Origin: Chitinophaga pinensis
Lineage (GTDB): Bacteria > Bacteroidota > Bacteroidia > Chitinophagales > UBA10324
Length of the DNA stretch: 33,505 nucleotides
Direction: 5' to 3'
Assembly: GCA_945903305.1 (NCBI GenBank)
Contig: CAMDOA010000026.1
Span: forward strand, 1-33,505
In this document: positions 1 to 33,505 of the stretch, piece by piece
Position numbering within the stretch: the stretch's first letter is position 1
Layout of the letters: each line of letters opens with the position of its first letter
Made by a program: the position numbers and the translations under genes
The notes under the pieces: model-generated
Databases searched by the model: none
Seen by the model: only the letters and a program-made list of their open reading frames with translations
Told to the model about the DNA's origin: nothing

Positions 1-43
1 CCACAAAAAAAGAAACAATAAGAAGTGGTAAAATCTTTTTCAT
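1..43 (-). CDS. 5' end of an exported protein (partial, runs off left edge)
   Basis: Reading the minus strand from 43, an ATG opens a frame encoding MKKILPLLIVSFFV before the window ends. Two lysines followed by a hydrophobic run are the start of a signal peptide or lipoprotein leader. It lies 32 bases beyond the stop codon of the MBOAT gene on the same strand, so it is probably the next gene of the acylation cassette. Only 14 codons are visible, so the product cannot be named and even the start is an inference from the signal-peptide-like sequence. Confidence 0.5.
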   Translation of the reverse strand, partial: MKKILPLLIVSFFV

Positions 44-75
44 AAGTATAAAAGTAAACTCTTTTCCCTTCCGAA

Positions 76-1533
76 CTAAAACTGAAAATAAATAAACGGC
101 TGTATCTCCGCGCTCTTCACTTGTATCACCATCCAAATCACAAACACCAGCGCGAGTGATTGCGCAATGATGGGTGCGCGCGATAAAATAATTTCTGACT
201 GCGTATTCCACTTTGCAGGAATAAAATGTGTGAGGTATCCGAACACGATAAGTGCAAACACCAAAGCATAGCCGCGCATCCACTGCATGGCTATGGCGCC
301 TTCAAAGTTCTGGAATATGCGCGAGAGCATTTCTGTTGCTGTGGCAAAATCCTGCGCACGAAAAAATATCCAGCAAAACGAAACGAAATGAAAAGTGAGC
401 AGCACACCGAGTGCGCGCATCAAAAATGTTTTCGGCACATTCACATAAGTCCGAAATAATTTATCGAGTGCGAGCGCCACTCCATGTAAAAAGCCCCAGA
501 GCACAAAGTTCCACGAAGCGCCATGCCACAAGCCGCCGAGCAGCATGGTGATGAACAGGTTTATATACTGCCGTAGTTTGCCTTTGCGGTTTCCGCCGAG
601 CGGCACATATAAATAATCGCGCAGCCAACTGCTGAGCGAAATGTGCCACCGCCGCCAGAACTCGGTGATGCTCGCGCTCTGATACGGCTGATTGAAATTT
701 ATTCCCAACCGATAACCGAGCAACAATGCAATACCGATTGCCATATCGCTGTAGCCGCTGAAGTCGCAGTAAATCTGCATGGCATAACCATACACCGCCA
801 TCAGGTTTTCGAAGCCGGTGTAAAGTGCAGGTGAATCAAACACGCGATCAACAAAATTCACGCTGATGTAATCACTGATAACAGCTTTCTTAAACAGCCC
901 GGTGAGAATGAGAAACACAGCAGCGGCACGGTCTTCCTTCGTGATTTTTATATCGGTATGAATCTGCGGAAGAAAAAGTGAAGCGCGCACAATGGGTCCT
1001 GCCACTAAGTGCGGAAAGAAGCTGATGTAAAAACCAAAGTCGAAAATATTTTTTGCGGGCTTCAGTATTCCGCGATACACATCAATGGTGTAACTCAGCA
1101 CCTGGAAAGTGTAAAACGAAATGCCGACGGGCAGCACTATATCCATTGCATCGAATTGCCCGAGTTTTAAATCGTTTACAATTCCAATTAAAAAATTAGT
1201 GTACTTGAAGTAGGCGAGAAATCCGAGATTGATAACCAAACTCAGAACGAGCCATGCCGTTCGATCGCGTTTCGAATTTGATTTATAAATGTAGTTGGCA
1301 ATGGCATAATCAATTATGGTAGATAGAATGAGCAACAGAAAAAACCAGCCACCGCACTTGTAATAAAAGTAAAGCGAGAAGATGGTGAGGTAAGTGATGC
1401 GTGCATTTTCTTTTTTGTAAACGAACTGATAAAAGAACAGCAACACCAGAAACAGGAACAGAAATATTCCGGTGTTGAAGAGCATGGGCTCATTCTGATG
1501 ATAAGTAAGCTGATGAAGAATTTTATCAAACAT
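76..1533 (-). CDS. MBOAT-family membrane O-acyltransferase (AlgI/DltB-like)
   Basis: A 485-residue polytopic membrane protein of usual AlgI length. Diagnostic segments are CDFSGYSDMAIG (about residues 256-267), WRRWHISLSSWLRDYLYVPLGG-type text at 293-314, and LWHGASWN at 335-342, whose H337 is the conserved MBOAT histidine; H297 is the second family histidine. Family knowledge: MBOAT proteins pass acyl groups (usually acetyl) from a cytoplasmic donor across the membrane to a partner that O-acylates an envelope polysaccharide (AlgI with AlgJ/X, PatA with PatB). It starts three bases after the stop of an SGNH-hydrolase-like gene, which is itself coupled to a second one, so the three form an operon. 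The polymer acylated is not shown by the sequence. Family call is firm; the substrate is unknown. Confidence 0.93.
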   Translation of the reverse strand: MFDKILHQLTYHQNEPMLFNTGIFLFLFLVLLFFYQFVYKKENARITYLTIFSLYFYYKCGGWFFLLLILSTIIDYAIANYIYKSNSKRDRTAWLVLSLVINLGFLAYFKYTNFLIGIVNDLKLGQFDAMDIVLPVGISFYTFQVLSYTIDVYRGILKPAKNIFDFGFYISFFPHLVAGPIVRASLFLPQIHTDIKITKEDRAAAVFLILTGLFKKAVISDYISVNFVDRVFDSPALYTGFENLMAVYGYAMQIYCDFSGYSDMAIGIALLLGYRLGINFNQPYQSASITEFWRRWHISLSSWLRDYLYVPLGGNRKGKLRQYINLFITMLLGGLWHGASWNFVLWGFLHGVALALDKLFRTYVNVPKTFLMRALGVLLTFHFVSFCWIFFRAQDFATATEMLSRIFQNFEGAIAMQWMRGYALVFALIVFGYLTHFIPAKWNTQSEIILSRAPIIAQSLALVFVIWMVIQVKSAEIQPFIYFQF

Positions 1534-1536
1534 CTT

Positions 1537-2769
1537 TTACTGAACCTTAGTCATATTGTATGATTCCATCAATGCATTGAACAACAAGTGCCCTTGCAAT
1601 TCATATCCTGCTTTGGTTAAGTGCAGGTAATCCCGTTGCGCCAATCCTTTTGTGTACCATTTATATATGGAACCATAGCCACCCATCAAATGATAAAAAT
1701 CCCAGAAGGCGGCATTGTTGTGCTCGCAGAAATATTTTTGCACCACCACCGCTTTCGCCACACTCGCATTTTTGTACTTGCGATACCGATAACCATCGGG
1801 TGGTGAAGTGAGTAAAAAATTTGCATTGGGAATGGATATCCTAATTTTTGCTATCACATTACTAATGTTCTCTGCAAATTCCGATTCATTAAAATATTTC
1901 GTGAAGGCTTCATTTGTTCCGAGCGAAATAATTATCAAATCAGGGTTAAGCGATACCAACTGGTCAACGAAGTACACCGAACTATCGTAGTGCGCAAACA
2001 TAGCTCCGTTCACGCCAACCATATTGTACACCAAACCTTTCTGCGAATTTTCCAACTCCACACCATAAATCATGGATTGCAATTGTGTGCTGTCGCTTTT
2101 AATCAGGTGCAATTGAAAACTGCGCGTAGTATCGCGCAACAAAATTTCAGTGGTAAAAAAATCGGGAGTCGTGATTCGTGAATTGATGTAAGCCAGATTG
2201 GTTTGTGATTGGTCTGTTACAGATAAATCAAAAGCATCGGGCGCTTTGTAGTGAAACACTTTTATTTTACTGAACGCATAATTCAAACTATCCGCATCCT
2301 GAATAGTAAAATCGAGATATGCTGTTTCATCAAAAGTTCTGATGGTAATTCCGCCTATGCCAATCGGTAATTGCAATTTCGGAAAAACATTTCGCTTAGC
2401 TTCCCAGGTGATGTTTGTTTTGGTCGTATAATTTCTCGGCTCATTTGTTTTGGCAGCGCGATAAGGAAATATTAATCCTCTTCCTGCATTGCCGAATTTG
2501 CGTTGCAGTTTTTCGCGCATCATTCCTGAAAAATAATCTGCCTGAATGTGTGAATCACCGATGTGAACGACCACAACTTTATCGCGTGTTCCGTTTTGCA
2601 GTTCATCCAGCTTTTTATAAAAACCACTTAGCGCTGAATCATTTATGAGGTAATTTAAAGTATCGCGAATGAATGTATATGGTCGGGTGATTTCCTCGGT
2701 GGTTTGCGCATTTGTATCAGCACACACAAAAATCAAAATGATAACTGGTATGAATAAAAAAATTTTCAA
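1537..2769 (-). CDS. SGNH/GDSL hydrolase-like exported protein, second of the cassette
   Basis: SGNH-fold protein. Numbered from an upstream ATG at 2805, block I is HIGDSHIQAD with Ser85, block III is SLGTNEAF at 295-301, and the last block is DYLHLTKAG with Asp392 and His395, so the catalytic triad looks complete. I prefer the TTG at 2769 as the start: it gives a clean signal peptide (M)KIFLFIPVIILIFVCADTNAQ and a 4-base TTGA overlap with the stop of the upstream gene, typical of translational coupling. The ATG at 2805 would overlap that gene by 40 bases and add 12 residues. It is followed three bases later by the MBOAT gene. By analogy with AlgJ/AlgX and PatB it probably transfers or removes acyl groups on an envelope glycan in the periplasm; that role is inferred. 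Confidence 0.85.
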   Translation of the reverse strand: MKIFLFIPVIILIFVCADTNAQTTEEITRPYTFIRDTLNYLINDSALSGFYKKLDELQNGTRDKVVVVHIGDSHIQADYFSGMMREKLQRKFGNAGRGLIFPYRAAKTNEPRNYTTKTNITWEAKRNVFPKLQLPIGIGGITIRTFDETAYLDFTIQDADSLNYAFSKIKVFHYKAPDAFDLSVTDQSQTNLAYINSRITTPDFFTTEILLRDTTRSFQLHLIKSDSTQLQSMIYGVELENSQKGLVYNMVGVNGAMFAHYDSSVYFVDQLVSLNPDLIIISLGTNEAFTKYFNESEFAENISNVIAKIRISIPNANFLLTSPPDGYRYRKYKNASVAKAVVVQKYFCEHNNAAFWDFYHLMGGYGSIYKWYTKGLAQRDYLHLTKAGYELQGHLLFNALMESYNMTKVQ

Positions 2770-4253
2770 AGTTCTTTCTTTTTTTCCGGGTGTGATAAAT
2801 ACCAATCGTATTCAAACAATAAAGATTTCACGAATAGGTTTGCAATCACTCTGCCGCCTGCAGTTTTAAAATGGGTGTAATCTTTATTTGCCAATGCAGG
2901 TTTTGCATCCGCCATTTTAATCATGGAACCTTCACCACCCATTGCAACAAACAAATCCCAGAAGGAAGAATTTGTATTAGCAGCAATTTTTCGTTGTGAT
3001 GATATGAGTGATGTAAGAGTTGGCATAGTGATGTAGGTATCATCTTGCTTAATGCTTCTATCACTGCAGCTAACAATTAAAATCGGGGTGTTGGTGAAAA
3101 TTGTTTCCAGATAATTGATGGTTTTAGTTATGCTTCGTTCGTACCAACTGTAATCATCGGTTTTTACTGTCGCCACATTTATTCCATACTGCATTACTAT
3201 CAAATCATAATTGAGCAGTTGCTGAATTTGTTTTAATATACCGCTTTTTACTCCCGATAAATGAATGCCTGATGAACCACGCAATGAATAATTATCAACC
3301 AGAATTCCTTTTCCATATTCAATGGAGAAACCATAAACAAATAAAGTATCAACAGGCACAAATTGAACTTCTATGGAATTGATGGGATTATTTTGATTGA
3401 TGACTAGCCGGTTTAATTTTTCGCCGGCTTGTAAATCCTTTCGCTGTGGAGCGCCATTGTTCAGCTTGTATAAAATATAATCGCCCGAATCAGCACGGCT
3501 GTATATCATGAAAACATTGTAAAGCGGACTCAATCCATCGAGTTTACTGTATGCACCACTGTATTTCACACGACTCGCTTCCTTTTCTATCGCAACAGAA
3601 TCAGTAACACCTTTTAAAATTTTTGGTTGATATACTTGCCCATAAAGCCCGTAAGGCACTTTGTGTTTTACCGAATCAGTGAGCGAATAAGTTTTCCAGT
3701 TATTTGAAAATGTCCATCCAATAGTTTGTCTGAATCCCGGAACATGCGTAGTAATTGGAACAAACCCAACTCCTTTACCTCCGAATTTTTTCTGTAATTC
3801 ATTTCGTACATCCTGCGTGATGATATCACCTTCAATCAACGAATCACCAAACCAGGCAATGCGCACAACAGTTTTATCTCCCTTCTCCACTCGTTGAAGT
3901 TTTGCGAAAAAATGTTTCCACTCAGTTGAAGTGTCTCCTTCGTATTGTTCAATCAATAACACATCCGCTTTTCGCGCCATCGAATCTTTAGCAGGGGGTG
4001 CAGGCGGAGGAGAAATTTTTTTTATCTTCTTCACCGGCTTTGATTTCAGATTGCTGAAGAAGTCAATTTTTTTTGCGGTGAAACTTCCAATGTGAAAATC
4101 AGTTTTGATAAATGATAAACACGATACAATAACAGCAGTAAATAAAATCAGCCTGAATGAATGCTGCACCGGTTTATCACTATCCACGCTGAATGTTTTT
4201 TTGAAGTGCTCAAAAATAGAATGACCCTTTGTGTTGCAACCAACGGTTTTCAA
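2766..4253 (-). CDS. Membrane-anchored SGNH/GDSL hydrolase-like protein, first of the cassette
   Basis: A 495-residue protein with a short cytoplasmic N-terminus, one membrane segment at about residues 34-49 and a proline-rich linker (SPPPAPPA near 81-88), then an SGNH domain. Block I is WFGDSLIEGD with Ser138; the last block is DYTHFKTAGG with Asp458 and His461. Block III reads MQYGIN (354-359) rather than the usual GxND/GTN, but it keeps a glycine and an asparagine. It leads the operon with the second SGNH gene and the MBOAT gene. Two unlike SGNH proteins with one MBOAT suggests one transfers acyl groups and the other edits or binds the polymer; which does which cannot be read here. No clear promoter box was found directly upstream. 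Confidence 0.85.
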   Translation of the reverse strand: MKTVGCNTKGHSIFEHFKKTFSVDSDKPVQHSFRLILFTAVIVSCLSFIKTDFHIGSFTAKKIDFFSNLKSKPVKKIKKISPPPAPPAKDSMARKADVLLIEQYEGDTSTEWKHFFAKLQRVEKGDKTVVRIAWFGDSLIEGDIITQDVRNELQKKFGGKGVGFVPITTHVPGFRQTIGWTFSNNWKTYSLTDSVKHKVPYGLYGQVYQPKILKGVTDSVAIEKEASRVKYSGAYSKLDGLSPLYNVFMIYSRADSGDYILYKLNNGAPQRKDLQAGEKLNRLVINQNNPINSIEVQFVPVDTLFVYGFSIEYGKGILVDNYSLRGSSGIHLSGVKSGILKQIQQLLNYDLIVMQYGINVATVKTDDYSWYERSITKTINYLETIFTNTPILIVSCSDRSIKQDDTYITMPTLTSLISSQRKIAANTNSSFWDLFVAMGGEGSMIKMADAKPALANKDYTHFKTAGGRVIANLFVKSLLFEYDWYLSHPEKKKEL

Positions 4254-4293
4254 CAGAATGAATTGTATAGTCTTGAAAAAATATTTTTCGTTT

Positions 4294-4312
4294 GTTTACT
4301 GTTTCAGTAAAC
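4294..4312. terminator. Small perfect hairpin between nhaD and the acylation cassette
   Basis: GTTTACTG, loop TTT, CAGTAAAC: an 8-bp perfect stem with a 3-base loop. It lies downstream of the antiporter gene and upstream of the SGNH/MBOAT operon, all on the minus strand. It has no strong U-run on the minus strand, so it could be a weak terminator or an operator-like palindrome. Confidence 0.35.
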
Positions 4313-4347
4313 TATTATAATTGAACAAGCAAGTGAGCAGATTCTAT

Positions 4348-5616
4348 TTATCCCGCTATAAGTTCATAAATCCACAAATAACAACCCACACCCGCAAGAT
4401 ATCCTATCAAAACCGGGAGTGTCATTTTTTTCAGGTACCAACCGAACGAAATATTTTCCATTCCCATAACTACCACACCTGCAGCTGAACCAATGATTAA
4501 TAAACTTCCACCAGTGCCGGCGCAAAATGCAATCATCTCCCACATTTTATGATCCATGGGAAACAGATGCAAAGGATACATTCCGATTGTGGCGGCTACT
4601 AACGGAACATTATCAATAATAGAAGAAGCAACTCCAAGCAAAGTGACAACAAAGTCTTTGTCGGGAATGGTTGTATCTAACCAGTTAGCCGTGTGTTCAA
4701 GTATGCCGGCAGTTTGCAGTGCAGCAACAGTTAGCAGTATTCCAACAAAAAATAAAATGGAACTCAAATCAATTTTACTTAACACACTTGCCACCTGCAA
4801 ATCTTTTCGCTCGCGTTTTGAATGTAGAATTTCTGTTATCACCCACATTACCGACAGCCCCAATAATATTCCCATGTACGGCGGAAGATGTGTAAGTTGT
4901 TTAAAAACCGGAACTGAAATCAAACTCAAAATTCCAAGAATAAAAATATGCGTGGAATAGGGTTGCGGAATTTCCTTATCCTTTTCTATCTCATTAATTT
5001 TTTCTCCCTTCATTTTAAAACTGAAATAAATAAGCGGCAATAACATGGAAACCAGACTCGGAATAAAAAGCATTTTAATAATGTTGGTTGCAGAAATTTG
5101 TCCGCCTATCCAAAGCATAGTAGTTGTTACATCACCAATCGGCGACCACGCTCCTCCCGCATTTGCAGCAACAATTACCATTGATGCGAAAATCATTCTG
5201 TCTTTTTTATCATCAATCATTTTACGAAGAATGGAAACCATTACAATGGAAGTTGTGAGATTGTCGAGTATGGGTGAAAGAAAAAAAGTAATGAAGCAAA
5301 TAATCCACAGCAGCGAACTTTTGTTTTTTGTTTTAACCAGGTTGCTTACTACCCTGAATCCACGATGCGTATCAATTAACTCAACAATGGCCATAGCCCC
5401 CATCAGAAAGAAAACTATTTCTGAAATAGCTGCAAGGTGATGAGAGAGCTCAGGAAGCAATGAGTTTTTAGTGCCGTTATGCATCATAATCAATATCACC
5501 CAGCTAACAACCGCTAACAATAATGCAGTTGCAGTTTTGCTTACACGAAGTGGATGTTCCAATGCAATGGCTGCATAACCAACAATAAATAAAATAATCA
5601 GAAGTGTGTTCGACAT
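4348..5616 (-). CDS. nhaD: NhaD-type sodium:proton antiporter
   Basis: Ion transporter superfamily (ArsB/NhaD) membrane protein with about a dozen hydrophobic segments. The start MSNTLLIILFIVGYAAIALEHP is the usual NhaD opening and is followed by conserved text such as FFLSPILDNLTTSIVMVSIL and NAGGAWSPIGDVTTTMLW, which carry the ion-site Asp/Asn/Thr residues of the family, and SSIIDNVPLVAA near the C-terminus. The open frame extends upstream to 5709, but those 31 residues are not NhaD-like, so the ATG at 5616 is chosen (422 aa). Family role: electrogenic Na+/H+ exchange at the inner membrane for pH and sodium homeostasis. It is divergent from a K+ transporter gene, which fits a shared ion-balance role. 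Confidence 0.93.
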   Translation of the reverse strand: MSNTLLIILFIVGYAAIALEHPLRVSKTATALLLAVVSWVILIMMHNGTKNSLLPELSHHLAAISEIVFFLMGAMAIVELIDTHRGFRVVSNLVKTKNKSSLLWIICFITFFLSPILDNLTTSIVMVSILRKMIDDKKDRMIFASMVIVAANAGGAWSPIGDVTTTMLWIGGQISATNIIKMLFIPSLVSMLLPLIYFSFKMKGEKINEIEKDKEIPQPYSTHIFILGILSLISVPVFKQLTHLPPYMGILLGLSVMWVITEILHSKRERKDLQVASVLSKIDLSSILFFVGILLTVAALQTAGILEHTANWLDTTIPDKDFVVTLLGVASSIIDNVPLVAATIGMYPLHLFPMDHKMWEMIAFCAGTGGSLLIIGSAAGVVVMGMENISFGWYLKKMTLPVLIGYLAGVGCYLWIYELIAG

Positions 5617-5633
5617 GCTTTTTTGAATTGCGT

Positions 5634-5641
5634 CAAAACTA
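5634..5641 (-). promoter_or_regulatory. Possible -7 box for nhaD
   Basis: On the minus strand this reads TAGTTTTG, matching the Bacteroidota -7 pattern TAnnTTTG, and places a start site about 11 bases before the chosen nhaD ATG. No good TTTG is present at the -33 distance, so the call is weak. Confidence 0.3.
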
Positions 5642-5687
5642 AAAAATACACTTGTGTAGCTTTGGTAAAAATTAAAGATGCTACTTA

Positions 5688-5720
5688 TTTGAATGTTGAA
5701 TAAACACAAGTATATATTTG
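5688..5720 (+). promoter_or_regulatory. Bacteroidota-type promoter of the KUP gene
   Basis: TTTG at 5688-5691, a 21-base spacer, then TATATTTG at 5713-5720 match both halves of the Bacteroidota sigma-ABfr consensus (TTTG, 19-21 bases, TAnnTTTG). Transcription would start near 5727, about 16 bases before the TTG start codon of the transporter gene. Confidence 0.65.
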
Positions 5721-5742
5721 TCGCCGCTTATTATAGCACTTC

Positions 5743-7680
5743 TTGGAAAAACATCACGGGCCTAACAAGCTCACTCTTGCCGGATTATTAGTTACACTCG
5801 GAATCATTTACGGTGATATCGGAACTTCTCCGCTCTATGTAATGCAGGCAATTTTAGGTGACAGACCGGTAAGCGAGTTATTGGTTTATGGCGGATTGAG
5901 TTGCGTGTTCTGGACTTTGACTTTACAAACCACCATCAAGTACATCATACTTATTCTTCGTGCTGATAATAAAGGAGAAGGCGGTGTGTTTGCATTGTAC
6001 GCCCTGGTGCGCAAGCGTGCAAAGTGGTTAGTGTTTCCGGCAATCATTGGTGGAGCCGCGTTGTTGGCCGATGGAATGATTACTCCAGCCATTACCGTAA
6101 CATCAGCCATTGAAGGATTAAAATTATATGACCCTGATATTCCGGTTGTTCCAATTGTTATTGGCATTCTCTGCGTGCTTTTTCTTTTTCAGCGCTTAGG
6201 AACCAAATTGGTTGGAAGTTATTTCGGACCAATCATGTTTGTATGGTTTACCATGCTTGGCGCAATTGGTATTTATAATCTGAATGATCATTTGGGAATA
6301 TTGAATGCCATTAACCCAAAATACGCTTATGATTTATTAGCACATTATCCGAAAGGAATCTTTTTACTGGGAGCTGTATTTTTATGCACCACCGGTGCCG
6401 AGGCATTGTATTCAGATCTCGGTCATTGCGGAAAACTCAATATTCGGGTGACCTGGATATTTGTAAAAACATGTTTGCTGTTAAATTATTTTGGTCAGGG
6501 TGCGTGGCTGATGTCTCATCAGGGAGAAATAATTGATACACAAATATTTTTTGCGGTGATGCCTGAATGGTTTGTCATTATCGGAATCATCATCGCAACT
6601 ACTGCTTCGGTTATTGCAAGTCAGGCACTAATAACAGGAAGTTTTACATTGATAAATGAAGCCATGCGATTGAATTTGTGGCCGAAGGTTCGGGTCATTC
6701 ATCCAACCGATTTGCGCGGACAAATATTTGTTCCGAGTATCAACGGAATTTTATTTTTCGGGTGCGTTGCCATGGTTTTGTTTTTTAAAGAATCAAGAAA
6801 CATGGAGGCCGCTTATGGTTTAACCATCAACTTCGGAATGCTGATGGATACCATTTTATTCGGAACATTTTTATATGTGCGCCGTGGTTCCATTACACTG
6901 GTGGTGTTAATGGCGCTTGTGTTCGTCACAATAGAACTCGGGTTTCTTTTTGCCAATCTCACCAAGTTTGCACATGGTGGTTATGTAACCATGATATTAG
7001 GTACGCTGTTTTTTCTGGTTATGTATGTATGGTTCAATGCACGCAAAATCAAAAACCGTTATCTTGAGTTTGTGAATGTGAAAGATTTTTTACCCCCGCT
7101 GAAAGCATTGAGCGATGATGTAACCATTCCGAAATATTGTTCTCATCTTATTTATCTGACCAGTGCTGATTATCCATCGCAAATGGAATCGAAAATTTTC
7201 TATTCCATTTTCAACAAACAACCCAAGCGCGCCGATGTGTATTGGTTTGTGCATGTGGATGTAGTTGACGAACCGTTTACGCTTGAATATGTAGTTACTC
7301 CGTTAGTTCCCGGCGATGTGTTCCGGGTTGATTTTATGCTGGGTTTCAGAATGGCTCCGCGTATTAATTTATATTTTAAGAAAGTGGTGGAAAACATGGC
7401 AGCTAACAACGAAGTGGATACCGTGAGTCGCTACGAATCATTGAACAAACAAAATGTATCCGGTGATTTCCGTTTCGTAGTGATTGAAAAGTTTTTGAGT
7501 TTTGAAAATGAGCTTCCGTTTATCGAGAAGCTGATTATGGATGGATATTTCCTGCTGAAAAAAGTTTCCCTCAAAGAAGGCCGCGAGTTTGGTTTAGATA
7601 CCAGTTCAGTTGCTATAGAAAAATTTCCGTTGATATTGATTCCGCCTAAAGAAGTGAATCTGAAAAGGGTTTACGAATAA
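5743..7680 (+). CDS. kup: KUP-family potassium uptake transporter
   Basis: A 645-residue protein of typical KUP length: about 12 membrane segments to near residue 430, then a cytoplasmic C-terminal domain. The N-terminal signature LTLAGLLVTLGIIYGDIGTSPLY (about residues 10-32) and TTGAEALYSDLGHCGK are diagnostic. Family role: H+-coupled K+ import at the inner membrane. The start must be a TTG at 5743: the frame is closed by TAG at 5734-5736, and the first in-frame ATG (5839) would remove the conserved N-terminal signature. A strong promoter ends 22 bases upstream. In some KUP proteins the C-terminal part senses cyclic di-AMP; whether this one does cannot be seen. Confidence 0.96.
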   Translation: MEKHHGPNKLTLAGLLVTLGIIYGDIGTSPLYVMQAILGDRPVSELLVYGGLSCVFWTLTLQTTIKYIILILRADNKGEGGVFALYALVRKRAKWLVFPAIIGGAALLADGMITPAITVTSAIEGLKLYDPDIPVVPIVIGILCVLFLFQRLGTKLVGSYFGPIMFVWFTMLGAIGIYNLNDHLGILNAINPKYAYDLLAHYPKGIFLLGAVFLCTTGAEALYSDLGHCGKLNIRVTWIFVKTCLLLNYFGQGAWLMSHQGEIIDTQIFFAVMPEWFVIIGIIIATTASVIASQALITGSFTLINEAMRLNLWPKVRVIHPTDLRGQIFVPSINGILFFGCVAMVLFFKESRNMEAAYGLTINFGMLMDTILFGTFLYVRRGSITLVVLMALVFVTIELGFLFANLTKFAHGGYVTMILGTLFFLVMYVWFNARKIKNRYLEFVNVKDFLPPLKALSDDVTIPKYCSHLIYLTSADYPSQMESKIFYSIFNKQPKRADVYWFVHVDVVDEPFTLEYVVTPLVPGDVFRVDFMLGFRMAPRINLYFKKVVENMAANNEVDTVSRYESLNKQNVSGDFRFVVIEKFLSFENELPFIEKLIMDGYFLLKKVSLKEGREFGLDTSSVAIEKFPLILIPPKEVNLKRVYE

Positions 7681-7754
7681 TTCATCAATGAATTTTGCCC
7701 TTCTGTTTATTTAGCTGCTGCACAAAACATTTTCTGTAACCTGATAGCTTTTCC

Positions 7755-7771
7755 AATGACTTTGAGTCATT
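7755..7771 (+). terminator. Weak hairpin downstream of kup
   Basis: AATGACT, loop TTG, AGTCATT: a 7-bp perfect stem 75 bases after the kup stop. The tail is A/T-rich without a clean U-run. It may be a weak terminator; the rest of the 220-base gap before the next gene shows nothing else I can name. Confidence 0.3.
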
Positions 7772-7900
7772 ATTCAACTGATAAAATTTATCGTGGTTGC
7801 AATCAGTTTTTTATTGCGTGCTGTAATTCTATTTTAGCCTCTGCTATATTGCTTTAATTATAAATCTGTTCCCGGAAATTCAACTGCAAATAATTTGTAA

Positions 7901-10162
7901 ATGAAAATCATAATTGCCCTCAGCACCTTTTTTATTATCATTTCTAATTCTGCTTTTTCACAGAACAATTTTTATGCTGAAGATACTATTCAGCTTATTG
8001 AAATAACTTTTACTAACAACAATTGGGACTACCAATTAGACACAGCAAAATATGGTGCGGGAAACTACCTGCTTGCCTCCGAAGTTAAAATCAATGGCGT
8101 TGTTTTCGATAGTGCGGGTGTACGATATAAAGGGAACAGTTCGTATGACTCTTCGTTGCAAAAAAATCCGATGCATATCAAATTAGATTTCATTCACAAC
8201 AATGCAAATTATTTTGGCTATGAAGATATCAAGCTTAGCAATGGTTTTTCTGACCCTTCATGCATACGCGAAGTAATGGCTTATAAAATTTTACGCAATT
8301 ACATGCATGCGCCCCTTTGCAACTTTGCAAAAGTTTATATCAATGGAATTTATTATGGTGTTTATAGCAATGCTGAAGATATCAGTTCTGTTTTTTTAGA
8401 AAAACATTTTTATTCTTCCGATAAAACATTTGTTAAAGGAAATCCGGAAAGTGTAATTAACGGACACCTTCCCAATCTTACATATCTCGGAACCGACAGT
8501 TCTTTATATTATGATCGGTATGAAATGAAATCAGATTATGCATGGAAAGATGTAGTCAATCTTTGCAATGCATTAGTCAATTCAACCCCAATTATTGATT
8601 CGTTTATTGATATTGACAGGGCGCTATGGATGCTCGCATTCAATAATGTAACAGTTAACCTTGACAGTTACAGCGGTCAGTTTGCACAGAATTATTATTT
8701 ATATCGCGATCACAACAATTTATTTAATCCAATCATCTGGGATTTAAATATGTGTTTCGGAAGTTTTACCAATACAGGAACCGCCAATTTGAACCTTGCG
8801 CAAATGCAGCAACTCACGCCCTTGCTTCATAATACAAATGCATCAAGACCATTGATTAAAAATCTGTTGGCCGACACCTCTTATTTAAAAATGTATCTCG
8901 CCCATGCCAGCACTATTAATGACGAGTTTTTTTCAAGTGGAAATTATCAGTTGATTGCGCAAAATCTTCAATCGCTAATTGATACTTCAGTTCAGTCAGA
9001 AAATTTTTCACTCTATACTTATCCTGAATTTCAAAACGGATTAATAACCAGTGTTGGTTCAGTACCGGGCATTACTGAACTAATGAATTCGCGTTTCGCC
9101 TATTTAAACAGTACCCCTCAATTTCAGCAAATTGCTCCTGTCATTACCAATATAATTTCTAATCCCTCGGTTCCGGTTTTCGGAAATTCAGTTGCTGTTA
9201 ATGCAACCGTTATTAATTCAACAAGAGTTTATCTTGGTTACAGATACAAAAAATCAGATCGGTTTGTTCGGTTTGAAATGTTTGATGATGGTGCACACAA
9301 CGATGGAGTAAGCGGCGATAATATTTTTGGCCTTTCAATTCCCGTATCCTCTTTAGAAATTCAATTTTACCTATATGCAGAAAACGCGAGTGCCGGAATG
9401 TTTTCGCCTGAAAGAGCCGAGCATGAATTTTATATACTTCATCCCACTATTACACTTGCCACACAAAATGATTTAGCTATTAATGAATATACAGCCGACA
9501 ATCAAACCGGAATATTAAATGAAAACGGAAAAAATCGTGACTGGATTGAAGTTTTTAATAAAACTTCGAATGCGCTTGGTTTAAAAAATATTTATCTGTC
9601 AGATGATATTAATGATTTACAGAAATGGAAATTTCCTGACATCGCATTTATTCCTGCCAATGGTTTCTTGTTGGTTTGGGCCGATGATAAAGACAGTACA
9701 CTGATTGATTATCACACAAATTTTAACCTGAGCGCATATGGCGATAGTGTGTTTATGGTGAATGATTCATTTGCCTTTGCCGATAGCTCCACCTTTTCAG
9801 CATTTATTACTGACTACTCCTATGCCCGATGCCCTGATGGAACCGGATTATTACAATTAACTTTTTCACCTACACCCCGCTCAACAAACAGCTGCACTTC
9901 ATTCATTTCTGAAAGCGATGGTGCTGTTTCAAAAATTTCTATTTATCCAAACCCGGCCTCTAACAAAATCAATTTTGCCCATTCAATTAAAAATGAATTG
10001 AAGTCCATTGAAATAAAAACGATTTCCGGACAAATTGTAAAACAGTTGGATGCACCATCCGGTCAAGCTATCAATATTTCATTGCTCGCGTCAGGCATGT
10101 ACTTCGTTGTTTTTACTGACACTGAAAAAAATAAGCAGACTATTAAATTCGTAAAGCAATAG
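7901..10162 (+). CDS. T9SS-exported CotH-like protein with lamin-tail domain
   Basis: A 753-residue exported protein. A signal peptide covers residues 1-20 (cut after NSAFSQ or close to it). Residues about 29-395 match the CotH kinase-like family: GVRYKGNSS (73-81), KVYINGIYYGVYSNAEDI (144-161) and NPIIWDLNMCFGS (276-288). The last motif usually reads W-D-x-D; here the second Asp is Asn283, so kinase activity is uncertain. Residues about 412-500 look like an Ig/Fn3-type spacer, 525-660 are a lamin-tail-like domain (NGKNRDWIEVFN, GFLLVWADDK), and 678-753 are a type A T9SS sorting domain (ISIYPNPASN, ending FVKQ). CotH proteins phosphorylate spore-coat proteins in Bacillus; in Bacteroidota their role is unknown. 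It appears to be a single-gene unit on the cell surface or secreted. Confidence 0.88.
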   Translation: MKIIIALSTFFIIISNSAFSQNNFYAEDTIQLIEITFTNNNWDYQLDTAKYGAGNYLLASEVKINGVVFDSAGVRYKGNSSYDSSLQKNPMHIKLDFIHNNANYFGYEDIKLSNGFSDPSCIREVMAYKILRNYMHAPLCNFAKVYINGIYYGVYSNAEDISSVFLEKHFYSSDKTFVKGNPESVINGHLPNLTYLGTDSSLYYDRYEMKSDYAWKDVVNLCNALVNSTPIIDSFIDIDRALWMLAFNNVTVNLDSYSGQFAQNYYLYRDHNNLFNPIIWDLNMCFGSFTNTGTANLNLAQMQQLTPLLHNTNASRPLIKNLLADTSYLKMYLAHASTINDEFFSSGNYQLIAQNLQSLIDTSVQSENFSLYTYPEFQNGLITSVGSVPGITELMNSRFAYLNSTPQFQQIAPVITNIISNPSVPVFGNSVAVNATVINSTRVYLGYRYKKSDRFVRFEMFDDGAHNDGVSGDNIFGLSIPVSSLEIQFYLYAENASAGMFSPERAEHEFYILHPTITLATQNDLAINEYTADNQTGILNENGKNRDWIEVFNKTSNALGLKNIYLSDDINDLQKWKFPDIAFIPANGFLLVWADDKDSTLIDYHTNFNLSAYGDSVFMVNDSFAFADSSTFSAFITDYSYARCPDGTGLLQLTFSPTPRSTNSCTSFISESDGAVSKISIYPNPASNKINFAHSIKNELKSIEIKTISGQIVKQLDAPSGQAINISLLASGMYFVVFTDTEKNKQTIKFVKQ

Positions 10163-10287
10163 TGAATGCGCATTTTTATTTATAGTTTTTTAAAAATGAA
10201 ATTTCACATTTCTGAAATATTAATTGTAGTGAAAATTATTTTTCAGATGTTTTTTCATAAAGAAAAATTTATCAATGGTCCTTATTT

Positions 10288-10317
10288 TTTGCTGATTCAA
10301 TTCAGCATTTACATTCG
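10288..10317 (+). promoter_or_regulatory. Possible promoter of heme A synthase
   Basis: TTTG at 10288-10291, an 18-base spacer, then TACATTCG at 10310-10317, one base off TAnnTTTG. It would start transcription near 10324, about 29 bases before the ATG. Weak because of the mismatch and short spacer. Confidence 0.3.
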
Positions 10318-10352
10318 CATTCTACTTACTTAAATTATTTATTGACTGAATC

Positions 10353-11441
10353 ATGACAACAAATTCTTCGCATAAGCAAATCGGTTGGTGGTTATTAATT
10401 GGAGTAATCATGATTTTTTTGCAGGTAATGATTGGCGGAATTACCCGGCTTACTGAAAGCGGCTTGTCAATTACAAAATGGAATGTAGTGATGGGTTCGT
10501 TGCCGCCAATGAATGCGGCGGAATGGAGTCGGGTATATACAGAATACATGCAATCGCCGCAAGGAATAATAGTGAACAGTGATATGACATTGCCCGATTT
10601 TAAAAATATTTTTTGGTGGGAATGGATTCATCGCTTGTGGGCGCGATTGTTTGCTCCGGTTTTTTTGCTTCCGTTTTTTTATTTTCTGTTTCGGAAAATG
10701 TTTGACAGAAAACTGATATGGAAATTATCATTCGTTTTTGTTTTTGGTGGTATGCAAGGTGTGCTTGGGTGGTTTATGGTTTCCACCGGATTAAATGATG
10801 TGCCATGGGTGAGTCCGTATAGTTTGTGTGCCCATTTATTATTGGCGGTAATTTTATTCGGTTATCTGTTATGGTTAATGCTCGCACAATTTTATCCTGA
10901 TAGCAATTTTTATCATGAGCCTGCCAATGAATCTATTGTTATAAAAAAATCAAAAAAGACTTTTGCAAAAATTATTCTTGCTGTCATTTTCATTCAGATT
11001 GGGTTCGGCGCCTTTATGGCGGGCGGTCTTGCACCTGCTGCCATCTGGTACCCAACCTGGCCAAAAATCGGTACGGCCTGGATACCCGAAAATGTATTTA
11101 CAATCACCAATCAGCAATGGCATACCTTATTAGAAAGCCCCGCCTTTGTTCAGTTTATTCACCGCAGCACCGCCTACTTGTTGTTGTTGTTAATTGGTTG
11201 GTTTTGGTTGATACGAAAAAGTATTACAGAAAACAAAAGCGCATTATTGCTTTGCAATTCATTAATGGTTATGATAATTATACAGGCAATTCTTGGAATC
11301 ATCACCTTGCTTTTATCTGTAGGAAGTGTTCCGGTTTTATGGGGAGTGTTACATCAGGCATGTGGGTTAATCACTTTTACATTTAGTGTAATGCTGTTGT
11401 ATTTTCTTAACCAAAAACATTTTAACAGAAAAACAAATTAA
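10353..11441 (+). CDS. ctaA: Heme A synthase (COX15/CtaA family)
   Basis: A 362-residue membrane protein with eight predicted membrane segments in two similar halves. Near the N-terminus GGITRLTESGLSITKWNVV (28-46) and LPPM (50-53) are typical of the Cox15-type subfamily. The four conserved heme-ligand-type histidines are visible: His93 (WIHRLWARL), His161 (CAHLLLA), His270 (FIHRSTAY) and His334 (VLHQACG). Family role: oxidation of the heme O methyl group to make heme A for aa3-type cytochrome oxidase in the inner membrane. No cytochrome oxidase genes adjoin it here, so heme supply and oxidase genes are separated in this genome or lie outside the window. It faces the gldB-like gene convergently. 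Confidence 0.95.
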   Translation: MTTNSSHKQIGWWLLIGVIMIFLQVMIGGITRLTESGLSITKWNVVMGSLPPMNAAEWSRVYTEYMQSPQGIIVNSDMTLPDFKNIFWWEWIHRLWARLFAPVFLLPFFYFLFRKMFDRKLIWKLSFVFVFGGMQGVLGWFMVSTGLNDVPWVSPYSLCAHLLLAVILFGYLLWLMLAQFYPDSNFYHEPANESIVIKKSKKTFAKIILAVIFIQIGFGAFMAGGLAPAAIWYPTWPKIGTAWIPENVFTITNQQWHTLLESPAFVQFIHRSTAYLLLLLIGWFWLIRKSITENKSALLLCNSLMVMIIIQAILGIITLLLSVGSVPVLWGVLHQACGLITFTFSVMLLYFLNQKHFNRKTN

Positions 11442-11517
11442 TTTATCTGTTGAAAATTATACTTCTCAAATTCTACAAGTATCAAATCATCCTGTTCACA
11501 AAACATCATATCCGTTA

Positions 11518-12567
11518 TTAAGGTTTGTATTTCGATAGTGTTAAAATTTTTTGCGCATCCTGTTCTTGCATCAAAGTCTGCAAAGTGTAATTCGGGTTTT
11601 CACTCATAAATTTCTGTACAATTTGCCATCCCACCCAGCTGCCTGTATTCCCCGGCGATTCAGGTGGCATGCCACTCGTGTTGGGCGCATCGGTAATGTA
11701 TTTTTTAAAAACCATGGGATCTGTTTCATACAATAAATTATTTTTCAGATAAAATTTCCAAACTTCCGATTCATTTTCATTTAACCAATCCAAATCTGTT
11801 TGAGAAAAACCCGTGAGTAATGAGTCGTGTGTTTGTGGAAGCAGGTGTTGCAGCAGGTAAATAATTTTTCCTTTATAAATTAATTCGTCAATCAGTTTTT
11901 TGCCCTCGTCAATATATGGAAACAGATTGGTGCTCATTACTTCCATGGCATTCGGCACTATGTATTCTTTGCGCAACCGGCGAACTAAAAATTGCGGAAT
12001 TTGGGGTTGCACTGCTGAATAAAACCAGAAATCGGAACCCATATAATTATCCAAACCAATTGCCAGCAAACTATCGCCATAAGTAAATGCCCGCGGACCA
12101 TTTAGATAATAAACAACCATTGGAATGTGTACCTGAGGGAAGTAGAAAATTAAATGTTTAAATCCATCGCTAAGCTGTGAATTAATATCAGCCACATTAT
12201 TATAAACCAAAACAGTGCTGTCAAAAACGCGTTTATAATATGGGTTTTTTAAAAACACCACCAGCGAATCGGCCAATGCGTGCGAAGTATCGGCCATAAA
12301 ATTCATTGCAAGAATTTCCTGCACATAGAACTTAAAAAAATCGCCATACTTATTTTGCATACTCATCATAGCAACATATGCTTCCTTGCTTGATACATTG
12401 GCAAGCGAAACAAAGTCTTTATCAAATCGCTCTGTTTTCAACGCTACATTTATGTTGCTGATATCAACCTCATAATTTTTTTTGTTGCAAGATGAGCATC
12501 CCGAAAACAGAATAACCGACCCCAGAAAAATGTAACGCCATTTTGTTGCAATAAAAATTTTTATCAT
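11518..12567 (-). CDS. gldB: GldB-type gliding motility lipoprotein
   Basis: A 349-residue lipoprotein. The leader ends in a lipobox LFSGC with Cys24 as the acylation site. After it, the ERFDKDFVSL segment (46-55), a stretch on a Y-GDFF-FYV-EIL pattern, FLVRRLRKEYIVPNAMEVM in the middle, and the C-terminal GSWVGWQIVQKFM match my recollection of the GldB family, which runs 320-350 residues. GldB is needed for gliding and for stability of the T9SS-linked GldKLMN machinery in Flavobacterium. Its presence fits the T9SS cargo proteins encoded in this window. Presence of GldB does not by itself prove that the cell glides. Confidence 0.82.
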   Translation of the reverse strand: MIKIFIATKWRYIFLGSVILFSGCSSCNKKNYEVDISNINVALKTERFDKDFVSLANVSSKEAYVAMMSMQNKYGDFFKFYVQEILAMNFMADTSHALADSLVVFLKNPYYKRVFDSTVLVYNNVADINSQLSDGFKHLIFYFPQVHIPMVVYYLNGPRAFTYGDSLLAIGLDNYMGSDFWFYSAVQPQIPQFLVRRLRKEYIVPNAMEVMSTNLFPYIDEGKKLIDELIYKGKIIYLLQHLLPQTHDSLLTGFSQTDLDWLNENESEVWKFYLKNNLLYETDPMVFKKYITDAPNTSGMPPESPGNTGSWVGWQIVQKFMSENPNYTLQTLMQEQDAQKILTLSKYKP

Positions 12568-12680
12568 TCTAATTAAAAAGTTTCTTCTTATTAAAAAATG
12601 TGCTTGAAAAATTATACTTGGTATGATTAAATAAAAGCAGGGAGCTAACTTGTTTTTGAAAAAAGTTTTTCTGGTTGATT

Positions 12681-13703
12681 TTATTCTGCAGCATAAGCCG
12701 GCGTTAAAACCCGTTCAGCCGTTACACCTTCATAATTCACAATAATTTCTTCCAGCACCAAATTTATTTCTTCGTAAGAAGTGAGTACAACCAAGCGATC
12801 GCGAAAATGTTTGATGTATGGAAATCCTTTGAAGTAATTAGTATAGTGCCGGCGCATTTCTAAAATGCCAAGCATATCACCTTTCCATTTCATGCTGTGT
12901 GTTAAGTGAGTGCGGCAAACATCTACACGCTCACTCACGGTTGGTGGTGCAAGCACTTCGCCGGTTGCTAAAAAATGTTTTGCTTCACGAAAAAACCACG
13001 GATAACCTATGGCTGCGCGACCAATCATGGCACCATCCAATCCCAAAGAGTTTTTTACAAAACGAACTTTCTCCAAGGTATCAATATCACCATTACAGAA
13101 TACCGGAATTTTCATTCGCTGGTTGTTCTTTACTTTTTCAATCAATGTCCAGTCGGCATTTCCTTTATACAACTGTGCGCGCGTGCGACCATGAATACTA
13201 ATTGCAGCGATCCCAATATCCTGTAACCGCTCTGCCACTTCCACCACATTCTTTGTGTTCTCATCCCATCCCAATCTTGTTTTTACTGTAACCGGAAGTG
13301 TTGCTCGCTTGATAATTTCAGAAGTCATACGCACCATTTTCGGCACATCCTGCAAGATGGCAGCACCCGCACCGCGACAAGCAACTTTCTTCACCGGGCA
13401 TCCATAATTAATATCAATTAAATCCGGTTTTGCTTCTTCAATAATTTCAACACAACCCACCATGGTATCAATTTCTCCACCGAAAAACTGAATGCCTATT
13501 GGTCGCTCTTCATCATAAATATCCAGCTTCATCACACTCTTTTGCGCATGACGAATTAATCCCTCCGACGAAATAAATTCGGTGTACATCAAATCAGCAC
13601 CATTCTGTTTACACACCATTCTGAATGGCGGATCGCTCACATCCTCCATTGGAGCAAGTAATAATGGAAATTCTCCTAATTCTATTTTATCTATCCGTAC
13701 CAT
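12681..13703 (-). CDS. dusB: tRNA-dihydrouridine synthase (DusB type)
   Basis: FMN enzyme that reduces uridine to dihydrouridine in tRNA. LLLAPMEDVSDPPFR near the N-terminus is the flavin-binding start, NYGCPVKKVACRGAGAAIL carries the catalytic Cys (Cys112 counted from 13733), VKTRLGW and SIHGRTRAQLYKG are the phosphate/FMN loop motifs, and NGDIDT and GAMIGRAAIGYPW follow, with a helical C-terminal domain. The frame is open to 13733, but the ATG at 13703 gives MVRIDKIELGEFPLLLAPM, the usual Bacteroidota N-terminus, so that start is preferred (340 aa). It is 113 bases upstream of the gldB-like gene on the same strand. Confidence 0.94.
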   Translation of the reverse strand: MVRIDKIELGEFPLLLAPMEDVSDPPFRMVCKQNGADLMYTEFISSEGLIRHAQKSVMKLDIYDEERPIGIQFFGGEIDTMVGCVEIIEEAKPDLIDINYGCPVKKVACRGAGAAILQDVPKMVRMTSEIIKRATLPVTVKTRLGWDENTKNVVEVAERLQDIGIAAISIHGRTRAQLYKGNADWTLIEKVKNNQRMKIPVFCNGDIDTLEKVRFVKNSLGLDGAMIGRAAIGYPWFFREAKHFLATGEVLAPPTVSERVDVCRTHLTHSMKWKGDMLGILEMRRHYTNYFKGFPYIKHFRDRLVVLTSYEEINLVLEEIIVNYEGVTAERVLTPAYAAE

Positions 13704-13790
13704 TTGAATTGTGCGCGAATTTAATTCATACAAATCGCTTTCGAATTAAAGGTGAAATGTTTTCAGTAATAAGAACAAAGAAGCAATGAA

Positions 13791-13798
13791 TATATTTG
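13791..13798 (+). promoter_or_regulatory. Bacteroidota -7 box for the toxin-antitoxin pair
   Basis: TATATTTG matches TAnnTTTG exactly and lies 16 bases before the antitoxin ATG, predicting a start site near 13805. The -33 TTTG is not at the usual distance (the nearest TTTC is 26 bases away). Confidence 0.45.
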
Positions 13799-13814
13799 CT
13801 CAAACAAAACTTTT

Positions 13815-14045
13815 ATGGAGGCAGTTTACCGATTGAAACCAGATGAATTGAACAGTGATTTTGTTAAAACGATTAAAAAACTTTTCAAGAATAACGAAGT
13901 CGAAATCACTATTACTTCAGCACCTGCAAATAAAGGAAAGGAGGAGTTTTTGAAAGCAATTGAAGATGTTAAACTCCGTAAAAACATTGTATCATTTTCT
14001 GTTGATGAATTTGAAAAATTCTCGAAAGAAATTTCAGCACGATGA
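13815..14045 (+). CDS. Putative antitoxin of a YoeB-type module
   Basis: A 76-residue acidic/basic mixed small protein (MEAVYRLKPDELNSDFVK at the start, FSVDEFEKFSKEISAR at the end). It is not an obvious YefM/Phd protein: I do not see the usual Phd-fold N-terminus. The first 30 residues look like a beta strand plus helix followed by EVEITITSAP, another strand, and a C-terminal helical tail that could wrap the toxin. Its stop overlaps the toxin start in an ATGA, so the two are translationally coupled, and a -7 box sits just upstream. The antitoxin role is inferred from position only. Confidence 0.75.
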   Translation: MEAVYRLKPDELNSDFVKTIKKLFKNNEVEITITSAPANKGKEEFLKAIEDVKLRKNIVSFSVDEFEKFSKEISAR

Positions 14046-14308
14046 GATCAATTGGTTTTTCACCAAAAGCATGTAATGATTTAATCACCTTGTCAGTTCG
14101 CGATAAAAAAATATTTACGAAACTTAATGAGTTAATTATTGAAGTTGCGCGCGATCCGTTTAAAGGAACGGGTAAGCATGAAATGTTAAAAAATCAGTAC
14201 AAAGGATTTTGGTCGAGAAGAATTAATCAGGAACATCGATTGATTGATGAGGTAACCGACAAACAAATATTTATTATCAGTTGTGAAGGACATTATACAA
14301 ATTCATAA
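14042..14308 (+). CDS. yoeB: Txe/YoeB-family addiction module toxin (mRNA endonuclease)
   Basis: An 88-residue RelE-superfamily toxin. The stretch KLNELIIEVARDPFKGTGK (27-45), followed by HEMLKNQYKG, then FWSRRINQEHRL (56-67) and the C-terminal GHY, is strongly YoeB-like. The residues equivalent to YoeB Glu46, Arg65, His83 and Tyr84 are visible as Glu47, Arg66, His84 and Tyr85, so the active site looks intact. YoeB toxins cut mRNA in the ribosomal A site. Relative to E. coli YoeB, EHRLVYAV is changed to EHRLIDEV. It overlaps the antitoxin by four bases. No mobile element flanks the pair; it sits between dusB and a membrane protease gene. Confidence 0.9.
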   Translation: MRSIGFSPKACNDLITLSVRDKKIFTKLNELIIEVARDPFKGTGKHEMLKNQYKGFWSRRINQEHRLIDEVTDKQIFIISCEGHYTNS

Positions 14309-14347
14309 TTCTTCCATTGATCTTTATATAAAATCATATAGAAAAAA

Positions 14348-15334
14348 ATGATTGAACAAAAAAGTTTTTTAAACCGGCAACCGATATTCATGCAAATGAT
14401 GATTCTGGTTTTTCTGGTCATTGCCTGCTCTTCCATTTTCACTATTGCCTCCATGATATTAGTAGGTCCATTGTTTGGTATTGATGGTGCAGACGCTTTG
14501 ATTTTAAAGGCCACTGAAAATCCGGAAGGTTTGAAAAAAAACATGAATGAAGCAAATGCATTAAAACTCATTCAACTTTTTTCAACGATTGGAACATTTT
14601 TAATTCCTGCTTTAATATTTGGATTTACAAAATCATCCGGCTTTGATTTTCTGAAACTGAAAACAAAAACTACCGGCCTAATTATTTTATCAGGAATGGC
14701 TGCCATTTTTTTATCGGCACCACTTGTAAATGAAATTTATAATCTGAATAAACTGATTGACCCGGAATGGTTCGGCAGCATAGGAAAAGGATTTAATGAA
14801 TCAGAAGAAAAAAACAAACTGCTCACCGATTTGTTTTTATTCATGCCATCTGCACAGGATTTAGTAATAAATATTTTCATCATTGCCTTGTTGCCTTCCA
14901 TTGCCGAAGAACTTTTTTTCAGGGGAATTATTCAGCAATTGTTAAAAGAAAGTTTTAAAAATAAACATGTTGCAGTCTGGTTTACTGCATTGTTATTCAG
15001 CTTCATTCATATGGATTTTTACGGGTTTATTCCTCGTGTTTTTCTTGGCGCTTTGCTCGGCTATTTATTTTTATGGAGCGGCAGCATGTTGGTCGTCATT
15101 TCAGCACACTTTATTAATAATGCTTCACAGGTGTTTATGGTTTATATGTTTCAAAGCGGAATGATTTCATACGATGCGCTGCAAGATGAAAGTATGCCTT
15201 GGTATATCACTATTTTATTTTCGTTATTAATGCTGGGCTTGCTTATAATTGTTTACCGTAATAGAATGATTGAGAAGGAACCTGAGCCCGAAATAATTTC
15301 GGAAAACATTCATCCCGATAATAATTATGGATAA
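14348..15334 (+). CDS. CPBP-family intramembrane metalloprotease
   Basis: A 328-residue polytopic protein with the three CPBP (Abi/CAAX prenyl protease 2-like) motifs: EELFFR (Glu187, Glu188, Arg192), FSFIH (His221) and HFINN (His254, Asn258). These form the intramembrane metal site. Substrates of most bacterial members are unknown. It ends inside the next gene: its stop overlaps the cdsA start by 8 bases, so it is co-translated with a phospholipid-synthesis gene. It starts 39 bases after the toxin gene, so read-through from the toxin-antitoxin promoter is possible. Confidence 0.9.
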   Translation: MIEQKSFLNRQPIFMQMMILVFLVIACSSIFTIASMILVGPLFGIDGADALILKATENPEGLKKNMNEANALKLIQLFSTIGTFLIPALIFGFTKSSGFDFLKLKTKTTGLIILSGMAAIFLSAPLVNEIYNLNKLIDPEWFGSIGKGFNESEEKNKLLTDLFLFMPSAQDLVINIFIIALLPSIAEELFFRGIIQQLLKESFKNKHVAVWFTALLFSFIHMDFYGFIPRVFLGALLGYLFLWSGSMLVVISAHFINNASQVFMVYMFQSGMISYDALQDESMPWYITILFSLLMLGLLIIVYRNRMIEKEPEPEIISENIHPDNNYG

Positions 15335-16178
15335 AAAAGTTTTCGCCACCCGGGCAATCAGCGCCATAGTTTTCGGAGTCATTATGCTCGCAGGATTACT
15401 ATGGAATCAATATAGTTTTATTGTATTAACTGCTATAATTTGTGGAGGATGCTTATGGGAATATTTCGGAATTATCAGCACGCTTCAAACTTATCCTGAA
15501 GAAAAGAAAAAAACTTTTCGGATTATTTCAACCATTGTAGGGCTGATTGCTTTTTTGTTTTTTGCCATTCCGGCCTATAATGTTTTTCTGACCGGCTACT
15601 TTGTGCTAGCTGTTCCACTATTGTTCCTGATGTTCAGTCTTGAATTTTTTTCCGGAGATAAAAGAAGCTTCCAGAATACTGCCTTGAATTTGCTTGGAAT
15701 ATTTTATATCTCCATTCCTTTGGGATTGCTTCATCTGTTGTTGTTTTTTCAATCCAATGTTCATTGGGACTGGTTTCCGGGTAATGCAAATTCGGTGCTC
15801 GGCTTACTTATTTTAATTTGGGCTAATGATACATTCGCCTACATCATTGGCTCAATGATTGGAAAGAACAAATTGTTTCCTTCCATCTCGCCAAAGAAAA
15901 CCTGGGAAGGATTTTTTTGCGGAATGGTGATGTCTTTAATTGTTGCCTGGCTACTTTCCATATGGCTCACTACTTTACGATTGCAGGATTGGATGGTGAT
16001 TGCAATTATCGCATCAGTTATCGGAACCATTGGCGATTTGTTTGAGAGTATGCTTAAGAGAAATCTGAATATTAAAGATTCAGGAAGCATTATGCCGGGG
16101 CACGGTGGTTTTTTAGACCGGTTCGATGCTTTTATTTTTTGTATTCCTTTTGTTTTTGCTTACTTGTTTTTGAAATAG
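15327..16178 (+). CDS. cdsA: Phosphatidate cytidylyltransferase
   Basis: A 283-residue polytopic membrane enzyme that makes CDP-diacylglycerol from phosphatidate and CTP, the branch-point precursor of bacterial phospholipids. The C-terminal CDS signature is complete: SPKKTWEGFFCG, then GDLFESMLKR, then KDSGSIMPGHGGFLDRFD. Length is normal. The ATG at 15327 overlaps the end of the CPBP protease gene by 8 bases. A phosphatidylserine decarboxylase gene follows after 72 bases, which fits phosphatidylethanolamine synthesis; the phosphatidylserine synthase step between them is not encoded in the window. Confidence 0.97.
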   Translation: MDKKVFATRAISAIVFGVIMLAGLLWNQYSFIVLTAIICGGCLWEYFGIISTLQTYPEEKKKTFRIISTIVGLIAFLFFAIPAYNVFLTGYFVLAVPLLFLMFSLEFFSGDKRSFQNTALNLLGIFYISIPLGLLHLLLFFQSNVHWDWFPGNANSVLGLLILIWANDTFAYIIGSMIGKNKLFPSISPKKTWEGFFCGMVMSLIVAWLLSIWLTTLRLQDWMVIAIIASVIGTIGDLFESMLKRNLNIKDSGSIMPGHGGFLDRFDAFIFCIPFVFAYLFLK

Positions 16179-16232
16179 AATACGAAACAGAATTTTGAAA
16201 AACTCTTTTCTCCCATCCATTTGTTCTTGTTT

Positions 16233-16240
16233 TAATTTTG
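16233..16240 (+). promoter_or_regulatory. Possible -7 box for the decarboxylase gene
   Basis: TAATTTTG matches TAnnTTTG, with TTTC at 16207-16210 (one base off TTTG) at a 22-base spacing. It would give a very short leader before the ATG at 16251, so it is only plausible. Confidence 0.35.
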
Positions 16241-16250
16241 AAAAAAAATA

Positions 16251-16913
16251 ATGATGTACCTGCATAAAGAAGGATTCAGCACACTTATTATTCTTGCGTT
16301 GACTCTTGTTTTAATAAACTTCGGCGTTTATTTCGCTTTAGGTGAAGTAAATTTCTTTCTAATAGGATTGGTGGTTGCTTCAATTATTTTCTTTTTAATG
16401 GTTAGTTCGTTTTTTCGCAATCCAAAAAGAAATTTAATTCAAAATGATGAATTGATCATTTCGCCTTGCGATGGAAAAGTTGTGGTGATTGAAGAAACCA
16501 ATGAGTCAGAATATTTTAAAGACCGCCGGATTCAGATTTCAATTTTCATGTCGCCGGCCAATGTGCATATTAACCGTAACCCAATTAAAGGGAAGGTGGA
16601 ATATGTAAAGTATCACCCCGGAAAATACTTAGTGGCCTGGCATCCGAAATCATCAACCGAAAACGAACGGAATACAGTTGTAATAAATAATGGAACTGCA
16701 TCAGTTCTGTTCCGTCAGATAGCCGGAAAAGTAGCGCGTAAAATAGTTTGTTATTTAAAAGGAGGCGAAAATGTGATGCAGGGAAGCGAAATGGGCTTTA
16801 TCAAGTTTGGTTCCAGGGTTGATTTGTTTCTGCCCCTTGATTCGAAGGTGGAAGTAAGGCTTCAACAACCTGTAACAGGTGGCGAAAGCATTATTGCACG
16901 CCTGAAAAAATAA
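16251..16913 (+). CDS. psd: Phosphatidylserine decarboxylase (short, archaetidyl/PSD type)
   Basis: A 220-residue protein of the short proenzyme class. Two membrane segments (about 9-30 and 33-52) are followed by FFRNPKR, ISPCDGKVV, SIFMSPANVHINRNP, and, near the C-terminus, GFIKFGSRVDLFLP. The Gly187-Ser188 bond in FGSR is the expected self-cleavage site that makes the pyruvoyl cofactor on the small chain. Family role: converts phosphatidylserine to phosphatidylethanolamine at the inner membrane. Two adjacent ATG codons (16251 and 16254) could both serve as start. It lies downstream of cdsA, which supplies the same pathway. Confidence 0.95.
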   Translation: MMYLHKEGFSTLIILALTLVLINFGVYFALGEVNFFLIGLVVASIIFFLMVSSFFRNPKRNLIQNDELIISPCDGKVVVIEETNESEYFKDRRIQISIFMSPANVHINRNPIKGKVEYVKYHPGKYLVAWHPKSSTENERNTVVINNGTASVLFRQIAGKVARKIVCYLKGGENVMQGSEMGFIKFGSRVDLFLPLDSKVEVRLQQPVTGGESIIARLKK

Positions 16914-16914
16914 A

Positions 16915-16948
16915 ATTGTGAAATCTGACATAAATTACTTTACATTTG
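16915..16948 (+). promoter_or_regulatory. Promoter of the Thr/Cys-rich exported protein gene
   Basis: TACATTTG at 16941-16948 matches TAnnTTTG exactly; ATTG at 16915-16918, one base off TTTG, is 22 bases upstream. Transcription would start near 16955, between the psd stop and the ATG at 16978, which also supports that ATG over an upstream open frame. Confidence 0.5.
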
Positions 16949-16977
16949 AAATTGAAATTAAACAAAAACTAAAAATC

Positions 16978-17352
16978 ATGAAAAAACTTTTTTATCTCGT
17001 AGTTGCTCTTTGCTTTATTCAAGTTGGAATTTCAAAAGCACAATCTTCAGTAACCACTGACAAACAAAAAAAGGAAGTTGTAACTACTACTACAACTACT
17101 GATACCAAGCAGGTATCTAACGGATCATGCGATTCAAAAAAATCAATGACCACAAAAAGTTCTTGCTCGCCTTCTTCACAGGCGCCATCTTGCTGCCAGA
17201 AAAAAGGAGTTACAACAACAAGCGGTTGCTCAGGTGCAAGCAGTACAGCAACTACCTCTGGAAACGAAGACGCTAAAAAGAATAAACTGAATAAACAAGA
17301 TGTTCAAAAAGATGTTTCTGTTAAACAAAATTTAGGAACTACTCCAAAATAA
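16978..17352 (+). CDS. Small exported Thr/Ser/Lys-rich protein with five cysteines
   Basis: I do not recognise a family. The start is set at 16978 because it gives a clean signal peptide (MKKLFYLVVALCFIQVGISKAQ) and follows a promoter box; the frame is open to 16918 but those residues are not leader-like. The mature part of about 100 residues is low in hydrophobics and rich in Thr, Ser, Lys and Gln. A run of six Thr (36-41) is followed by cysteines at 51, 63, 72, 73 and 84, each within Ser/Lys context (GSC, SSC, SCC, SGC), then a charged tail. Possible roles include metal binding or a cell-envelope spacer; none is shown. A strong terminator follows, so it ends a transcription unit and may be abundantly expressed on its own. 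Confidence 0.75.
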   Translation: MKKLFYLVVALCFIQVGISKAQSSVTTDKQKKEVVTTTTTTDTKQVSNGSCDSKKSMTTKSSCSPSSQAPSCCQKKGVTTTSGCSGASSTATTSGNEDAKKNKLNKQDVQKDVSVKQNLGTTPK

Positions 17353-17377
17353 TTTAGGTTGTTAAAACCAAAATTTG

Positions 17378-17407
17378 AAAACCCTGATTCGCAAGAATCG
17401 GGGTTTT
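17378..17407. terminator. Strong intrinsic terminator
   Basis: A 13-base stem AAAACCCTGATTC pairs with GAATCGGGGTTTT (one T-G wobble) around a GCAA tetraloop, followed by ATTTTTT. It ends the small exported protein gene on the plus strand and lies 28 bases from the end of radC on the minus strand, so it may serve both. Confidence 0.88.
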
Positions 17408-17434
17408 ATTTTTTATATCAATTCAGAGTTAATG

Positions 17435-18145
17435 TCAAAAACTGATTAATCCCTCATCAGCAAAACTGTAATATCCTTTTTCGGAAACGATGATGTGGTC
17501 GAGCACTTTTATGTCGAGCATTTTTCCGGCTTCCACAATTTTTTTTGTCATATCAATATCTTCATTGCTCGGACTCAAATTTCCTGACGGATGATTGTGA
17601 CACAGAATAATTGAAACGGCATTGTGTCGAATCGCATAATTGAAAATGATTCTTGAATCAGCAACAGTTCCGGTAATTCCGCCGGCGCTGATTCGTTCGC
17701 TCTGAATAATTTTATTCGCTCGGTTCATAAACAACACATGAAATTCTTCGTGCGCCAGTTCACCAATTGTTGGTTGCATGAAGTTGAACACATCGCGACT
17801 TGAAGTAACTTTATTTAATTCCAGCGCTTCCGATTTTTGTCTGCGCCGTCCGAGTTCCAATGCAGCAACCAATGTGATGGCTTTTGTTTCGCCGATGCCT
17901 TTAATATTTTTTTCAAGCAGTTCCTGCACCGAAAGTTTTCCGAGTTTATTCAAATCGTTACTGAAAGCATTCAGTATTTTTTTTGATACTTCGGTTACAG
18001 GTTCATTTTTTACTCCGGTGCGAAGCAGAATAGCAATCAACTCCGCATCGGTCAATGCTTGCTTTCCTTTCACCAATAATTTTTCGCGCGGCTGATCTTC
18101 TTCCGCCCAATGCTTCACTGTAAAATTTTCAGGATAGGTATTCAT
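17435..18145 (-). CDS. radC: RadC/JAB-domain protein (DNA repair-like)
   Basis: Standard RadC architecture: an N-terminal UPF0758/RuvA-domain-2-like region with helix-hairpin-helix text LLEKNIKGIGETKAITLVAA, then a JAB/MPN metallo-domain with the JAMM motif HNHPSGNLSPSNEDID. Counting from 18166, the metal ligands are His190, His192 and Asp203, with Ser200 before the last. The frame begins at 18166, but the ATG at 18145 (MNTYPENFTVKHWAEEDQPREKLL) is the usual RadC start. Despite the name, a repair role is not well established for the family. It starts just after the end of the BNR-repeat protein gene on the same strand (18181) and may be co-transcribed with it. Confidence 0.93.
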   Translation of the reverse strand: MNTYPENFTVKHWAEEDQPREKLLVKGKQALTDAELIAILLRTGVKNEPVTEVSKKILNAFSNDLNKLGKLSVQELLEKNIKGIGETKAITLVAALELGRRRQKSEALELNKVTSSRDVFNFMQPTIGELAHEEFHVLFMNRANKIIQSERISAGGITGTVADSRIIFNYAIRHNAVSIILCHNHPSGNLSPSNEDIDMTKKIVEAGKMLDIKVLDHIIVSEKGYYSFADEGLISF

Positions 18146-18180
18146 GAGAGCAATTTGTTTGAGCAAGATAGAAATTTTTT

Positions 18181-21177
18181 TTATATCCCCTCAACTTCTT
18201 CCCGCTCTTCCGGTTTCTGTTCTTTCTTCTTTATGGTGAATGAAGTTTTTGCGGTTGCACCATCAGCAGTTTTGAATTCAACAACATATTTTCCGGGAAT
18301 GAGATAATAATTTCCATCATCGGCTTTCACAAAATTGTTTTTGTCTTTTGTGGGGAGTGAATTTTTAAATGCATCAACGGCATTTGCTTCAACCACTAAA
18401 TTGTATTTCGCTAAATTAATTCCGGCTTCGCTAGTGTCTTTCAATATTGCAACCACAATACCGCTATCTGATTTTATCTGAAGAATGGTGATTCCTTTTT
18501 GCTTCACATAAAACGGAATAGAAATTTTCATTTGCATGGGTTCGTAGAACGAAGAAAATTTCTTCCCGAGATTTTTATTGTAGTTAATCGAACTAAGCTT
18601 GAATGAATGAATGTTTTCATTCACCACACTGTCGGTGAGTTGCTGAATCAAATCCAACTTTGCTTTGTAAAGTGAGCGACCATGAGTGCCTAACACAATT
18701 TCATTTGCTGTTGTTTGAATCGCAATGTCATGAATCGCCACTCTCGGCAACGCGCCATTCATCGCCATGAAATTTTTTCCGCGGTTGAGTGATACATACA
18801 TTCCATTATCAGTTCCGACATAAACAATGTTTTCATTCTTCAGGTCTTCCTTCACCACATTGATGGGTTCGAATGGTAAATCAGTTCCGATTTGTTTCCA
18901 TGTTTTTCCGAAATCATCACTCATGAATAAGTACGGAGAAAAATTATCGAAGCGATAACCATTCATCGAGACATAAACCCTGCTTTCGGAAAATGCAGAA
19001 GCGGTTACGCGAGAAACATAGAGCCCCGCCGCAATCCTCAACCCGGCCCTCTCCGAAGGAGAGGGAGAATACAACGCCTCAGAAATTTTTATCCATGTAT
19101 TGCCGCCATCTTTTGTGAGTTGAACATTTCCATCATCAGTGCCTACATAAATTTCTCCAAAGTGAAATGGCGATTCGCAAATGGTGGTGATAGTATTGTA
19201 AGGTACATCACCGGTTTTATTATGATTGGTTAGGTCGCCTGAAATGGCTTCGAACGATTTTCCCTGATTCATGCTGCGATATAATTTGTTGGTGCCGAAG
19301 TAGAGAATGTCCTGATTGAATTTCGAGAGAAGAATCGGCGATTGCCAGTTATAGCGCAAAGGCATTTCACCAAGCTCAATTGTTGGGCGCACATCTTCTG
19401 ACTCGCCTGTGGTCTTATTTATTTTTCCATAGTAACCAAACTGAGAACCGGCATACACGGTGTTGTTGTCGCGCGAGTCAACTTGTATCTGCATGCCATC
19501 GCCTCCATAAATAAATTTGTAAGGATACTGACCTTCCTGCAGCCAGTTTGTTGATGGCTTATAGGTAGAAGGACCGGTCCACACGCCATTATCCTGCAAG
19601 CCGCCATACACATTATAAGGTTTAGCATTGTCAACCGCCACAGTATAAAACTGCCCAACAGCAGGCGTGTTGCACTTAAACCAATTCTCCCCGAAATCAT
19701 AAGAGATATTTACTCCGCCATCATTACCGATAATTAAGTGACCATCCTTTTTTTCATTAAACCACACCGCATGATGGTCGCCGTGTGTGTTATCGCCATC
19801 GATGGTTTTGAAAGTTGTGCCGCCATCTTTCGATAGAATCATCGGCACACCCAACAACACAATTTTTTTATCGTCGAAAGGTGAGAGATAAATTTTTCCG
19901 AAGTAGTAACCATAAGTGTAAACGAGGCCTGCAAGTTTTGCCGTGTCAATTTTTTTCCATGTGGCCCCGGCATCATCACTCCGATATAATTCAGCGCCGA
20001 TAACGGGTGTATTGAATAGCGAGTTGTTTGCGTCGTTGAGGAAATCAATGAGCGCACCTGGTTTTATTTTTTCCTTCTTCACCATGTCCTTCACTTTCTC
20101 AGCAGAATATTTTTCAGGGAAACCATTGTCCTCTAAAAAACTTTGCAGTTTCTCGTTGTTGAGTGATAGAAAATTTTCTTTCGTGATGTCTTTCAAATCA
20201 TCAAGGGTGTAAGTAATGGTATCTGTTTCTTTTTCTTTCGCACGATGATTCTGATTATCGAGTATGGCATACAACACATTTGAATTCTGAAATGAAACGG
20301 CAACACCAATTCGTCCAATTCCTGCATCGTGCGGAAATCCATTTGTGCCGGTTGCAATCAGCTTCCAGGTATCACCGCCATCAATAGATTTATAAAGTCC
20401 ACTGCCTTCACCACTCTCCGAAAAATTCCATCCACGACGGTCGCGCTGCCACATACACGCATAAATAATTTGTGCATTTGCCGGGTCGGAAATCAATTCA
20501 ACTCCGCCGGTTAAATCATTTACAAATAGAACTTGCTTCCATGTTTTTCCGCCGTCGGTAGTTTTATAAATTCCTCTTTCTTTATTAGAAGAGTACAAGT
20601 GACCGAGTGCAGCAACCAGCACTGTGTTCGTATCTGTTGCACTCAGTAAAATTTTTCCGATGTGGTGCGATTCGGGCAAACCCTTCCACTGCCAGCTTTT
20701 TCCGCCATCACTGCTTCGATAAATTCCGATTCCGGAATATGAGGAGCGGCTGCTGTTTGCTTCGCCCGTTCCAACCCAAATTTGTTTGTTGTGATTCCAA
20801 TCCACCGCAAAATCCCCTATTGACAAAACATTTTCATTATCAAAAACGGGAGTGAACGATTGACCATTATTTACTGTGTGCCATAAACCACCGCTCGCGT
20901 ACGCCACATAAAATTCGGTCGGGTCGCTGGGATTTACATCCAAGTCAACACATCGTCCGCTCATGATGCTCGGACCAATGTTTGTGAACTGAATATTTTT
21001 CACCAGTGAGTTTTCTTCAAGCGATTTTCTTTTTTCAATTCCGGCAATGCGGTCGGCTGCGGGAGTGGAGGAAATGATTTGCGCATCGCATTTCGACAAG
21101 CTCAATGTGAAATTCAGAATAAAAATTAAAAATGAAAGATTAAAAATCAGGGGGAGTTTTGAAAAAACTATTTTCAT
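18181..21177 (-). CDS. Exported sortilin/BNR-repeat beta-propeller protein (VPS10-like)
   Basis: About 1000 residues (numbered here from an upstream ATG at 21201; the ATG at 21177, MKIVFSKLPLIFNLSF, is the better start because it begins a normal signal peptide). The body is a long series of Asp-box/BNR repeats of the form S-x-D-G-G-x-T-W: residues 163-170, 214-221, 272-279, 408-415, 457-464, 696-703 and 761-768. This is typical of Bacteroidota proteins often labelled glycosyl hydrolase or VPS10-domain; no catalytic residues can be assigned. Residues about 320-395 form a charged helical insertion between propeller blades. There is no clear T9SS sorting domain: the C-terminus is a short beta domain (GKYVVEFKTADG) and an acidic/basic tail. 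Residues about 711-726 are encoded by an inserted palindromic element. Confidence 0.86.
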   Translation of the reverse strand: MKIVFSKLPLIFNLSFLIFILNFTLSLSKCDAQIISSTPAADRIAGIEKRKSLEENSLVKNIQFTNIGPSIMSGRCVDLDVNPSDPTEFYVAYASGGLWHTVNNGQSFTPVFDNENVLSIGDFAVDWNHNKQIWVGTGEANSSRSSYSGIGIYRSSDGGKSWQWKGLPESHHIGKILLSATDTNTVLVAALGHLYSSNKERGIYKTTDGGKTWKQVLFVNDLTGGVELISDPANAQIIYACMWQRDRRGWNFSESGEGSGLYKSIDGGDTWKLIATGTNGFPHDAGIGRIGVAVSFQNSNVLYAILDNQNHRAKEKETDTITYTLDDLKDITKENFLSLNNEKLQSFLEDNGFPEKYSAEKVKDMVKKEKIKPGALIDFLNDANNSLFNTPVIGAELYRSDDAGATWKKIDTAKLAGLVYTYGYYFGKIYLSPFDDKKIVLLGVPMILSKDGGTTFKTIDGDNTHGDHHAVWFNEKKDGHLIIGNDGGVNISYDFGENWFKCNTPAVGQFYTVAVDNAKPYNVYGGLQDNGVWTGPSTYKPSTNWLQEGQYPYKFIYGGDGMQIQVDSRDNNTVYAGSQFGYYGKINKTTGESEDVRPTIELGEMPLRYNWQSPILLSKFNQDILYFGTNKLYRSMNQGKSFEAISGDLTNHNKTGDVPYNTITTICESPFHFGEIYVGTDDGNVQLTKDGGNTWIKISEALYSPSPSERAGLRIAAGLYVSRVTASAFSESRVYVSMNGYRFDNFSPYLFMSDDFGKTWKQIGTDLPFEPINVVKEDLKNENIVYVGTDNGMYVSLNRGKNFMAMNGALPRVAIHDIAIQTTANEIVLGTHGRSLYKAKLDLIQQLTDSVVNENIHSFKLSSINYNKNLGKKFSSFYEPMQMKISIPFYVKQKGITILQIKSDSGIVVAILKDTSEAGINLAKYNLVVEANAVDAFKNSLPTKDKNNFVKADDGNYYLIPGKYVVEFKTADGATAKTSFTIKKKEQKPEEREEVEGI
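19024..19071 (-). repeat. Palindromic repeat element inserted in frame in the BNR-repeat gene
   Basis: CCCTCTCC (19047-19054), loop GAA, GGAGAGGG (19058-19065) is a perfect 8-bp hairpin in a GC-rich block that contrasts with the surrounding gene. On the coding strand it continues GGCCGGGTTGAGG. I recall this combination as a scattered intergenic repeat in Bacteroidota genomes; that is from memory. It encodes SPSPSERAGLRIAAG, which breaks the normal propeller text between KISEAL and YVSRVTAS without shifting the frame. The outer limits are approximate (about 48 bases, a multiple of three). No second copy was found in the window. Confidence 0.6.
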
Positions 21178-21513
21178 GATTGGAATTATTTTTTGATGCA
21201 ATATAAATGGCGCCTTTGATTTTAAACTTTATAATAAATTGGTGAATGAATCCCTTTGAATTACCAATACGAAAATATCGGGCTGTTTTATTTCAAGAAT
21301 CAATTATAGCTCGTTTCGAAATACTTATTTGCTACTGCCTTTTTAAATCATTTATTATTTGATTGCAACTTATGTTTGAAAAATACAGTCTGTAAATCAA
21401 TTAAACCGACTGCTGAAAATTAATTGACATAAATCAAGTGACGCGTTTGAATTGTGTTTTTACTTTGTCTCATCAAAAAAAATCATTTTAAACTCATTAA
21501 AAAATCAAACCCC
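21178..21513. other. Divergent intergenic region (336 bases)
   Basis: This region separates the BNR-repeat protein gene (minus) from the outer-membrane protein gene (plus). It is A/T-rich with no open frame worth calling. TATGTTTG at 21371-21378 matches the -7 pattern on the plus strand but lacks a -33 partner at the right distance and would leave a 130-base leader. TTACTTTG at 21460-21467 is one base off the pattern and closer to the ATG. I see no RNA gene or riboswitch. Confidence 0.4.
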
Positions 21514-22248
21514 ATGAAACACCTTTTGAAATATGTTAGTGATTTAATTACGGTTAAATTTTCACACATGCTTTTAATTATGATGTCGCTAACTTTTTTT
21601 CCGGCATCTTTTTTATTTGCACAGAATTCGCCCAAGTTTGTTAATACAAAAAACGAATCCGGTCGATTCAATAATTCAGTAAAAATGAATTTAGTTAATG
21701 CCGCTTTTTCTTATCCGACATTTATATATGAAAGACGAATAGGAGAACGAATTTCTTTTCAAGCAGAAGGGGCTTTCAGATTTGGTGGAAATTCAAACAC
21801 CGCATCGTCAAGTGTAGGAAACAATTCTAAAGCAGTTACAGCATATGTCCTTTATCCGGCAATGCGCTACTATTTTCATGAGAGTAAGAAAATGAAAATC
21901 GAAAACTATTTCAGTATCTATTACAAATATCGCTCATACAAATCGGTTAATGATTTGTCAAGCAATTATCAGCCCTACAATATTGATTACAGTAATACTT
22001 ATACCGAAAAAACGAATGGTGCCGGATTGTTATTAGGATTACAAACTGCCAATACTTCGCATTTTGTGTTTGATATGTACTTCGGAACACAATTGCAAAG
22101 CAGCATTGGTAAGTGGGATTTCTGGAAAAAAGATGCAAACCTTAATGACTTTAAAGAGAATTACTCGTTAAGTTCTGCCTCTGATGCTTTTTCATTTTTA
22201 GGTTCAACTAGTTTAAGAACCGGGTTTTCATTAGGGGTTAGGTTTTAA
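21514..22248 (+). CDS. Outer-membrane beta-barrel protein
   Basis: A 244-residue exported protein. The ATG at 21514 (MKHLLKYVSDLITVKFSHML) starts a long leader with the hydrophobic run MLLIMMSLTFFPASFLFAQ; the frame is open to 21454 but the extra residues look like untranslated leader. The mature part alternates polar and aromatic residues in strands typical of 8- to 10-strand barrels: YPTFIYERRIGERISFQAEGAFRF, AYVLYPAMRYYFH, YFSIYYKYRSYK, GAGLLLGLQTA and a final SLRTGFSLGVRF ending in Phe, the usual C-terminal BAM signal. It resembles DUF3575-type small barrels, but the family is not certain. Ligand or pore role is unknown. A bidirectional terminator follows. Confidence 0.8.
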   Translation: MKHLLKYVSDLITVKFSHMLLIMMSLTFFPASFLFAQNSPKFVNTKNESGRFNNSVKMNLVNAAFSYPTFIYERRIGERISFQAEGAFRFGGNSNTASSSVGNNSKAVTAYVLYPAMRYYFHESKKMKIENYFSIYYKYRSYKSVNDLSSNYQPYNIDYSNTYTEKTNGAGLLLGLQTANTSHFVFDMYFGTQLQSSIGKWDFWKKDANLNDFKENYSLSSASDAFSFLGSTSLRTGFSLGVRF

Positions 22249-22287
22249 AATAAATTTTTGTTTCCTTAACTACGCTATTGCATAATA

Positions 22288-22320
22288 AAAAGGCACATTG
22301 ATTTTGTCAATGTGCCTTTT
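22288..22320. terminator. Perfect bidirectional intrinsic terminator
   Basis: AAAAGGCACATTGA (22288-22301), loop TTTTG, TCAATGTGCCTTTT (22307-22320): a 14-bp perfect stem whose outer A/T ends provide U-runs on both strands. It lies between the convergent ends of the outer-membrane barrel gene and the 1911-residue surface protein gene. Confidence 0.92.
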
Positions 22321-22339
22321 GCATAAATTAAAAAACTGC

Positions 22340-25300
22340 TTATTGTATTTCAATCTTTTTTGCAATGACCGCATCATTCATTTTCAGGTGAATTATGTAG
22401 GTGCCTTTAGCATAGTGTTTAAACTCCAGAATTATTTCATTGGCGCCATAGGTTAAATCAAACTGTTTTGAAAACATTATCTGACCAATTATGTTTTTTA
22501 CTTCAACCACTGCTGTCTTTGATTCATTGCTATTAAATCGAACAGTTGCAAAATCTTCGGTTGGGTTAGGGAAAAGCTGAACATCATAGTTTTCAATTAC
22601 TTTTTCCAATTTGCAATTCATTGTAATGGCCTTTGATTTTATCAAACTTGTTGCACATGCATTGTTTGCTGTAACTGATACATTTCCGGCAGTAGCTCCA
22701 AAATTTACTATCGCGGCATTAGTGCCCTGACCTGTTGAAATAGTTGCTCCGGCAGGCGCTGTCCATGTATAATTAGTTGCACCTGTAACTGCTGCAATTG
22801 AATAATTAACTCCTGACTGATTTACACAAACTGTTGCACTTCCGGTTATTGTTCCCGGTGTTGCCGGGCGTCCGTATACTGTAAGTGTTTTGGTTGAACT
22901 GTTTCCACAAGTATTTCCGGCATAAACAGTAATGTTTCCAACCGAAAATCCGACATTGAAAGCGATGCTAACAGATGTGGTTCCCTGGCCACTAATTATA
23001 GAAGCTCCCCCTGTTACCGCCCATGTATAATTGGTTGCTCCTGAAACTAATGGAATGGAATAATTTAAGTTTCCGGAGTTACAGATATTATTAACCAAAC
23101 CAGTTATGGTTCCTGGTGTTGCAGGTGCTGATTTTATAGTAACCGCACGCGCAGTACTCGCTCCACATTGGTTATTTGCTGTAACGCTTATTGAACCGGT
23201 GATATATGCAGCATTAAAATTTATCGTAATTGAGTTAGTTCCTTGTCCGGTAATAATTGTAGCATTTGCCGGAGCAACCCAGTTATAAGATGTAGCATTT
23301 GCTACCGCGGCTGTTGAATAAACAACACCAACACCGGAACACACGCCGGCAATCGGTCCGATAATACTCACAGGAGTGCCGGGTTTACTTGCAAGCGCTT
23401 TAGTTCGGTTTGCACTTACACCAATACAATTGGATGCATTAATTGAAAGAGTTCCACTCACCCACGCTGGTCCAAATGAAAGTAAAATTGTTGTAGTACC
23501 TTGACCGGATAATATAGTCGTGTTCGCAGGAGCTATCCAGGTATAAGTAGTGGTATTAGCAACCGGTGAAACAGAAAAAGTTGCCGTGGTATTAATACAG
23601 TTTACAATATTACCCGCAATTACCCCAGGGGTTCCCGGCTTAACCGTAACAACATTGTAAGCAAAACTAGCGGCCACACTGTTACCGCAGCCATTCAATG
23701 CAATGCAAGAAATAGAAGATGAGGTAGCTGATGATGAGAAGGCAATCGAAACACTTGAAGTTCCCTGTCCTGAGGAAATGGTTGCCCCGCTTGACACCGC
23801 CCATAAATATGAAGTGGCATCACTTACTGAATTTACAGAATAGATAAATCCGGATTGACTTCTGCATACAAGCAATTTTGTGACGGAAAAGGTTGGTTGC
23901 GCCGGAACAGTGCCGGTTGACAAAACAGTTGAAGCTGAACTATCTGTACATCCGAGTGTATCGGTTACAATAACAGAATAATTTGCAGCCACAACATTCG
24001 TAAGATTTTGTGTGGTTGCTCCATTTGACCATGAATAAAGGAATGGTGAGGTTCCGCCGGTGATTGAATTAATAACCGAGCCATTGCTCTGCCCGCAAGA
24101 AGCATTAACAGAGTTAAGCACTACTGAAGGCGCACTTCCGCCAGCCGACACAGTTGCTGAACTTATTGTGTTGCATGCGTTCGCATCAGTAATAGTTACC
24201 GAATAAATTCCAGTAGAAATTGCTGATAAATTTTGTGTGGTCGCGCCATTGCTCCATGCATAGTTGTAAGGAGCGGTTCCTCCGCTTGCAGTTGCCGAAG
24301 CTGTTCCATTTGTATTTCCACAATTCAAAGTGCTTCCTGTTGCTGAACCTGAAACCAGTGTTGGCTGTGTGATTGTGAATGATTGATTATGCGAACATCC
24401 GTTTGCGTTTGTAACGGTTACTGAATAATTCCCGGCAGAGAGTACTGTGATGTTTTGGGTAGTGGCGCCATTACTCCAGTTATATGTATTTCCTGTTGAC
24501 GGATTTAATGTTAATGTGATATCTGCATTATTTCCTCCAAAACAATTTACGGTAGAATTTGAACCTGAAACTGAAAGAGTGCCAACATTTACATTTATGT
24601 GATTTGATTCAATGCTTCCACAAGCGTTGGTTGTTGTAACAAAATAATCGCCGCTGGTACTTGCAATAGTTGAGGCAGAAGTTCCGCCACCAATGCTCCA
24701 TGTTCCACCGGTTGAATTTCCGCTGAGTAAAACATTTCCACCTGAACAGAAAATTGTTGGGCCACCTGCTGTTAATGATGAAGCAACTGGCAATGGATTT
24801 ACTGTAACAGAAATATGATTTGATTCAATGCTTCCACACGAATTAGTTGTTGTTGTAAAATAATCTCCGGTTGTAGTTGCAGTTAATGTTGAAGTTGTTC
24901 CTCCACCAATACTCCAAGTTCCATTTGTAGAATTACCACTCAGTAAAACATTATCACCTGAACAGAAAGTTGTTGGACCGCCTGCTGTTAATGTTGATGG
25001 AGTCGGTAATGGGCTTAATGTCACCACCACATTATCAGTTGCTGTAATTCCGGAACTTGAGTGAGTAGAAGTGAGTGTATAAGTGGTTGTTGCAGTTGGC
25101 GATGCCGTTGGATTAGAAACATTCGCGCTGCTGAGTCCTGCTGTTGGTAGCCACGAATAATTTATGCCACTCACATCGGTCATTCCGATTGAGGCAGAAT
25201 TTCCTGAACAAATTATGGCATCGGTTCCTGCATTTGCCAGAACAGTTCCGTTGAAATTTATGTTGTCGATGTAAGTGTTGTTTCCGTAGCGGCCGATGTT

Positions 25301-28075
25301 GCGGAAAGAAACAATGATGCTCTGACCGATGTATGCATTCAGATTCAGTGTTTCAGTTCTCCATTGAGCGGCGGTTGGAATAAATGAAGCAGTGCTTACT
25401 ATTCCGGTTGTGTTTAAAGTATTTCCCCACTTAGTATAAATCGGAGAAAAAGTATTTCCACAATCAGTGGAAACCAAAACCTGCAACGAATCAATGTAAC
25501 TGGTGAGCGAGTATGGCTGATATGCAACATCAAAAGTGAGAGTGAGTGAATTGTAACTGGCAGTATTCAATTTCGGAGAATACAGTTCGTCTTTTGCTCC
25601 GGCCACATTCCAACTATAATTTGAAAAATACATACAGTTATTACTGGTGCCGAATCCGCCGGCACCATTGTACAGTGTCCATGCTTGCGAATTATTTCCT
25701 ACATCAATATTTGTCCACCCGGCTGAAGGAAAACTTCCGCCTTCATAATTCTCTGTCACATTCAGATTATTTCCGACAGTACTGATATAGTTGGTTTGTG
25801 TTAAAGTTGAATTGGTTGTTCCGTTACTTACAGTTAGAGTGACAGAATAAATTCCGGCAGCGCTGTAGGTTACTGTTGGATTAGCGGCAGTGGAAGTAGC
25901 TGGAGTTCCACCGGCAAATGTCCAAGTGCGCGAAGTCACACTACCTGTAGAGTTATCAATAAAGGTTATTGCCTGTCCCACACAAGGAGTGGTATTACTC
26001 GCTACAAAATTTGCGTTGAGTGCGCGAAGGTTGCTGATTGAAGTTTCCCAGGTTCCTCTTCCATAAGTAAACACACGAAGCGTTGTATTACTGGTACTGT
26101 CATTATAAATTCCCATATCAACAATTGAGGTTCGGCTCGGAAGATTGGTTGAGTAAATGCTCCAGGTTGTTGCGCTTCCGGTTTTGTAGTAAACAGCATT
26201 GTTGCTTGCCACAAACACTAATTGATTTGAAGAATAATATTCATCAGCTATAATATCCACATGATTTACAGCGGGAAGATTATAAGTGTTGTCAGTCCAG
26301 GTTGCTCCATTGTCTGTGCTCTTGTATGCCTTTGTATTTGCAGTAATGTAAATGGTGTTGAGTTGCGATTTAATGGAAGTGATGTTCGCGGCATTGTTGG
26401 TTGTATTCGGTAGGGTGTACGAAGTCCAGGTCGGTGTGGCCGCAAGTGCGTTTGTGGTTACATAAATCATGGCATCGTTGGTAATCACATACACCCGATT
26501 TGCATCACCGTAATGAACATGCACAGCCATAATAGTTTTGCTGAAAGTAGAAATCTGTGTCCATGTAGGAGTAGTGACACTCAGGTTTGTGGTGCGGTAA
26601 ATATTACTGCTGCCGACAAATGCAAGACTTGTATTGCCTCTGTAAAAAGCAATGGCAGTCATGGTTGTCACCGGCAAACCGTAAGTTGATTCACTTCCGG
26701 TTACCAATCTTCTTTTTGGAGTTGGAACAGTTCCCCAATCGGGTTGGTAGTAATAAACCATTGAGCTGTTTGCACGGAAGTCAAATGACGAACGCGATTG
26801 CCAGTCGCCACCGCGATTAGTAAACCACCCGCTTGCAGTTGCATATAATTCTCCATTATCCTGCGTGCCAATGCTGTACATATCTTTGCGGGTAGGACTG
26901 CAAGAACCATGATAAATTTCATAGCCATTTATTCCATCACTTTTCGGAGTCCAGTTACTGCCGCCATCAGTACTTAGGAATAAGCCCCCGTCATTTACAT
27001 TCCAAAGTTGTGCATTGTTATATGGATTTGTAAAAACCTGGTGCATATCGGTGTGGCACTTTGCCCACCAGTCAGTTAATTGAGTCCATGATGTTCCGCC
27101 ATTGGTTGATTTCCAGTTTGCGTGTGCACACAAATAAACTATGTCTTTATTCACACGATCAACGCCAATTCCGAAATTGTAATCGCCCTGCCCCGGATCA
27201 CTCACACTGTTTGTGTAGTAAGTGAGATAAGGTGAGCCCGAAGTTTTTATCAGCGAAAAATTTGTTCCGCCGTTTGTACTGCGATAAATAATTCCGCCGG
27301 TGGTTACCATTCCGAAATAAACATAATTACTGTCGGCAGGTGTTACTGCAATCCGGCAACCTCCGCCATTGGTTATTCCTGAAGGCAAAACAATTCCGGT
27401 ATTTATTTGACTCCATGTTTCGCCAAAATCTATTGAGCGAAAAAATCCGGTGTCTCTAGTTGCCGCAAACAAAGTTCTGGAAGCCGTATTGGCTTTCATT
27501 TTCATATCATCAAATGCCCGTGATGTTGATTTCAAAATCCAAGTTGTTCCGCCATTTATTGTTTTATAAATTCCGGTATTAGTTGCTGCAACTATCACTT
27601 GGTTATTAGTAGGATCCATTACTAATTCCACAACTATTTTGTTGTTGAGTGATGTTTGAGTAAATGTGGTTCCACCGTTTGTTGATTTCCAAACTCCGGT
27701 ACCACTTGAATAATAATTATGATCTCCTGCACCGAGGTAAATTATCTGGTCGTTTGTATGATCAATACAAACAGAAGCAAAACGATTCGATGGCATCGGA
27801 TCGCAACCCGGGGCAATGGTCCAGTTGTTTCCGCCATCAACAGAAATAAATAATCCGCCGCGCGCACTCACTGCATACATCTTGAGCGAATTGGTTGGGT
27901 GAAATTTCAATTGACTCACGCGTGAGATGCCGTGAATTTGCCCGCTTGCGTTTGTCGGGAAAACACTTGGTGACACGGCTGTCCAGTTGGCGGATTGGGC
28001 GGAAGCATCTCTTGTGAATAGTGAATGATCAATCGTCAATATTGCTATTAAGAGGATGAGAAGTTTTTTATTCAT
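22340..28075 (-). CDS. Giant mosaic T9SS surface protein (BNR propeller, PKD, SprB repeats)
   Basis: A 1911-residue exported protein. Domains in order: signal peptide 1-27 (ending RDASAQ); Asp-box/BNR propeller about 30-690 with boxes near 77, 131, 172, 214, 266, 323, 368 and 586; PKD domain 690-767; a jelly-roll or MAM/choice-of-anchor-like domain 772-942 (YEGGSFPSAGWTNID at its start); an adhesion-type beta domain 945-1022; two similar Ig-like units 1023-1095 and 1096-1165; three SprB repeats 1168-1238, 1240-1312 and 1314-1387 (each with YxWSNGATTQN); five PKD-like units 1391-1822 (each with ISGQGT-type turns); and a type A T9SS sorting domain 1830-1911 (QLFPNPTEDFATVRF). SprB repeats occur in the gliding adhesin SprB, so a cell-surface adhesin or filament role is plausible. 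It forms a pair with the small exported protein gene 60 bases upstream. Confidence 0.92.
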   Translation of the reverse strand: MNKKLLILLIAILTIDHSLFTRDASAQSANWTAVSPSVFPTNASGQIHGISRVSQLKFHPTNSLKMYAVSARGGLFISVDGGNNWTIAPGCDPMPSNRFASVCIDHTNDQIIYLGAGDHNYYSSGTGVWKSTNGGTTFTQTSLNNKIVVELVMDPTNNQVIVAATNTGIYKTINGGTTWILKSTSRAFDDMKMKANTASRTLFAATRDTGFFRSIDFGETWSQINTGIVLPSGITNGGGCRIAVTPADSNYVYFGMVTTGGIIYRSTNGGTNFSLIKTSGSPYLTYYTNSVSDPGQGDYNFGIGVDRVNKDIVYLCAHANWKSTNGGTSWTQLTDWWAKCHTDMHQVFTNPYNNAQLWNVNDGGLFLSTDGGSNWTPKSDGINGYEIYHGSCSPTRKDMYSIGTQDNGELYATASGWFTNRGGDWQSRSSFDFRANSSMVYYYQPDWGTVPTPKRRLVTGSESTYGLPVTTMTAIAFYRGNTSLAFVGSSNIYRTTNLSVTTPTWTQISTFSKTIMAVHVHYGDANRVYVITNDAMIYVTTNALAATPTWTSYTLPNTTNNAANITSIKSQLNTIYITANTKAYKSTDNGATWTDNTYNLPAVNHVDIIADEYYSSNQLVFVASNNAVYYKTGSATTWSIYSTNLPSRTSIVDMGIYNDSTSNTTLRVFTYGRGTWETSISNLRALNANFVASNTTPCVGQAITFIDNSTGSVTSRTWTFAGGTPATSTAANPTVTYSAAGIYSVTLTVSNGTTNSTLTQTNYISTVGNNLNVTENYEGGSFPSAGWTNIDVGNNSQAWTLYNGAGGFGTSNNCMYFSNYSWNVAGAKDELYSPKLNTASYNSLTLTFDVAYQPYSLTSYIDSLQVLVSTDCGNTFSPIYTKWGNTLNTTGIVSTASFIPTAAQWRTETLNLNAYIGQSIIVSFRNIGRYGNNTYIDNINFNGTVLANAGTDAIICSGNSASIGMTDVSGINYSWLPTAGLSSANVSNPTASPTATTTYTLTSTHSSSGITATDNVVVTLSPLPTPSTLTAGGPTTFCSGDNVLLSGNSTNGTWSIGGGTTSTLTATTTGDYFTTTTNSCGSIESNHISVTVNPLPVASSLTAGGPTIFCSGGNVLLSGNSTGGTWSIGGGTSASTIASTSGDYFVTTTNACGSIESNHINVNVGTLSVSGSNSTVNCFGGNNADITLTLNPSTGNTYNWSNGATTQNITVLSAGNYSVTVTNANGCSHNQSFTITQPTLVSGSATGSTLNCGNTNGTASATASGGTAPYNYAWSNGATTQNLSAISTGIYSVTITDANACNTISSATVSAGGSAPSVVLNSVNASCGQSNGSVINSITGGTSPFLYSWSNGATTQNLTNVVAANYSVIVTDTLGCTDSSASTVLSTGTVPAQPTFSVTKLLVCRSQSGFIYSVNSVSDATSYLWAVSSGATISSGQGTSSVSIAFSSSATSSSISCIALNGCGNSVAASFAYNVVTVKPGTPGVIAGNIVNCINTTATFSVSPVANTTTYTWIAPANTTILSGQGTTTILLSFGPAWVSGTLSINASNCIGVSANRTKALASKPGTPVSIIGPIAGVCSGVGVVYSTAAVANATSYNWVAPANATIITGQGTNSITINFNAAYITGSISVTANNQCGASTARAVTIKSAPATPGTITGLVNNICNSGNLNYSIPLVSGATNYTWAVTGGASIISGQGTTSVSIAFNVGFSVGNITVYAGNTCGNSSTKTLTVYGRPATPGTITGSATVCVNQSGVNYSIAAVTGATNYTWTAPAGATISTGQGTNAAIVNFGATAGNVSVTANNACATSLIKSKAITMNCKLEKVIENYDVQLFPNPTEDFATVRFNSNESKTAVVEVKNIIGQIMFSKQFDLTYGANEIILEFKHYAKGTYIIHLKMNDAVIAKKIEIQ
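22610..23905 (-). repeat. Five tandem PKD-like units in the giant surface protein
   Basis: Residues 1391-1822 form five units of about 86 residues. Most begin with PGTPG or PATPG and share a cysteine after a short spacer, a Y-x-W core strand, ISGQGT or similar, and a second cysteine near ANNxC. The units have diverged in sequence, so this is old protein-level duplication rather than recent DNA amplification. Confidence 0.8.
23915..24574 (-). repeat. Three tandem SprB repeats
   Basis: Residues 1168-1387 hold three units of about 72 residues, each with a Cys near the start, W/YSNGATTQN in the middle, AxxYSVxVT and a closing xGC or NAC. The core WSNGATTQN is identical in all three. Confidence 0.82.
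24581..25009 (-). repeat. Two tandem Ig-like units
   Basis: Residues 1023-1095 and 1096-1165 are close copies, roughly three quarters identical. Both contain LTAGGPT, FCSG, NVLLSGNST, GTWSIGGGT and CGSIESNH. The higher similarity suggests a more recent duplication than the PKD-like array. Confidence 0.8.
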
Positions 28076-28118
28076 TGGGAAAATCTTAGTTGTGAAATGT
28101 GAGTGGTCAATTGTGAAT
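28014..28118. repeat. 27-base direct repeat spanning the leader and signal-peptide codons
   Basis: Two copies, 28014-28040 and 28092-28118, share 21 of 27 bases on the plus strand (pattern GTGAA-GTGA-TG-TCAAT-GT-AAT). One copy is in the untranslated gap upstream of the giant surface protein gene. The other encodes LTIDHSLFT of its signal peptide. The 78-base offset is a multiple of three. Confidence 0.6.
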
Positions 28119-28135
28119 TACCTAACTGCTAAAAA

Positions 28136-28618
28136 CTATTTACTCTGCTGTGAAATCTCCAACTGCTGTTTCTGCCATATGGCATCAATTTCTGCCTGCG
28201 AAAGAATGCGGCCGTCTTCCTGAACAAATGGTTTTACAGTAAGCACCCAGTTTTTAAATCGCTTATTCTGATATCTTATATATTCTTGGTCCTGCAATTC
28301 TTTTTTCTCTTTATCAGACAGCAGAACAACTTGACCGTCGCGTTTGTGTTCACGCTTGTATTTTTTCATCTGCTCCTTGTCGGTCATGGTTTCTTCTTCC
28401 ATTTCGCGGGGCTTCTCGTGATTCTTCCAGTATTCGTTGTATGCCTTTACTGCCTCATAAAAGTTGGGAGCCGGATCTTCCATCATCTGAATCCAAACCG
28501 GATTCTTACTGTAATTTTCTTGTAAGGATTTTTGTGCGTTGGCATTGAAAAAACACAATCCGTTTAAAATAAAAACAAAACAAAGCACTTTGATTTTCGA
28601 AGAAGTGATTTTATTCAT
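28136..28618 (-). CDS. Small exported charged protein, partner of the giant surface protein
   Basis: A 160-residue protein with a signal peptide of 29 residues (MNKITSSKIKVLCFVFILNG, cut near NANAQ). The mature part starts YSKNPVWIQMMEDPAPNFYEAVKAYNEYWKNHEKP and then becomes highly charged and helical (EMEEETMTDKEQMKKYKREHKRDG, about 77-100), ending in another helical stretch. I recognise no enzymatic motif. It lies 60 bases upstream of the 1911-residue protein gene on the same strand, so an operon is likely. A chaperone or accessory role for that protein is only a guess from position. My recollection is that similar short proteins sit beside such BNR-repeat surface proteins in other Bacteroidota. 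Confidence 0.78.
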   Translation of the reverse strand: MNKITSSKIKVLCFVFILNGLCFFNANAQKSLQENYSKNPVWIQMMEDPAPNFYEAVKAYNEYWKNHEKPREMEEETMTDKEQMKKYKREHKRDGQVVLLSDKEKKELQDQEYIRYQNKRFKNWVLTVKPFVQEDGRILSQAEIDAIWQKQQLEISQQSK

Positions 28619-28671
28619 GGGTTAACTTTTAAGATGCGTGAAAAGTAGGAATCTCAATTCTTAATAACAAT

Positions 28672-28833
28672 ATGTTTTTTGTAAAAGGAACCAAATTGAT
28701 TTATCCTGAACATTTATTTTTTACAGGCAAAAGAATTATTCTTTCATTTTTAAGAAGAAAAGCACAAACCGGCGTTATCAAAAAACAATATAATATTCTT
28801 GCCCCGAAAAAACTATCGATACCAATTGTCTAA
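28672..28833 (+). CDS. Doubtful 53-codon open frame in an intergenic gap
   Basis: An ATG-to-TAA frame of 53 codons (begins MFFVKGTKLIYPEHL, basic in the middle, ends LSIPIV) fills most of the gap between two minus-strand genes. It has no signal peptide, no ribosome-binding site, no promoter box and no recognised family. It could be chance or a gene remnant. Confidence 0.15.
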   Translation: MFFVKGTKLIYPEHLFFTGKRIILSFLRRKAQTGVIKKQYNILAPKKLSIPIV

Positions 28834-28851
28834 ATAAAAAATGTTTGGGTA

Positions 28852-29562
28852 TCAAGACATTGGTAAATCTATAATCAAAACCTCTGCATCAGCAGTTGCG
28901 TTAAGGTTGAAAAGATTAGTTTCCCATATTCCCATTCCATCGCGCCGATTGAGTGTTTGTCCTTCAACTGTTGCACTTCCTTCAATCAAAAAAATATATA
29001 CACCGTTTCCGGGGCGATGAATTTTGTAGTGTGTTTCAGTGCCGGCATCAAACTGTCCGATGTGAAACCAAGCATCCTGTTTTATCCATAAACCTTTTTC
29101 AACGGGGCCTGGCTCCACAATTTTCTGCCACTTGTTTTTCCGTTCACTCAATTCCAGTTTCATCTGGTCATAGCGCGGTTTAATATTCCGCTCATTGGGA
29201 AAAATCCAAATTTGTAAAAGTTTTGCCCGAGCATCCTTGCTGTGATTGTATTCGCTGTGATGAATTCCGGTGCCGGCACTCATCACCTGAATTTCGCCGG
29301 GTTTTATTACACCGATATTTCCCATGCTGTCTTTATGTTCCAATGCACCTTCAAGCATGATGGTGATAATTTCCATGTTGTCGTGCGGATGCATACCGAA
29401 TCCCGTACCGCCATCAATGGCATCGTCATTCAACACACGCAACACACCAAAATGAGTTCGTGATGGCTCGTAGTAATTAGCAAAACTAAATGTGTGATAA
29501 GTATTCAGCCACCCATGACTTGCATGACCTCTTGATTCAGCTTTGTGATAAATTGTTTTCAT
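28852..29562 (-). CDS. Pirin-family bicupin protein
   Basis: A 236-residue two-domain cupin of the short YhhW type. The first cupin carries the pirin metal-site pattern: GMHPHDNMEIIT with His58 and His60, and GIHHSEYN with His102 and Glu104. FSFANYYEPSRTHFGVLRVLNDD near the start is also typical. Some members have quercetin dioxygenase activity; the natural substrate in most bacteria is unknown. It is divergently placed from a GNAT gene with a 78-base gap between them. Confidence 0.93.
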   Translation of the reverse strand: MKTIYHKAESRGHASHGWLNTYHTFSFANYYEPSRTHFGVLRVLNDDAIDGGTGFGMHPHDNMEIITIMLEGALEHKDSMGNIGVIKPGEIQVMSAGTGIHHSEYNHSKDARAKLLQIWIFPNERNIKPRYDQMKLELSERKNKWQKIVEPGPVEKGLWIKQDAWFHIGQFDAGTETHYKIHRPGNGVYIFLIEGSATVEGQTLNRRDGMGIWETNLFNLNATADAEVLIIDLPMS

Positions 29563-29640
29563 TTTCAGGAAATATTTTTCAGTAAGAACAATGATAATGA
29601 AAAATGATTCCTGTAAAATTGTTGTGTTTAAAAATAAGCT

Positions 29641-30177
29641 ATGATAAAAACCGAACGATTAACTCTTCGCCGTTGGACTATGAATGATCTTGATTCGTTG
29701 TTGAAATATGGCAACAATCTGAACATAGCGAAAAATATGCGCGACCGGTTTCCTCATCCTTACACCCGAAAAGCTGCCATTGAATTCATTGAGCAACTCG
29801 GGAAAGAAAAACAGGCAGAAGTTTTTGCCATTGATTTAAATGGAGAAGCAATTGGTGCCGTCGGAATATTTCCGATGCAAGATGTGTATTTAAAAAATGC
29901 AGAGTTCGGATACTGGATTGGTGAGCCATTCTGGAATAAAGGTTTCGGCACCGAAGCAGCTGGAGCGGTTATTGAATATGGATTTAAAACACTGTCTATC
30001 GAAAGAATTTATGCAAGCGTGTTCAGCGGCAATGATGCTTCAAAAAAAATAATGATAAAACTCGGATTAAAACACGAAGCAACTTTTCATCACTCGGTTT
30101 TCAAGTTCGGCGAATTCAGAGATGAAGATTTTTATGTGGTGTGGAGAGATGAATGGGAGAAAAATTCTGCTCTATAA
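29641..30177 (+). CDS. GNAT N-acetyltransferase, RimJ/RimL type
   Basis: A 178-residue single-domain GNAT. The start MIKTERLTLRRWTMNDLDSLL and EFGYWIGEPFWNKGFGTEA (about 88-105) are typical of the RimJ/RimL (Acetyltransf_3) branch; the NKGFGTEA loop binds the CoA pyrophosphate. IERIYASVFSGNDASKKIMIKLGLKHEA follows as the usual fourth strand and helix. Members acetylate ribosomal protein N-termini, antibiotics or small amines; the substrate here cannot be told. It ends about 120 bases before the convergent fumarase gene. Confidence 0.93.
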   Translation: MIKTERLTLRRWTMNDLDSLLKYGNNLNIAKNMRDRFPHPYTRKAAIEFIEQLGKEKQAEVFAIDLNGEAIGAVGIFPMQDVYLKNAEFGYWIGEPFWNKGFGTEAAGAVIEYGFKTLSIERIYASVFSGNDASKKIMIKLGLKHEATFHHSVFKFGEFRDEDFYVVWRDEWEKNSAL

Positions 30178-30298
30178 TAATTTTTGAATATCGAACAGAT
30201 GATTAACGATCTATGATTTTTGAAGAAAATAAATCATTGCATTATACTTCATCATTCAAAAATCCCCGCCTGCATCGGGAAGGTTTAATAGATATTCA

Positions 30299-31702
30299 TT
30301 ATTCCGGCAACTTCCCGCACATCTCTTCCGGCTTCACCCACTCATCGAATTGTTCAGCGGTGAGGTAGCCAAGTTTAATAGCAGTTTCTTTTAATGTGCT
30401 TCCGTTTTTGTGTGCGGTTTGTGCAATCTCCGCAGCTTTATAGTACCCGATTTTTGTATTGAGTGCGGTTACCAGCATGAGCGAATTATTTACATGCGTG
30501 CGAATATTTTCTTCAATCGGTTTTAATCCAACTGCACATTTATCATTGAACGAAACACACACATCACCAATCAATCGTGCTGAGTGAAGGAAATTAAAAA
30601 TCATTACCGGCTTGAAAACATTCAATTCAAAATGGCCGTTGCTGCCACCGATATTTATTGCTACATCATTTCCCATTACTTGCGCTGCAACCATTGTCAT
30701 GGCTTCGCACTGCGTGGGATTTACTTTTCCGGGCATAATGGATGAGCCGGGTTCGTTATCCGGAATAAATAATTCACCAATGCCGCTTCGTGGCCCTGAT
30801 GCGAGCAAGCGAATATCATTGGCGATTTTCATCATGCTCACTGCAACTGTTTTCAAAGCGCCATGTGCTTCCACAATTCCATCGTGCGATGCGAGCGATT
30901 CAAATTTATTTTCTGCGGTGATGAATGGAACTCCGGTAAGTGTTGCTATGTGTTTCGCAACTTTTACATCATAACCATCAGGTGTATTAATGCCTGTTCC
31001 AACAGCCGTTCCGCCAAGAGCGAGTTCAGATAAATGAGCAAGTGTATTTTTTATGGCGCGCATTCCGTGATCGAGTTGCGAAACATAGCCGCTGATTTCC
31101 TGACCGAGTGTGAGTGGTGTTGCATCCATCATGTGTGTGCGGCCAATCTTCACCACTTTCATATACTCTTTTGATTTTGCATGAAGTGTGTCGCGCAGTT
31201 TCTGAATTCCAGGCAGTGTTACTTCCAGCAAAATTTTATACGCTGCAATGTGCATGGCAGTAGGGAAAGTATCATTACTCGACTGAGATTTATTTACATC
31301 ATCATTCGGATGCAGGAATTTTTTTTCGTCCATCAAACTTCCACCCTGCAACACATGACCACGATAAGCAATCACTTCATTCACATTCATGTTGCTTTGT
31401 GTTCCGCTTCCGGTTTGCCAAACCACCAATGGAAATTCATCATCTAATTTTCCTTCCAAAATTTCATTACAAACTTTTCCAATCAGTTCAGCTTTATCTT
31501 TTGCAAACACACCGCAATCAAGATTGGTAAGCGCTGCAGCTTTTTTCAGATAAGCAAATGCACGGATGATTTCTTTCGGCATCCGGTTAATGTCCTGCGC
31601 AATTTTAAAATTCTCAATGGAGCGTTGTGTTTGTGCGCCGTAATATTTATCAGCCGGAACCTGCACGGTTCCCATGGTATCTTTTTCAGTTCTGAATTGC
31701 AT
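30299..31702 (-). CDS. fumC: Class II fumarate hydratase
   Basis: A 467-residue fumarase C, full length. [16 protein letters not shown] (95-110), [13 protein letters not shown] (139-151), [16 protein letters not shown] (187-202) with the general acid/base His190, and the superfamily signature [10 protein letters not shown] (319-328) are all present. It catalyses reversible hydration of fumarate to malate in the TCA cycle and needs no iron-sulfur cluster. It lies downstream of the crotonase gene on the same strand, separated by 134 bases that hold a strong hairpin, so it probably has its own promoter. Confidence 0.97.
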
Positions 31703-31805
31703 GAGTTAAAAATGTGTGTGCGAAAATAACAAGTCGCACTTTAGAATTTTTATGACAAATGTTTTTCGGAAATAAAAAGGACTGTCTTTGCTGATTGCCC
31801 TTTAG

Positions 31806-31838
31806 AGATTTGACAACTTTAATAAAGTTGTCAAATCT
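31806..31838. repeat. 15-bp perfect hairpin covering the crotonase stop codon
   Basis: AGATTTGACAACTTT (31806-31820), loop AAT, AAAGTTGTCAAATCT (31824-31838). The minus-strand stop codon TAG (31837-31839) lies within the outer arm. There is no U-run after it on the minus strand, so it is not a classic terminator. I recall similar TTGACAAC/GTTGTCAA hairpins as intergenic repeats in Bacteroidota, from memory only. Confidence 0.75.
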
Positions 31839-32616
31839 ATTTCCCTGTAAAATTTGCTTTTCGTTTTTCTAGAAAGGCATTCGTTCCTTCTTTAAAATCA
31901 TCGGTGTCGAAACAATTTCCGAATTCATCAATCTCCAGTTCGAAACCATCTTCGTTTTTATTGTAGTATGAATTTGCACAGGCAATAATCTGATCAACTA
32001 CCAATGGCGATTTGCTCATAATCTTTTGCAAAATCTGTTTGCACTTCGGAATTAATTCTTCTAGTGTTGTTACATGATTGACTAAACCTAATCGCAAAGC
32101 TTCTTCTGCACTAATCATATCTGCGGTCAGCAGCAACTCAATGCCTTTCGCCATTCCGACATAACGAAGCAATCGTTGTGTGCCGCCATATCCGGGAATC
32201 ACACCAAGTGTAACTTCGGGCTGACCGAATTTAGCATTCTCACTCGCGAGCCGCATGTGGCAACTCATTGCCAGCTCGCAGCCACCGCCCAATGCAAAAC
32301 CGTTCACCGCAGCAATCACTGGTTTCGAACACGATTCTATTTTATTAAAAATGCGATGACCATTCACACTCATTTCTTTTGCTTTCTCCGAAGTGAAATT
32401 GCTGAACTCCGCTATGTCAGCACCCGCAGCAAATGCTTTCGCTCCCGAACCGGTGATGATGACTCCGCGCACTTCATCATTGCCATACACATCATCAAAT
32501 GCTTTATCAATTTCACCAAGCAATTGAATATTCAGTGCATTCATTTTGTCGGGACGATTGATGGTGATGGTTGTAATTCCATCTTCAGTGTTTACAGTAA
32601 TTAATGAGAAATCCAT
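31837..32616 (-). CDS. Enoyl-CoA hydratase/isomerase (crotonase family)
   Basis: A 259-residue crotonase. AFAAGADIAEF (61-71) and NGFALGGGCELAMSCH (105-120) form the oxyanion hole. Both hydratase glutamates are present with the usual spacing of 20: Glu114 (GGGCEL) and Glu134 (FGQPEV). IPGYGGTQRL follows. This supports true 2-enoyl-CoA hydratase activity, most likely in fatty-acid or branched amino-acid breakdown or butyryl/crotonyl metabolism. It is 48 bases downstream of a B12-binding subunit gene on the same strand, which hints at a shared acyl-CoA pathway. A repeat-like hairpin overlaps its stop codon. Confidence 0.95.
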   Translation of the reverse strand: MDFSLITVNTEDGITTITINRPDKMNALNIQLLGEIDKAFDDVYGNDEVRGVIITGSGAKAFAAGADIAEFSNFTSEKAKEMSVNGHRIFNKIESCSKPVIAAVNGFALGGGCELAMSCHMRLASENAKFGQPEVTLGVIPGYGGTQRLLRYVGMAKGIELLLTADMISAEEALRLGLVNHVTTLEELIPKCKQILQKIMSKSPLVVDQIIACANSYYNKNEDGFELEIDEFGNCFDTDDFKEGTNAFLEKRKANFTGK

Positions 32617-32664
32617 TTCTGTTTTTATGATTTTATTTTTTGAATTAAAACCTGAAGGATGATT

Positions 32665-33069
32665 TTAAAAACTTCTGTTCTGCTTCACCCAATCTTTTAT
32701 GTAGCCGACAATATCATCAGTGTGTGCACCGGGTGGAAATAATTTTCCAACGCCCATTTCATTTAAAATATTCATGTCTTCACCAGGAATAATTCCTCCC
32801 CCTGTTACTAATACATCATTCATCTCTTTTTCCTTCATCAATTTCATAATTTTTGGGAATACAGTCATGTGCGCTCCTGATAATATGCTGATGCCGATTG
32901 CATCCACATCTTCCTGCAACGCGCTGTTCACAACCATTTCAGGAGTTTGGCGCAAGCCGGTATAAATCACTTCCATACCTGCATCGCGCAAGGAGCTTGC
33001 AATAAATTTTGCTCCCCGGTCGTGACCATCTAAACCAACTTTTGCAACTAACACTCTTATTGGGCGCAT
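32665..33069 (-). CDS. Stand-alone cobalamin-binding subunit of an acyl-CoA mutase
   Basis: A 134-residue B12-binding domain like the C-terminal part of methylmalonyl-CoA mutase. It starts [21 protein letters not shown], with DGHDRG as the D-x-H-x-x-G motif whose His16 is the lower cobalt ligand; SILSGAH (about 81-87) and VTGGGIIP are the other nucleotide-loop motifs. As a free-standing domain it must pair with a separate catalytic barrel subunit (methylmalonyl-, isobutyryl- or ethylmalonyl-CoA mutase type), which is not in the window. It sits 18 bases after a TonB-C-domain gene and 48 bases before the crotonase gene. Confidence 0.93.
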
Positions 33070-33087
33070 GAAATATTTTTTACAAAA

Positions 33088-33505
33088 TTATTTAAGAACA
33101 AAATTGATTGGTAATGTGAATTGAATCGGAACATTTTTACCGAGTTGCGAACTCGGAATCCACTTCGGCATCAGTTGAACAACTCTGATTGCTTCTTCCG
33201 ATAATCCATAAGGTAATCCCTTTAGTACTTCAATGTTTTTCAGTTCTCCTGTTTCAGTCACAATGAAGTAAACAAATACTTTACCCTGGATATTTTTTTT
33301 TCTTGCTTTTTTAGGATATCGCAATGAATCTGATAAAAATTTCAACATCGCAGTTTCTCCCCCAGGAAATTGTGCTAACTCTTCCTGAAATGGATTAGAG
33401 GTGGTGCTATCAGTTTTTATTTCGTTGATTGAAATAGTGCTTTTTGATGAATCAACTACTTGCGCAATAGAATCGGGGGCATTCATTAATAAACAAAAAA
33501 TCAGG
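33088..33505 (-). CDS. Exported TonB C-terminal-domain protein (5' partial, runs off right edge)
   Basis: The C-terminal 90 residues are a TonB domain: FPGGETAMLKFLSDSLRYPKKARKKNIQGKVFVYFIVTE-type text, GELKNIEVLKG, AIRVVQLMPKWIPS and FTLPINFVLK. An ATG exists at 33486, but the frame stays open to the window edge and reads LIFCLLMNAPDSIAQ across it, which is the hydrophobic end of a signal peptide. So the true start lies outside and the gene is truncated here. Without the usual proline-rich energy-transducing stalk and TM anchor it is one of the small periplasmic TonB-C proteins common in Bacteroidota; function unknown. It probably heads the transcription unit with the B12-binding and crotonase genes. 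Confidence 0.85.
   Translation of the reverse strand, partial: LIFCLLMNAPDSIAQVVDSSKSTISINEIKTDSTTSNPFQEELAQFPGGETAMLKFLSDSLRYPKKARKKNIQGKVFVYFIVTETGELKNIEVLKGLPYGLSEEAIRVVQLMPKWIPSSQLGKNVPIQFTLPINFVLK

Follow-up and report, generated by a model that had tools for sequence, protein, structure and literature searches.

Palindromic repeats carried in frame within protein-coding genes of Bacteroidota and their association with the DUF559 nuclease domain

A 48 nt block in a beta-propeller protein gene of Chitinophaga pinensis is an insertion into the gene that has kept the reading frame, and it is a copy of a dispersed palindromic repeat. Several housekeeping genes of the genus also carry in-frame cores of this family, and the palindrome family is associated with DUF559, a domain described from Vsr-like endonucleases in the PD-(D/E)XK superfamily (PMC12907096). 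The block is probably a solo copy of one of the small palindromic mobile repeats of Bacteroidota, and a non-autonomous remnant of a DUF559-linked family.

The window is the whole stretch of 33,505 nt that was analysed (contig CAMDOA010000026.1). The source assembly consists of 3.1 Mb in 138 contigs, and the five congeners used for comparison are metagenome genomes. The features discussed are listed in Table 1.

Table 1. Features of the window associated with the insertion
Feature	Position	Strand	Basis
Gene for a Sortilin/Vps10-type BNR beta-propeller protein, 1006 aa	18184..21201	minus	ORF, Pfam, congener orthologues
In-frame insert YSPSPSERAGLRIAAG, 16 aa/48 nt	19024..19071	minus	Protein and DNA comparison with homologues
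Copy of the dispersed palindromic element, 42-nt GG subfamily	19035..19076	plus	Aligned with nine other copies from the same genome
Perfect 8-bp hairpin CCCTCTCC-GAA-GGAGAGGG	19047..19065	.	Sequence pattern, DNA fold

Insertion into the beta-propeller protein gene

The host protein matches PF15902 (E 1.6e-33) and also PF02012 and PF15899, and its orthologues in the five congeners share 85-89 % identity with it. Comparison with PDB sequences gave weak matches only, with Sortilin at the top. At the site of interest, the congener orthologues read KxS-x-x-L-PQN-L-(Y/W)VSRV and the window protein reads KISEAL-YSPSPSERAGLRIAAG-LYVSRV, the inserted peptide being residues 711-726 and the block exactly its 16 codons. 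The insert has taken the place of 9 nt encoding a 3-residue loop, PQN, giving a net gain of 39 nt with the frame intact, and the DNA span at the site is 135 nt in the window gene versus 96 nt in the congeners. The initial annotation, which had proposed that about 48 bases were inserted with preservation of frame, was right on the size of the block and on the frame, but the gene has grown by less than the block's length. The flanks that it named, KISEAL and YVSRV, are also correct, but the peptide that it quoted between them is short of a Y at its start and an L at its end.

All five congener orthologues have an empty site, and the window copy is thus private to one of the six species of the genus. 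The insert is also absent from all 16 of the more distant homologues compared, as had been anticipated from the sequence, and 12 of these have 96 nt at the site. The remaining four have short, unrelated extensions there (spans of 102, 105, 105 and 120 nt), and these length differences fit a tolerant loop. AlphaFold2 models of the whole host protein (pLDDT 36.5) and of residues 615-850 (pLDDT 40.8) were too weak for use, and the mostly coil conformation of the insert between strands in the latter was given no weight. A literature search for the words of the inserted peptide found none. ATTGCGG in the insert resembles, in inverted form and over 6-7 nt, the native TTTTGCGG that was lost, a likeness set aside as post hoc.

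The palindromic repeat family

The perfect hairpin with a GAA loop that had been reported in the block is present (Table 1). The pattern of its 17-nt inner palindrome, with up to 2 mismatches allowed, occurs once in the window, compared with 0.01 occurrences expected from shuffles. Folding of a 49-nt stretch as DNA gave -8.0 kcal/mol (z -1.75), which is modest only, as 15 of 200 shuffles folded equally well. A search of the window against Rfam gave no match. The 19-nt core was found, with at most one mismatch, at six places in the source genome including the window, with the flanks in register.

A covariance model, R1, was built from ten copies from the source genome, the window copy included. 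The window copy scored 49.9 bits (E 3.0e-7) against this model, of which it is one of the ten training copies. R1 found 24 copies in the source genome, ten of them the training set by construction, and 20, 26, 24, 1 (G003) and 0 matches in the five congeners. In the nearer set, 9 of 20 genomes were R1-positive, including the source genome. In a wider sample searched with stricter R1 filters, 27 of 296 genomes were positive, again including the source genome. Several of the copies in further genomes are likewise embedded in proteins that can be recognised, such as LeuRS and a primase-polymerase.

The family element is a hairpin core of 42-44 nt with the consensus CCTCACCCCTAACCCCTCTCC-nnn-GGAGAGGGGAAnAGACGCG and a 9-bp consensus stem. 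Over 94 R1 matches, the loop is 3 nt long in 73 and 4-5 nt in 12, and 96.6 % of stem cells are paired. The hairpin stem of the family is maintained by compensatory changes: changes on both sides of the stem were seen in 60 cells, involving seven of the nine pairs, with a shuffle mean of 12.4 and none of 500 shuffles reaching 60, though the alignment had been fitted to the R1 model and is biased toward pairing. Composites of two cores, longer than the 42-44-nt core, also exist. Some intergenic copies form part of a larger unit that has outer arms.

Apart from the window copy itself, the genome has a single exact match to its core and subfamily, on contig C125. This contig looks foreign because its PriA is 57 % identical to those of the congeners and another PriA is encoded on contig C24. 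One of the 24 copies in the source genome is on C125.

Copies within other genes

The 94 matches came from 80 sources and, after removal of three that overlapped, represent 91 copies in four genomes; this count leaves out six congener matches (four in G004 and two in G005) and the single one of G003. A copy was scored as in frame if its frame ran to 150 codons or more and left no fewer than 20 codons to either side of it, a permissive rule. By this rule, 34 of the 91 copies are inside long frames, spanning six frame classes with both strands read. The other 57 are outside, and the prediction that the block would have many other, intergenic copies thus held, with 24 copies in the source genome. 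Together with the empty sites in homologues, this supports the reading of the block as a repeat that became a peptide. The in-frame copies in housekeeping genes, the occurrence of the family across Bacteroidota and the link to DUF559 go beyond what the initial annotation had claimed.

In the source genome, 8 of the 24 copies are in five long ORFs, namely the window gene, Mfd (four cores), DnaE, an epimerase and the foreign-looking PriA. A Pfam scan of 20 core-bearing ORFs placed the core inside, or between, the matches of one protein in nine: the epimerase, the C125 PriA, PyrD, CysS, a glycosyltransferase, SufD (twice), LeuRS and DnaE. Among the other 11, one core is inside Mfd, as judged from NCBIfam and comparison with the congeners, and two are past the last match in DnaE; in the remaining eight ORFs, the core is only N-terminal to a match or there is no match.

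The effect on the length of the host gene could be seen in several cases. The stretch of the source genome's Mfd gene that holds the four cores is 378 nt long versus 90 nt in all five congeners (+288 nt). The LeuRS gene of G005 has inserts at two sites (+24 nt and +63 nt), the second of which is shared with G004, and the three solved structures displayed for PyrD have a shorter segment at the position of the core. When four filled and empty sites were compared by eye, no target-site duplication was recognised, and native sequence had been replaced each time. Two cores are common to two species each. The DnaE core is identical at 42 of 46 positions versus 1627 of 1778 in the rest of the gene, and the SufD core at 44 of 46 versus 1158 of 1241; these two cores diverge at about the rate of their host genes.

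Association with DUF559

DUF559 (PF04480) was first seen in two of ten core-bearing ORFs scanned, the MetH of G289 and the LeuRS of G012, and in both it lies in frame beside the core. A search of 60 genomes of relatives, the source genome included, found 28 that were positive, with no match in the source genome or in G001. The window copy belongs to the same palindrome family as those at the DUF559 cassettes, and the genome that carries it is without a DUF559 match. Across 60 chosen genomes, DUF559 was found in 22 of 26 that were R1-positive versus 17 of 34 that were R1-negative (Fisher p 0.007, phylogeny ignored); 12 of these 26 R1-positive genomes have a single R1 match, with E values of about 1e-4 to 1e-6. 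In the 20 nearer genomes, the corresponding values were 6 of 9 versus 3 of 11, a weak difference (p 0.17).

Proximity was examined at 60 loci drawn from the best-scoring DUF559 matches by searching for an R1 match at E<=0.1 within 200 bp. A core-type palindrome was found at 30 of these 60 loci (14/30 plus 16/30), and in 17 of the 30 positive loci palindromes flank DUF559 on both sides. The same test applied to controls found none at 50 Y1_Tnp loci and none at 22 BNR loci. The half of the DUF559 loci with no core nearby includes the LeuRS cassette of G157. In G005 (contig C35), a free-standing DUF559 gene ends in a TAA stop that is followed at once by an array of elements in alternating orientation, and in the congener G002 a core-type element lies 33 nt after a DUF559 match. 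No nearby core was seen at the DUF559 loci examined in G004 or at the other locus in G002 (L292, L296). The palindromes of the cassettes occur in both polarities and are therefore not simple terminal inverted repeats.

The 22 long DUF559 ORFs scanned comprise eight LeuRS, two MetH, two IcmF-type mutases, six restriction-modification proteins and one each of UvrD, HemE, an M23 peptidase and a PurL-type amidotransferase. DUF559 is C-terminal in the HemE and PurL-type ORFs. LeuRS with DUF559 in frame was found in eight genomes, with a palindrome within 200 bp in seven (all but G157). The LeuRS cassettes occupy two sites, of which the first is empty in G000-G003 and G009, and the second in G012, G002 and G000. 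SPSPSERAGLR in the window is a peptide of the type that is also encoded at the sides of cassettes, for instance LTPTLSKGEG, TPSPLERGQGVR and PLSSGEGLGVR. When scored with the NCBIfam model leuS_bact, two cassette-bearing LeuRS reached 740 and 739 bits versus a cut-off of 548 bits. One cassette-bearing MetH was also above its curated cut-off, and one IcmF, a partial ORF, was below. Pfam scans of the 22 host ORFs gave no match to a splicing domain.

Origin of the insert

The explanation that we prefer is that small palindromic repeats enter genes and intergenic DNA alike, and that copies which keep the frame within a tolerant loop would survive and be translated as peptide. We infer that DUF559 is the mobiliser of the palindromes. 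The nuclease would cleave the DNA in the hairpin or close to it, and repair of the break would copy the palindrome in, either alone or together with the nuclease gene. Solo cores and composites of two cores would then be non-autonomous derivatives, comparable to the MITEs of ISs or the REPs of RAYTs, and the inserted peptide itself may well be passive. As DUF559 was not detected in the source genome, its 24 copies are probably either relics or the outcome of earlier movement. A more general proposal, which we put at slightly under an even chance, is that Bacteroidota harbour a mobile class made up of non-splicing, in-frame DUF559 cassettes with palindromic sides, from which stripped palindromes have been scattered and translated, the window insert among them; DUF559 would then be the missing enzyme of a system that has no Y1 transposase.

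It is conceivable, and in our view rather unlikely, that this is an ordinary family of the REP/RPE type with its own unknown mover, and that DUF559 merely travels with it or favours the same insertion sites. REPs lie in repair and tRNA-synthetase genes of other bacteria, in an account whose relevant passages do not mention DUF559 (PMC3733652), and both the lack of DUF559 in the source genome and the half of DUF559 loci without a core accord with co-travel. Against this stand the difference between the DUF559 loci and the two sets of controls (30/60 versus 0/50 and 0/22), and palindromes that bound DUF559 on both sides, several times within a single host frame. Movement as a MITE or REPIN by a Y1 (IS200/RAYT) transposase is very unlikely. 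Alternating pairs of short hairpins are a typical trait of REP/RAYT systems, and TnpA-REP subclasses 2.4 and 2.6 are described in Bacteroidetes, one with REPs inside tnpA and the other with atypical flanking structures (PMC6006769). Y1_Tnp genes (PF01797) are present in 15 of 20 genomes, the source genome included, and in six of seven element-bearing genomes, and in G213 roughly 600 bp separate one element pair from a Y1 gene. However, no core at E<=0.1 is within 200 bp of any of the 50 Y1_Tnp loci (two of which overlap), and on this finding the Y1/RAYT transposase was rejected as the mover. Nor was a core found beside weaker Y1 matches in 11 further own-family and congener stretches, one of which has a core 1.4 kb away, and the congener G003 has five Y1 matches but one element.

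That the peptide, or a hairpin in the mRNA, was retained because it is useful to the protein or transcript is more improbable still. The two cross-species cores do persist with about the rate of change of their host genes, but the hosts are unrelated, frames on both strands are used and only one of the six species has the window copy. Least credible is an ordinary change in the length of a variable loop with a chance likeness to the repeat. Loop length does vary in 4 of the 16 distant homologues, but the core recurs at five other places in the genome with its flanks in register, the palindrome itself is hardly expected in a window of this composition, and the family match refutes chance.

How palindromes enter conserved genes has been an open question since the Rickettsia case. 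The filled and empty sites in close relatives, the essential enzymes among the hosts and the adjoining candidate enzyme make the mover of such palindromes directly testable. DUF559 is a widespread family to which no function has been assigned, and the link could provide it with one. A further caution is that mobile DNA can leave remnants in Bacteroidota proteins that are annotated as loops, domains or fusions.

Relationship to known systems

No earlier report of this Bacteroidota family or of DUF559 cassettes was found in the open-licence PMC literature. In-frame palindromes are already known, as RPEs and intragenic REPs, and it is the link to the DUF559 nuclease that appears to be new.

The terminal inverted repeats and target-site duplication that characterise MITEs were not recognised at the four filled and empty sites compared. 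The arrangement of an enzyme gene with an adjoining palindrome array, and scattered copies without the gene, resembles the RAYT-REP 'REPtron', but the enzyme here would be DUF559 (PD-(D/E)XK, Vsr-like) and not a Y1 HUH transposase, and a cognate Y1 gene flanked by the repeat was seen at none of 50 loci. Homing endonucleases include Vsr-like ones, and a nuclease domain in frame within an essential host protein is reminiscent of inteins and homing endonucleases; the cassettes differ from these in having palindromic sides and solo copies elsewhere, with no splicing domain in the 22 host ORFs.

Intragenic GTAG/CGTC REPs are described as frequent in replication and repair genes, and occur in DnaE, UvrD/REP helicase and tRNA synthetase genes, either singly or paired in opposite orientation (PMC3733652). 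Those of the CGTC type have an 8-9-bp stem and a 4-5-nt loop, are found in Bacteroidetes too and are said there to have no dedicated transposase (PMC3733652). The stem length of the CGTC type and the DnaE and tRNA synthetase hosts are shared with the present family, but its loop is mostly 3 nt, its GC-rich stem lacks the AT start and there is no Y1 link. The GTAG tag is absent from the family consensus, and GACG (CGTC on the other strand) is in the last 12 nt of only 19 of the 91 copies, the window copy not being one of them. Judged by tag and loop, the family falls outside the GTAG/CGTC REPs.

RPEs are in-frame palindromes of a known kind (PMC2229807, PMC10969869), with a stated length of 105-146 bp (PMC2229807). 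The initial annotation's comparison of the block with these Rickettsia elements holds for behaviour, that is, for in-frame insertion and dispersal. By description, RPEs and the Wolbachia palindromic elements are likewise dispersed, both between genes and in frame in unrelated conserved genes, where they add a peptide. Dispersal between and within genes, and in-frame copies in unrelated conserved genes, were both found here, but the family differs from RPEs in its 42-44-nt core, which is shorter than the range given for them, in its phylum, in its use of the frames of both strands and in its link to a nuclease gene.

Distribution and surroundings of the element

Several genomes, belonging to different families, carry cassettes with DUF559 (PF04480), a Vsr-like nuclease, at two LeuRS sites, one preceding EVFTTRPDTIFG and the other preceding TTMPGWAGSSWY, and these sites look like hot spots. 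In the window's own genome, a GG-subfamily core other than the window copy is present only on contig C125 (L094), within PriA. Both C125 and C138 (L185) look foreign to this assembly, because the PriA on C125 and the LeuRS on C138 are 57 % and 67 % identical, respectively, to those of congeners, and the genome contains further copies of both.

Intergenic cores are often enclosed by outer arms like TAGACTTCTTCGGAAAAT ... ATTTTCCGAAGAAGTCTA, and the larger unit so formed is itself MITE-like in structure. The closest Y1 transposase neighbourhood among those examined is on contig C52 (L251) of G213, another Bacteroidota genome, where a Y1 frame interrupted by one TGA lies approximately 600 bp from an element pair.

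The frame adjoining the gene for the Sortilin/Vps10-type BNR protein appears to encode another, larger surface protein in which segments recur, and contains no core detectable with R1, the covariance model built from ten own-genome copies.

Locations of the adjoining frame and of the larger unit
Feature	Location	Strand	Basis
1911-aa frame adjoining host gene	window 22340-28075	-	ORF reading
Larger unit with outer arms	own genome L092, L095, L097, L098; congener G004 L145, L147		
Larger unit with outer arms, partly	L087, L124		

A type I restriction HsdR frame in the Bacteroidota genome G045 (L287, ORF 1-3309) includes DUF559 in frame and a separate in-frame GIY-YIG nuclease domain (aa 266-334), and the in-frame niche may therefore be used by more than one nuclease type.
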